Source of the DNA: Terriglobia bacterium
GTDB taxonomy: Bacteria > Acidobacteriota > Terriglobia > 20CM-2-55-15
DNA: 42,543 nucleotides
Reading direction: 5' to 3'
Assembly: GCA_036496425.1 (NCBI GenBank)
Contig: DASXLG010000307.1
Coordinates: 1-42,543 of the forward strand
Position numbers and translations under genes: made by a program. The notes beneath the pieces were generated by a model that was not told the origin of the DNA, did not search any database, and was given only the letters and a program-made list of their open reading frames with translations. Positions within the stretch are counted from its first letter, which is position 1; each line of letters begins with the position of its first letter. This document shows, one piece after another, positions 1 to 42,543 of the stretch.

Positions 1-188
1 CTGGCGCGATGTTTTGTAAGCAGGCGCGATGTTTTTTAAGCAGGCGCGATGTTTTGTAAGCAGGCGCGATGTTTTGTAAGCAGGCGCGATGTTTTGTAAG
101 CAGGCGCGTTGTTTTATTAGCAGGCGCGATGTTTTGTTGGCCGGCGCGATGTTTTGTTGGCAGGCGCGATGTTTTATTAGCGGGCGCG
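1..188. repeat. 20-bp tandem repeat array, about 9.5 copies
   Basis: A unit close to CAGGCGCGATGTTTTGTAAG is repeated head to tail with an exact 20-base period and no spacers. The first five units are nearly identical; later ones drift at the 3' end (TTATTAG, TTGTTGG). The array is cut by the window edge, so its full size is unknown. No ORF runs through it convincingly. It lies 180-370 bases upstream of a sigma-54 promoter, so it could be a distal binding array or simply a minisatellite-like repeat. Confidence 0.95.
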
Positions 189-254
189 TGCGCATATATA
201 TAAGGTAGGGCCTCCGCATCCCCAGGTTCCGGCTTCTTCCTCGATCCCCGGCCC

Positions 255-298
255 ACCCTGAACTGCCAGTTCAGGAATCCTGACATTCAGTTCAGGGT
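255..298. promoter_or_regulatory. operator-like dyad with repeated AGTTCAG half sites
   Basis: The outer arms ACCCTGAACT (255-264) and AGTTCAGGGT (289-298) are perfect reverse complements. A third half site, AGTTCAG at 268-274, pairs with the left arm to make the tighter palindrome CTGAACT-GCC-AGTTCAG. This gives three copies of one 7-base half site in 44 bases. The centre is about 120 bases upstream of the predicted sigma-54 start site, a usual distance for an enhancer bound by a sigma-54 activator. The FHA-type activator at 1345 is the obvious candidate binder; that link is inferred. Confidence 0.55.
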
Positions 299-370
299 AC
301 CCGTGGCGATCCTTCCCAGCGAAGAACCTAACTCGTTGATAAATATAGTTCGGCCAGACCCTGCCCCATT

Positions 371-385
371 TGGCACGGCGGTTGC
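371..385 (+). promoter_or_regulatory. sigma-54 (RpoN) promoter, -24/-12 type
   Basis: TGGCACG, four bases, then TTGC matches the sigma-54 consensus at every core position. The invariant GG (372-373) and GC (384-385) are separated by exactly ten bases. Transcription would begin near 397, giving a leader of about 50 bases before the ATG at 448. I noticed no other intergenic match in the window. A gene for a GAFTGA-containing sigma-54 activator follows immediately downstream. Confidence 0.8.
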
Positions 386-447
386 GTTATAGGAGCCCGC
401 GAGACGTGATCTCGCAAAAACAAACTTCACAGAAAGAGGAAAAAAAC

Positions 448-1098
448 ATGGCTACAAAGTCGAAGATTCTGAAATTGAACATTGTTCATCCGTCCCCGAG
501 AACGAAGGTCGCGGACTTGTTGTCCCGCGGTCACTCGGTTTTCACGGACATGGGCGTCAAGGTTGACGTGTTCGGGACCCCGCCCCTTCCCTTGACAACG
601 CTGAAGCAGGACCTGGACAACCTGACCACGTCGTCTGCGGCTGCAAACGATGGCGGCAAGAAAGACATTGCGCAACGGGATAAGGACCGTCAGGTGGTCG
701 AGCAGGATCTGGATCTGCTCTCCGCCTGGGTGCTGAAGATTGCCAATGGCGATCCGGCCATCGTCACATCCAGTGGCTTCATGCTGGCTTCGCCACGTGC
801 GAAGTCCTCGCCTGAGCCGCTGCCGCAGCCGGTGGTGGATTCCGTCACTCAAGGGGTGAGCCGCCAGCTGCTGGCTGAGATTTCTCCCGTTCCGAAGGCG
901 CACGGTTACGTTTTGCGTATTGCACCGCTGACAAACGGGGTCCCCGACACCTGGACCGAAGTCACCGTGACCTCCACCAAGGGCGCGGTGGCGTTCAACG
1001 ACCTGACGCCGGGTACCATCTATGCATTCCAGGTTAAAGCGCTCGGTAAAGCGGGCTTTACGAACTGGAGTGATTCCGTTACACGCATGTGCATCTAG
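448..1098 (+). CDS. small fibronectin type III domain protein (216 aa)
   Basis: No signal peptide is visible. Residues about 1-105 look helical and charged and contain a stretch rich in Asp, Lys and Gln (DGGKKDIAQRDKDRQ). The C-terminal ~80 residues read as one Fn3 domain, with the typical strand ending LTPGTIYAFQVKALG and a final TNWSDSV. The ATG at 448 is chosen over upstream in-frame starts because a purine-rich Shine-Dalgarno (AAAGAGGA) lies seven bases before it and because the sigma-54 promoter would start transcription inside the longer reading frame. Proteins of this plan (helical N-part plus one Fn3) occur in several phyla without a known function. Monocistronic, with a hairpin just after the stop. 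The promoter type suggests regulated, possibly high expression under control of the neighbouring activator. Confidence 0.8.
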   Translation: MATKSKILKLNIVHPSPRTKVADLLSRGHSVFTDMGVKVDVFGTPPLPLTTLKQDLDNLTTSSAAANDGGKKDIAQRDKDRQVVEQDLDLLSAWVLKIANGDPAIVTSSGFMLASPRAKSSPEPLPQPVVDSVTQGVSRQLLAEISPVPKAHGYVLRIAPLTNGVPDTWTEVTVTSTKGAVAFNDLTPGTIYAFQVKALGKAGFTNWSDSVTRMCI

Positions 1099-1109
1099 CG
1101 TGATGGCCT

Positions 1110-1135
1110 GGGCCTGCCGCGAAAGTGGCAGGCCC
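1110..1135 (+). terminator. hairpin terminator after the Fn3 gene
   Basis: GGGCCTGCC (1110-1118) pairs with GGCAGGCCC (1127-1135) over an 8-base loop, eleven bases after the stop codon. Only a short T run follows (CATTTC), so it is a strong hairpin but a weak textbook rho-independent terminator. Confidence 0.65.
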
Positions 1136-1165
1136 GCATTTCAACCTTTGCATTGTCCCAGCTTG

Positions 1166-1246
1166 ACCACCCCGTCTGCTCGCAATAAGGTGGCTTCGCG
1201 ACTATCTTATGGAGCTCGCATCCACCCCTCCTGTGTCAGGAGGGGA
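1166..1246. repeat. half copy of the dispersed palindromic element
   Basis: This matches one half of the elements at 3222, 34556 and 37422: GACCACCCCGTCTGCTCGC, then AATAAGGTGGCTTCGCG, ending in a small palindrome with arms CCCCTCCTG/CAGGAGGGG (1225-1245). It aligns best with the reverse complement of the left half of the 34556 copy. It lies upstream of the FHA activator gene. A degenerate TTTGTGCCTTTTGTG-type repeat follows at about 1266-1290. Confidence 0.7.
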
Positions 1247-1344
1247 GTTGCAGAACTGCACTACATCTTGTGCCTTTTGTGCTTCTTGTGTTCCGTTCTT
1301 TGCTTGTTGCCAGATTTGTTCACACCTTATAAGATGCCCGCCCC

Positions 1345-3207
1345 ATGGGCGCCAGACTTAGAGCGATTTCGGGACCGCTGGAAGGGAAGGAGTTTCCCTT
1401 CTTAGACAAGGAAACCACCGTCGGCAGAGGTGCGGAGAACCATATCGTCCTGAAGGATCCGTTGGTGTCCAAGCTGCATTTTGCGTTCTGGAGCGAGAGC
1501 GGGAAGTATTACTTCCGCCACGTCGGCACGCGGAATGGCGTCCGGGTCGACGGTGAGGTGAGCCTCCGCGGTCCGCTGAAGGAGGGCAGCCGGATCGAGT
1601 GCGGCACCACTATCTTTGTGGTTCTGATTCAAGACAGAGTGCCGCAGAAGTTTCTGACCGTGATCGACGGCGAGATCGCGAAAAACCAGGCTCTCGAAAC
1701 CTTGCGCGTGGATTATTCCTCGATCGCGGACCTGACGTCCTACTATCGTGGGGGCATGGGGGCGGCTATCCAGATGGGCAGCTGTCTGAAGGCGATTCAA
1801 GATCCGCTCAAGCTGCTGGCGCACCTTCTCGATCTGATTTTCCGTATCATTCCTGCCAAATGCGGAGCGATCCTGATCAACGGCAAGCACATCGGGCCCG
1901 AGCCGGGCGATTTCGTTCTTCAGATCTATCGCGACTCCCGTTCCGGCCGCATAGAGCCCTTTCCTTTCAATACCCGGCTTGTGGCCGAAGTCCAGGCAAC
2001 GCGCGAACCCCGCATGCCGAGCACGATCGTTCCTCCCACGATTTGCGTTCCCTTGCTTTCCGGCGAACAGCTCAAGGGCGTCCTTTATCTGGAAGGTGTC
2101 CGGGGCGCGGCCGCCTTCGAGCCGGAGCATCTGCAATGGGCCGAGCAACTCGCGGATATGCTGGTCACGGGGCTCGGTGAGTCGCGGCAGGTCGAAACCA
2201 TCCGTCACGAAAGGGATGTGTTGAAAGCGGGGCAAGGGACCGGCCCCGAGCTGGTCGGAGAAAGCGAGGCCATCCAAAGCGTTCTCGAACGGATCGAAGT
2301 TGCAGCAGGCTCGGATATCCCGGCTCTGATCACAGGCGAGACCGGGACCGGTAAGGAGGTCGTCGCCCGGATGATTCATGCGAGGAGCAACCGTGCCGCT
2401 GAACCTTTTGTCGCTGTCAACTGTCCGGCCGTCCCCGAAACGCTCTTCGAAAGCGAGCTTTACGGGCACGTCAAAGGTGCCTTCACCGGCGCGACCGAAT
2501 CCCGGGACGGCAAGTTCAAGCTGGCGGACCGCGGGACGCTGCTGCTGGACGAGATCGGCGAGCTGAAGATGGAGATGCAGCCGAAACTGCTCCGTGCCCT
2601 GGAGCAGTTCGAATTCGAGCCGGTCGGCTCTAAACGAACCGTGACAGTCGACGTCCGTGTGATCGCCTCCACGAACGTGGACCTGGAAGAGGCGGTCCGC
2701 CATCACCGCTTTCGCGAGGATCTGTATCAGCGCCTGAAGGACCTCATTATCGTCCTGCCGCCTTTACGCGAGCGGCGCGAAGATATCCCGCTGCTGCTCG
2801 ATCATTTTCTGGGCCGCTTCGGGACCGGCGCCGGAGTCAGCGGGATCGCGCCGGACGCCCTGAAAGCCGTGCTGGCCTACGATTGGCCAGGCAATGTCCG
2901 GGACCTCCGCGGCATGGTCCGGTCCGGAGTGGCGTTCGCGAAGGCCGGCGGCTCGCCTGTTATCCGGATGAAAGATTTGCCTCCGGCACTGCTGGAGCCA
3001 CGGAGCGCGGCTGCCGCAGCCGCCGCACCTGCACCTGCACAAAGTAACGTCCGAAAGAGCGCCCGCGAGATCGCGCTCGACATCGTGACGGCCGAGATCG
3101 AGAGGGTTTATGCCGAAACCCGCAATAAAGCGGAAACGGCGAGACGCCTCGGCTACAGCGAACGCTATGTGTACCGGAGGCTCGAGAGCGGAAATAAGGA
3201 CCGATAG
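1345..3207 (+). CDS. FHA-GAF-AAA+ sigma-54-dependent transcriptional activator
   Basis: 620 aa. Residues ~5-95 form a forkhead-associated (FHA) domain with the phosphothreonine-binding signature residues R28, S42, H45 and N64. A GAF-like domain follows at ~135-275. The sigma-54 AAA+ module occupies ~300-530: Walker A GETGTGKE (~331), the sigma-54 contact loop GAFTGA (~378), Walker B LLLDEIGE (~400) and the RFREDLYQRL segment. After an Ala/Pro linker, a Fis-type helix-turn-helix ends the protein (ETARRLGYSERYVYRRL). FHA in place of a receiver domain means control by a phosphorylated protein partner rather than by a classical histidine kinase; the Ser/Thr kinase encoded next (3434) is the obvious partner. 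Family and fold are clear; partner and target are inferred. The ATG at 1345 is used because the FHA domain begins at once; no good Shine-Dalgarno is visible. Confidence 0.93.
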   Translation: MGARLRAISGPLEGKEFPFLDKETTVGRGAENHIVLKDPLVSKLHFAFWSESGKYYFRHVGTRNGVRVDGEVSLRGPLKEGSRIECGTTIFVVLIQDRVPQKFLTVIDGEIAKNQALETLRVDYSSIADLTSYYRGGMGAAIQMGSCLKAIQDPLKLLAHLLDLIFRIIPAKCGAILINGKHIGPEPGDFVLQIYRDSRSGRIEPFPFNTRLVAEVQATREPRMPSTIVPPTICVPLLSGEQLKGVLYLEGVRGAAAFEPEHLQWAEQLADMLVTGLGESRQVETIRHERDVLKAGQGTGPELVGESEAIQSVLERIEVAAGSDIPALITGETGTGKEVVARMIHARSNRAAEPFVAVNCPAVPETLFESELYGHVKGAFTGATESRDGKFKLADRGTLLLDEIGELKMEMQPKLLRALEQFEFEPVGSKRTVTVDVRVIASTNVDLEEAVRHHRFREDLYQRLKDLIIVLPPLRERREDIPLLLDHFLGRFGTGAGVSGIAPDALKAVLAYDWPGNVRDLRGMVRSGVAFAKAGGSPVIRMKDLPPALLEPRSAAAAAAAPAPAQSNVRKSAREIALDIVTAEIERVYAETRNKAETARRLGYSERYVYRRLESGNKDR

Positions 3208-3221
3208 CTCGGTGGCGTGGA

Positions 3222-3410
3222 CATTCCCCGCCTTTTCAAGGCGGGGTGCCCGAGCGATCAAACGTTAGAACGCTCGGGCGGGGCGGTTATCCACGAACCG
3301 CGCAGCGCACCTTATTTTGTTGGAAGTTACTAACCGCCCCGTCTGCGCCGCTAAGGAACGGAACCATTTTATTTGTGGCGCATCCACCCCGCCTTGAAAA
3401 GGCGGGGTAT
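3222..3410. repeat. dispersed palindromic element, copy 1 (about 189 bp)
   Basis: Both ends carry small palindromes that are inverted copies of each other: ATTCCCCGCCTTTTCAAGGC at the left and CCCCGCCTTGAAAAGGCGGG at the right. The interior holds the shared core GCGCACCTTATTTTGTTG followed by TACTAACCGCCCCGTCTGCG. There is no ORF of note. It fills the whole gap between the activator and kinase genes, so any kinase promoter must lie in or right after it. Copies 2 and 3 are at 34556 and 37422, with a half copy at 1166. Confidence 0.85.
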
Positions 3411-3433
3411 ATACCTATACCGGACGCCGTATA

Positions 3434-5062
3434 ATGCCGCTACTCGAAATGAAGAGATACAAGCTGGAACGGGAACTCGGGCAGGGAACCGCGGGCATCG
3501 TCTATAAGGCCTTAGATACACTCACGGAGCAGATCGTCGCGGTGAAAGTGTTTCACGATTTCCTCGGCGTCCCGGTACGCGAGCTGGAGATCGCCCGCCG
3601 GATCCGGCATCCCAACGTATGCTGCGTCCACGAATATCATGAAGAGGACGGAGTCAAATTGCTGTCGATGGAGTACATCGATGGCCTCACTCTGGCGGAG
3701 CGGCTCCCTGAAGGGGCGCTTTCCCGGAGCGAAATCCTGACCATCGCCGGCGAATTCCTCGACGGCCTTGAAGCGATCCATAAGATGGGTTCCATGCATC
3801 TCGACCTGAAGCCTGGAAACCTCATGCTCACGCGAGATGGCCACGTCAAAATCCTGGACTTCGGACAAGCCCGCCGGATCGATCCCGATGATTACGAAAC
3901 CGGAAACGCCCCGGGCGGCACTCCCGCATACCGCGCTCCCGAACTGTCAACTGGCGCGCCGCGTGATCCGCGCGCAGATATCTATTCCTTCGGAGTGATT
4001 TTCGCCGAGATGCTTTGCGGCGAGCACCCCAGACCGCCGGTTCCGATCGATTTTCCCGCCGATGTGCGGGGCGAGGTCCGATCCACGATCGAATGCTGCG
4101 TCGAGATGGATCGCAACAAGCGCTTCAACTCGGTTGCGGATGTTCGCAACGCAGCGGCCCTGAACGCGCCACAGCTGCAGCCGTCCCGGGGCCGCACCGC
4201 GTTTCTAGCCGCCGCGGCCGCCGCATTAATTCTGATCGCAATCTACTTTTTCTCTTCTGTCGGCGCAGTAAAGAACGCCGCAACATCCGGACAAGGGACG
4301 AAAACGGTTGTGAAACGGGAGCAGAAGACGATTGACCGCGTCGCCGTCCTTAACTTCCACAACCTCAGCGGCGACGCCGCTCTCGAGTCTTACACGGCCG
4401 GCATTGCAGAAACCATCACCGCCGAGCTCGCGCAGGTCAGCGGGCTCATTGTCGTCGACCGCGATCGCGTGCTCAGCGCCGCCCACGATATCGACATCCC
4501 GAAGTTGGATATCATTCCAGCCGCCAACGCCGCAGAGATCGGCAAAGCCATCGGAGTCGACGCGCTGATTACCGGAAGCATCCAGAAATCCGGCACGGAC
4601 GTGAGGCTCATCGGACGTATCATCGATTCCGCTACCGGCCAGGTGTTCGGCTCTACGCCCGCTATTGACGGCGCATTCCAGGACCTCTTTAAACTGCAGG
4701 CCGATCTCGCCGGGCAATTAGTCGCCCTCATTCACGGCACTCCCGTCGAGCGTTCCCAGAAAGCGCCTCGCGACGCGCACAGCAGCGAAGCCTTCCAGGC
4801 GTTCTCGAGCGGCGTCTACTACCTGGAGCACGATCTTCCCGCCGATGCCCTCAAAGCCTTCGACCGAACGCTCGCGATCGATCGGCAATATCCCGCCGCC
4901 AACCATTACCGCGGTCTGACGCTCGCGAAGCTGAACCGCCTCGATGACGCAAGCGATGCTTTCAAGCGTGCCCTTCCGCAATCGAAAGCCGAAGAAGACC
5001 GTCACCTGGAACTGGCGTCCGGCCTATTCCAGCTCCGTCAGCGGCATTGTCCGCGCCAATGA
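3434..5062 (+). CDS. membrane Ser/Thr protein kinase, N-terminal part of a frameshifted gene
   Basis: 542 aa as it stands. The kinase domain (~9-235) has the glycine loop GQGTAGIVYK, the catalytic Lys38 in AVKVF, HLDLKPGN in the catalytic loop (HLD instead of HRD), DFG in LDFGQARR, and APE in YRAPEL. One transmembrane helix (~256-275, Ala/Leu/Ile rich) is followed by a FlgO/TolB-like segment beginning RVAVLNFHNLSGD and then TPR-like helices (~445-520). The frame breaks at about 5020-5062: the sequence continues in the +1 frame as a PQQ-type propeller (next entry), so the intact product would be ~1300 aa, with the kinase in the cytoplasm and the TPR and propeller outside as a sensor. It follows the FHA activator on the same strand. 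The frameshift may be a real lesion or a sequencing error. Confidence 0.88.
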   Translation: MPLLEMKRYKLERELGQGTAGIVYKALDTLTEQIVAVKVFHDFLGVPVRELEIARRIRHPNVCCVHEYHEEDGVKLLSMEYIDGLTLAERLPEGALSRSEILTIAGEFLDGLEAIHKMGSMHLDLKPGNLMLTRDGHVKILDFGQARRIDPDDYETGNAPGGTPAYRAPELSTGAPRDPRADIYSFGVIFAEMLCGEHPRPPVPIDFPADVRGEVRSTIECCVEMDRNKRFNSVADVRNAAALNAPQLQPSRGRTAFLAAAAAALILIAIYFFSSVGAVKNAATSGQGTKTVVKREQKTIDRVAVLNFHNLSGDAALESYTAGIAETITAELAQVSGLIVVDRDRVLSAAHDIDIPKLDIIPAANAAEIGKAIGVDALITGSIQKSGTDVRLIGRIIDSATGQVFGSTPAIDGAFQDLFKLQADLAGQLVALIHGTPVERSQKAPRDAHSSEAFQAFSSGVYYLEHDLPADALKAFDRTLAIDRQYPAANHYRGLTLAKLNRLDDASDAFKRALPQSKAEEDRHLELASGLFQLRQRHCPRQ

Positions 5063-7352
5063 CACGGTGTGGCGCCACTTGCAACGGGATCTGTTCGCTC
5101 CGCACCGGCCGACATCCCTGCAGCGTGCCGCCTACGGCGAAAGCAACGGCAAGTCGACCGTCCTGCAGTTCGTGGATCTCGCCAAGCGGGGGTTCCGCCG
5201 GGTGGAGGTCGCGGATGAACACATTCTTTTGAACGCGAATGCCTACGGCAACGACAACCTGACGATCGTGCCGTCGATCGATCCGAAGGCCTCGCCCGCG
5301 CAACAGAAGATCGGCTTATATGCCTTTTCAAAAGACGGCAGCCTGGCCTGGCATGCCGGACTCGCCGATTTCGGCAAGGACATGCCGCGCTACGCACCCA
5401 TCGGCGGCGCCGTCTACATCTATTACCCGGCGTTGCGCCGCTTCGATCTGCTCGACGGCCGCACGGGTGATCGGCTGTGGGAGAGGGATGGTCTCGCATT
5501 GGACGGCGTCGAGGCGCCCTGGACCGCGAGCACGAAGGCTTACGGCGACATTTTCATATTGAGATCGGAAGGCGTCTATCACGCCATCCGGAAATCGAAT
5601 GGAAGCGATGCCTGGACCGTGCGCGTTCAGTCGAAGCAACCGTCGGAGCTGCTGACGACCCGGGGTCTGGTGGTCTTCGAGCCCGAACGCCGGATCTTCA
5701 TTGTCGATCTTGAAACCGGTAAGACGACGGGCGAAATCGCGATCGAGCAATTCGCGGATACGTTGCGGACGGCGGCCGGGCCGCAGTACCTGGTGAGCGC
5801 TATGGCGCGCGGCAGCGTCCTTTATATGATGGCCCGAAACCTCGATTTCTGCGCGATCGACCTGGCGAGGGCAGCCATCCTCTGGCGCACGCCTTTGAAA
5901 AGGACCGTGCAACATATTCGCGTCCTGGGCAACCGCCTTTACCTCGGTACGGCGCAGGGCGACATCGTGGTGCTCGATTCTGCCTCCGGCGCCGTGATTC
6001 GTACGATTCAGGTATCCGCCAAGGGCGTGCTGCTCGATAGTGTCGGCGATAATGGCCTGATCGTGCGGGCCGACAAGACACTCTACAGTCTGGCGCTTGA
6101 CGGCACCAAAAACTGGGAATACCCCGGCGTGGACATGGGGCCTGCCGTGACGTTTGTCGATGGCGCCGCGGTTTTCTATCGGTCTCCGCTGCAGATTTCG
6201 GCCATCGATACCGCAACCGGAAACCAGCTCTGGCAATACCAGGGCACCGGAACGACGCCACCATCGGTCCTGTCCGACAGCGGCCGGCTGTTCATTATCG
6301 ATGACACGGGCGTGAAGCAGTACCGGACTTCCGGACCCGCAACCGCCGTGACCGAGATGACCACGCTGACCGAGCTGGCGCGAACCTATCGCGCGAAGCA
6401 CGACTTGAATCAGGCGCGTGCGTTTGCCGCGCAGGCGTCGGTGCTCGATCCGGATTATCCGCCGCTGGTGCTGCTCGAGGCGCGGCTGTCGCAGGCGGCG
6501 GGCAACGCGGCAGAGAGTGGAAGGGAACTGGCACGCTACGCCGATCTGGTCGGGCTCGATTCGAACGATGGGCGGCGGACGATCGACGAATTGAAGCGCG
6601 ATCACGGGTTGTTATGGGTGACGCAGATCGGGACGGATGTCGCCGGCGAGCCGGTGCGAATTGGAGAGCGCCTCGTGAGCATCGGCCGGAAATCCGCGCA
6701 GGATTCGGAGGGTGTTCCCATCGATCGCACGATCATGGGCCTGGATCCCGAGACCGGCGCGATCGCCTGGCGCTTCGCCACCGAACGGTTCATCGCCTCG
6801 GTCGCCGTTCCGGAACCGCAACCTTGTATATATTACGTGGCCGGAAGTCAGGCCGACCTGAACAGCTTCTATCTCTACCGCGTCGATGTGCGCAGCGGTG
6901 ACCGCAAGCAGGTCGCCGTGTGGAAAGGCAAACAGCGTATCGACCAGGCCTGGATCGCGTTTGTCGGGAGCCGCATCTTCGTAGCCAGTGTGGTGCCCGA
7001 TATCAACACCCACACCGTTCAGGTCTTCGTCGACGCCTTCGACGCAGCCTCCGGCATGCATGCCTGGACGCACAACCAAACCCTGAAGATCGGCGACCGC
7101 GACGCCGGCGAACCGATCCGCATGTTTGTCGCGCGCGACAACCTGGCCGCGTACTCCGCCGGCGGGCAAACCTACGCGCTCCGCGTTGCGGATGGCTCGC
7201 TCCAGCCGGCGCCAACCTGGCCTATGCCTGCTGTCGAGTCCCGCGCACGCAGAGACTTACTCTGGCCGTCTTCAACGACGTTCATCGACGGCCGCCGGCT
7301 GTTCGCCTTCACGGCCCACGGCCACGCCTTCGCGATCCGGACCAGCGATTGA
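4944..7352 (+). CDS. PQQ-like beta-propeller sensor part of the split kinase gene
   Basis: Meaningful coding starts near 5022, where it takes over from the kinase frame; the first ~26 residues from 4944 are out-of-frame overlap. The rest is ~775 aa of repeating propeller blades marked by Trp motifs of the PQQ-repeat type: GDRLWERDG, GSDAWTVRV, AAILWRTPL, TKNWEYPG, GNQLWQYQG, GAIAWRFAT and GMHAWTHNQ. A helical, TPR-like spacer (LTELARTYRAKHDLNQARAF) lies about 475 residues in, separating two propeller groups. No start codon with a Shine-Dalgarno and no signal peptide is seen, which argues that this is the C-terminal portion of the kinase rather than a separate gene. Kinases with extracellular PQQ propellers are common in Acidobacteria and Planctomycetes. 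The ligand is unknown. Confidence 0.8.
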   Translation: MTQAMLSSVPFRNRKPKKTVTWNWRPAYSSSVSGIVRANDTVWRHLQRDLFAPHRPTSLQRAAYGESNGKSTVLQFVDLAKRGFRRVEVADEHILLNANAYGNDNLTIVPSIDPKASPAQQKIGLYAFSKDGSLAWHAGLADFGKDMPRYAPIGGAVYIYYPALRRFDLLDGRTGDRLWERDGLALDGVEAPWTASTKAYGDIFILRSEGVYHAIRKSNGSDAWTVRVQSKQPSELLTTRGLVVFEPERRIFIVDLETGKTTGEIAIEQFADTLRTAAGPQYLVSAMARGSVLYMMARNLDFCAIDLARAAILWRTPLKRTVQHIRVLGNRLYLGTAQGDIVVLDSASGAVIRTIQVSAKGVLLDSVGDNGLIVRADKTLYSLALDGTKNWEYPGVDMGPAVTFVDGAAVFYRSPLQISAIDTATGNQLWQYQGTGTTPPSVLSDSGRLFIIDDTGVKQYRTSGPATAVTEMTTLTELARTYRAKHDLNQARAFAAQASVLDPDYPPLVLLEARLSQAAGNAAESGRELARYADLVGLDSNDGRRTIDELKRDHGLLWVTQIGTDVAGEPVRIGERLVSIGRKSAQDSEGVPIDRTIMGLDPETGAIAWRFATERFIASVAVPEPQPCIYYVAGSQADLNSFYLYRVDVRSGDRKQVAVWKGKQRIDQAWIAFVGSRIFVASVVPDINTHTVQVFVDAFDAASGMHAWTHNQTLKIGDRDAGEPIRMFVARDNLAAYSAGGQTYALRVADGSLQPAPTWPMPAVESRARRDLLWPSSTTFIDGRRLFAFTAHGHAFAIRTSD

Positions 7353-7367
7353 AAATGAACCCGAGCA

Positions 7368-7397
7368 GCCGCAGATGACGCGGATGACGCAGATGGG
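7368..7397. repeat. dispersed GATGACGC repeat, copy at 7.4 kb
   Basis: GCCGCAGATGACGCGGATGACGCAGATGGG lies just after the propeller stop. The same wording recurs as a perfect hairpin at 29893-29961 and at 42485-42512. It is intergenic in all cases, consistent with a REP-like dispersed repeat. Confidence 0.75.
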
Positions 7398-7472
7398 CTG
7401 TGCGCATTTTTACTTCCCATCACGCGCACTTCGGCGTCACACTCTTGGGCAGAACGTCGTTGGAGAAATGTG

Positions 7473-8321
7473 ATGAGAAGAATTCACTGGGCGTTGTTGC
7501 TGGTGGCGACTGTGGGCAGCGTTGCTGCGACGAGAGTAAGGCCGGTTTCGGCTCAGGGTGCAGCTACCCCGAAATTCGATGTTGCTTCGGTGAAAGCGAA
7601 CAAGTCCGGGACAACGCAGGCGAATATTACTTCACCGCCGGACGGCATCATCATCGTCAATCTTCCGTTGCGCGGCATCATCCAACTGTTTTTCCAGATT
7701 AACCAGCCATCGAAAGTGATCGGCATTCCCGATTGGACCATCACCGAGCGGTTCGATATCAACGCACGCGCGGCAGGACCGATCACGGCCGATGAGCGGC
7801 GCGCGATGGTGCAGGCGTTGCTCGCGGACCGATTCAAGCTCGTGGCGCGGCGCGAGAAGCGTGAAGTCACCGTTCTGGCGCTGATGCTCAATCGAGCCGA
7901 CGGAAAGCTCGGCCCCAATTTGATCGAGAACAAGGTCTGCATTCAACCGGGCGCTGCGACCGCTCAGGGCGAAACGGCGGCGGGCGCTCCACCGCCTGTC
8001 TGCGGTCCGAAAACCGGCGGCGCCGGCAGATTGCTGCTGGTCGGCATGCCGATGCAGGGATTCACCAGCCTGCTTGCCCTGGTGCTTGGCGGCACGGTGG
8101 TCGACAAGACGGGGCTGACCGGCCGCTACGACATCGACCTCAATTACGCACCGGAGCGGCAGCTTCCCCGGGGTGCGGAGATCCCAGGGACGCCTGCCGA
8201 TCCCAATGGACCTTCCATATATACCGCCGTTCGCGAGCAACTCGGACTGAAGCTTGAGCAGCAGCGGGATCAAGAGGAAGTCCTGGTGATCGATCACATC
8301 GAACGACCGGGCGAGAACTGA
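7473..8321 (+). CDS. TIGR03435 family secreted protein
   Basis: 282 aa from the ATG at 7473. GGAG seven bases upstream favours this start over the GTG at 7470. The N-terminus is a Sec signal peptide (RRIHWALLLVATVGS...VSAQG). The mature part opens with the family signature FDVASVKANK, has the middle block ALLADRFKLVARREKRE and ends with LGLKLEQQ...VLVIDHIERPGEN. TIGR03435 proteins are soil-associated, occur in many copies per genome in Solibacter and relatives, and have no known function. The next gene encodes a paralogue one base after this stop, so the two are presumably cotranscribed. Confidence 0.92.
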   Translation: MRRIHWALLLVATVGSVAATRVRPVSAQGAATPKFDVASVKANKSGTTQANITSPPDGIIIVNLPLRGIIQLFFQINQPSKVIGIPDWTITERFDINARAAGPITADERRAMVQALLADRFKLVARREKREVTVLALMLNRADGKLGPNLIENKVCIQPGAATAQGETAAGAPPPVCGPKTGGAGRLLLVGMPMQGFTSLLALVLGGTVVDKTGLTGRYDIDLNYAPERQLPRGAEIPGTPADPNGPSIYTAVREQLGLKLEQQRDQEEVLVIDHIERPGEN

Positions 8322-8322
8322 C

Positions 8323-9141
8323 ATGCGGGTTGCACCAATCCTGCTTGCCACGGGAATTGTCGTTCTGGCGCTGTGCCTGCAATACGCAGGCGCGCAATCC
8401 GCCCGCCCGCAATTTGAAGTGGCTTCGGTGAAGCCGAACAAGTCCGCGGCGACTTTCAGTGATGAAACGTGCCACGGAACGGATTCAAATTACAGTCCCG
8501 CAGCCGAGGTGCCGCCGTTGGGCCGCTGCAGGGTTATTCACTCGTCCCTCAAACGCATCATCAGCTATGCCTATTTAGGCAGGCTTTTACCCCCGCAAAT
8601 GAAGCAAAGAATCATTGGTGGCCCGGGTTGGATGAGTAGCGACAGATTTGATATCGATGCAAAGGCTGAGGACGCCTCGGTAACAACCGGGCAACTTCGA
8701 GAGATGCTCCAGACTCTTTTGACCGACCGATTCAAGCTTCAGTCGCACTTTGAAACGAAAGAGACGCCGGGATTCGCTTTAACGCTGGCAAAAGGCGGCT
8801 CCAAACTTGTCGAATCGAAGTCTCAGGAGGAACGGTCCAGTACGATGGGTAGTCCGGGCCAATTATCTACAGAGAATACGAAACTCTCGGAATCGTTGGT
8901 GCGGTTCCTCAATTCCGGGACTGCCCTGGACGGCCCGGTCGTCGATCAGACAGGCTTGATCGGGAAATATACCTTCACCTTGAAATGGTCCCCGGAATCC
9001 GGCGCTCCAGCAGGTGCCGATCCGTCCGGCCCATCGTTGTTCACCGCATTGCAGGAGCAGCTTGGCCTCAGGCTGCAGCCAATAAAAACGACGATTGAAA
9101 TTCTAGTCATCGACCACGCTGAAAAGCCTGGCGAGAATTAA
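8323..9141 (+). CDS. TIGR03435 family secreted protein, second of a pair
   Basis: 272 aa. A signal peptide (RVAPILLATGIVVLALCLQY, cut after AGAQS) is followed by the family pattern: FEVASVKPNKS, a central TLLTDRFKLQSHFETKE and the C-terminal LGLRLQPIKTTIEILVIDHAEKPGEN. Two Cys residues near the N-terminus of the mature protein (ETCHG and GRCRV) could form a disulphide. It follows the first paralogue with one intervening base. The end overlaps by four bases the end of the convergent minus-strand gene. Function unknown. Confidence 0.92.
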   Translation: MRVAPILLATGIVVLALCLQYAGAQSARPQFEVASVKPNKSAATFSDETCHGTDSNYSPAAEVPPLGRCRVIHSSLKRIISYAYLGRLLPPQMKQRIIGGPGWMSSDRFDIDAKAEDASVTTGQLREMLQTLLTDRFKLQSHFETKETPGFALTLAKGGSKLVESKSQEERSSTMGSPGQLSTENTKLSESLVRFLNSGTALDGPVVDQTGLIGKYTFTLKWSPESGAPAGADPSGPSLFTALQEQLGLRLQPIKTTIEILVIDHAEKPGEN

Positions 9142-9773
9142 GTCCCGCGATGCTGCTGCCTGCCGGATAACCTTCGGAAGAATCCTGCTCCCATTAGCGT
9201 GCAGATCACGCCGGCGATGTTCCCGCTGAAGGCAATCAGCCATGTTGGGTAAGCGATGGCCGCCGGGCTCCGGCTCAGTGTGAATATCGTCAAGGCCAAA
9301 GCGGCGAGCACTGTTGCGCTGAAAGCAAGCACCATCGCTTTCTGGTGCGGCTGGTAAAGACGATTCAGAATCCAACCAATGCCTGCCCAACCCGACCATG
9401 ATAGCGTCAACGACAATCCGATCAGCACTCCTGCGGACAAATGTGGATACGCTGGAAGAAGTATGGATGTCCACCGATATTCCAACCTGAGAATGCCGTT
9501 GACGTAGACAACAATCGTGCGAAACAAGAAGCCACTTGCCAGGAGTAACGTCCAGCCCGTGAAGATCGCACGAAGGGTGAGAACCTTCTGTTCGCAGATT
9601 TCCTGGACGGCGCTCGCGATAATCGCCAGGAGCACCTGTCTCCAGTACCAGAGGCGAGAGCGTCCTTGACGATAGCGCTCCTCCAGGTCACCTGCGACGG
9701 CTGCGTTATTCGCCCCACATCCGAATTGTTCCAGTAACCATGTTGCCGCCATTGGTGGCCGTGCGGATCTCAT
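9138..9773 (-). CDS. permease-prefix-domain membrane protein coupled to PadR
   Basis: 211 aa from the ATG at 9773, which overlaps the PadR stop as ATGA; an upstream GTG-type start is possible but less likely. The N-terminal ~45 residues (PPMAATWLLEQF ... GDLEERYRQGRS ... WYWRQVLLAI) match the 'permease prefix' region normally fused to the front of acidobacterial MacB-like (ADOP) ABC permeases. Four to five hydrophobic helices follow, with no FtsX/MacB domain. It is therefore a stand-alone prefix protein or a shortened relative. Translational coupling to PadR implies that the regulator controls, or senses through, this protein. Function unknown. Confidence 0.72.
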   Translation of the reverse strand: MRSARPPMAATWLLEQFGCGANNAAVAGDLEERYRQGRSRLWYWRQVLLAIIASAVQEICEQKVLTLRAIFTGWTLLLASGFLFRTIVVYVNGILRLEYRWTSILLPAYPHLSAGVLIGLSLTLSWSGWAGIGWILNRLYQPHQKAMVLAFSATVLAALALTIFTLSRSPAAIAYPTWLIAFSGNIAGVICTLMGAGFFRRLSGRQQHRGT

Positions 9774-10105
9774 GCCTTCCCCCCTTGCAACTCCGGCAGC
9801 CCGTTCCATAATTTAACCAATGACCGCTGTGTCTCCCGCACTTCCTTCAGCCCACGCGCAGTCACATGGAAATACTTCTTCGCCCGACCACCACGCTCTG
9901 CTGTGGGCTCACCAAGCTCGGAGGTCACGAAGCCTTTATCCTCCAGCCGCTCCAGCGCCGCATACACACTGCCGATGGCCACATCCCGGCCCGTGCGCTT
10001 CTCCAGCTCTTCAGAGATGGGAACGCCATAAGCCTTATCGCCCAGGCGGATGAGCACAAGGATCACCATCAGTTCAAAGCTGCCGAGTTGGTCGCGCTTG
10101 GTCAT
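9770..10105 (-). CDS. PadR family transcriptional regulator
   Basis: 111 aa, the normal size for a short PadR protein. The winged helix-turn-helix includes LGDKAYGVPISEELEKRTGRDVAIGSVYAALERLEDKGFV and the wing ERGGRAKKYFHVTARG; the C-terminal helix (VRETQRSLVKLWNGL) would mediate dimerisation. PadR proteins are repressors, often of a transporter gene in the same operon. Here it comes first and overlaps the downstream membrane gene by four bases. A 41-base near-copy of its 5' end is found at 11142-11182. Confidence 0.93.
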   Translation of the reverse strand: MTKRDQLGSFELMVILVLIRLGDKAYGVPISEELEKRTGRDVAIGSVYAALERLEDKGFVTSELGEPTAERGGRAKKYFHVTARGLKEVRETQRSLVKLWNGLPELQGGKA

Positions 10106-10214
10106 ATATCTTCAAGTATAGCGAATAACATCGGCAGCGCAAGAAAAACCTCGGCAGCCGCTTGCTCGTGCTCGCTGGCGGCGTTTTTTATCGCCCCGCC
10201 TTGTTGGCAGCCGA

Positions 10215-10775
10215 TTAAAACTTTCGTTGCCGGACCGGCAGCCAAGCCGGAAGCATTGAGATGAGTGCCGTGTCTCTCAAAATGAAATGATGGTAGAGCG
10301 CAGCGAGTGCATGGAACACCCCCAACCAGATAATCGCATCCCCCAGCCAAGTGTGAAGACGGGACACCGTCACGCCTGCGTCATGTGAAACTATGGGCAG
10401 AGCGGGAATGGACCATCCACCGAGCAGCATCAACGGATGTCCTTCGAGCCAAGCGCCTGCAATGGCTGTGAGTGGAACTGCGAAAAGCAAAAGATAAAGT
10501 CCGGTCTCGACGCCCCTTCGCGCCCTGCGCATCCACGGTGCGGCTTCGAGCGGGTCCGGCCGTCTTTCCCCCAATCTCCACAACAAACGGATCGTGACAA
10601 GCGCGAGCACACACAGCCCCACGGTTTCGTGAAGCTGCCGTTGGAAATCGCGGGAACGCAGGTAAACGCGTCCCTCCGAGCCCCCGAGTCCATTGCTGAA
10701 CGCGTACACGACGAGAATTGCCGTCACCCAGTGCAGAAGTTGAGCGATGCCGCCGTACCGCTCGATCCGTTCCAT
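10215..10775 (-). CDS. cytochrome b561 family protein
   Basis: 186 aa from the ATG at 10775 (AAGG nine bases upstream); a GTG at 10793 would add six residues. Four transmembrane helices carry haem-ligand-type histidines: H in AQLLHWVTA (helix 1), H in RQLHETVG (before helix 2), H in RLHTWLGD (before helix 4) and H in FHALAALYHH (helix 4). This is the prokaryotic di-haem b561 pattern. Such proteins move electrons between the quinone pool and periplasmic acceptors, including superoxide in CybB. No partner gene lies next to it. Confidence 0.88.
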   Translation of the reverse strand: MERIERYGGIAQLLHWVTAILVVYAFSNGLGGSEGRVYLRSRDFQRQLHETVGLCVLALVTIRLLWRLGERRPDPLEAAPWMRRARRGVETGLYLLLFAVPLTAIAGAWLEGHPLMLLGGWSIPALPIVSHDAGVTVSRLHTWLGDAIIWLGVFHALAALYHHFILRDTALISMLPAWLPVRQRKF

Positions 10776-10847
10776 GGAGAAGCACCTTAACACAGGACGC
10801 GCACAACGCTAAAAGGCTACTGGGTCGTTGCCTCTGCCGCCGGCAGG

Positions 10848-10964
10848 TTACGGTCTGGACTTCTTGGATGGCTTCACCGGTTGTGCCTTCTTCGGCGGCG
10901 CGGGCTTGCGAATGCGTTCGACCTTCCAGGTACGAATGACTTGAGGATGGCGCGACTTGTCCAT
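10848..10964 (-). CDS. short basic Lys/Pro-rich protein (38 aa)
   Basis: The ATG at 10964 is preceded by AAGGAG at good spacing (AAGGAGCAAGAA-ATG). The product begins MDKSRHPQVIRTWKVERIRK and ends in a Lys/Pro-rich tail (PPKKAQPVKPSKKSRP); 14 of 38 residues are Lys or Arg and none is acidic after Glu17. Its net charge suggests nucleic acid or ribosome binding, but that is a guess. Support is the strong Shine-Dalgarno; no family recognised. Confidence 0.5.
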   Translation of the reverse strand: MDKSRHPQVIRTWKVERIRKPAPPKKAQPVKPSKKSRP

Positions 10965-11013
10965 TTCTTGCTCCTTGCACGGCTTTGGCGGTTTTTGTCG
11001 TCGCCCTGCGCGG

Positions 11014-11145
11014 CTACTTCCCACAGGTGCGCGTGAAGACTGCCTTGCTGAAGCGCGGCAGGCCATTGGCATCGTTGCCGTCGGAGAGGTAATCCTTCGA
11101 GAAGCAGTCCGTTCGGATGTACTTCTTGCCATCATACCGGTACCA
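11014..11145 (-). pseudogene. C-terminal fragment of an unrecognised gene
   Basis: An open stretch without a start codon reads WYRYDGKKYIRTDCFSKDYL and, a few residues on, ends PRFSKAVFTRTCGK at a TAG (11014-11016). A TGA lies directly before the Trp. Codon choice and residue mix look like real protein. It is joined head-on to a PadR 5' fragment (next entry), so it is the tail of a gene whose front was lost. Confidence 0.45.
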
Positions 11146-11182
11146 TCAGTTCAAAGCGGCCGAGTTGGTCGCGCTTGGTGAT
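11142..11182 (-). pseudogene. remnant of the 5' end of a padR gene
   Basis: 39 of 41 bases are identical to 10065-10105, the start of the intact padR gene. It reads (I)TKRDQLGRFELMV and then hits a TGA; the initiating ATG has become ATC. It marks a former second padR copy that was truncated by a deletion or rearrangement and fused to the fragment at 11014-11145. Confidence 0.7.
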
Positions 11183-11346
11183 TTCATTTAGGATAGTGAA
11201 TAAATATGGGCGTATGCAACTATTTGTCAAATCCGTGTTGCTGTGCGTTACTGTTTAGAAGGGCCGAGCCCGTGAGCCAATCAGCAGACGATCACTTTCC
11301 AACCAGCGTCTTCGCTTTCAGTGGCCGAGCCGTGCTGGCGTTGATG

Positions 11347-11616
11347 TTATGCGTCCTGGCTGGTGGCGTGGCCTGCTGGCTTCCCACCGTCATTGTACAA
11401 GCGGTCGCGTTTGCGCTCATTCAAAATACGGACATGCAGACTGGGCAACAGCTTGCGGTCCAGGCTGCACTTGATCTCGTCGCTCCATAGCTCGTAATTA
11501 CGCTTTGCAGTGGCGTAAGTGAGACCGATCTTCTCAGGGGCTTGCGTGGGCTGCATGGCGTCGTCGGTGAAGGCTCTCTTGAGCTGCGCCAGTTTGTCAG
11601 CGGGAAGGTGTGCCAT
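11347..11616 (-). CDS. small helix-turn-helix-like protein (89 aa)
   Basis: It begins MAHLPADKLAQLKRAFTDD and continues with a helix-turn-helix-like stretch, QAPEKIGLTYATAKRNYELW, of the kind used in homeodomain-like or Sigma70-region-4-like small DNA-binding proteins. The C-terminus (DRKLLPSLHVRI..) may be altered: the last ~20 residues (NDGGKPAGHATSQDA) look unlike coding sequence, so the gene could be frameshifted near its end. No clear Shine-Dalgarno. No family assigned with confidence. Confidence 0.5.
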   Translation of the reverse strand: MAHLPADKLAQLKRAFTDDAMQPTQAPEKIGLTYATAKRNYELWSDEIKCSLDRKLLPSLHVRILNERKRDRLYNDGGKPAGHATSQDA

Positions 11617-11651
11617 TTATCGACCTATTCAGGCCCGTTTCGGCCAATTGC

Positions 11652-11819
11652 TCATGGACGTTTCAAAAATCTGAAGTAGAAGGCTGCGAATATTAAGACG
11701 ATACCTATATTCACTGCCAGCCGTTCCCAGAACTGGTTCTTGAAAAACAGGAAATCTACTGCGACCACAACGGCTATCATGAGCAGGACGTAAAGCGCGA
11801 TAGTCACTTGGTTTCCCAT
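11652..11819 (-). CDS. small two-helix membrane protein (55 aa)
   Basis: The ATG at 11819 is preceded by GAGGGA at suitable spacing. The product has two hydrophobic helices (TIALYVLLMIAVVVAVDFLFF and LAVNIGIVLIFAAFYFRFL) separated by KNQFWER and ends KRP, so a hairpin with both ends on one side is likely. Small inner-membrane proteins of this type are common and usually uncharacterised. It lies upstream of the HTH-like gene on the same strand. The 219 bases upstream (11820-12038) show nothing I can identify. Confidence 0.65.
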   Translation of the reverse strand: MGNQVTIALYVLLMIAVVVAVDFLFFKNQFWERLAVNIGIVLIFAAFYFRFLKRP

Positions 11820-12038
11820 TTCAATCCCTCATTAAATCTATTGTAGTGTTATCGCCCTGGGTAATGTGGTGGGGCGCACGTGCTGAGGCAGTTGGGCGGG
11901 TGAGATGGTGGGCAGGTTCGCTAGCTGGGTACCCGTAGGTAGCTGCTTGTCGCTGTCTCGAAAAAGACCCTGAGCTCCTTGCGATAGAAACAGGATATGT
12001 ATCCCCCGAATCGCGCTTCCGGGTGGCCGCGTCGACGC

Positions 12039-13053
12039 CTATCCGCGCGGGAGCGTGTTCTTCCAGATCACGCCGTCCTTGACGATCACCACGAGGTTGC
12101 GGTCGAAGTCCCGCAGCAGGTCGATATTTTGCGTCGGGTCTTCGTCGACGAGCAGCATGTCCGCCCAGGCGCCGGATTGGATGACGCCGAGCTTTGCCTC
12201 CTTGTACGGATTGCGCAGGCCGCTCATCGAGAACAGCTCGCAGTTAGGGGATGTCGCAATCCTGAGCGTTTCCGAATTGCTGAACACCTGCGCGAAGCGT
12301 GTCAGCAAGAGGTTCTGGTTCTTCGTGCCGGCCGGCTGGAAGAGCATGTCGGTGCCGAATGCCAACTTCGTGCCCTGCTCCTTCGCCCACGTCGCGACGC
12401 GCTGCCAGTGGCTCGTCGGTTCGGCTTTCGCCACCTGCGCTGGCGTGAGCGGGTTATCTCCGGCTGGAATGGCTGGAGGCTCAGCCACACGCTCTTCTCT
12501 GCCATCACCTTCAGCGATGACGCCACCGCCGAGCGCGACCGGCCGGTCGTAGTCCGGGCCGAAGTCGCCATGCCCCGCCGTCTGCGAAATGAGAGCGCCA
12601 CTCGGGTAGACGCGCGGCCCGGGGATCACGCCGCTGTCGATCGCCTGCTTGAGGCCGAACGTCGGCCCGCCGGTGTCGCGGATCGTCGTGAATCCGCGCA
12701 TTAACGTGCGCTGCGCTTCCGCAACGGCGTTGGCGTACATGAGTCCGGTGTCGGCGGCTTCCATGTTGGCCAGCGTGTTCGGCGCAAACACCATGTGCCA
12801 ATGCGCATCGGTGAGTCCGGGAATGAGCACCCGGTCGTGCGCGTCGATCACCGTCGCGCCGTCGGGAGGTGCGACAGCACCCGAGGTGATGCTGGAAATC
12901 TTGTTGCCGCTGATCAGCACGCTGCCTGGCCTGAGCCGGCCCTTCCACCAGCGAGATGCGGCGCGAACCGCGCGCGACTCGCGGCAGTGCCAGCGCAGCC
13001 ACCCCGCCTGTTATGGCGCCGATCGCGGCTCGCCTCGTCATGTCCATTGTCAT
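12039..13053 (-). pseudogene. broken amidohydrolase (imidazolonepropionase-like), twin-arginine signal
   Basis: The N-terminus (from the ATG at 13053) is a twin-arginine-like signal, MTMDMTRRAAIGAITGGVAA. The frame then shifts near 12945, and the hydrolase domain continues as RPGSVLISGNKISSI through the metal motif DAHWH, TTIRDTGG and GHGDFGPDYDRP. After VALGGG about 100 residues expected in this family, which would carry the carboxylated Lys or Glu and two metal-binding His, are missing. A short piece (KVMAEKSVWLSLQPF) sits in another frame (about 12470-12515). The correct frame resumes at GDNPLTPAQVAKAEP with the final metal Asp in AFGTDMLF and the usual end GAWADMLLVDEDP. With one deletion and at least two frameshifts it cannot be active. 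The family normally has ~450-480 aa. Confidence 0.82.
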
Positions 13054-13145
13054 GCGATACCTCACTGTGCGTTCGGGCTCAACGAATACCCGCCACGCCG
13101 TGTTCAGCAGCGCCGAAACATTTCGGCCTGTCCATGCCGTCCTCT

Positions 13146-13856
13146 CTACTCCGCCCGCCAGCCGAACCGTTGCAGCGACCAGACGTATCCATCGCCGCTG
13201 ATTGCGCGTAATGCGATGTTGCTGACGGCGGCGAGCGGCGTTTCGAAGCGGAACCATTCCCAGGGAACCGAAGGAATGCCGAGCAGATGCGTGAGGAGTA
13301 CGGAATTCGTGCCGCCGTGCCCGACGATTCCAATGCGGAGGGTGTGCGCTCTGGCCGGCGCGCTCCAGACCGTGAATTCGCCTTTCGTTTGTGGATGGAC
13401 GCCGTAATGCGCCAGAACGGACTCGATGGCGGCGGTCACGCGGCCGTGAAATTCGTGAAACGACTCGCCGCCGGGATAGCCCGCCCAATGCTCCTTTAGC
13501 GGCCGGCGGGCGGCCGCGGCGAAGTAGGCGTCGACTTCCGTCTGCGAGGCGTACTGCAACACGGGCACGCGGATTTCTTCCAGACCGTCAACGATCTGCG
13601 GTGTAAGGTCCTGTTCTTTCGCGATGACGCCGGCGGTTTCCCGTGTTCGTTGCAGAGGGCTGCAGTAAAGTGCAGCCAATGGCCGTTCTTTCAGGTACGC
13701 GGCAACTCGCAGCGCCTGCCCGTTTCCGAACGATGTTAATCCAGGATCGCTTGCCGTTTCGAAGGCTCGATCCCAATCCGGCTCCGCGTGCCGTACCAGC
13801 ACCAGTTCGACCGGCTGATTTTCGCGCACACGCGCTTCCCGCAGTTCCTGTGACAT
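13146..13856 (-). CDS. histidine phosphatase (phosphoglycerate mutase-like)
   Basis: 236 aa from the ATG at 13856; longer starts would run into the SDR gene. The catalytic RHAE is in ELVLVRHAEPDWD, with the second Arg in SPLQRTRETA and the second catalytic His in GIVGHGGTNS. Members remove phosphate from metabolites (sugar phosphates, nucleotides, alpha-ribazole phosphate) or act as mutases; the substrate cannot be told from sequence. It starts 16 bases after the stop of the SDR gene, so the two are probably cotranscribed. Confidence 0.88.
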   Translation of the reverse strand: MSQELREARVRENQPVELVLVRHAEPDWDRAFETASDPGLTSFGNGQALRVAAYLKERPLAALYCSPLQRTRETAGVIAKEQDLTPQIVDGLEEIRVPVLQYASQTEVDAYFAAAARRPLKEHWAGYPGGESFHEFHGRVTAAIESVLAHYGVHPQTKGEFTVWSAPARAHTLRIGIVGHGGTNSVLLTHLLGIPSVPWEWFRFETPLAAVSNIALRAISGDGYVWSLQRFGWRAE

Positions 13857-13872
13857 GACAAACCCCGATGAA

Positions 13873-14658
13873 TCAGATAGACGCCAACCGTCCGCCATCC
13901 ATGGGAATGATGGCGCCGGTGACGTAGCTTGCCTGTTCGGATGCGAGAAAAAGCACGACGCTGGCAACTTCCTCCGGCTTGGCCAGACGTCCGAGCGGAA
14001 TCCGTTCTTCGTTGCGGCGCTGCGCTTCCGCTTCGGTAATGCCTTGTTTTTGCGCGTCGAGGCGAAGCGCTTCCTGCAGCCGTTCGGTCAGCGTGTTTCC
14101 GGGATTGACCGCGTTCACGCGAACGCCATATTTGCCGAGCGCGTTCGCCCATCCGGCGGTGACCAGCATGAGCGCCGCGTTGGCGGCTCCGCCGGACATG
14201 TGCATTGTCGATGCGGCCTTTCCGCCGAGCCCGATGATATTCACGATGGAGCCCTGCCGCCGCTCGATCATTCCGGCGCGGACGGCATCCATCGCATGGA
14301 CGTACGTGAAGTATTTCGAATCCATTCCCTGGTGCCAGGCTTCCGAATCCAACTTTTCCCAGGGCCGGCGTTTCGCCGCGCCTGCGCTATTAATAAGGAT
14401 GTCGATCGGACCGAGGAGCTTTTCGGTTTCCGCAACTGCAGCCAGAGTCTCCTTCGGGCTTGAGAAATCGGCGCGGGCAGTTACAACCTTGTGGCCTTCC
14501 CTGGCCAGGGCGCTCTTTGCCTGTTGCAGATTACCTTCACTGCGGGACGCGATCGATACCAGCGCGCCTTCGGCTGAAAAAGCGCGCGCGCAAGCGAGGC
14601 CGATTCCTTTGCTGCCGCCGGTGATGAACACAATTTTGTTTTCGAGTCCAAGTTTCAT
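13873..14658 (-). CDS. SDR-fold protein lacking the Ser-Tyr-Lys catalytic triad
   Basis: 261 aa from the ATG at 14658 (an in-frame ATG at 14676 is possible). The Rossmann dinucleotide motif TGGSKGIG and the NSAGAA motif are intact. Where SDR enzymes have the catalytic Ser this protein has IVNIIGLGG, and where they have YxxxK it has GGAANAAL, so all three catalytic residues are replaced. The C-terminal half otherwise follows the family (GVRVNAVNPGNTLTERL ... LASEQASYVTGAIIPMDGG). It is likely a nucleotide binder with altered chemistry or a non-catalytic partner. It is divergent from the extradiol dioxygenase gene across 38 bases, so a shared promoter region and a shared aromatic pathway are plausible. 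Confidence 0.85.
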   Translation of the reverse strand: MKLGLENKIVFITGGSKGIGLACARAFSAEGALVSIASRSEGNLQQAKSALAREGHKVVTARADFSSPKETLAAVAETEKLLGPIDILINSAGAAKRRPWEKLDSEAWHQGMDSKYFTYVHAMDAVRAGMIERRQGSIVNIIGLGGKAASTMHMSGGAANAALMLVTAGWANALGKYGVRVNAVNPGNTLTERLQEALRLDAQKQGITEAEAQRRNEERIPLGRLAKPEEVASVVLFLASEQASYVTGAIIPMDGGRLASI

Positions 14659-14696
14659 GATCACGAAATGTAGCATAATCCGCAGGGGAGATAACC

Positions 14697-15707
14697 TTGG
14701 CTCGCATCATTCTCGGAATCGGCACCTCGCACGGACCGATGCTATCGATCGCGCCCGAGTTGTGGCCGGAACGCGTCAAAGCGGACCGGACGAATCCGCA
14801 ACACTTCTATCAAGGCCGGACCTATACGTTCGACGATCTGGTGGCCCGGCGCCGGAATGAAAATCTGGCGGCGCAATGCACGCCCGAAGTGCGCCGCGAA
14901 CGGCATGAGCGATGCCGGCAGGCGATCCTGAAACTTGCGGATATCTTCGATCAGGCCAGGCCGGACGCCGCCGTCGTGGTGGGGAACGATCAGATGGAGG
15001 TCTTCACCAGCGAGCACGTGCCGGCCTTCGCGGTTTTCTGGGGCGGCTTTGTGGAAGGCATTCCACGCACGCCGGAGTTTCTGGCGAAACTGCCGCCGGG
15101 AATCGCATCTGCCGAAGCCGATCGAACGCCATCCGAATACACGCAGTACCCAACGCTGCCGGAGCTCGGACGGCACATCATCGAAAGCTCGATGCAGGAA
15201 GGCTTCGACGTCGCTCAGCTCACCAGGCTGACGACCGGAGAAATCGGCTCGAATGCCGTACCGCACGCCTGGGGTTTTGTTTACCGCCGCATCATGCGGG
15301 ACAAGGTCGTGCCCCATGTACCGGTTTTCGTGAACACGTTCTATGCGCCGAACCAGCCGCCGGCCCTGCGATGCTTCAACTTCGGGCGGGCGATTGCCCG
15401 AGCCATCTCGTCATGGGCGCCACAGAAGACCGTTGCGGTGATCGCCTCGGGCGGTTTGACGCATTGGGTGCTGGATGAGCCGTTCGACCACATGGTGCTC
15501 GAGGCGCTGAAGCGCGCAGATGCCGCCGCACTGGCGCAAATTCCCGAGTCAATGTGGCAGGCCGGCACCTCGGAAATTAAAAACTGGATAACGGTGGCCG
15601 GCATTATGGCCGAGACACGCTTGAAGATGGATGTCGTGGACTATGTGCCGTGTTATCGGTCGGACGCCGGCACCGGCAATGCGATGGGTTTCGCGTCCTG
15701 GAGTTGA
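14697..15707 (+). CDS. LigB-type extradiol ring-cleavage dioxygenase
   Basis: 336 aa, starting at TTG (14697) with a strong GGGGAG six bases before it. The N-terminus RIILGIGTSHGPML contains the first iron-ligand His (H12) typical of class III extradiol enzymes (LigB, gallate and protocatechuate 4,5-dioxygenases). PDAAVVVGNDQME follows, with SGGLTHWVLDEPFDH near the C-terminus. The family opens catechol-type rings next to a hydroxyl using Fe(II) and O2. No LigA-type small subunit is encoded nearby, so it is of the single-chain kind. Substrate unknown. The neighbouring SDR and NMT1-like binding protein suggest uptake and breakdown of an aromatic acid. Confidence 0.9.
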   Translation: MARIILGIGTSHGPMLSIAPELWPERVKADRTNPQHFYQGRTYTFDDLVARRRNENLAAQCTPEVRRERHERCRQAILKLADIFDQARPDAAVVVGNDQMEVFTSEHVPAFAVFWGGFVEGIPRTPEFLAKLPPGIASAEADRTPSEYTQYPTLPELGRHIIESSMQEGFDVAQLTRLTTGEIGSNAVPHAWGFVYRRIMRDKVVPHVPVFVNTFYAPNQPPALRCFNFGRAIARAISSWAPQKTVAVIASGGLTHWVLDEPFDHMVLEALKRADAAALAQIPESMWQAGTSEIKNWITVAGIMAETRLKMDVVDYVPCYRSDAGTGNAMGFASWS

Positions 15708-15717
15708 TTGGCAATTT

Positions 15718-16752
15718 TCAATGGAAAGCAAGTTTGGCCTTCCGGTCTTCTTCGGCCTTGATCCCGGGGCCGTATAGCTGTTCGAAGAAGCCTTCCTTCA
15801 CGAGACGCGCGACGATGCTGTTGTCGATGACGGAGCGAAAGTTGAATGCTTTCATCTGTGCCCCGACCTGAGCGTCCGAGGGATGATCGAGAATGTATTG
15901 CACCGCGGCCGTCAGGATGTACGGGACCCGTTCGTACGTGTTGATTTGCGAGTAATGGTCGTAGACGCGCTCCATGTCTGCCGGGTCCTGCTTGTCCCAG
16001 GCGAGATACGCCTTCACGGCGAAGGCCTTGTCATCATAGAAGCGTTTGATGGCCTCCGCGTGCGCTTTGATCAGCGCTTCGGGCAGCTTCGGGTTGGAAG
16101 CCACGAGGCTCTTCTTGAAGAGATAAACCGAGGGCGCATAGATGTCATCGTAGTCGCTGATATTGGCGAGGCTCTTATAACCTTCCTGTTCCAGCTTGAA
16201 ATAAACCGGCGCGGTGATCATCGTCGCATCGACACGATTTGCCACAAGCGCGGCCGCGCGGCCGGTAACGTCGGTGCCGACGCTGAGCCATTGCACATCG
16301 CGCTGCGTCAGGCCGGCTTTGGCCAGAAGGCCGATCGTGTAGTTGTAGGGCGCGTCGCCGATCTGGCTCACACCGAGTCGTTTGCCTTTCAGATCCTTCA
16401 TGCTGGTGATGGTCTTGTTCGCCATCAGCGCGAAAAGGCTTTTCTTGAAGGGACTGCCGACCATGACGAGGGATGCATCCTTCGAACTCGCCTGCATGGC
16501 CTGTTCGAGAGTGTACGGAGTCATCGCCGCTTCACCGCTGACGATCATCGCGATGCCCGCCGGATGCACACCGAAGGCCAGTTTCACGTCGTAACCATAC
16601 TTGGCGTAGTAGCCGCCTTCTTTCGCAATGTATAGCGGCCAGACCTGCCCGGTGCGTGTGGGATAGTTGATCGTGATCGGCGTCAGTGGCTGCTGCGGCA
16701 AAGACACCAGGGTTGAAACACTCAAGACCAGCGCGGCGATAAACATTCTCAT
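15718..16752 (-). CDS. NMT1/SsuA-like ABC transporter substrate-binding protein
   Basis: 344 aa from the ATG at 16752 (AGGAG upstream). The signal peptide is MRMFIAALVLSVSTLVSL. The mature part, beginning ITINYPTRTGQVWPLYIAKE, shows the NMT1/taurine-binding pattern: a GGYYAKYGYDV element, a VDATMITAPVYFK lid segment and IKAHAEAIKRFYDD near the end. It would deliver a small organic ligand to an importer, but no permease or ATPase gene adjoins it (the nearest such set is at 34.9-37.4 kb). It converges on the dioxygenase gene, ten bases apart. Confidence 0.88.
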   Translation of the reverse strand: MRMFIAALVLSVSTLVSLPQQPLTPITINYPTRTGQVWPLYIAKEGGYYAKYGYDVKLAFGVHPAGIAMIVSGEAAMTPYTLEQAMQASSKDASLVMVGSPFKKSLFALMANKTITSMKDLKGKRLGVSQIGDAPYNYTIGLLAKAGLTQRDVQWLSVGTDVTGRAAALVANRVDATMITAPVYFKLEQEGYKSLANISDYDDIYAPSVYLFKKSLVASNPKLPEALIKAHAEAIKRFYDDKAFAVKAYLAWDKQDPADMERVYDHYSQINTYERVPYILTAAVQYILDHPSDAQVGAQMKAFNFRSVIDNSIVARLVKEGFFEQLYGPGIKAEEDRKAKLAFH

Positions 16753-16899
16753 GCGGGACTCCTGTCGCCAAAGAATATGCGAAATGAGCGGCATGTCGTC
16801 AATATTTCGAACACCCTTTGGAAAACGAAGACTACCTCAAGGGGCTCGAAAATCTGCGGCTGTTGAGTGGCCTGATTCCTGAACCGCGCGTTCTCTGTT

Positions 16900-16932
16900 G
16901 CGCTTTTGTGCCTTTGTGGCTAATCCCCCTCT
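16900..16932. repeat. TTTTGTGCCTTTGTGGCT-type repeat overlapping a stop codon
   Basis: GCGCTTTTGTGCCTTTGTGGCTAATCCCCC is a half of the palindromic repeat seen complete at 40352-40412. The reverse strand of this copy supplies the last codons and the TAG of the epoxide-hydrolase-like gene (…GAGGGGGATTAG). Confidence 0.6.
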
Positions 16933-17813
16933 ATGGCGGTTTCGCCGGCCGTCTCCAATTGGAAAAACTCTATCAGGAGCTCGGACACCTTTGCCGGCTC
17001 CTCGTGTCCAAGCCAGTGAGTGGCATCGGGGAAGGGGAAGAATTCGGCATGAGTGCAATAACCCAGGCTTTCACGGGCCATTTCCAACAGCAGGAAATTG
17101 TCGCGTTCTCCCCACAGGATGCGCGTGGGCACACGCACGGTGCGGTCGGCAAAGCCCGTCCGGTAGCGCACGGCGGCGCGATACCAGTTGATCATGGCGG
17201 TGGGGGCGCCGGGCTGCGACCAAGCCGCGCGGTATTGCGCAAGATCGTCGGCAGAGAACGTGCCAGGACGGCTCGAGCGAAGCAGCGCGCGCCTGCCAGC
17301 GTAAAAATCAAATGCCGGCAACAATCGTTCCGGCAACCAGGGAATTTGAAAGAAAAATATGAACCAGCTTCGCATCATCTGCCGCGCCCGCGTACTCAGA
17401 AAACGGCGCATAACCGAGGGATGCGGCACATTGACGATGGCGAGCTTTGCAATGCGCTCAGGATGGAAGACGGCTGTGCTCCAGGCGACAGCGCCGCCCC
17501 AATCGTGACCCGCAAGAAAAATTCTCTTCTGTTCCAACTGATCGGCAATCGCGATCACGTCCGCAACGAGCTCGCTCAGCGCGTATGAAGCCACGCCTCG
17601 GGGCTTGCTGCTCAAATTGTATCCGCGCTGATCCGGCACGATGACGCGAAAGCCAGCCTCTGCCAGCGGTTCGATTTCTTTATACCAGCCATACCAGAAC
17701 TCGGGGAAACCATGGAGAAGCACGGCGACCGGTCCATCCTTTGGTCCTGCCGCCATGGCATGCAATACCACACGGCCGTTCTCAAAAAGAATTTTCTCGA
17801 GAGGCGTTTTCAT
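16920..17813 (-). CDS. alpha/beta hydrolase, epoxide hydrolase-like
   Basis: 297 aa. The oxyanion motif HGFPEFWYGW, the nucleophile elbow AGHDWGGA (Asp as nucleophile, as in epoxide hydrolases and dehalogenases), the acid in WGERDNFL and the final His in DATHWLGHEEP are all present. A lid region rich in Trp/Phe (RSWFIFFFQIPWLPERLLPAF) suggests a hydrophobic substrate. It is the last gene of the minus-strand operon, 14 bases after the JmjC-like gene. With a P450 and a desaturase in the same operon, a plausible role is opening an epoxide on an acyl chain; this is inference. Its 3' end lies in a dispersed repeat. Confidence 0.9.
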   Translation of the reverse strand: MKTPLEKILFENGRVVLHAMAAGPKDGPVAVLLHGFPEFWYGWYKEIEPLAEAGFRVIVPDQRGYNLSSKPRGVASYALSELVADVIAIADQLEQKRIFLAGHDWGGAVAWSTAVFHPERIAKLAIVNVPHPSVMRRFLSTRARQMMRSWFIFFFQIPWLPERLLPAFDFYAGRRALLRSSRPGTFSADDLAQYRAAWSQPGAPTAMINWYRAAVRYRTGFADRTVRVPTRILWGERDNFLLLEMARESLGYCTHAEFFPFPDATHWLGHEEPAKVSELLIEFFQLETAGETAIEGD

Positions 17814-17827
17814 CGAAGCACCGGTCT

Positions 17828-18865
17828 TTAGTCGGCATTGAGTGAGAGCCGGCGGACGGCCTTCGAGCGCTTGTCCGCGGCGAAGACGCGGATGAAGTCG
17901 CCGTCGTACTTGCTCGCTTCCCAGATCGGCGGGCTGGTCGAGAGCATCGTCAGGAGCGTCATCGTCGGCGACGCCCGGAGCATCGCGTCGAGCGAGATCC
18001 AGCGGACGCCGACGCCAATCGCGTCGCTCAGGTTCTCCACCTGGTGCCAGAAGAACGACGGGTTGTAGAGGATGTCGCCCGGCTCGAGCGTGACTTCGAA
18101 GCCGTCGACGAAGGGGAACATCGCGTAGCGGTTTTCGTCCGGCTTGTCCGGATCGAGATCGGTCATGAAATATGGCGTCCGGATGACGGAGGCATTGATC
18201 GCCGGGTTCAGCGACGTCGGGTAGATCCGCCAGTGCTTCCGGCCGTGGACCTCAACGAAGAGGTTCTCCGCCCCGGCGGCGTGCAGGCTCGTCTTTGTGT
18301 TTTTGCCGCCGAGGAACATGTTGAAGGTGAGGTGGCCCCCGATCTTCGACTTGAGGCTCGAGAGGAACCTGACGTCGAAGTCGTCGACGAGCTCAGGGTG
18401 CTTCTTCAGCAGCGGATGAAAGCGGGCGTATTTCTTCCCCCCAGCCTGGAGGCTGCGGACGACCTCACGAAGGGTCGTCATCTGGACCTCGTGGCCGAAC
18501 TCCTTGCCCGGCTTTCGTTCGCCGAGGAGCGCCTCATCGTCACCGTACTGATCGGCGATGAAGTCGGGCGTCCACTTCGACGTGCACGGCCAATCGAGGG
18601 CCGCACCCTCGAAGACGACCGGTATCGACCGGTCGCTATAGCGTGACTTGAAGTCCTCCGCGCTCAGGTTCCGGACCTTGTCGACCGAAACGAGCTTCCC
18701 CGTGGGCCGGCCCTGGACACGTGTGAGCATCCGGTCGGCGAGCCGTTTTCGCAGCGGGCCGACCGCGGTTCGGCCGAGGCAGTGCTCGCCCATCCAGAGG
18801 GCGTTGAAGAGGGCTTTGTCGATACGTCTGAACGTCGATTCGCCGAGCATGAAAACCTCTGCCAT
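17828..18865 (-). CDS. cupin/JmjC-like protein with an altered iron site
   Basis: 345 aa. A Cupin_8/JmjC core spans ~75-310: IPVVFEGAALDWPC, then LTFNMFLGG, the first metal motif region TSLHAAGAENLFVEVHG, KHWRIYP, and the distal His in LEPGDILYNPSFFWHQVENL. Fe(II)/2-oxoglutarate hydroxylases of this fold usually have HxD/E at the first site (for example LHYDxxEN); here the sequence is LHAAGAEN, so the acidic ligand is Ala. It may bind metal with two His, use E in GAEN instead, or be non-catalytic. It sits between the desaturase (12 bases before it) and the hydrolase. Role in the cluster unknown. Confidence 0.85.
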   Translation of the reverse strand: MAEVFMLGESTFRRIDKALFNALWMGEHCLGRTAVGPLRKRLADRMLTRVQGRPTGKLVSVDKVRNLSAEDFKSRYSDRSIPVVFEGAALDWPCTSKWTPDFIADQYGDDEALLGERKPGKEFGHEVQMTTLREVVRSLQAGGKKYARFHPLLKKHPELVDDFDVRFLSSLKSKIGGHLTFNMFLGGKNTKTSLHAAGAENLFVEVHGRKHWRIYPTSLNPAINASVIRTPYFMTDLDPDKPDENRYAMFPFVDGFEVTLEPGDILYNPSFFWHQVENLSDAIGVGVRWISLDAMLRASPTMTLLTMLSTSPPIWEASKYDGDFIRVFAADKRSKAVRRLSLNAD

Positions 18866-18877
18866 TTTATGTGATGC

Positions 18878-19675
18878 TCACAGGAATCCGGGTTCGTCGC
18901 CAGGGTTTGTTGCCAGGACGTCGTCAATAGAGCGCCTTTGTTCCACGCCGGAGGTTCGAAATCGCAGGATCCGGAGTTGTTTCAGCAGCCAGATGAGCGG
19001 GTATGCCGGATCGAATTCAAACCAGCGTACCGCGAAATGCGGCCGCATCGGATAGCGATGATGGTTATTCTGATAGAGTTCACCCATCATCAGCAAATCG
19101 ACGGGAAGCGTGTTGCGTGACCGGTCGCGCAATGCAAAGTTCCGGTATCCATAGCAATGACCGCACCAATTGACGATCGCGCCATGGACCACGCCGATCA
19201 GGAAGTGCAGCGGCAACAAAGCAAACATCCACAAGGATGTCGCGAACTGCCAGTAAAACCAGAAGTAAAGAACTCCCCACGAGACCCGCGTGTACATGGA
19301 ATCGCCAAAACGGTCCAGCGCTTCCCATTCCGGCACATCGCCCGTAAATTCGACGGCCGGCTCGATTTTCCGTTGGACCAGGCCGGCATATGTCCACTTC
19401 GTCTGCCACATCATCCGCGCCGGATTTGTGAAAAAATGCGGTGAATGGGGATCGCGTTGGGTATCGCTGTAGGCATGATGCATCCGATGCAGAATTGCGT
19501 AAGCTCGTGGCACCAGAAACGACGCGCCCTGGCTAAGAAATGTCAGCAAGTAAAACACTCGCTCGGCGGGACGCGAGAGCGTAAACATCCGGTGCGCGCC
19601 GTAGCGGTGCAGGAAAAAGGTTTGTGAAAACAGGCTGAGGAACCAGTGGATGGTGAGGAAAATGAATATCGGCAC
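18878..19675 (-). CDS. membrane fatty-acid (acyl-CoA/acyl-lipid) desaturase
   Basis: 265 aa. The three histidine boxes of the stearoyl-CoA delta-9 type desaturases are all present: HRYGAHR, HRMHHAYSD and NNHHRYP. Four hydrophobic segments place them at the cytoplasmic face. The reaction is O2- and di-iron-dependent introduction of a double bond into an acyl chain. It is 15 bases after the P450 stop and 12 bases before the JmjC-like start, hence in one operon. The electron donor is not encoded nearby. Confidence 0.93.
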   Translation of the reverse strand: MPIFIFLTIHWFLSLFSQTFFLHRYGAHRMFTLSRPAERVFYLLTFLSQGASFLVPRAYAILHRMHHAYSDTQRDPHSPHFFTNPARMMWQTKWTYAGLVQRKIEPAVEFTGDVPEWEALDRFGDSMYTRVSWGVLYFWFYWQFATSLWMFALLPLHFLIGVVHGAIVNWCGHCYGYRNFALRDRSRNTLPVDLLMMGELYQNNHHRYPMRPHFAVRWFEFDPAYPLIWLLKQLRILRFRTSGVEQRRSIDDVLATNPGDEPGFL

Positions 19676-19690
19676 GGTTGCGGCGAGACC

Positions 19691-21079
19691 TCAGTTCGTG
19701 TTGGCGGATCGCCGCCGCACCAGCTTTAACATCAACGTATTGTCCTCCGGCAGCAAGGTCACCCCGAGGTGGAGGCCGGGCGTCATCTGCGGCGGCGCAA
19801 AGTTAAACTCCTGCAGGATGCGGGAAACGACGAATCTGCTTTCCACCATTCCGAAAGTATTGCCGATGCAGGTCCTTGGTCCGCCGCCAAACGGGAAATA
19901 AGCAAAGTGCGGCAAACGCGAGATAAAATCGGGGCTCCAGCGCTCCGGGCGAAACTGTTCCGGCTCGTCATAGTAACGCGGCGAGCGATGAACCGCCCAT
20001 TGCGGAATCACAAGCTCGGCGCCGGCGGTTACCTTGGTGGCGCCCAAGTGACAGGTCTCCACGACAGTCCGGCTGATGCGGTATGCCGGCGGATAGAGCC
20101 GCATGGCTTCGCGCAGGACCTGCTCGATCATGCCGCTTTCGCTGCCGTCCTGAATGTGATGCCGCAGCCTCTCGGTGATTTCCGGATGTCGGGCCAGCAG
20201 ATAGAACGTCCAGGTGAGGACGGCTGCGCCCGTTTCGTGTCCGGCGAAAAACATCGTTACGACTTCGTCCCGGATCTGGCGGTCGCTCAGAGGGTGTCCC
20301 GACTCATCGCGAGCCGCGAGCAATAATCCCAGCAGATCAGGTTGCAACGGCTCCTGGCGTTTTCGCTTGATGATTTTGTTTACCGCCTGATCCAGTAGAG
20401 CGACGGCATCACGAAAACGTTTTGCGTACCCGGTCGGCAGGATGCAGGGATCGATGACAAAATCGGGGCGTCCCAACCATGTCGCGACGGTGCGAAAAGC
20501 CGTGAAAAACAGACCGCCAAATGAGCCGATCCATTCCGAGTAGTGATCGTGAAACGCATGCAGCGCCTCGGCCGCCTGCGCCACGAGCCGGCGTTCGCCC
20601 ATCATGTCTTCTCCGAACAGGCTTGAGGCCAGAGCTTCGAAACAGAGGTCCGTCATGTCGCAGTGAATGTTGCGTTCGCCTCCATCTATGAACCCCGCGA
20701 GCAGCCGTGCGGTAGCGCGCTGCATACTGCTCTTGTATTGATCGACGCGCTGTGCCTGAAACGCGGGCTGCATGATGCGCCGCTGTTGGCGCCACAGCGG
20801 GCCGTCCGCTGTCAGCAACCCCCGGCCGAAACCGCGCTGGGTTGCGCGCAGTCCCGCGGATTTCATGAAGCAGCGGTGTTTCCGCACCAGCACATCCTCG
20901 ATCAGCGATGGCTCCGTCACGACATAGACCGGCAGCCGCCAGACGTGCGTTTTCACCACTCCTGCCCGGCGTTCGCAGTCCGAATAGAATTCGAGCGCAC
21001 TGCTCCCCAGAGCGAAGGCGCAGCCGCTCAGCCATGACACGGACGGGTTCTGTGAAATTACACAAGTACTTGCACTCAT
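19691..21079 (-). CDS. cytochrome P450
   Basis: 462 aa from the ATG at 21079; a GTG at 21103 would add eight residues. The haem-thiolate motif FPFGGGPRTCIGN, the I-helix AGHETGAAVLTW, the K-helix ExxR (EAMRLYPP) and the FRPERW segment are intact. In the I-helix the usual Ser/Thr/Ala after the conserved Thr is Gly. Overall pattern resembles bacterial CYPs related to fatty-acid and xenobiotic hydroxylases. No signal or N-terminal anchor is evident. It lies 60 bases after the ABC ATPase gene and directly before the desaturase, so acyl-chain hydroxylation or epoxidation is a reasonable guess. No ferredoxin or reductase gene adjoins it. Confidence 0.94.
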   Translation of the reverse strand: MSASTCVISQNPSVSWLSGCAFALGSSALEFYSDCERRAGVVKTHVWRLPVYVVTEPSLIEDVLVRKHRCFMKSAGLRATQRGFGRGLLTADGPLWRQQRRIMQPAFQAQRVDQYKSSMQRATARLLAGFIDGGERNIHCDMTDLCFEALASSLFGEDMMGERRLVAQAAEALHAFHDHYSEWIGSFGGLFFTAFRTVATWLGRPDFVIDPCILPTGYAKRFRDAVALLDQAVNKIIKRKRQEPLQPDLLGLLLAARDESGHPLSDRQIRDEVVTMFFAGHETGAAVLTWTFYLLARHPEITERLRHHIQDGSESGMIEQVLREAMRLYPPAYRISRTVVETCHLGATKVTAGAELVIPQWAVHRSPRYYDEPEQFRPERWSPDFISRLPHFAYFPFGGGPRTCIGNTFGMVESRFVVSRILQEFNFAPPQMTPGLHLGVTLLPEDNTLMLKLVRRRSANTN

Positions 21080-21139
21080 ACAAATGGGATTCGGCCTTCG
21101 CACTATACCCTGTGGACCGGAAAACTCATACGGGGGAAA

Positions 21140-22237
21140 CTATTGCCGTTGGAAAAGAATTCGCAGCAACTGTTCCTTAAAGGTTGGGCTGGCTTCAATC
21201 GCGATGTGAAAATCCTCTTTACCCAGGGTATAGAGTTCGGTATCGGTGGTAGCCATCACCGTTGCGTTACGGGGCTCGCCGGTAACCAGAGCCGCTTCAC
21301 CGAAAAATTCCCCTTCGCCTAAGGTGGCCACCAGAACTTTCTGGCCGCCCTCCTCACGATAGACGGCGGCGGATCCTGAGCGAATGATGTAGAACTTATC
21401 GCCTTGATCGCCTTGACGGACGATGGGGGCGCCGGAAGGAGTCCATTCGTGTAACACTTTATCGGCAATATCTGAAAGGCCGGTTGCACTAAGCGAGGAG
21501 AAGACCCGGCACTTCGTCAGGAACTCGCAGATTCTGACCGATTCGGCGACTTGAACGTCCGAGAAAATACGGCCATCCACCATATTGATAATACGGTCGG
21601 CAGCATCAAGGATGCGGTTATCGTGTGTGACAATTAGAATAGCGCAGCCACGCTGCCGCGCAAGTTCCTGGAGTAGCTGGATGACCTCCCGGCCCGAGTC
21701 CTTGTCGAGGGCTGCGGTCGGTTCGTCCGCCAGGATCAGACGCGGCCGATTGATCAATGCCCGAGCTATCGATACGCGCTGACGCTGGCCGCCCGACATG
21801 GCTTCCGGTTTTGCGTCAATGCGTTTTCCCAGGCCGAGCCGCTCCAGCATTTCCCCGGCCTGCCGCCGCATTTCCGGCCGTCCTGAGGGCTTTAGTTCCA
21901 GTGCCATCATCACGTTTTCAAATGCAGTGAGCGATTCAAAGAGGTTGTGCAACTGGAATATGAAACCGATTTCGCGCCGTACCCGAACCCTGGCGGCCGC
22001 AGCCAAACCGTTTAATTCGTGGCCAAAAACCCGAATGCTGCCTTCCTGGATCGACCGCAGAGCACCGGCAAGCGTGAGTAAGGTCGTTTTTCCGGAACCC
22101 GAGGGGCCGGTGAGAATGGCAATCTCGCCTGCATCGAGTTTCAAGCGATTATCGAAAAGCACTCTGCGCCGCGCGCCGCCCTCTCCGAAATAGTGCGACA
22201 GCCCGTCGACGTGAAGAATCGGCGATTCGCCGCTCAT
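21140..22237 (-). CDS. DevA/LolD-type ABC ATPase fused to a cyclic nucleotide-binding domain
   Basis: 365 aa. Residues ~1-220 are a MacB/LolD/DevA-type ATPase: Walker A GPSGSGKTT, Q-loop FQLHNL, signature SGGQRQRVSIARAL, Walker B LILADEPTAALD and the H-loop IVTHDNR. After a short linker, residues ~230-360 are a cyclic nucleotide-binding (CNB/Crp-type) domain: IVRQGDQGDKFYIIRSG and the phosphate-binding cassette FGEAALVTGEPRNATV, with the key Glu and Arg both kept. DevA-type ATPases are normally ~230 aa without this tail. The start overlaps the permease stop as ATGA. The fusion suggests that export is gated by cAMP or cGMP, or by membrane recruitment through the CNB domain. Confidence 0.95.
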   Translation of the reverse strand: MSGESPILHVDGLSHYFGEGGARRRVLFDNRLKLDAGEIAILTGPSGSGKTTLLTLAGALRSIQEGSIRVFGHELNGLAAAARVRVRREIGFIFQLHNLFESLTAFENVMMALELKPSGRPEMRRQAGEMLERLGLGKRIDAKPEAMSGGQRQRVSIARALINRPRLILADEPTAALDKDSGREVIQLLQELARQRGCAILIVTHDNRILDAADRIINMVDGRIFSDVQVAESVRICEFLTKCRVFSSLSATGLSDIADKVLHEWTPSGAPIVRQGDQGDKFYIIRSGSAAVYREEGGQKVLVATLGEGEFFGEAALVTGEPRNATVMATTDTELYTLGKEDFHIAIEASPTFKEQLLRILFQRQ

Positions 22238-23394
22238 TTGAATACCTCGGCAGGGTCGGCGGTGAGCGCTTTATGAATCGCGACCAACGCCGCCACTATC
22301 GACATCCCGGCTGTGAAGGCCAAAACAACCAGTATCCGCGGGAAAGTAAGCACCATTTCGAAGTTAATAGTCGTGACAAGCAGGTAATAGAGCCCCCACG
22401 CAACGAATACACTCGGAATGAATGCGAGCAACGACAGGAGGAGTGCCTCGTGGGTCACCAGGCGAATCAGATACGTGTTCGGATAACCGATCGCCTTCAA
22501 TGTGCCAAACAGGGGCATTCGATCCACCACGCTCGTATACAGAATCTGACTGCAGATGACGACGCCGACAATAAAGCCAATCATCAGACCCAATTTGAAA
22601 ATGAAACCGATTGGTGTATAGGACAGCCAGAAGCGGGATTCCTGGTCGATCAGCTCGGGTTTTGTCCAGATGCGCACATCGGGAGGCAAGGTCTCCTGCA
22701 GTGCTTTCCGCACCTCGGCAACCGGCTCGCCCGGGGCCACGCGGAGCAGCCCGAATTCGACCCTGCCCGTCGCCGGGCCTATGGTTCGTCGTTCGGGAAA
22801 GTACTTGAAAAAATTGGTCTCACTCATCATCAGCGTGCCATCGGACTCGAAGTCGGTCCCTAAAGAAAACGTCCCGGCTATATGGACCCGCCGTCCGGCG
22901 AGTTCCGTCTGCACACCAATTGTCAAAGGACCGAAGAACCGTCGCGAGCGGCGGTCCGCCCAGGCCGACTCGGGTTCCTGCAAATCCGCCGGCACTACCA
23001 TGAATTGCGGCAAAAAGGCAGAGTCCTGAATCGGAAGACCCACGACACGGATAATCCGCGACTGGTGGGTTTGTGGATTTCTCCAAAACGACAATTGCGA
23101 CTCTACGTAAACCGGAAGCGCAGCCGTCACGCCATTCACGGAAAGCGCCTGTTCGAGCCGCCTGTAAGGAAATGACTCATGAATACCCAGGTGATGCTTC
23201 GAACTGTTGGTGATGATCAGATCGGCATTGAACCAGCGAACCAGCTTGATCTGACCATCGACCACGGCATTCAGGAATCCCATCTGCATAAACATCAGAA
23301 CGGATGAGAACATGATCCCCGCAATGGCCAGAATCATTCGTTTCTTATCATGAGTGATACTGCGCCAGGCTAAAGGAACGCGGCGGGAAAACAT
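22234..23394 (-). CDS. DevC-like ABC exporter permease (FtsX fold)
   Basis: 386 aa. The N-terminal helix ILAIAGIMFSSVLMFMQMGF is the typical DevC/MacB opening. A large periplasmic domain (~45-255) follows, then three C-terminal helices (FKLGLMIGFIVGVVICSQIL, LLSLLAFIPSVFVAWGLYYL, ILVVLAFTAGMSIVAAL). PLFGTLKAIG between them is the FtsX coupling motif. It is the second of two permease genes, beginning one base after the first one's stop, so the exporter membrane part is probably a heterodimer. Confidence 0.92.
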   Translation of the reverse strand: MFSRRVPLAWRSITHDKKRMILAIAGIMFSSVLMFMQMGFLNAVVDGQIKLVRWFNADLIITNSSKHHLGIHESFPYRRLEQALSVNGVTAALPVYVESQLSFWRNPQTHQSRIIRVVGLPIQDSAFLPQFMVVPADLQEPESAWADRRSRRFFGPLTIGVQTELAGRRVHIAGTFSLGTDFESDGTLMMSETNFFKYFPERRTIGPATGRVEFGLLRVAPGEPVAEVRKALQETLPPDVRIWTKPELIDQESRFWLSYTPIGFIFKLGLMIGFIVGVVICSQILYTSVVDRMPLFGTLKAIGYPNTYLIRLVTHEALLLSLLAFIPSVFVAWGLYYLLVTTINFEMVLTFPRILVVLAFTAGMSIVAALVAIHKALTADPAEVFK

Positions 23395-23395
23395 T

Positions 23396-24523
23396 TCAGT
23401 ACAGTACGGCAGGGTCTGCCTGGCGCAGCTTGCGCATGGCGAGCAGTCCGGCCGACCAGCACATGAAAACGGTAAGGATCAGAATCAACGCCGCACGAGA
23501 TACCGGCATCGTCATTGGGAGGCCTGTGTTATCACGAACCGCCTTGTAGAGGGCCACCGAAAGGATCCAACCGAAGCCGAATCCTACGACTGCGAAAATC
23601 GATACTTCTTCAAAAACGATCCATTTCAGCGTTGCGTGATCGTAGCCGAGTGCGAGCAGGGTGGCGTACTCCCGCATCCGATTAGCAATGTCCGTCGCCA
23701 TGACCTGATAGAGAATCACGACTCCGACCACAAGCCCGAGGCCCGCGCCCAAGGCAAAGACCGGACCTATGGAAGTCTCCCTGGCCCAGAAATCATCTTC
23801 CTGAGCCATCATCTCCGCACGGGTCAGCACGCGTGTATCTGTTGGAATAATTGTGCGCAGTGCAGCAGCAGCGGCTGCCACGCCTGCAGCCGGGCGGACA
23901 TGAACGAGGCCGAGGCTGACTTGTTCCGGACTCCCGCTTTTATGCAGGCTGAGGAACGTATCCTCGCTCGTGACCGCCGCGCCGTCGGTGGCGAAGCCGG
24001 GCCCGATCCGATACTGGCCGGAGATCTGGATACGGTAGCCGCCAATCTCCGTTGTCGTGCCTGGATCCTGAGGGCCAAAGTGCGGACGGGATAATGAATC
24101 GATGAGGATTCGCCCATCGGTCAACAATTTCATCGATTCCGCCGGCAACTGCAGCGGATTCTTGGAAGGATCGAAGCCGAGAAGCAAAATCTGGTAGCGC
24201 AGGCGGCTCACAGGATTACGCCACTGTTGTGTATCCGCATAGAAGGCGACGGCGTCGGTGACTCCGCTGACGCTTTTGGCCTGGAATAGGCGCGTCCTTG
24301 GAATGGTACCGGTCTGGCCAAGATATTGATACTGAGGTGAGATCAGAAAAATATCGGCGTCGGTTGCATCGTAGACTGCCGTTGCCGAGCTCAGAATGGC
24401 CGCATGAAAGCCCAACTCCATAAAAATGAGGAGGACCGAAAAAGTCACGCCGGATAATGCGACAAGAGCGCGTACCTTCCTATGGGTCAGATTCCGCCAG
24501 GCGAATGGAGTGCGCGATCGCAT
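23396..24523 (-). CDS. DevC-like ABC exporter permease (FtsX fold), first of two
   Basis: 375 aa from the ATG at 24523, seven bases after the fusion-protein stop; starts further upstream would overlap that gene by 100 bases and add a charged tail. Topology matches the second permease: helix 1 ALVALSGVTFSVLLIFMELGF, a periplasmic domain, then helices including GLGLVVGVVILYQVMA, the motif EYATLLALGYDHATL, and ILILTVFMCWSAGLLA. It shows only distant similarity to its neighbour, again suggesting a heterodimeric pore. Confidence 0.92.
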   Translation of the reverse strand: MRSRTPFAWRNLTHRKVRALVALSGVTFSVLLIFMELGFHAAILSSATAVYDATDADIFLISPQYQYLGQTGTIPRTRLFQAKSVSGVTDAVAFYADTQQWRNPVSRLRYQILLLGFDPSKNPLQLPAESMKLLTDGRILIDSLSRPHFGPQDPGTTTEIGGYRIQISGQYRIGPGFATDGAAVTSEDTFLSLHKSGSPEQVSLGLVHVRPAAGVAAAAAALRTIIPTDTRVLTRAEMMAQEDDFWARETSIGPVFALGAGLGLVVGVVILYQVMATDIANRMREYATLLALGYDHATLKWIVFEEVSIFAVVGFGFGWILSVALYKAVRDNTGLPMTMPVSRAALILILTVFMCWSAGLLAMRKLRQADPAVLY

Positions 24524-24530
24524 CTGAATC

Positions 24531-25640
24531 CTATTTACTCGTGTCGATTCGGACCTCGACCTGTAGACCGACGAAGCGAGACGCTTCTTCACTATCCGCC
24601 AAGCGCGCACGGATTTGTACGACGCGTGCATCGGCGTCTTCTTGTGGATCTATGCTCCTTACCTGGCGTTTGAAAACGCTGGTACCTATTCGTTCAACAA
24701 CTCCGCTCTGTGTTTTGGAAAGAGCCGGACTGGTGACGTGCACGCCCTGACCCACTCGGACCCGGGCGACATCGGTTTCATACACCTCCGCCATCACGTA
24801 CATTTGGCCGACATCTCCCATCCTCAAAATGACGCGGCCCATGACAGCTTCACCGGGACTGGCGGCAATCTCGATAATTTGTCCATTGGAGGGGGCGCGG
24901 ACAACGGATTTTTCGAGTTCAACTTCCGAAACATGCACCGCTTGCCTTAACGATTCCAACTGCCCCGACGCCTGAACGCTCTGCAACTCGGCCCGCCGGG
25001 TTGCCAATTGAGCTTCAGCCAGCCATCGATCCGTCTGCGCCGCTGCCTGCACCTCGCTTAGCGTTGCCTCTTCCGCTTCGATGTTGGCCTTCAGGCGGTC
25101 TAACTGTGATGCCTGCCGTTCCGACTCCTGGCGCGTGCCGACACCAGACCGTTCCAAACCGCGAATACGTTCCAGTTCGGTGGCCGCAAAAGCGAAATCC
25201 GCACGGAGAGCGCGGAGCTTCGCCTGCTGGGCCTCAATTTTGCGCATCGGTGCTTCGCTAAGCTGCTGAAGCCGGACGTTAGCTTCATGGATTCGCGCTT
25301 GAGCCGCTTCGGTATTGGCCCGTAATTGCGCCTCGGCATCGCGAAGTTGGCTGGCAGCGCGATCCCGCGCTGCCATGCGGGTTTTGTAGCTTTCGACGTA
25401 GGCGAGTACCTCTCCGGCTTTGACGAACTGACCTTGTTTCACCAGCAGTTCTTGCAGCCGCTCGTCACCGGCAACACCGATTTCAACTACTCTGTTTTCC
25501 GGCTCGAGACGACCCAGGGCTACGATATCGCGCGTCCGCGGTGGATTGTCCGGGTTCGCAGACGGTTTGGTTTGCGGCTGACATGCTGCGCCGGCAAGGC
25601 CGAAAAGGAGCAGAGCGCATGCTGTCAGAGGCGGATTCAT
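24531..25640 (-). CDS. DevB/HlyD-type membrane fusion lipoprotein
   Basis: 369 aa from the ATG at 25640, chosen because it places a lipoprotein signal (ALLLFGLAGAAC, lipobox LAGAAC) at the N-terminus; an ATG at 25658 is also possible. The mature part starts with VALGRLEPENRVVEIGV, the signature of DevB-family fusion proteins. A lipoyl half-motif, a long coiled coil (~75-230, rich in Ala/Arg/Glu/Gln) and the second lipoyl half (KSVVRAPSNGQIIEIAASPGE) follow, then a beta-barrel region. It connects the permeases to the outer membrane. First gene of the operon, divergent from the TIGR03435 gene at 25778, so the operon promoter should lie within about 25641-25770. Confidence 0.92.
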   Translation of the reverse strand: MNPPLTACALLLFGLAGAACQPQTKPSANPDNPPRTRDIVALGRLEPENRVVEIGVAGDERLQELLVKQGQFVKAGEVLAYVESYKTRMAARDRAASQLRDAEAQLRANTEAAQARIHEANVRLQQLSEAPMRKIEAQQAKLRALRADFAFAATELERIRGLERSGVGTRQESERQASQLDRLKANIEAEEATLSEVQAAAQTDRWLAEAQLATRRAELQSVQASGQLESLRQAVHVSEVELEKSVVRAPSNGQIIEIAASPGEAVMGRVILRMGDVGQMYVMAEVYETDVARVRVGQGVHVTSPALSKTQSGVVERIGTSVFKRQVRSIDPQEDADARVVQIRARLADSEEASRFVGLQVEVRIDTSK

Positions 25641-25777
25641 GTGAAAAAAGTCTAACATGGAGGAGAATAGACGAAGCACGACGGGCAATACGAAAAAATC
25701 CTATCGGGCATTCAACTCTTTTGGCCCGCGGGGCGTCTACTAAGTGACAGCTGCAAACCCTCGAGAACGGAGAGATG

Positions 25778-27457
25778 ATGCGCGCATTCGCATCGTTATC
25801 CTTGACTGTCACTCTGGCCATCGCCGCGTTTGGTCAATCGGCGGAGACTCCTGCTTCGTTTGAAATTGCAGACATCCACTCGAGTACTCGAACGAGCACT
25901 TTATCTTTTATGCGGACGACGAATCGGCCCGGCCGGTACGAGCTGGATAACGCCTCGATGCTGGAACTGATACGGACTGCATACACCTTCGACGCGAATA
26001 AAGTCGTCGGCGGGCCAACCTGGCTGGACTACGACCGGTTCGATGTCATCGTCAAGACGGCAGCGAAAATGCCGGACGCCGAAACTCTAAAACTAATGCT
26101 TCAGAACCTTCTGGCGGACCGCTTCAAGCTGGTGGTTCATAAGGATATCCAGCCCGTCACGGGTTGGGTTCTGGCGGTGGGCAAGGGCAAGCATAAGCTG
26201 AAGGAATCGGATGGGAAGGGCGAAACGGGGTGCAAGCTTCAGGCGCAAACGTCCACTCCGGTTCAGATCACGGGTGGCGTTTTCAACGTTCCGACACGCT
26301 CCTTCTCCTGCCGTAACATCACGATGGAGAAATTTGCCGAAGAACTCCGCGGGATGGCGCCTGGAGACCTAACGAACGCCGTCGTGGATTCGACTGGATT
26401 GAAAGGCGCCTGGGATTTCGATCTCAAGTGGCAGCAAGGGGGAATTCTGCAACTTCTGGGAGCCTCAGCGGATGTCGTCACGCTCCCCGCCGCGATCGAT
26501 AAGCAGCTCGGCCTCAAGCTCGACGAGCAGAAAATTCCGACGGCCGTCCTCGTCGTGGACAAGGTGAACGAAAAGCCAACAGACAATGCAGCGGATATCG
26601 CCATAAAGCTGCCGCCTCCTCCGCCGGTCGAGTTCGAGGTAGTCGATATCAAGCCGAGCATTCCGCTCACCGCGGCAAACGTTCAACAAGCCATCGCCGG
26701 AGCGGGCAGGGCCGGCTTCTTTCCAGGCGGCCGGGTCAATTTGCCTCGCTTTAATCTGAGGACCGCAATCCTCTATGCCTTCAACCTGGTAGCCGTCGAC
26801 GACATCGCTAATGTGCCGAACTGGTTCACAACCACCAACTTCGACATCGTTGCAAAGGCGCCGGCTGAAGTCTCGCCGGTCAGCGGTCATGCGCCCATTC
26901 AGGATCTTGGCCCGATGTTGAAGGCGATGCTGATCGATCGTTTCAAATTGAAAGCCCATTTCGAGGACCGGCCGGTGAATGCCTACACCCTGCTGGCGCC
27001 AAAACCGAAACTCAAAAAGGCGGATCTCACGCGGCGAACGGGCTGCAAGACGGCAAATGCTTCAAATTCAAATTCGAACTCCAGCCCGTTTGGATTCCTC
27101 GCGCTGCCGGACCGAATCGTTACATGCCAGAACATCACAATGGCGCAGTTTACGGATCAGTTGGAAGTCCTCGCTCAAAACTACGTTCACTATCCGGTGA
27201 CAAATGGAACGGGGCTCGACGGAGCCTGGGATTTTTCGTTCACCTACACGCCATTTATCCTCAACCAGGTCGCGGGGGCGCGTGGAGCGGCGCCTCCCGG
27301 CGCCGGGCCAGAGGCTCCGGCCGCGGCTGAGCCTGGTGGTGGGACCACTCTCTTCGATGCGGTGGATAAGCAACTCGGGTTGAAACTTGAAATGCAGAAG
27401 CATCCGTACCCGATTCTGGTTATTGACCACATCGAGGAAAAGCCGACGGAGAATTGA
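25778..27457 (+). CDS. TIGR03435 family protein with two tandem domains
   Basis: 559 aa. ATG codons at 25775 and 25778 are adjacent; GGAG five bases before the second favours 25778. A signal peptide (RAFASLSLTVTLAIAAFGQS) is followed by two full TIGR03435 units. Unit 1 runs ~28-265 (FEIADIHSS ... NLLADRFKLVVHKD ... LGLKLDEQKIPTAVLVVDKVNEKPTDN). Unit 2 runs ~285-559 (FEVVDIKPS ... AMLIDRFKLKAHFED ... LGLKLEMQKHPYPILVIDHIEEKPTEN). Pro-rich linker PPPPPVEF joins them. Typical members have one unit of ~270 aa. Each unit carries paired Cys (TGCK ... SCRN; TGCK ... TCQN) that could form a disulphide. Function unknown. Confidence 0.93.
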   Translation: MRAFASLSLTVTLAIAAFGQSAETPASFEIADIHSSTRTSTLSFMRTTNRPGRYELDNASMLELIRTAYTFDANKVVGGPTWLDYDRFDVIVKTAAKMPDAETLKLMLQNLLADRFKLVVHKDIQPVTGWVLAVGKGKHKLKESDGKGETGCKLQAQTSTPVQITGGVFNVPTRSFSCRNITMEKFAEELRGMAPGDLTNAVVDSTGLKGAWDFDLKWQQGGILQLLGASADVVTLPAAIDKQLGLKLDEQKIPTAVLVVDKVNEKPTDNAADIAIKLPPPPPVEFEVVDIKPSIPLTAANVQQAIAGAGRAGFFPGGRVNLPRFNLRTAILYAFNLVAVDDIANVPNWFTTTNFDIVAKAPAEVSPVSGHAPIQDLGPMLKAMLIDRFKLKAHFEDRPVNAYTLLAPKPKLKKADLTRRTGCKTANASNSNSNSSPFGFLALPDRIVTCQNITMAQFTDQLEVLAQNYVHYPVTNGTGLDGAWDFSFTYTPFILNQVAGARGAAPPGAGPEAPAAAEPGGGTTLFDAVDKQLGLKLEMQKHPYPILVIDHIEEKPTEN

Positions 27458-27564
27458 ACGCTGTCGTGCTCACGAGAAAACCTGAATTCGCACCGCCCGA
27501 CTGAGCGGCGGCGAGCGGGGCAATGATGACGATAAAGACGACAAATGATGGCAGAATAGCGCGC

Positions 27565-28056
27565 ATGTCTTACTGGCTGATGAAAACGGAGCCGGGCGCC
27601 TTCAGCGTCGAAGACCTGGAGCGTGCGCCGAACAAGACCACGGCATGGGATGGGGTTCGCAATTATCAAGCGCGGAACATGCTGCGGGATCAGATGAAGC
27701 CCGGAGACGCCGCTTTTCTTTACTACTCCAACTGCGAAGTCCCAGGCATCGTTGCGATCGTCGAAATTGTGGAGGAAGGTTATCCCGATCCGACGGCCTT
27801 TGACCGCCGGCATCATCATTACGACCCGAAGTCCGATCCCGCCAGTCCGCGGTGGTTCATGGTCGACGTGCAGCTAACGAAACGACTCGCTCGGATCATC
27901 TCTCTCAAGGAGTTGCGTGAGCATGCATCGAAGGAGCTCGAGGGGATGATGTTGCTTCGGCCCGGCAACCGGCTCTCGGTGACGCCGGTCAGCGAAGCCC
28001 ACTGGAAATTCATTCACTCTCTTGAGCGGCGCAAACGCGCTAAGGCGAGGAAGTAG
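27565..28056 (+). CDS. EVE domain protein (THYN1-like)
   Basis: 163 aa from the ATG at 27565, where family similarity begins (SYWLMKTEPGAFSVEDL). The EVE/PUA-like fold is marked by WDGVRNYQARNMLRDQMKPGD, FLYYSNCEVPGIVAIVEI and RWFMVDVQLTKRL. EVE domains bind modified bases in DNA or RNA (5-methyl- or 5-hydroxymethylcytosine in related proteins), and bacterial stand-alone copies are thought to act in RNA modification or defence. No restriction genes are adjacent. A basic tail (ERRKRAKARK) ends the protein. Confidence 0.92.
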   Translation: MSYWLMKTEPGAFSVEDLERAPNKTTAWDGVRNYQARNMLRDQMKPGDAAFLYYSNCEVPGIVAIVEIVEEGYPDPTAFDRRHHHYDPKSDPASPRWFMVDVQLTKRLARIISLKELREHASKELEGMMLLRPGNRLSVTPVSEAHWKFIHSLERRKRAKARK

Positions 28057-28307
28057 GCTCGATTCGTCCGTCGGCAACTCACCGTCTTGGTTCAAAGACT
28101 GATCGCTGAATCGGTTTTGCGGACCCGGCAATTTGACAGATTCCGGAGGACATCTCCAACATTAATAATCTCTACCTTGAGACTATTTGCGCCGCACCGC
28201 CATTCCCGATCGCGCCGCGCGCGCCGTGCGTTTGCCCTGATCTTTGCAACCGAGGTCGCAGGTTTGCAGTAGTTCAATCAAATGCGACCTGGGCGGCTAA
28301 TTTCCTC

Positions 28308-28706
28308 CTACCAGAGAGTGTGAACCTGCGAATAGTTTCGAATCCTTCGATCCTTCGTTATCAAGACGGCTGTGTAAGTTCGCGCGGTCGACACAATGAT
28401 TTGGTCGGCAGGATCGCCATGAAACGGTTTGGGCAAGCGGCAACTCTCGACGAGAATTCGCCGGTCGAGTTCCACCAGCTGCAGCGACCCCGGCGTCAGG
28501 GCCAGATCGAGCCAGTCGTTGAGGTCGCGATCAAGCGTGAGTTGTCCTTTTTCAACCTTCTTTGCCAATTCCCATATCGATATCATCGAGAGAAGAAGGT
28601 CCCTGTCTTCCACCGCCCGCGAAATCTCGGCTTTTGCCTTTCGCGATAACCGGGCGTCCTCGGTAACCCACCAAATCCAGGCATGCGTATCAAGAAGTCT
28701 CGGCAT
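28308..28706 (-). CDS. vapC: PIN-domain toxin, VapC type
   Basis: 132 aa. The four acidic residues of the PIN ribonuclease site are present: D6 in LLDTHAWIWW, Glu in ISIWELAKK, Asp in HGDPADQIIVSTA and Asp near ITKDRRI. VapC toxins cleave tRNA or rRNA when freed from the antitoxin. Its start overlaps the end of the upstream antitoxin gene by 17 bases, the usual toxin-antitoxin arrangement. The 250 bases beyond its end (28057-28307) show no gene. Confidence 0.93.
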   Translation of the reverse strand: MPRLLDTHAWIWWVTEDARLSRKAKAEISRAVEDRDLLLSMISIWELAKKVEKGQLTLDRDLNDWLDLALTPGSLQLVELDRRILVESCRLPKPFHGDPADQIIVSTARTYTAVLITKDRRIRNYSQVHTLW

Positions 28707-28914
28707 TCCACTCTTCCCCCGTACTGAAGGGGTCGCCGGACTCTTTCAGGATGCTGCCGGCAAGTGATTTTGAGGGGCCAGGCTTCAAATAGGGAACAAG
28801 ACGCGCAATCGGCCGTCCCCTCTTCGTAATGACTACCGATGATTTTGTTTTTGCCACCTCATCGAGCGTCTTCAAGCAGGTATTTTTAAACTTACCTGCG
28901 GCAATCGTTCGCAT
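28690..28914 (-). CDS. Phd/YefM-type antitoxin
   Basis: 74 aa from the ATG at 28914; a longer frame upstream (to 29049) would run into the pseudogene and adds non-family sequence. The N-terminus TIAAGKFKNTCLKTLDEVAK ... VVITKRGRPIARLVPY is the Phd/YefM DNA-binding fold. The acidic C-terminus (ESGDPFSTGEEW) would bind and block the toxin. It probably autoregulates the pair from the short gap upstream of 28914. Confidence 0.88.
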   Translation of the reverse strand: MRTIAAGKFKNTCLKTLDEVAKTKSSVVITKRGRPIARLVPYLKPGPSKSLAGSILKESGDPFSTGEEWNAETS

Positions 28915-29018
28915 GAGATGAATATAGCCACGACGAAATGGCCATGTCAATCCGGGATCAAGGGGAATCGCTCGTCTAAAATCCTGCGCGATATCTGCTG
29001 GTCGCGGCATTCTGCCAC

Positions 29019-29905
29019 CTACCGGCCTGCGGCTTGTTCCTCGAGCCATTTGTCATAGCTGCGCTTGGGAAGAGCGAGAGCGGCTACGCTGAGAGCCGAG
29101 TCTGACCGCTTTTTCGCCACATACCAGAGGAAAGCAGCGGGAGTTTCGATCACGGCGCTGACGTCGCCCGGCGCGCGCAGCTGGACGCGCAGGACGTTCT
29201 GTAACTGGGGAGGCAGATCGGCGAAGTAGAACTTCGTGTCCTGGCCGCGGGGTGCAGAGAGGATCTGCGCGTTGGGGCCGAACCGTTTCTGAATTTCGAT
29301 CTCATCGGCGCCGGGTGTGGGCTGTTGCGTTGGCGGCTCGCCAAACTGCCAGGTGGTTTCAATGACCGCGCCGGGATAGCCGCGTTTCAACAAAGCCAGC
29401 ATCCGGCCCTAAGGCTCGCCGCGCTGCTTTGCGGAGAGCAGATCGTTACGGGCTTGTTCGGTGCGCCGGCGCGCTGAGAAGCATGAAGGGCGTCGTCGTT
29501 ATCGAAGCGCTCGCGCAGCAGGCGCTCGACCACGATGGGCTTGACGAAAGAATTGGCGAAGCGAGAGTCGTCATTGCCCAGCGCGGCTTTGATTGCGGCA
29601 AGTATCTTCGGGGCGCGCGTGGTGGTCTCGATCCGTTTCACCTCTGCATCCAGCATTGCTGTCGTTACCTCGACCTTGTAGACCCGCTTCAGGGCGGACT
29701 CTTTCCTCAAATCGACCTGCACGAGATTTCGAGGGCTGCCGCAGGCAGCGCCTGCTCGAACGGCGGCTTCTGACCGGTGCGGTGGTTGTAATACACGCGC
29801 TCGATGGCTGCCCTGTCGGCGCGGATAGAATAGGTGAACGCAGTCCCTTGGGCGTGAAGCGGCACACCATTCAGCAGGCAAAGAATGACGAGTGACGCGG
29901 ATGAC
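29019..29905 (-). pseudogene. decayed gene for a secreted protein, possibly PpiC/SurA-like
   Basis: Three frames join into one protein-like sequence. Near 29890 a signal-peptide-like start reads ASLVILCLLNGVPLHAQG, then FTYSIRADRAAIERVYYNHRTG. The frame shifts near 29720 to LRKESALKRVYKVEVTTAML ... KAALGNDDSRFANSFVKPIV. A second shift near 29475 leads to RTEQARNDLLSAKQRGEP, which meets an in-frame TAG (29409-29411) before continuing as GRMLALLKRG ... RSYDKWLEEQAAGR. Two frameshifts plus a nonsense codon make it non-functional. The helical middle with a Leu-Leu-Arg-Glu pattern resembles the chaperone part of peptidyl-prolyl isomerases; that assignment is weak. Its 5' end abuts the hairpin repeat at 29893, which may have removed the start codon. 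Confidence 0.62.
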
Positions 29906-29961
29906 GCAGATGGGGCGCCTCAAAAGTTCGTTTTTGCGCCCCATCTGCGTCATCCGCGTCA
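29893..29961. repeat. perfect 26-bp inverted repeat of the GATGACGC repeat family
   Basis: The left arm 29893-29918 (TGACGCGGATGACGCAGATG, then GGGCGC) is the exact reverse complement of the right arm 29936-29961, with a 17-base loop containing TTCGTTTTT. It is intergenic, between the pseudogene and the M24 gene. Single-arm relatives are at 7368 and 42485. As RNA it would form a very stable hairpin and could end or protect transcripts from either side. Confidence 0.9.
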
Positions 29962-30027
29962 TCTGCGGCTAAAAAAGTTTGATTGCGGCATAGCCGAGTT
30001 ATGCCTTTTGTGGCTATTCTCTTTTCC

Positions 30028-31098
30028 ATGCTGAACGCGGAAAGGCGCCGACAATTCCTGGACCTGATGGCGGAATCCGGCTGGGACACACTGCTCCTGT
30101 ACGGACATAGCTGGCGAAAAGACTTCTTCCGCTGCCTGATTAATTTCAATTTCTTTGGACCCCACGCATTGGCGGCGCTCACGCGATCGAATGAACTTTC
30201 TGTGGTCCTGGCGCATCCGTGGGATCGGGAACGCCTGTCGGGGAAAGTGGATGCGAATGTGACCTGGCAATCGGACTTCACAAGCGCGGTACGCCAATGG
30301 ACATCGGGCAAGACGGCAATTGCAGGCAGGGAGTTCATGGAGGCGCGGTTTGTCGAGGAAAGTAGCGTTTCTGCGACGTCTGCCGTGGAGGCCATCCGGC
30401 GCTTCAAGACCCCCGAAGAAATAGAATATGTCAAGCAGGCTGCGCGGCTGGCCGACGCCGGTTACCAGCATTTTGTCGATACGGCTGAAGTGGGCATGGC
30501 GGAGTACGAGCTTGTTGCAGAGGTCGAGGCCTTTCTGAAAACGAATGCGGCCGAAGATAACTTCATGCTGATCGGTTCGGGCGGAACCGAGGTCTTCGGG
30601 ATGAGGCCGCCGACGGAGCGGAAATTCCAGAAGGGCGATAACATCACGACCGAGCTGACGCCTCAGGTCAACGGCTACTATGCTCAGATCTGCCGGACCC
30701 TCGTTCTGGGCGAGCCGAGCGACAACCAGAAACGATCATTCGCCATCTTTCAGGAGGCGCAGGCCGCCGCCCAGAATTTCGTCAAGCCGGGCGTGAACGT
30801 GAAAGATGTCGCGAGGGTGCAGAACGATGTGTTCCGCCGCGAGGGTTACGCAGAATACACCGGCGCGAAATATACACGGGTCCGCGGGCACAACCTGGGC
30901 CTCTATCCGGACGAGAATCCGTGGGTGCTGGAAGATGTCGATTGTCTGGTCGACAAGGGAATGGTCGTGATCGCGCACCCCAACACCTACCTGCCGTTGT
31001 CGGGATACATGGTGTTCGGCGACACGCTTCTGGTGACGGATAACGGCTGCGTGTCCTTGAATAAGACCGAAAAGAAACTTTTCAGCAAAGAGGTGTGA
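30028..31098 (+). CDS. M24/creatinase-fold protein with most metal ligands replaced
   Basis: 356 aa from the ATG at 30028 (LNAERRRQFLDLM); upstream ATGs fall inside a repeat-like stretch. Residues ~1-125 are a creatinase N-like domain; ~130-356 are the pita-bread fold. In metal-dependent M24 enzymes the ligands are Asp, Asp, His, Glu, Glu. Here they read Glu in ITTELTPQ, Gln in YAQICRT, His in RGHNLGLYPDENPW, His in GMVVIAHPNTYLP and Gly in VFGDTLLVT. Only the His is kept. Creatinase shows that this fold can work without metal, so a metal-free hydrolase or lyase is possible. The next gene begins at the base after this stop. Confidence 0.87.
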   Translation: MLNAERRRQFLDLMAESGWDTLLLYGHSWRKDFFRCLINFNFFGPHALAALTRSNELSVVLAHPWDRERLSGKVDANVTWQSDFTSAVRQWTSGKTAIAGREFMEARFVEESSVSATSAVEAIRRFKTPEEIEYVKQAARLADAGYQHFVDTAEVGMAEYELVAEVEAFLKTNAAEDNFMLIGSGGTEVFGMRPPTERKFQKGDNITTELTPQVNGYYAQICRTLVLGEPSDNQKRSFAIFQEAQAAAQNFVKPGVNVKDVARVQNDVFRREGYAEYTGAKYTRVRGHNLGLYPDENPWVLEDVDCLVDKGMVVIAHPNTYLPLSGYMVFGDTLLVTDNGCVSLNKTEKKLFSKEV

Positions 31099-31872
31099 TT
31101 GAAACGAGGGCTGATCACGTGGGATAAATCGGAAATACCGCCAACGGTGTTTGAGCAGCGGGTGGATCGTGTGCGCCGCGTTCTGGCCGAACGCGAACTC
31201 GCGGCGCTGGTGGTTTATTCGGAATTGTGGCGGTCGAATCAGGCGCGCTTCTTTTGCAACTACATGCCGTATTTCAATCGCGCGATCCTCATCATTCCAA
31301 GGGATGTGCCTGCGACGCTTCTATGCGGGCTGTCGCCGCGCGTGTATGGATGGATCCGGTCGGTGACGACCATCGAAGATGTCCGCCCGGCAGGGAACTT
31401 CGCGAAGCCGCTTTTCGAGATTGCGACCGAGCGGAAGTGGACACGCATCGGCGCGCTGGATTTACCGCAATTCCCGTACGACATTCACGAGGCTTTGCAG
31501 TCTGGGCCGATGGAAGTTGCGAATGTCGAGTCGGCGGCGGTCTATCTGCCGGCTGAAGACCAAAGCGAAATCGCGATGCGGAAGAAAGCCTCTGAAATGC
31601 TGACGCGTGTTCTCGAAGAAGAGGTCCCGCGCGGCGTCGGTAAAGTGGACCACTATTTTGTCGGACAGCTCGAAAGGCGGCTGCGACGGGCGGGCGCGGA
31701 AGATCTAATTGTGCTGCTGAAGAACGGCGAAACGGTTGCGGCTCCGCCCAATGGAGCGGTGCTTAAAGAAGGGTATTCGGTCAGCCTGGCGCTGGAATAT
31801 CGCGGACATTGGGTGCGGGTTCCGGACAATGACGAATTCATGTGGGGATCGTATCCATATGAATGTTATTGA
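31099..31872 (+). CDS. half-length M24/creatinase homologue
   Basis: 257 aa, starting at TTG directly after the previous TGA (an ATG further in is less likely, since similarity begins at once). Residues ~15-150 form a creatinase N-like domain (FEQRVDRVRRVLAERELAAL, then IPRDVPATLLCGLSPRVY). Residues ~155-245 cover only the first part of a pita-bread fold (KKASEMLTRVLEEEVPRG ... LKEGYSVSLALEYRGHWVRV); the half that would hold the His-Glu-Glu ligands is missing. The gene ends inside the start of the next one (14-base overlap), and no lost remainder is visible in other frames. It probably pairs with the preceding full-length homologue. Function unknown. Confidence 0.8.
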   Translation: MKRGLITWDKSEIPPTVFEQRVDRVRRVLAERELAALVVYSELWRSNQARFFCNYMPYFNRAILIIPRDVPATLLCGLSPRVYGWIRSVTTIEDVRPAGNFAKPLFEIATERKWTRIGALDLPQFPYDIHEALQSGPMEVANVESAAVYLPAEDQSEIAMRKKASEMLTRVLEEEVPRGVGKVDHYFVGQLERRLRRAGAEDLIVLLKNGETVAAPPNGAVLKEGYSVSLALEYRGHWVRVPDNDEFMWGSYPYECY

Positions 31873-33106
31873 GAAGATCCTCGCGAAGGCGAGCGGCAGG
31901 AAAGAAGTGGCGCCCGGCGAAGTGATCATCGCCAATGTCGATTTGATGGTGATGCATGACCTCAGCGCGAATTTCGTCATGCGTGTTTTCCGGGAAGAGT
32001 TGGATGGCGGGACGATCCTCGATCCCTCCCGGATTGCGATTGTCTTCGACCATAACTTTTCGCCTGCCACCGAAGAGGCCGCGCGGACGTTGCATAAAGT
32101 GCGCCGGTTTGCCGCGGAGCACGGGATCCGGAATCTATTCAATGGCGGCAACGGCAGCCTTCATCATGTGATCATCGAAAACGGTCTGTGGGCGCCGGGA
32201 CAAGTCATCATCGGCTGCGATTCGCACACGCCCGTTTACGGAGCCCTGGGAGTGTTCGCGACCGGTGTCGGGAACAACTCGATGGCGGCGCTTGGATTCC
32301 AGCATGGAAAGGCCTGGTTCAGGATTCCCTCCACGATGCAGGTATTTCTCCACGGCAAGACACGCGGCACCGTGGCGCCCAGGGACGTTGCTCAGTACGT
32401 CGTTGGACATCTTGGAGAAGACAGCGCGATCTACCGGGCGCTGGAATATGCCGGGCCTTACGTCGAGCAGCTCTCGATTGAAGACCGCATGCTGTTCCCG
32501 CTGATGTCGATCGATCTCGGGGCGAAGGCGTCTTTCATTAATCCGGACGAGAAGACTGCTGCGTATGCGCGAGCATTCTCGAAGATCAAAGACTTCGAGA
32601 TGTTCACGAACGACGCGAATGCGAAATACGAGCGAATCGTCGATATTGACGTCTCCCAGCTCGAGCCTCAGGTCGCCTGTCCGCCGACCGTCGGGAATGT
32701 AAAGGGATTGTCGGAAGTCGAAGGCACCCATATCGACCTTGCGGAGATCGGCGGCAGCACGGGAGGCCGCCTCGACGACCTTCGCGTGGCTGCAGGCATA
32801 CTGAAAGGCTGCCGGATCGATCCCGGCGTCCGCCTTCAAGTCGTCCCGGCAAATCGCAGTGTCTATAAAGCGGCGCTTCAGGAAGGATTGATCGAAGCGC
32901 TGCACGATGCGGGGGCCGTTATCTTCCCGCCCAGCGCCGGATCCAATCAGGCGGTCAACATGGGCGCCATGAGCGAAGAGGAAGTGATGATCTCGAATCA
33001 GGCGAGAAATTTTCCGGGCCGCAACGGTCATCCGAAAGCGAAGCATTATCTGGGTTCAGCGCGGACGGTTGCTTCGTCCGCGCTGAACGGAAAGATCAGT
33101 GGTTAA
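31859..33106 (+). CDS. aconitase/LeuC-like protein without the Fe-S cluster cysteines
   Basis: 415 aa from the ATG at 31859, overlapping the previous stop by 14 bases. It follows the large subunit of 3-isopropylmalate dehydratase from end to end: ILAKASGRKEVAPGE, VDLMVMHDLSANFV, GCDSHTPVYGALGVFATGVG, DRMLFPLMSIDLGAKASFI, and NFPGRNGHPKAKHYLGSA. The three cluster cysteines are gone. The motif IGSCTN reads IGGSTG (Cys to Ser), and the PGCSMCL region reads PSAGSNQA (Cys to Ala and Asn). All other landmarks remain, so the fold is kept but a [4Fe-4S] cluster cannot be held in the usual way. No small (LeuD-like) subunit gene is nearby. Last gene of the operon; converges with the sugar dehydrogenase gene. 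Confidence 0.88.
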   Translation: MNVIEKILAKASGRKEVAPGEVIIANVDLMVMHDLSANFVMRVFREELDGGTILDPSRIAIVFDHNFSPATEEAARTLHKVRRFAAEHGIRNLFNGGNGSLHHVIIENGLWAPGQVIIGCDSHTPVYGALGVFATGVGNNSMAALGFQHGKAWFRIPSTMQVFLHGKTRGTVAPRDVAQYVVGHLGEDSAIYRALEYAGPYVEQLSIEDRMLFPLMSIDLGAKASFINPDEKTAAYARAFSKIKDFEMFTNDANAKYERIVDIDVSQLEPQVACPPTVGNVKGLSEVEGTHIDLAEIGGSTGGRLDDLRVAAGILKGCRIDPGVRLQVVPANRSVYKAALQEGLIEALHDAGAVIFPPSAGSNQAVNMGAMSEEEVMISNQARNFPGRNGHPKAKHYLGSARTVASSALNGKISG

Positions 33107-34359
33107 CCTTTATACCGAATCCGCCAGATACGGTTTCCGCCGTCGTCCGAAACCAGCACGGAACCGTCGGGCGTAACCGTCACGCCTACCGGCCGGCCCC
33201 ATTTGTCGTTCTTCTGCGGATCGACGACAAAGCCCGTCAGAAAGTCTTCGACGGCGCCAGGCTTGCCGTTCTGGAACGGAATAAAAATCACCTTCGCTCC
33301 ATTTGTCGTCGAGCGATTCCATGATCCGTGAAGTGCAACGAACAGGCCGTTTCTGTAGTGCTGCGGGAATTGCGAGCCGGTGTAGAAGGCAATGCCAAGC
33401 GGAGCAGAATGCGCGGGAATCAGTACATCGGGAACGATCGCACGTTTGACGAGATCGGGTTCCTTCTGTGGGACGCGAGAATCGACGTGGCCTCCGATAT
33501 AGGAGTACGGCCAACCATAGAAGCCGCCGTCTTTAACCGACGTCGTGTATTCGGGCGGCGTATCGTCACCAAGGTTGTCCCTCTCATTGACTGCGGTCCA
33601 GACCGTATTGGTTCCCGGCTGCAAAGCCAGACCCACCGGGTTACGCAGTCCGGAGGCGAAGACGCGGAAGCCGGTTCCATCAGGATTGTATTCCTGAATC
33701 ATCGCCCGGTGTTCGTTGCCGGTGCCTTGCTCGTCGATGTTGTTTAACGATCCGACGGAAACATAAAGTTTCTTGCCGTCGCGGCTGAAGAGGACGTTCC
33801 GCGTCGAGTGATTACCGAATCCTGAGAGGTCGGCGAGCTTCTCGGGCGGTCCTGAAGCCTTCGTGTCGCCCGTCTTGTACTTATAGCGCACAAGGCTATT
33901 CGTGTTTCCGACATACAGATACCCTTCATGGAAAGCCAACCCGAAGGGCTGAGTCATCTCGCCATTGCTTGCGGCCGGAGCCGCGCCGCGGCCCTGTCCG
34001 CCGCGCCCTCTCTGGGGCGGGGTGCCCTGCTCGAAGGTGAAACGTTGATCGGGAAGTCCGTTCTTGGTCGACGAGCGCAAAATCACGACCGCATTTTGAG
34101 AGGGTTCGGAGACGAAAAGATCGCCGTTAGGCGCATAAACCATCATGCGGGCATTCGGAACATTATCGGCAAAGAGCTCCACTGTAAACGCTGCCGGAAC
34201 TTTAGGCATCGCATTGTCGGGTCTGGGAACGACGCTGCCTGGATTCGGTTTGGCAGCCATCACGGGCGGTACCGGCGGCACATTCTGCTGAGCGGCAATG
34301 ACCGCGGAGAGACTGGCAACTCCGAGGCAAAGAAGAATCAGGATTCGGGATCTTTTCAT
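33103..34359 (-). CDS. PQQ-dependent sugar (sorbosone-type) dehydrogenase
   Basis: 418 aa from the ATG at 34359, with GGAG six bases upstream and a signal peptide (KRSRILILLCLGVASLSAVIAAQQ). The six-bladed soluble glucose/sorbosone dehydrogenase pattern is clear: APNGDLFVSEPSQNAVVILR, QPFGLAFHEGYLYVGNTN, GLRNPVGLALQPGTNTVW, GFYGWPYSYIGG and the last blade PVGVTVTPDGSVLVSDDGGNR. These enzymes oxidise sugars in the periplasm using PQQ or related quinones; some members have other roles. Whether this one binds PQQ cannot be told. The 3' end overlaps the aconitase-like gene by four bases. Confidence 0.9.
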   Translation of the reverse strand: MKRSRILILLCLGVASLSAVIAAQQNVPPVPPVMAAKPNPGSVVPRPDNAMPKVPAAFTVELFADNVPNARMMVYAPNGDLFVSEPSQNAVVILRSSTKNGLPDQRFTFEQGTPPQRGRGGQGRGAAPAASNGEMTQPFGLAFHEGYLYVGNTNSLVRYKYKTGDTKASGPPEKLADLSGFGNHSTRNVLFSRDGKKLYVSVGSLNNIDEQGTGNEHRAMIQEYNPDGTGFRVFASGLRNPVGLALQPGTNTVWTAVNERDNLGDDTPPEYTTSVKDGGFYGWPYSYIGGHVDSRVPQKEPDLVKRAIVPDVLIPAHSAPLGIAFYTGSQFPQHYRNGLFVALHGSWNRSTTNGAKVIFIPFQNGKPGAVEDFLTGFVVDPQKNDKWGRPVGVTVTPDGSVLVSDDGGNRIWRIRYKG

Positions 34360-34430
34360 TTGAACTCCACGCAGAGTTTTAGAACGGTAGGTATCGTAGC
34401 GTACCGGCGGCGCGGGAGGAAAGTGCATAT

Positions 34431-34453
34431 AAAAAGGCCCGCCTTTGCGGGCC
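34431..34453 (-). terminator. rho-independent terminator (minus strand)
   Basis: GGCCCGC (34436-34442) pairs with GCGGGCC (34447-34453) over a CTTT loop. Read on the minus strand the stem is followed by TTTTTATATG, a good T tract. It would end transcripts coming from the importer operon before the sugar dehydrogenase gene. Confidence 0.8.
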
Positions 34454-34555
34454 TCTTATCAGTACGAGTTTAAACAGTGTTCCTTTATTGGCTAAATTAC
34501 CTCCTGCGAGGCATGGTCTAGCACCCCTCGATCCAAATTTGCTGTGAGGTGTTTA

Positions 34556-34760
34556 ATTCCCCTCCTTTTCAAGGAGGGGAATTCGCGATATCAAAAGAAA
34601 ACGGCGCGAAGCGACCTTATTCATAGCGAACGGGGTGGTTAAGATCGAATCGCGAAGCGCACCTTATTTTGTTGAACTTACTAACCGCCCCGTCTGCGCC
34701 TCAGAGGAACGGGCCTATCAATTGATGGCGCAGCCACCCCGCCTTGGAAAGGCGGGGAAT
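34556..34760. repeat. dispersed palindromic element, copy 2 (about 205 bp)
   Basis: Terminal palindromes CCCCTCCTTTTCAAGGAGGGG (left) and CCCCGCCTTGGAAAGGCGGG (right) flank an imperfect inverted pair of inner blocks: AACGGGGTGGTTA at ~34632 and TAACCGCCCCGTCTGCGC at ~34681. The core GCGCACCTTATTTTGTTG lies between. It is in the same orientation as copy 1. It occupies most of the 430-base gap 34430-34858, which otherwise holds the terminator at 34431 and no gene. Confidence 0.88.
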
Positions 34761-34858
34761 ATCGCTGACTCCAGCTGATTGTTTTTCGATAGCGATTCCC
34801 GCTTACCAGAACGTCGTACACTCCACTTCATGGATGTTTTCCACGATTCGATCCGCCG

Positions 34859-35614
34859 TCACGTTTGCATTCCCCACTTTCGGACTGTGGCGTTTTCGAT
34901 GGTCTTGAAAATCAGGTTCTCCACAATCAACCCCAGCAGAATGACGGTCAGCAACCCCGCGAACACGTTGGCGATCAAGAGTTGATTCTTGTTTTCGAAA
35001 ATGTACCAGCCAAGGCCTCCCGACCCCGAACTCACTCCGAAAACCAGCTCCGCTGCAATCAGGGTTCTCCAGGCGAAGGCCCAGCCGACCTTCATGCCTG
35101 TCAGAATGTTCGGGAATGCCGCGGGAACGAGAATCCGTGTGATGTAGCCCGCTTTGGAGAGGCCATAGTTCTGGCCGACCATTCTCAGCGTCGCGCTGAC
35201 TCCGCGGAATCCCGCGTAGGTGTTGAGCGCAGCGGACCACAGCACCGCATGAATCAAAACAAAGATGATGCTGTTATCGCCGAGTCCGAACCAGATCAGC
35301 GCGATAGGCAGCAAGGCAATCGACGGCAGGGGATTGAACATCGAGGTGAGAATCTCGAGCAAGTCCGATCCGATCCGGCTGGCGCTTGCAAACGCCGTCA
35401 GTACGCCGGCCAACAGCAACCCTGCAAGATATCCTTTCAGGAGAAGTGTCAGAGTAAATGAGACGGCTCTGGGAAGCTGACCGGAAACGATCGAGGAAGC
35501 CAGGGCGCGGACGGTCTGGACGAATGTGGGCAGCAGCAGCGGGTTGGAAAGCCACCTTGCATATCCTTCCCAGACAACAGCAAGGGCCATAAGCACGATG
35601 AGTTTTCTAAGCAT
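34859..35614 (-). CDS. ABC importer permease, SsuC/TauC type
   Basis: 251 aa from the ATG at 35614, overlapping the ATPase gene end by eight bases. About six helices are visible, including KLIVLMALAVVWEGYARWL and ILLGLIVENLIFKTIE. The cytoplasmic coupling loop is MVGQNYGLSKAGYITRILVPAAFPNILTGMKVGWAFAWRTLIAAEL, with the EAA-type motif of BPD_transp_1. It forms an importer with the two preceding genes. Ligand unknown: sulfonates, taurine, pyrimidine precursors and aromatic acids are all handled by this family. Confidence 0.93.
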   Translation of the reverse strand: MLRKLIVLMALAVVWEGYARWLSNPLLLPTFVQTVRALASSIVSGQLPRAVSFTLTLLLKGYLAGLLLAGVLTAFASASRIGSDLLEILTSMFNPLPSIALLPIALIWFGLGDNSIIFVLIHAVLWSAALNTYAGFRGVSATLRMVGQNYGLSKAGYITRILVPAAFPNILTGMKVGWAFAWRTLIAAELVFGVSSGSGGLGWYIFENKNQLLIANVFAGLLTVILLGLIVENLIFKTIENATVRKWGMQT

Positions 35615-36350
35615 GCATCGCGCCTCCGGGCGCGGTTGCATCGAACAGCATTTCGTGAACGTGCGCGGCCTCGAGGTTTACATTTTCGAGCTCGGCTTTG
35701 ACGCGGCCGGGTTGTGCGCTCAACAGGAGAATCCGCGTGCCGAGCCGGATCGCTTCGGGAATGGAGTGCGTGACAAAGATAACGGTGAAGCCGGACTCGG
35801 CGCAGAGCTGGAGCAGCTCCTCCTGCATTTTCGTGCGCGTCAGCGCGTCGAGTGCCGCGAAAGGCTCGTCCATCAGAAGGATTTGCGGGTTCATCGCCAT
35901 CGCTCTTGCAATCGCCACCCGCTGTTTCATGCCGCCCGATAAGGTGTGTGGATAATTTTCTGCGAATTTAACGAGGCCGACTTTCTCGATGAACGTATCC
36001 GCTCTCGCGCGAGCGCCGGTTCGGTGCAGTTTGCCGCTCGCCGTCAGGGCGAAGACGATGTTTTCCCGAACGGTCTTCCACGGTAGCAGTTGATCCATTT
36101 CTTGAAAGACGAAGATGCGGTCGGGACCGGGATTCTGAATGAGCTTGCCGTCCAGCAGGATTGTTCCTGCGGCGGGCTGAATATATCCGCCGATCGCGCG
36201 TAGAATCGTGGACTTTCCACATCCGGAGGGTCCGAGAATGACATATCGATCTGAGCGGGAAACTTGAAAGCTGACGCTTTCTACAGCTGTGAGGGACTGC
36301 TTGCCGTTGCCGTACTGCAACGTTACGTCGTCCACTTCGAGGAGATGCAT
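35607..36350 (-). CDS. ABC importer ATPase, SsuB/TauB type
   Basis: 247 aa. Walker A GPSGCGKST, Q-loop FQEMDQLLPW, signature LSGGMKQRVAIARAMA, Walker B ILLMDEPFAALD and H-loop FVTHSIPEA are intact, and the length is normal for nitrate/taurine/sulfonate transporters. Its ATG overlaps the TGA of the binding-protein gene (TGATG), so the operon order is binding protein, ATPase, permease. Confidence 0.95.
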   Translation of the reverse strand: MHLLEVDDVTLQYGNGKQSLTAVESVSFQVSRSDRYVILGPSGCGKSTILRAIGGYIQPAAGTILLDGKLIQNPGPDRIFVFQEMDQLLPWKTVRENIVFALTASGKLHRTGARARADTFIEKVGLVKFAENYPHTLSGGMKQRVAIARAMAMNPQILLMDEPFAALDALTRTKMQEELLQLCAESGFTVIFVTHSIPEAIRLGTRILLLSAQPGRVKAELENVNLEAAHVHEMLFDATAPGGAMHA

Positions 36351-37423
36351 CAGCTTCCCGGGTTGCTCTGAATCTCCGGGAAGAATAAATCCTTCCAGGA
36401 GCCGGGACGCGTGTTGATCGAACCAATGTCATGCATGAAGGTGGCGTACTTCATGATGTTTTCGGGAGCGGTCGTGAATTTCACGCTCGGGTCGTTAAGG
36501 ACGTCGAGGATTTCCTGCCGGGAGAACCCGATTTCGCCCGTCGCTTGAAGGAGGATGTCCGCCGCGCTTCCTTTGTCGCTGACGATGAGGCTGATGGCCT
36601 GTTGCAACGCCTTCAAGACGGCTGCATACATTTTCGGATTGTGATCTCGAAAAGCCGACGTGGTGGAAAGCATCGTAAAGGTTGTGGAGCCGCCCATGAC
36701 ATCATCCGATGTCATGACGGTGTGAATGTGCGGGTCTTTCCTCTCGCGTTGATGGAACGGCGGCGAAGTGAAGTGCGCGTCGACGGTGCCCGACCCAGCC
36801 AGCAGCGCGACGACGCCGTCCGGATGCGACATCGTAATGGTAAACCTGTCGAAGTGCGACACGTCGCCGGCGCCGAATTTCTGCCGCGCGTACATCTGCA
36901 TGACGATGGACGGAATCGACACCTTTACGGCGGTCACTGCAATTTTGTCCCGATCTGTGAAGTCTTCCAGTTTCTGTAAGTGGTCGGATCTGGCATTGAG
37001 ATACATCGGCAGCGATGACATCGCCGCCGCGCCCAGGACCTTTGCCGAATCGCGCGTTCTGTCCCAGAGGATAAGAAAGGCGGGAGGGCCCGCGGCAATG
37101 AAGTCCACGGAGCCGGAAAGCAGGGCGTCGTTCATGGCGGATGGACCGCCGAGGTCGATCCATTTCACATGCATGTTTGGTATGCCGGCGCTCCGAGCCT
37201 GTTCTTCAACGAGGTGATTCCGTTCCATGACAAGAAGCGGAAGAAACCCGACCCCGCCGGCCCCGCGTGGGATGCGAACTTCTGTGACTTCGCTTCCAGG
37301 AGGAGTTGCAGGCTTGCTGCACGCCGCGAGCAGAAAGAAGAAAGCTACAGCCGCGGAGCGGCGAAAGAGCTTAGCCACGGCTTGCACAGCGGAGATTGAG
37401 CGGTGTGTTTGACGGACTGGCAT
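36350..37423 (-). CDS. NMT1-like ABC transporter substrate-binding lipoprotein
   Basis: 357 aa from the ATG at 37423. A lipoprotein signal with lipobox LAAC (AVAFFFLLAACSKPATP) lies ~25 residues in. The mature domain has the NMT1/SsuA pattern: RIPRGAGGVGFLPLLVMER, WIDLGGPSAMNDALLSGSVDFIAAGPPAF, and HFTSPPFHQRE in the lid. Its start codon lies against the terminal palindrome of element copy 3, whose AAGGAGGGG provides a Shine-Dalgarno-like run right before the ATG. In-frame GTG codons further inside are alternative starts. First gene of the importer operon. Confidence 0.85.
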   Translation of the reverse strand: MPVRQTHRSISAVQAVAKLFRRSAAVAFFFLLAACSKPATPPGSEVTEVRIPRGAGGVGFLPLLVMERNHLVEEQARSAGIPNMHVKWIDLGGPSAMNDALLSGSVDFIAAGPPAFLILWDRTRDSAKVLGAAAMSSLPMYLNARSDHLQKLEDFTDRDKIAVTAVKVSIPSIVMQMYARQKFGAGDVSHFDRFTITMSHPDGVVALLAGSGTVDAHFTSPPFHQRERKDPHIHTVMTSDDVMGGSTTFTMLSTTSAFRDHNPKMYAAVLKALQQAISLIVSDKGSAADILLQATGEIGFSRQEILDVLNDPSVKFTTAPENIMKYATFMHDIGSINTRPGSWKDLFFPEIQSNPGS

Positions 37424-37660
37424 TCCCCTCCTTTTCAAGGAGGGGTGGCTGCGCCATCAATGAAATGGTCCCGTTCCTTCGCGGCGCAGACGGGCGCGAA
37501 GCGCGAGCCCGATAAGGCCGAAGCATTAAAGTGGTTAGTAAATTCAACAAAATATGGTGCGCTTCGCGATTCCTGGATAACCACCCCGTCCGCGCGGCTA
37601 ACGATGCTGCGCAACATTTTTTGAATCGCGCGGCCACCCCTCCTTGAAAAGGAGGGGAAT
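37422..37660. repeat. dispersed palindromic element, copy 3 (about 239 bp), inverted
   Basis: The ends CCCCTCCTTTTCAAGGAGGGG and CCCCTCCTTGAAAAGGAGGGG are inverted copies. The interior contains GGCGCAGACGGGCGCG, GTTAGTAAATTCAACAAAATATGGTGCGC (the core in reverse orientation to copies 1 and 2) and GATAACCACCCCGTCCGCG. It fills the gap 37439-37708 between the importer operon and the MmgE/PrpD gene; both are on the minus strand, and I see no other signal there. Confidence 0.88.
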
Positions 37661-37708
37661 GTCGCTCGATTTCCGTATTGGGAAACAGCCCAGAAGGCCG
37701 GGCGAACA

Positions 37709-39043
37709 TCATGGCGTTGTCGCCCTGATGACATCGTTGACGTCCGCGAGTTGATCGAAGCGCCAGCAGAGATCGATCAGTCGGTCTACCTGTGCTCCGG
37801 AAAGGCGGGGAAGCGCCTGATCCCGGAACTTTTCTTCAAGTTGCCGGTCGCTCAGTGGACGCCGCAGATTACCCAGAGATTGTTCAACAAAGCGGGTGAT
37901 CGTGCGGCCGTCCGTCAGATCGACCTCGATGTGTGATTGGTCTTCAGTAATCGAAGCGTCCCCAGTGGGACTAACCTTTTCGCGGACGTTTCTGATCGAC
38001 GGATCATTCACAGCCGCGTCGGTAAATTCCTGCAAACCTCCCTTACCCCGAACCAGGCCGATCGCCGCGGCATGATAGATCGAGTATTTGCTGTCGAGCC
38101 CTCGCATAATCTCCCGCTTATTGCAGAGATCCAGCACCAGCGGCGCGACCCGGACACGAACCGCTTTGATGGCATCCGGTTCCGGGCGGTAATCGCGATG
38201 CAGATCGATACAGCCGTCGATCGTGGGTTGCACGACGATACCGCATGGATAGGGCTTGTAGGTGTTGTAACGGATCTGGAAGTCTTCGCCAAGCCCGGCT
38301 GTAATTTTCGAGAGGTCGTAATCGGAGGCCAGAACCGCCGCAAAACCGCGCGGGCTTTCTATAGCGTATTCACCGGCCGTGAAGTTTTCCTTCGCCATGA
38401 TGGCGGCAAAGTAGCCGTTGCGCGCAGCGTGGCCGGCATGAAACGACTTGGCCATCGATCCGAACATCTCTCGAATACCGGAAGCCTGGGTTGCCGCGAG
38501 ACCCATTGCCCATATCATTTGCTGCGTTGAAAGGCCGATCAGCTTTCCGATCGCGGCCGCGGCGCCGAATACTCCGGCAGTTGCTGTAATGTGCCAGCCG
38601 GCATTGTAGTGCGCGGGATACACGGCATTGCCGATCCGCGACTCGGTTTCGAAACCTACCAGAAAGGCGTGCAAAAAGTCCTGCCCGCTGATGGGCTTGG
38701 TGCTTGCATATGCAAACAACGCGGATGCTACCGGAGGCGTCGGATGGATATAGTTCATCGGAGTCGTGTCGTCGTATTCAAACACGTGGCCGCTGATGCC
38801 GTTGATCACAGCCGCATATAGAGGATCGAATCGCTCGGCTCGTGCCAGCAGCGCTGCAGTGCGCTCGCCGGAGAAAGGCGAGAGCGCGCGTATCGCAATG
38901 TCGACCGCCGGTTCGCGGCTGCCTCCGACGGCACAGCCGACGAAGTTCAGGAGGGAGCGCCTGGCTTCGTGTATAACGTCGTTGGGAATCTGTTCGTACC
39001 GGCTCGACACGACGTAGGACGAGAGTGTTTTGGTTTGGGACAT
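37709..39043 (-). CDS. MmgE/PrpD family protein
   Basis: 444 aa, full length for the family (2-methylcitrate dehydratase, cis-aconitate decarboxylase and relatives, iron-free). Recognised by EARRSLLNFVGCAVGGS, the active-site-region block NGISGHVFEYDDTTPMNYIHPTPPV, the GFETESRIGNAVYP segment and the lid AGLGEDFQIRYNTYKPYPCG. It would act on a tricarboxylic or dicarboxylic acid by dehydration or decarboxylation. It is divergent from the CMD-like gene at 39087 across 43 bases, so both probably share a control region. Confidence 0.93.
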   Translation of the reverse strand: MSQTKTLSSYVVSSRYEQIPNDVIHEARRSLLNFVGCAVGGSREPAVDIAIRALSPFSGERTAALLARAERFDPLYAAVINGISGHVFEYDDTTPMNYIHPTPPVASALFAYASTKPISGQDFLHAFLVGFETESRIGNAVYPAHYNAGWHITATAGVFGAAAAIGKLIGLSTQQMIWAMGLAATQASGIREMFGSMAKSFHAGHAARNGYFAAIMAKENFTAGEYAIESPRGFAAVLASDYDLSKITAGLGEDFQIRYNTYKPYPCGIVVQPTIDGCIDLHRDYRPEPDAIKAVRVRVAPLVLDLCNKREIMRGLDSKYSIYHAAAIGLVRGKGGLQEFTDAAVNDPSIRNVREKVSPTGDASITEDQSHIEVDLTDGRTITRFVEQSLGNLRRPLSDRQLEEKFRDQALPRLSGAQVDRLIDLCWRFDQLADVNDVIRATTP

Positions 39044-39086
39044 CGCGGATGATTGTACACTTCCCCATTCATGAAAGGAGCTGTCT

Positions 39087-39464
39087 GTGGATAAGGAAAT
39101 GTTTGAAAAGGGCCTGGCGATCAGGCGTCAGGTTCTCGGAGCCGATTTTGTCGATAATGCGTTTGCAACGGCGGATGATTTCAATCGTCCGTTGCAGGAA
39201 TTGGTCACGCAATACTGCTGGGGTGAGGTCTGGGGCCGGCCCGGGCTGGATAAGAAGACCAGGAGTCTGTTGAATCTCGCAATGCTGTCCGCTTTGAACC
39301 GCCCGCATGAGATTAAGGTTCACGTGAAAGGCGCGCTGGCGAACGGGCTGTCCAAAAATGAAATCATGGAGGTATTTCTCCAGGTCGCGATCTATTGTGG
39401 CGTGCCCGCTGCAGTAGACAGCTTCCGGATTGCGAGGGAAGTGTTCAAGGAGTTGGAGAAATGA
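39087..39464 (+). CDS. carboxymuconolactone decarboxylase-like protein
   Basis: 125 aa, starting at GTG (39087) with AAAGGAG six bases upstream. All-helical CMD fold: FEKGLAIRRQVLGADFV, then VTQYCWGEVWGRPGLDKKTRSLLNLAMLSAL, PHEIKVHVKGALANGLSKNEI and the final VAIYCGVPAAVDSF. There is no CxxC pair, so it resembles the PcaC (gamma-carboxymuconolactone decarboxylase) branch rather than AhpD. It overlaps the next gene by four bases (ATGA), which suggests linked steps in one pathway. Confidence 0.92.
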   Translation: MDKEMFEKGLAIRRQVLGADFVDNAFATADDFNRPLQELVTQYCWGEVWGRPGLDKKTRSLLNLAMLSALNRPHEIKVHVKGALANGLSKNEIMEVFLQVAIYCGVPAAVDSFRIAREVFKELEK

Positions 39465-40351
39465 CGGATCGCAGCCTCGGCTTTATCGGTGTCGGACGGA
39501 TGGGCGGACGTCTTGCGCGCCGGTTGATCGATGCGGGCTATCACCTCACCATTTTCGACACCAGTGCCGGCATGATGCGGCCGTTCGTCGAGCAAGGAGC
39601 AACGGCCGCCGATTCGCCGGCGGCTGTTGCGTCTGCTTGCGAAATCGTGATCACGTGCCTGCCGACGCCCTCGGTCGTTCACACCGTTGCGCTTGGGAAT
39701 TCCGGGATTGCCGATGGCAGCAAGGTCAAGATCTTTATCGATATGTCGACGACCGGCGCCACTTACGCAAAGCGCATCGCCGAAGGTCTTCGCGCAAAGG
39801 GCATCCAGTCGGTCGATGCTCCGGTGAGCGGGGGACTGGTAGGGGCGGAGAAGGGAACCCTCGCCGTTATGGTGTCGTGCGACGAGGATCTGCTGCCACG
39901 AATCGCTCCAATCATCGAAGTGTTCGGAAAAATGTTTGTCCTGGGACGCGAGCCGGGAATGGGGCAGACGATGAAGCTTCTGAACAATCTTCTTTCCGCG
40001 ACAGCGATGGCCATCGCCTCGGAAGCGGTCGTGATGGGAATTAAAGCCGGCCTCGATGCCAAACAGGTTTGCGAGGTGATCAACGCCGGGACCGGCCGGA
40101 ATAGCGCGACCGCGGATAAGATTCCGAGATGCGTCATTCCACGGGCCTTCAACACGGGCTTTTCGATTGCCCTGTTGAATAAGGATGTGCGGCTCTGCCT
40201 GGAGGAAGCCGACGCGCTTGGCGTGCCGATGATCGTCGGAAATGCAGTGCGCCAGTTGCTGCAGATTACGATGGCCAGCGAAGGGCCGGATGCGGACATG
40301 ACCGAAGTTGTGCGTCCACTCGAAAAGTGGACGGGTATCGAGGTCAAGTGA
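39461..40351 (+). CDS. beta-hydroxyacid dehydrogenase (3-hydroxyisobutyrate/tartronate-semialdehyde type)
   Basis: 296 aa from the ATG at 39461. The NAD(P) motif is GFIGVGRMGGRLARRL; the substrate loop is DAPVSGGLVGAEKGTLAVMV (the family's DAPVSGG signature); the catalytic Lys is in GQTMKLLNNL; NAGTGRNSAT follows. Members reduce or oxidise short beta-hydroxy or semialdehyde acids (3-hydroxyisobutyrate, tartronate semialdehyde, 2-hydroxymethylglutarate). Coupled to the CMD-like gene by ATGA. Confidence 0.94.
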   Translation: MTDRSLGFIGVGRMGGRLARRLIDAGYHLTIFDTSAGMMRPFVEQGATAADSPAAVASACEIVITCLPTPSVVHTVALGNSGIADGSKVKIFIDMSTTGATYAKRIAEGLRAKGIQSVDAPVSGGLVGAEKGTLAVMVSCDEDLLPRIAPIIEVFGKMFVLGREPGMGQTMKLLNNLLSATAMAIASEAVVMGIKAGLDAKQVCEVINAGTGRNSATADKIPRCVIPRAFNTGFSIALLNKDVRLCLEEADALGVPMIVGNAVRQLLQITMASEGPDADMTEVVRPLEKWTGIEVK

Positions 40352-40412
40352 GGGAAATTAGCCACAAAAAGCACAACAGGATCCTTTTTGTGCCTTTTGT
40401 GGCTGATTCCCC
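40352..40412. repeat. palindromic GCCACAAAA/TTTTGTGGC repeat
   Basis: GGGAAATTAGCCACAAAAAG (40353-40372) pairs, with a few mismatches, with TTTGTGCCTTTTGTGGCTGATTCCCC (40386-40411). It begins at the base after the dehydrogenase stop and ends five bases before the MFS start. Related half copies are at ~1266-1290, 16900-16932 and ~30001-30027. The TCCCCTCTT tail next to the ATG replaces a normal Shine-Dalgarno. Confidence 0.75.
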
Positions 40413-40416
40413 TCTT

Positions 40417-41658
40417 ATGCAGGTGACGAAAGACCAATGGGGCGCCTTCATGGCCGTCTTCCTCGGCTGGATCGTCGATGCCTTCGATTTCAACATCCTC
40501 GCCTTCATCCTGATCGATATCGAGAAAAGCTTCACCGTGGACCGCGCGCTCGCCGGCGCGCTTGGCACCGTCACGCTGATCATGCGGCTGGTGGGGGGAA
40601 CGGCGGCGGGCGCAGCGGCAGACAAGTGGGGGCGCAAGTACCCGCTGATGCTTTCAGTGCTCTGGTTCTCGCTGTTTGCATTTCTCAGCGGCTTCTCCTC
40701 GTCCTACGCAATGTTGTTCGGCTTGAGAGCCTTATTCGGAATCGGAATGGGGGGCGAGTGGGCGGCCGGCATGCCACTGGTTTTCGAGCACTGGCCGGCG
40801 AAGCTGCGCGGTACGGTTTCCGGATTGATGCTCGGCGGATGGTATTGGGGATACCTGTTTGCGGCGATCACCTTTCAGTTCGTTTATCCCCTGTTCAGCG
40901 GCCATCCGGATCTTGGCTGGCGGGTCATGTTCTGGATGGCGATCGTTCCCGCGCTGTTCACCTTCTGGATTCGCTCGCGCGTGTCCGAAAGCCCGGTGTG
41001 GCTGGAACGGCAGCAGCTTCTGAAGCAAGCCGCGAGCACGCGAGCCATTGATAAGGTTTCAGTAGGAAGAATTTTTCAGCGCGATTTGATTCTCACCACG
41101 TTACATACGACGGCCATCATCGGTTCGTTCATGTCCGTGTACTACTCGGTGAACTTCTGGTATCCGACGTTTCTGCGGGAGGCCGGCCGTCCCACGCTTC
41201 CGTATCTGGCGGCTTTCAACTTCGGAGCCATCATCGGCGTTGCGGCATGGGGCCGTTTGTCGGAAACCCGGCTTGGGCGGCGCGGCGCCGTCACCATTAC
41301 GATCGTGGTCGGCATGGCGTCGTTGCCTTTATATCTGCACGCGACGACGTCTCTCACTCTCGGTTTGGGTGCCCTGCTCATGGGCGCATTCGGGATGGGG
41401 ATCTGGGGAATGGCGCCTGCCTACACCAACGAACGCTTTCCGACAGCTGTTCGGGGTGTTGGTCCGGGTTTCTGTTATCACGCAGGCGCCGCGATTGGAG
41501 CCCTGATGCCGTTGGTGCTGGGCCGTCTGCAGGACCGTGGCCTGCGTCTGACCACGGCGATGTCTCTGGCGATGCTGGTTTCCGGTGTTCTTTCCGCAAC
41601 GTTGATCTGGCTTGGGCCGGAAACTCGCGGCCGGGAATTCTCCGCAGACGACAATTAA
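40417..41658 (+). CDS. MFS transporter, carboxylate/aromatic acid type
   Basis: 413 aa from the ATG at 40417; upstream in-frame codons lie in the palindromic repeat. Twelve helices. The first helix has GWIVDAFDFNILAFILIDIE, the D-x-x-D/F pattern of aromatic acid:H+ and sialate/carboxylate symporters. The loop 2-3 motif is GGTAAGAAADKWGRKYPLM, and GLRALFGIGMGGEWAAGMPLVFEHWP gives the helix-4 region. It likely imports the substrate of the adjacent catabolic genes by proton symport. There is no obvious Shine-Dalgarno before the start. Confidence 0.93.
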   Translation: MQVTKDQWGAFMAVFLGWIVDAFDFNILAFILIDIEKSFTVDRALAGALGTVTLIMRLVGGTAAGAAADKWGRKYPLMLSVLWFSLFAFLSGFSSSYAMLFGLRALFGIGMGGEWAAGMPLVFEHWPAKLRGTVSGLMLGGWYWGYLFAAITFQFVYPLFSGHPDLGWRVMFWMAIVPALFTFWIRSRVSESPVWLERQQLLKQAASTRAIDKVSVGRIFQRDLILTTLHTTAIIGSFMSVYYSVNFWYPTFLREAGRPTLPYLAAFNFGAIIGVAAWGRLSETRLGRRGAVTITIVVGMASLPLYLHATTSLTLGLGALLMGAFGMGIWGMAPAYTNERFPTAVRGVGPGFCYHAGAAIGALMPLVLGRLQDRGLRLTTAMSLAMLVSGVLSATLIWLGPETRGREFSADDN

Positions 41659-41695
41659 GGGAATGATCCTGACGATGCTTGCGAGGGTGAGGCGC

Positions 41696-42475
41696 TCAGT
41701 CGAGCCGGACGACCCAACCTTTCAGCTCTCCGGCCGGTGAGGGATATCGTGCAGCAACCAGGGGATCATGTCCCGGTATGACGTGCTCGCGTGAACTCGC
41801 CAGCGCATATGCGCGACGGTAGCCTTCGCCGACCTCCGCAAGATTGAACGCCACAGGATAGGGAATTCCACGCTCGATATTGGCGTACAGGTGGGATGCG
41901 TCCGATGCGAGGACGACGCTTCCGCGCCGTGTTTCGACCCGGACAATCTGCATACCCATCGTGTGGCCGCCGACATGATGGACACTGAGGCCGGGGGCGA
42001 CTTCCTCGTCGCCGTTGTGAAAGACCAGGCGTCCAGCGAAGAGCCGGCGGATCATGGCGGAGACGTCTTCGGCATCGAAGGGCCAGCGCATGAAGGCATG
42101 CGACATATGGCGGCCCGTGCAGAACTGCATCTCGCGGTCCTGGATGTGAAAGCGGGCGTTAGGGAAGAGGTCGTGGTTTCCGGAGTGATCGTAGTGCATG
42201 TGCGTGATGATCACGTCCTCGACCTTGGACGGTTCGATGCCGATCGCGCGCAGGCCGTCCTCGGGACTTTTTATGAATGTACGGCCGCGCTTGCGGGCCG
42301 TCGCTTCGTCAAACCCGGTATCGATGACGAAGGTCTGGCTGCCGGACCGGACTGCCCAGACGTAGTAATCGAGCGGCATCGGCGAATCGTCGTGCGGATC
42401 CGAGACGACAAAATTCTCCCGGGCGGTCCGCTCGTGGTGCGCGTACCGGACAGCATAGATTTCCCAATTGCCCAT
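41696..42475 (-). CDS. metallo-beta-lactamase-fold hydrolase, AHL-lactonase-like
   Basis: 259 aa. The zinc motif HMHYDHSGN (HxHxDH) is intact. Further ligands are His in HHVGGHTMGMQ, Asp in VLASDASHLY and His in VIPGHDPLV. Size and order match the N-acyl-homoserine lactonase group (AiiA/AttM-like), some members of which open other lactones. In a catabolic setting a lactone intermediate is as likely a substrate as a quorum signal. It converges on the MFS gene. Confidence 0.9.
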   Translation of the reverse strand: MGNWEIYAVRYAHHERTARENFVVSDPHDDSPMPLDYYVWAVRSGSQTFVIDTGFDEATARKRGRTFIKSPEDGLRAIGIEPSKVEDVIITHMHYDHSGNHDLFPNARFHIQDREMQFCTGRHMSHAFMRWPFDAEDVSAMIRRLFAGRLVFHNGDEEVAPGLSVHHVGGHTMGMQIVRVETRRGSVVLASDASHLYANIERGIPYPVAFNLAEVGEGYRRAYALASSREHVIPGHDPLVAARYPSPAGELKGWVVRLD

Positions 42476-42484
42476 AGATGTTGA

Positions 42485-42512
42485 GCCGCAGATGACGCGG
42501 ATGGCGCAGATG
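42485..42512. repeat. dispersed GATGACGC repeat, copy at the window end
   Basis: GCCGCAGATGACGCGGATGGCGCAGATG differs by one base from the copy at 7368. It lies upstream of the lactonase-like gene (minus strand), between its start and the window end. Confidence 0.7.
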
Positions 42513-42543
42513 AGCGCATCAAGAATCTTTTAAGGCATCCATC

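Follow-up and report, generated by a model that had tools for sequence, protein, structure and literature searches.

Do an ABC exporter and a set of lipid-modifying enzymes, encoded side by side on one strand in the genome of a soil-dwelling member of the Acidobacteriota, form a single system that makes an oxidised lipid and secretes it? The question is raised by a run of eight genes in the window, our term for the whole 42,543-nucleotide stretch of Terriglobia bacterium DNA analysed here, which the first-pass annotation had read as one operon dedicated to biosynthesis plus export of such a lipid. All eight open reading frames are present, on one strand (minus), with gaps of 60 bases or fewer as that annotation stated. 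From the gene for the membrane fusion protein (MFP) to that for the hydrolase, the intergenic spacings are 7, 1, −4 (an overlap), 60, 15, 12 and 14 bases, and the widest of them (21080-21139) is the seam between four exporter genes and four enzyme genes. The shared-transcript reading was held to be vulnerable to a promoter or terminator within 21079-21140; a crude scan called neither there, at little power, given that it called 13 terminator-like sites over the whole stretch against 10.9 expected. The eight genes are presumably co-transcribed. Neither a TolC gene nor a redox partner is among them.

The first four genes encode a variant of the DevBCA exporter family. The MFP (25640-24531) matches HlyD_D23 and, searched as 24537-25640, the DevB model TIGR02971 at 245.5 bits (cut-off 129); it is a fusion protein, as had been proposed, and only probably a lipoprotein, its lipobox (GAAC) being non-canonical. 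Two FtsX-like permeases follow, DevC1 (24523-23396) and DevC2 (23394-22234), which score 293.8 and 292.1 bits against the DevC model TIGR01185 and so clear its cut-off of 290.35 by a margin of only 2-3 bits; DevC1 was searched as 23396-24631, its open reading frame opening at 24631 and homology beginning at the ATG at 24523. The permease is probably a DevC1/DevC2 heterodimer. The ATPase (22237-21140) matches the DevA model TIGR02982 at 328.1 bits (cut-off 295.8) and ends in a cNMP_binding domain (86 bits, residues 267-347), whose phosphate-binding cassette, FGEAALVTGEPRNATV at 312, is intact and was aligned to cGMP-dependent kinases. The domain families confirm the annotated pair of permeases and the ATPase with its C-terminal cyclic-nucleotide domain, and with all three models above cut-off and the order MFP-permease-ATPase on one strand, the label DevBCA-like holds. 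Because the cassette is conserved, the domain probably ties the activity of the pump to a nucleotide signal; the earlier term cNMP-gated says no more than what this conserved domain would suggest. When the TolC of another DevBCA locus (L042, described below) was used as query, no match was found within the window, and a relative adjoins DevB-DevC genes on contig C32 of the window's own genome.

MFP-DevC1-DevC2-DevA/cNMP is an old exporter unit of its own. Genes matching DevC (TIGR01185) at 1e-50 occur in 8 of 396 phylum-sample genomes, and adjacent DevC pairs in three: the window's own and two distant Acidobacteriota genomes, G401 and G435 (loci L056/L057), where the order is again MFP-DevC-DevC-DevA. 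The DevA proteins of these two match that of the window at 52-55%, the match running through the cNMP domain, and keep the cassette. None of the four window enzymes had a match at 1e-6 in the 20 kb around either exporter, nor was any matched across loci L056 to L063. In a DevC tree, window DevC1 groups with the first DevC of G401 and G435 (support 95/97) and DevC2 with the second (97/98); because each DevC thus groups with its positional counterpart, the tandem duplication predates the split of these lineages. The DevA tree had no well-supported fork holding the window's row, and its L062 row is broken, on a very long branch. DevA was matched over both domains in three of the 396 phylum genomes and, within the class, in one of 379, the window's own; at 1e-70 it was absent from five congeners, and plasmid records held no match to DevA-cNMP at the same threshold.

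Beyond the seam, the cytochrome P450 (21079-19691; PF00067, 235 bits) has its I-helix AGxET motif (AGHET, 279-283), its ExxR (324-327) and a heme loop with the cysteine at 404. In the PDB it comes closest to carotenoid/terpenoid and mixed-substrate P450s; since these outrank the fatty-acid enzyme BM3, an acyl substrate is not implied, and the structural matches single out no one substrate class. The membrane fatty-acid desaturase (19675-18878, GTG start; PF00487, FA_desaturase, 70 bits) has all three histidine boxes (HRYGAH, HRMHH and QNNHH), the first histidine of the third being glutamine in all three copies aligned. The last gene (17813-16920) encodes an alpha/beta-hydrolase of epoxide-hydrolase type (Abhydrolase_1, 105 bits) whose best PDB match is the epoxide hydrolase 5ng7 (E 3.4e-57). 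We take Asp104, Asp238 and His266 to be its catalytic triad and Tyr211 its lid tyrosine; the second lid position is phenylalanine, likewise in 5ng7.

The P450-desaturase pair is also a module of its own, occurring without DevBCA at two further loci. On contig C279 of the window's own genome (L039), a second P450 (60%) and desaturase (66%) flank three open reading frames, namely a 510-residue protein without family, a 730-residue protein with two stretches that match BcrAD_BadFG, and a DUF2229 protein, and a fatty-acyl reductase-like gene comes after this set; no exporter gene was matched there. By its domains, the set appears to be like the PlsA/Ger ether-lipid reductases. According to the excerpted text of PMC13274423, Ger is PlsA-like, validated cases have two PF01869 domains, and Ger and PlsA are at present indistinguishable by sequence alone; we therefore call the set PlsA/Ger-like. 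In the congener G002 (L040), a P450 (68-76%) and desaturase (74%) are followed 12 bases downstream by a gene for a MacB/FtsX-type permease, which runs off the contig. P450 matches at 1e-80 were found in 2 of 11 genomes of the family, and hydrolase matches at 1e-40, among the same number of family genomes, in the window's own only. A contig search with two short P450 patterns returned 29 loci, one a close relative at 68% (L064, probably the G002 contig again) and the rest at 36% or less, and plasmid records gave P450 matches only below 60% identity.

The Cupin_8/JmjC protein between desaturase and hydrolase (18865-17828; Cupin_8, 109 bits; JmjC_2, 34 bits) had been counted among the oxygenases, a role that is now doubtful. 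Its iron-site residues are His195, Ala197 and His274: the distal histidine is kept, and HxD reads HAA. Its best PDB matches are JMJD5-type proteins, with HQD at this position, and the lysine of the GRK motif is kept; for both this lysine and the distal histidine we assume the roles they have in JmjC enzymes. All three aligned relatives retain the aspartate (HYD, HYD and HFD). We rejected an ordinary JmjC hydroxylase, in which HxD would stand where this protein has HxA. The sequence departs from the HxD/E...H triad and fits HxA/G...H, the pattern sought for 2-oxoglutarate halogenases in the excerpted text of PMC10947486, which also relates that in FIH an Asp-to-Gly change kept some activity and an Asp-to-Ala change did not. 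Because the iron-binding aspartate is alanine, the protein may be either halogenase-like or inactive. The alanine codon, GCC, is by eye one base from an aspartate codon, and an assembly error is possible. Modelled by itself, the protein gave no usable structure (mean pLDDT 33.8).

Codon usage suggests that the JmjC gene is of foreign origin. Its GC3 is 0.873; the 13 window genes set against it lie at 0.59-0.75, and 39 open reading frames, some surely not genes, on three other contigs of the genome reach at most 0.763; its codon divergence is 0.240, against 0.041-0.099 in the same 13 genes. No donor was found. A search of 297 phylum genomes with the JmjC protein revealed no second copy of the eight-gene set, six exact 8-mers from it yielded nothing confirmed across genome contigs, and plasmid records held only distant matches to the cupin protein.

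Is the locus as a whole conserved? The first-pass annotation had proposed comparing gene order in other Acidobacteriota, and we found the eight-gene combination a second time in no genome examined, so that a conserved eight-gene system is rejected. The DevA-cNMP search covered 81 relatives, 379 class and 396 phylum genomes, in overlapping samples with 5-24 candidates scored per genome; the P450 search covered 396 phylum and 11 family genomes, such genome scans being weak for distant relatives. The site itself can be compared on one side. In G002, orthologues of the window genes at 14697-15707 (75%) and 15718-16794 (73%) are neighbours, as they are in the window, and beyond them lie short open reading frames that by eye look sigma/anti-sigma-like, with the operon absent. 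On the other flank, the protein encoded at 25775-27457 has seven matches in its own genome, one of them to itself, and five congeners yield none at 1e-60, so this side is not comparable. The site is consistent with the region having been acquired or rearranged in this lineage.

Together, these observations lead us to favour, tentatively and at a little under even confidence, a composite operon of two older modules and one recent insertion, the modules together making and exporting an oxidised lipid. The exporter would be the first module and the P450-desaturase pair, joined by the epoxide hydrolase, the second, with the HxA JmjC protein a late arrival. The desaturase would introduce a double bond into a lipid chain, epoxidation or hydroxylation by the P450 would come next, and the hydrolase would open the epoxide to a diol. 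The pump would then deliver this product to the outer envelope by way of a TolC-type channel whose gene lies elsewhere. The order of the enzymes, their substrate, the gating and the export of their product are steps that we infer from the encoded families. A joint make-and-export function is plausible on these grounds. It gains from the proximity of the P450-desaturase pair to another ABC permease (L040) and to ether-lipid-type genes (L039); against it stand the confinement of the combination to one genome among those examined, a JmjC protein of foreign composition with one iron ligand missing, the lack of a redox partner or TolC gene in the operon, the phenylalanine at one lid position of the hydrolase, and P450 structural matches that imply no acyl substrate. 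Of the original proposal, the layout, the families and a coherent chemistry remain, and its dedicated character is only partly supported because the modules occur independently, an outcome that the first-pass annotation had itself named as refuting; the joint gene order was seen in no other genome examined.

The chief rival to the composite operon is that the modules share a transcript by position only, the pump serving another cargo and the enzymes remodelling membrane lipids in place, for example ether-lipid chains. We consider this a real possibility, if one we would not bet on. The independence of the modules (exporter without enzymes at L056/L057, enzymes without DevBCA at L039/L040) speaks for it, as do the L039 pair's Ger-like ether-lipid company, with no exporter matched there, and the coincidence of the widest gap with the seam. 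However, that gap is only 60 bases between genes on the same strand, with no terminator called, and at L040 too the pair stands just ahead of a gene for an ABC permease.

Elsewhere in the phylum, too, DevBCA-type genes have lipid enzymes as neighbours, the enzymes differing from case to case, though some units lack such company. In G011 (L042), genes for DevB, DevC and a GAF-bearing DevA adjoin a sterol-type cluster. It encodes a squalene-epoxidase-family protein, a cyclase whose DCTAE motif is presumably the oxidosqualene cyclase signature, and a sterol methyltransferase-family protein, along with a P450, a Rieske oxygenase and an outer membrane efflux protein. A comparable arrangement, its cyclase cut by the contig end, occurs on contig C74 of the window's own genome, and DevBCA with GAF beside sterol-type genes is found at L042 and L041. 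Apart from these two loci and the P450 of the window itself, searches with the L042 sterol-type enzymes gave nothing but a weak match to an FAD protein (L115). This neighbourhood supports lipid export by DevBCA in general. It also bears on an unlikely reading, in which the window holds a secondary-metabolite locus, with terpenoid or polyketide tailoring enzymes and their dedicated efflux pump: the P450 resembles terpenoid-type P450s by sequence, and G011 places DevBCA with sterol-type genes, but Pfam and NCBIfam reveal no terpene cyclase, PKS or NRPS among the eight genes, and the paralogous pair at L039 keeps company with fatty-acyl and ether-lipid-type genes.

An extension of the composite operon, which we judge distinctly improbable, is a second-messenger-gated lipid exporter: a nucleotide-switched heterodimeric DevC pump that would secrete a chain-oxidised and, given the HxA cupin, possibly halogenated lipid made by the co-transcribed enzymes, one signal controlling when this envelope or signalling lipid is released. 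A detoxification locus, with hydrolase and P450 processing oxidised lipids or xenobiotics and a MacAB-like pump ejecting the products, has an epoxide hydrolase and a drug-pump-like architecture in its favour but is very improbable, for the desaturase has no obvious place in it and no stress regulator stood out beside the operon when the listed open reading frames were examined by eye.

If the composite operon does make and export an oxidised lipid, Acidobacteriota, which are common in soil and whose envelopes are poorly understood, would employ DevBCA pumps with built-in cNMP or GAF sensors for lipid export, in each case alongside different lipid-making enzymes. The role of DevBCA would then extend beyond heterocyst glycolipids, the locus would offer a direct example of nucleotide control over an ABC lipid exporter, and a new lipid, oxidised or of ether type, would be indicated, with genes that are now open to testing.

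Among titles and opening abstract lines of the open-access literature, we found no description of this exporter-enzyme combination, and the known systems each resemble it in part. In the excerpted text of PMC6161253, DevBCA exports heterocyst glycolipids together with the TolC homologue HgdD; the window shares with this Anabaena system the B-C-A gene order and scores above cut-off for all three models, whereas it has two DevC genes, a cNMP domain on DevA, and neither glycolipid synthase genes in the operon nor an adjacent TolC gene. The ABC exporter HetC of Nostoc likewise has a fused cNMP domain, which it requires in vivo and which bound ppGpp and not cAMP; unlike the window's pump, it is a peptidase-containing exporter with that domain at its N-terminus (all from the excerpted text of PMC10986499). 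The PlsA/Ger ether-lipid reductases are linked to the window through the P450 and desaturase paralogues that flank such genes at L039, although none of the eight window genes is Ger-like. JMJD5-type JmjC hydroxylases share the distal histidine and the GRK lysine with the cupin protein, their best-matching structures differing from it in having HxD in place of HxA. The Acidobacteriota DevBCA-GAF variants, finally, have GAF in place of cNMP and a single DevC, and share with the window a DevA-family ATPase that ends in a C-terminal sensory domain.

At a second locus in the window's own genome (G000, contig C279, 1380-10059), further copies of the operon's P450 and desaturase lie in one run comprising the P450, a three-ORF reductase set of the PlsA/Ger-like ether-lipid type, the desaturase and a fatty-acyl reductase-like gene; this run is a candidate ether-lipid operon.

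Adjoining the window operon, the protein encoded at 25775-27457 has seven matches in its own genome, itself included, and no match at 1e-60 in five congeners. A distant relative of the operon's Cupin_8/JmjC protein, with an HYD motif, is encoded on an Eleftheria terrae plasmid (L093, 3995-4852), directly after a very long NRPS gene.

In G011, another Acidobacteriota genome, DevB-DevC, a DevA ending in a GAF domain and an outer membrane efflux protein occur within a sterol-type cluster (L042, C25, 22001-42000) encoding a squalene-epoxidase family protein, a DCTAE cyclase, a P450, a Sterol_MT_C methyltransferase and a Rieske/KshA_C oxygenase. The window's own genome holds related genes at L041 (C74, 37565-57564), where DevA-GAF is accompanied by a P450 (59% against the L042 P450), a Rieske protein and a 3-beta-HSD-like protein; the locus also includes a cyclase (48%), which is truncated where the contig stops. 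Its contig C32 (L058) carries DevB-DevC and a TolC relative. The exporter genes of L042 may constitute a sterol exporter of an Acidobacterium.

Follow-up and report, generated by a model that had tools for sequence, protein, structure and literature searches.

3-Isopropylmalate/homoaconitate isomerase (LeuC-LeuD and HacA-HacB; NF001614, TIGR01343 and TIGR02087) is encoded, like the aconitase-family pair described here, as large and small subunits on separate genes. To our knowledge, the characterised enzymes of the aconitase superfamily, aconitase X included, all carry an Fe-S cluster. Aconitase X, whose entry names mevalonate 5-phosphate dehydratase, belongs to the superfamily but has a modified cluster site, as does the protein designated LeuC' below. 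It still binds [2Fe-2S] or [3Fe-4S]/[4Fe-4S] through other cysteines, and its substrate residues differ (PMC8184944, PMC10040528); one report (PMC5144071) places AcnX-I genes often within L-hydroxyproline clusters.

Creatinase and ectoine hydrolase (DoeA/EutD) act on small-molecule C-N bonds, and the M24-family pita-bread fold is common to them and to a second protein of this locus, M24. Creatinase works without a metallopeptidase site, and in known M24 dimers a loop of the N-domain reaches into the active site of the partner.

Three genes and their ligand positions

The window (the whole stretch of DNA analysed, 42,543 nucleotides from a Terriglobia bacterium) carries three consecutive genes with the following features:

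30028..31098, forward strand: M24 (ORF1), 356 aa; creatinase/prolidase fold, PF00557
30652-30654, forward strand: M24 E209, first metal-ligand position (D in D/D/H/E/E; alignment to prolidase 1pv9)
30685-30687, forward strand: M24 Q220, second metal-ligand position (D)
30889-30891, forward strand: M24 H288, third metal-ligand position (H)
30976-30978, forward strand: M24 H317, fourth metal-ligand position (E)
31018-31020, forward strand: M24 G331, fifth metal-ligand position (E)
31099..31872, forward strand: M24' (ORF2), 257 aa, TTG start; second M24 homologue, degenerate
31099..31872, forward strand: domains of M24'; Creatinase_N retained, C-terminal domain shortened
31859..33106, forward strand: LeuC' (ORF3), 415 aa; LeuC/HacA-type aconitase-family large subunit, cluster-free
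32162..32227, forward strand: LeuC' H102 through D121-S122-H123; aconitase H147 and D165-S166-H167, catalytic/substrate residues, retained
32756..32758, forward strand: LeuC' S300; cluster ligand Cys358 of mitochondrial aconitase (alignment to 1aco/4kp1)
32936..32947, forward strand: LeuC' A360-G-S-N363; A360 corresponds to Cys421 and N363 to Cys424 (cluster ligands)
33005..33022, forward strand: LeuC' R383-N384-F385-P386-G387-R388; aconitase R447 and R452, substrate carboxylate binding, retained

The packing of the genes, with a gap of 0 bases between M24 and M24' and an overlap of 14 bases between M24' and LeuC', is exactly as an earlier note had described it. The residue changes claimed there also stand: alignment to prolidase 1pv9 bears out the replacement of D/D/H/E/E by E/Q/H/H/G in M24, and places M192 at the position of the prolidase active-site His, and in alignments with mitochondrial aconitase and IPMI/HACN of M. 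jannaschii the three cluster-cysteine positions of LeuC' are Ser, Ala and Asn. No alignment restored Cys at these positions: S/A/N occupied C358/C421/C424 in 13/13 LeuC' sequences (S300, A360 and N363 of the window), against C/C/C in 9/9 canonical LeuC sequences of the same table.

ORF1 scored 114 bits against Peptidase_M24 (PF00557; Pfam cutoff 23) and ORF3 235 bits against Aconitase (PF00330), the only Pfam family that LeuC' matched, with no match to PF04412; ORF2 gave only a marginal match, to Creatinase_N (22.1 bits, cutoff 22). LeuC' also passed the NCBIfam LeuC-family model NF001614 (432.4 bits, cutoff 385), and its AlphaFold model (pLDDT 83.5) has the aconitase-type three-domain fold (TM 0.90 to 4kp1 and 0.91 to 4kp2, large subunits of IPMI/HACN). 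By sequence and predicted fold LeuC' is a member of the LeuC family, yet, lacking the cluster feature that defines them, it falls outside the [4Fe-4S] hydro-lyases. The predicted structure of a 317-aa M24' orthologue (pLDDT 87.5) resembled prolidases and creatinases (TM ~0.64-0.75) and, in the fold search, SPT16 as well; M24' is, on this model, an M24-fold protein.

The wider operon and its distribution

The trio forms the downstream half of a larger conserved operon, ordered MFS transporter, LeuD', OCD, M24, M24' and LeuC', in which LeuD' is the small subunit and OCD a member of the ornithine-cyclodeaminase family. Mapping of all genes by tblastn recovered this order in at least nine loci, so the linkage of the trio is conserved in other genomes, as the reading in the earlier note required, but the trio is not self-contained: LeuD', OCD and MFS belong to the same operon, and an independent trio is ruled out. 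LeuD' scored 155 bits against TIGR02087 (cutoff 109) and OCD, which lies outside the window, 141 bits against PF02423 (cutoff 24); the nearest relatives of the MFS protein are L-lactate/oxalate transporters. Three relatives from the same family have LeuC' orthologues, with the trio on one contig in two of them and across two contigs in the third, and with identical substitutions; OCD and a small LeuD-like gene stand in front of the trio in the relatives' loci.

In-depth sampling covered Acidobacteriota genomes, nearly all of them draft assemblies, and public plasmids. Of 399 genomes sampled from the class, 13-14 contained the operon. Profile searches of these genomes found LeuC' in 13 (five genera, three families), M24 in 14 and LeuD' in 13, and all 14 M24 carriers held OCD; the genomes in which the counts disagree are drafts with a contig end at the missing gene (LeuD' in G010, LeuC' in G005). 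An operon of five to six genes is common to some soil Acidobacteriota. A scan of all GTDB contigs with narrow patterns from the first LeuC' alignment gave seven matches, all in Acidobacteriota MAGs, and an M24' profile run against 396 genomes of the phylum, a sample with few carriers, returned only the window and two weak matches. A canonical iron-sulfur LeuC-LeuD pair often adjoins the operon on the opposite strand; in the window genome such a pair lies elsewhere, beside a LarA-type nickel racemase gene. An Amidohydro_2 gene was seen 3' of the operon in close relatives only, one or two of which also have an ABC transporter of the NMT1 type.

In the genome of the window, a draft in 407 pieces, LeuD' (31576-32049; 73% identity to the query orthologue) and OCD (30485-31558; 77%) sit side by side where another contig (C125) ends, apart from the trio. 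The split looks genuine, because M24 (C895) and LeuD'-OCD (C650) are likewise apart in G005, a genome from this genus, and with the two halves on different contigs in both genomes the integrity of the operon is evidently inessential. A draft contig of this kind, and a window M24' shorter than that of the nearest relative, might be taken as signs of mis-assembly, sequencing error or gene decay, but such an explanation is barely credible: the same substitutions occur in 13 genomes from several families, the frames are full-length and the gene order conserved, dN/dS is 0.02-0.14 where computable, and a short M24' is found in four other genomes too. Decay, frameshift and artefact are refuted by the dN/dS values and the 13 orthologues, in agreement with the earlier view of these genes as intact.

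The M24-M24' pair was also found on Neorhizobium plasmids, in a public plasmid collection where the best LeuC-type matches were 38% identical to LeuC'. The order in N. galegae is HyuA, HyuB, M24, M24', a PrpD-family gene and an ABC transporter, and the MmgE/PrpD-family gene overlaps M24' by 4 bases, occupying the slot of LeuC'. The MmgE/PrpD family includes Fe-S-independent hydro-lyases and decarboxylases. Its appearance in the slot of LeuC' gives the best, though only suggestive, indication that the LeuC'-LeuD' enzyme (LeuC'D') may run a related cluster-free step. A second M24-M24' copy without LeuC' is present in G647, and since such pairs exist there and in N. galegae, the two modules need not work on one and the same molecule.

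Active sites of LeuC', LeuD' and the M24 pair

Eight residues (D100, H101, H147, D165, S166, H167, R447 and R452 in aconitase numbering), which in aconitase contact the substrate or transfer protons, were invariant across the 13 LeuC' and nine canonical sequences. Besides the cysteines, the positions switched in LeuC' relative to canonical LeuC were N258, E262, N360 and N446, each fixed in its new state except for one Pro among the 13 at N446. LeuD' keeps the equivalents of the serine base Ser642, which is S64 in LeuD', and of Arg644, with 'NFGCSSGR' for the canonical 'NFGCGSAR', and the cluster cysteines are kept in the other aconitase-family homologues checked from relatives. In a tree the 13 LeuC' sequences form one clade (support 100/100) on a long stem (1.68), and their dN/dS of 0.02-0.08 is like that of the canonical neighbour. 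Most simply, the cluster site was lost once, long ago and under selection, and not, given this dN/dS, through decay.

Without the Lewis acid an ordinary dehydration should no longer be possible, and LeuC' could therefore be a binding or regulatory module. More broadly, LeuC'D' and M24/M24' might together be non-catalytic, forming a binding, regulatory or scaffold complex comparable to RNA-binding apo IRP1 or the M24-fold domains of SPT16: both lack catalytic metal sites, the C-terminus of M24' is variable and dispensable, and the M24' model matches SPT16. We consider this quite improbable, as pure binding would not require the invariant substrate and acid-base residues of LeuC' or the Ser/Arg of LeuD', and the transporter and OCD genes linked to them suggest a metabolic role. 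Loss of the cluster with retention of the remaining active site argues for LeuC' as an enzyme that has been altered, and against a simple binding complex. Of the two possibilities raised in the earlier note, new chemistry or a binding complex, the plain complex thus loses ground; that the altered enzyme's catalysis would be metal-free is itself an inference.

An altered LeuC'D' could still be a metalloenzyme, holding mononuclear Fe, Mn, Zn or Mg on H102, D121, H123 and perhaps C120 for Lewis-acid hydro-lyase chemistry. C120, beside D121, is present in 13/13 LeuC' and is Thr in the neighbouring canonical LeuC; the aconitase residues H147, D165 and H167, whose equivalents are all kept in LeuC', hydrogen-bond to the fourth iron site, and aconitase X shows that the metal site of the superfamily can change (PMC8184944). 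However, every canonical member keeps the equivalents of H102, D121 and H123 for substrate and acid-base reasons, and the vacated cluster positions are Ser, Ala and Asn, with no new His, Asp, Glu or Cys, so that a mononuclear site is unlikely, if worth bearing in mind.

The E/Q/H/H/G pattern of M24 was invariant in 13/13 rows (12 Acidobacteriota and Neorhizobium), and C222 was invariant too; N. galegae M24 is ~40% identical and has the same five non-ligand residues. M24' is indeed short, but its description as a homologue that stops half way needs refinement, because the C-terminal part is variable across the family: full orthologues have 311-335 aa, the window protein 257 aa, and those of four other genomes, from which the C-terminal part is absent, ~240 aa. 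The most conserved stretch of M24' is the N-domain region 40-90. Since it is an N-domain loop that enters the partner site in known M24 dimers, the natural reading is that M24 and M24' would pair as a heterodimer in which a single site is functional.

Proposed chemistry and comparison with known systems

The most likely reading, to which we give about even chances, is a carboxylate pathway in which LeuC'D' is an active, cluster-free lyase or isomerase and its partners are a metal-free heterodimer of the M24 proteins and OCD as imine reductase. LeuC' and LeuD' would form a heterodimeric LeuCD-like enzyme in which the [4Fe-4S] cluster was lost once, in the ancestor of the LeuC' clade, and the substrate pocket and small-subunit Ser/Arg were retained; because these are kept, the enzyme would still take an alpha-proton from a polycarboxylate, and without iron it could not activate a hydroxyl. 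Its step would be one needing no iron Lewis acid (lyase, isomerase or decarboxylase): instead of water it might eliminate a different leaving group such as an amine, release CO2, or isomerise a double bond or imine. The M24 pair may share a single active site, to which M24 would contribute its catalytic domain and M24' its N-domain loop, and may, in the manner of creatinase, cleave or rearrange a C-N bond with no metal involved. OCD would reduce or form the corresponding imine, the MFS protein would import the acid, and the neighbouring normal LeuC-LeuD, where present, could carry out further hydration or isomerisation of an unsaturated acid.

We propose that the operon is of a catabolic type and that it probably applies known folds to an unfamiliar, metal-free chemistry of a small carboxylic acid. 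A nitrogen-containing carboxylic acid would be the most economical substrate class, since the operon combines a member of the OCD family (imine reductases/cyclodeaminases) with an M24 fold that has C-N hydrolases among its relatives. A bolder version, which we think somewhat less likely than not, is a new pathway built from two families that each gave up metal: LeuC'D', as a metal-free aconitase-fold catalyst (perhaps a decarboxylase, a C-N lyase or an imine isomerase), would act in sequence with OCD as reductase and an obligate, metal-free heterodimer of the M24 proteins.

A selected, long-kept LeuC' lineage stripped of the cluster shell alone would show the acid-base function of this active site apart from its Lewis-acid function, and new chemistry might come to light; M24/M24' is a second clean loss of a metal site in a metalloenzyme family within the same operon. 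There is also a practical consequence: because LeuC' and LeuD' both exceed the cutoffs of the general LeuC/LeuD-family models, automatic annotation as Fe-S isopropylmalate isomerases would mis-state their function. The literature searched, to which most subscription papers were external, held no report of a cluster-free LeuC-family protein or of this gene set, in keeping with the earlier impression that the trio had not been described.

No family model placed the operon, at its cutoff, in an ectoine, creatine or hydroxyproline pathway. Ectoine gene sets include an OCD-family protein, EutC (NCBIfam TIGR02992), comparable to the OCD of the operon, but M24 scores 59.1 against 575 and 43.7 against 613 bits with two ectoine hydrolase models and, unlike creatinase and DoeA, always has a degenerate M24' adjacent. 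The active site may differ as well: the alignment to prolidase, through which M24 was compared with creatinase residues such as His232, puts Met192 at the active-site His. Iminosuccinate reductase BhcD and the pyrroline-2-carboxylate reductases belong to the same OCD family as the operon gene, which scores 100.7 bits with the BhcD model (cutoff 500), too low for a substrate to be assigned from it. The MmgE/PrpD family (2-methylcitrate dehydratase, cis-aconitate decarboxylase) takes the position of LeuC' in Neorhizobium, although its fold is unrelated. Membership of LeuC' in aconitase X is ruled out by PF00330 as its sole Pfam match; it lacks the PF04412 match of that group, and in the fold search the two were only ~13% identical. 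LeuC-LeuD and HacA-HacB share with LeuC' the fold (TM 0.90) and the substrate and acid-base residues, and with LeuD' the Ser642 and Arg644 equivalents. LeuC' differs from them in lacking the three cluster cysteines and in the replacement of the cluster-contacting N258, E262, N360 and N446, and the LeuD' and LeuC' genes, the first and last of the enzyme genes, are kept apart by OCD, M24 and M24'.

Gene runs around the trio in the window

The trio (the paired creatinase-like genes M24 and M24', and LeuC', a LeuC-family gene without cluster cysteines) shares the window with the following:

15718-21103, minus strand: consecutive genes for an NMT1-like binding protein, an alpha/beta hydrolase, a cupin/JmjC-like protein, a fatty-acid desaturase and a cytochrome P450
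28308-29049, minus strand, upstream of the trio: PIN-domain/Phd-YefM-like toxin-antitoxin pair
34859-39043, minus strand (opposite to the trio), downstream: NitT/TauT-type ABC transporter and MmgE/PrpD-family gene

The first of these looks like a small biosynthetic cluster.

Neighbours of LeuC', OCD and canonical LeuC-LeuD

In one relative (L062, 11352-15706), LeuC' was followed on its 3' side by Amidohydro_2, an NMT1-type binding protein and an ABC ATPase and, as judged by eye, by a permease and an RraA/HMG-aldolase-like gene, a set that perhaps constitutes an extended carboxylate pathway; an Amidohydro_2 gene likewise lay 3' of LeuC' in L064. At another locus (L030, G002:C154, 3597-4662), the OCD (ornithine-cyclodeaminase family) gene was truncated at its N-terminus and adjoined by an inverted 62-aa M24 gene fragment, reflecting either rearrangement or assembly artefact. 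In the window's own genome, a LarA-type nickel racemase gene adjoined the canonical LeuC-LeuD pair (L031, G000:C382, 7806-10859).

M24-M24' pairs away from LeuC'

An additional M24-M24' pair, with no LeuC' or OCD adjoining, was present in L083 (G647:C162, 525-2596 and 10020-13290), on a contig also carrying a canonical LeuC-LeuD pair; the gene after the latter looks, by eye, like a UbiD-family decarboxylase. On the Neorhizobium galegae HAMBI 540 plasmid (L045, 3077-13057), a single run comprised an M24-M24' pair, HyuA-HyuB hydantoinase/oxoprolinase genes, NitT/TauT-type ABC genes and, adjoining the M24 pair, a PrpD-family gene; the window, too, has a MmgE/PrpD-family gene, downstream of its trio.
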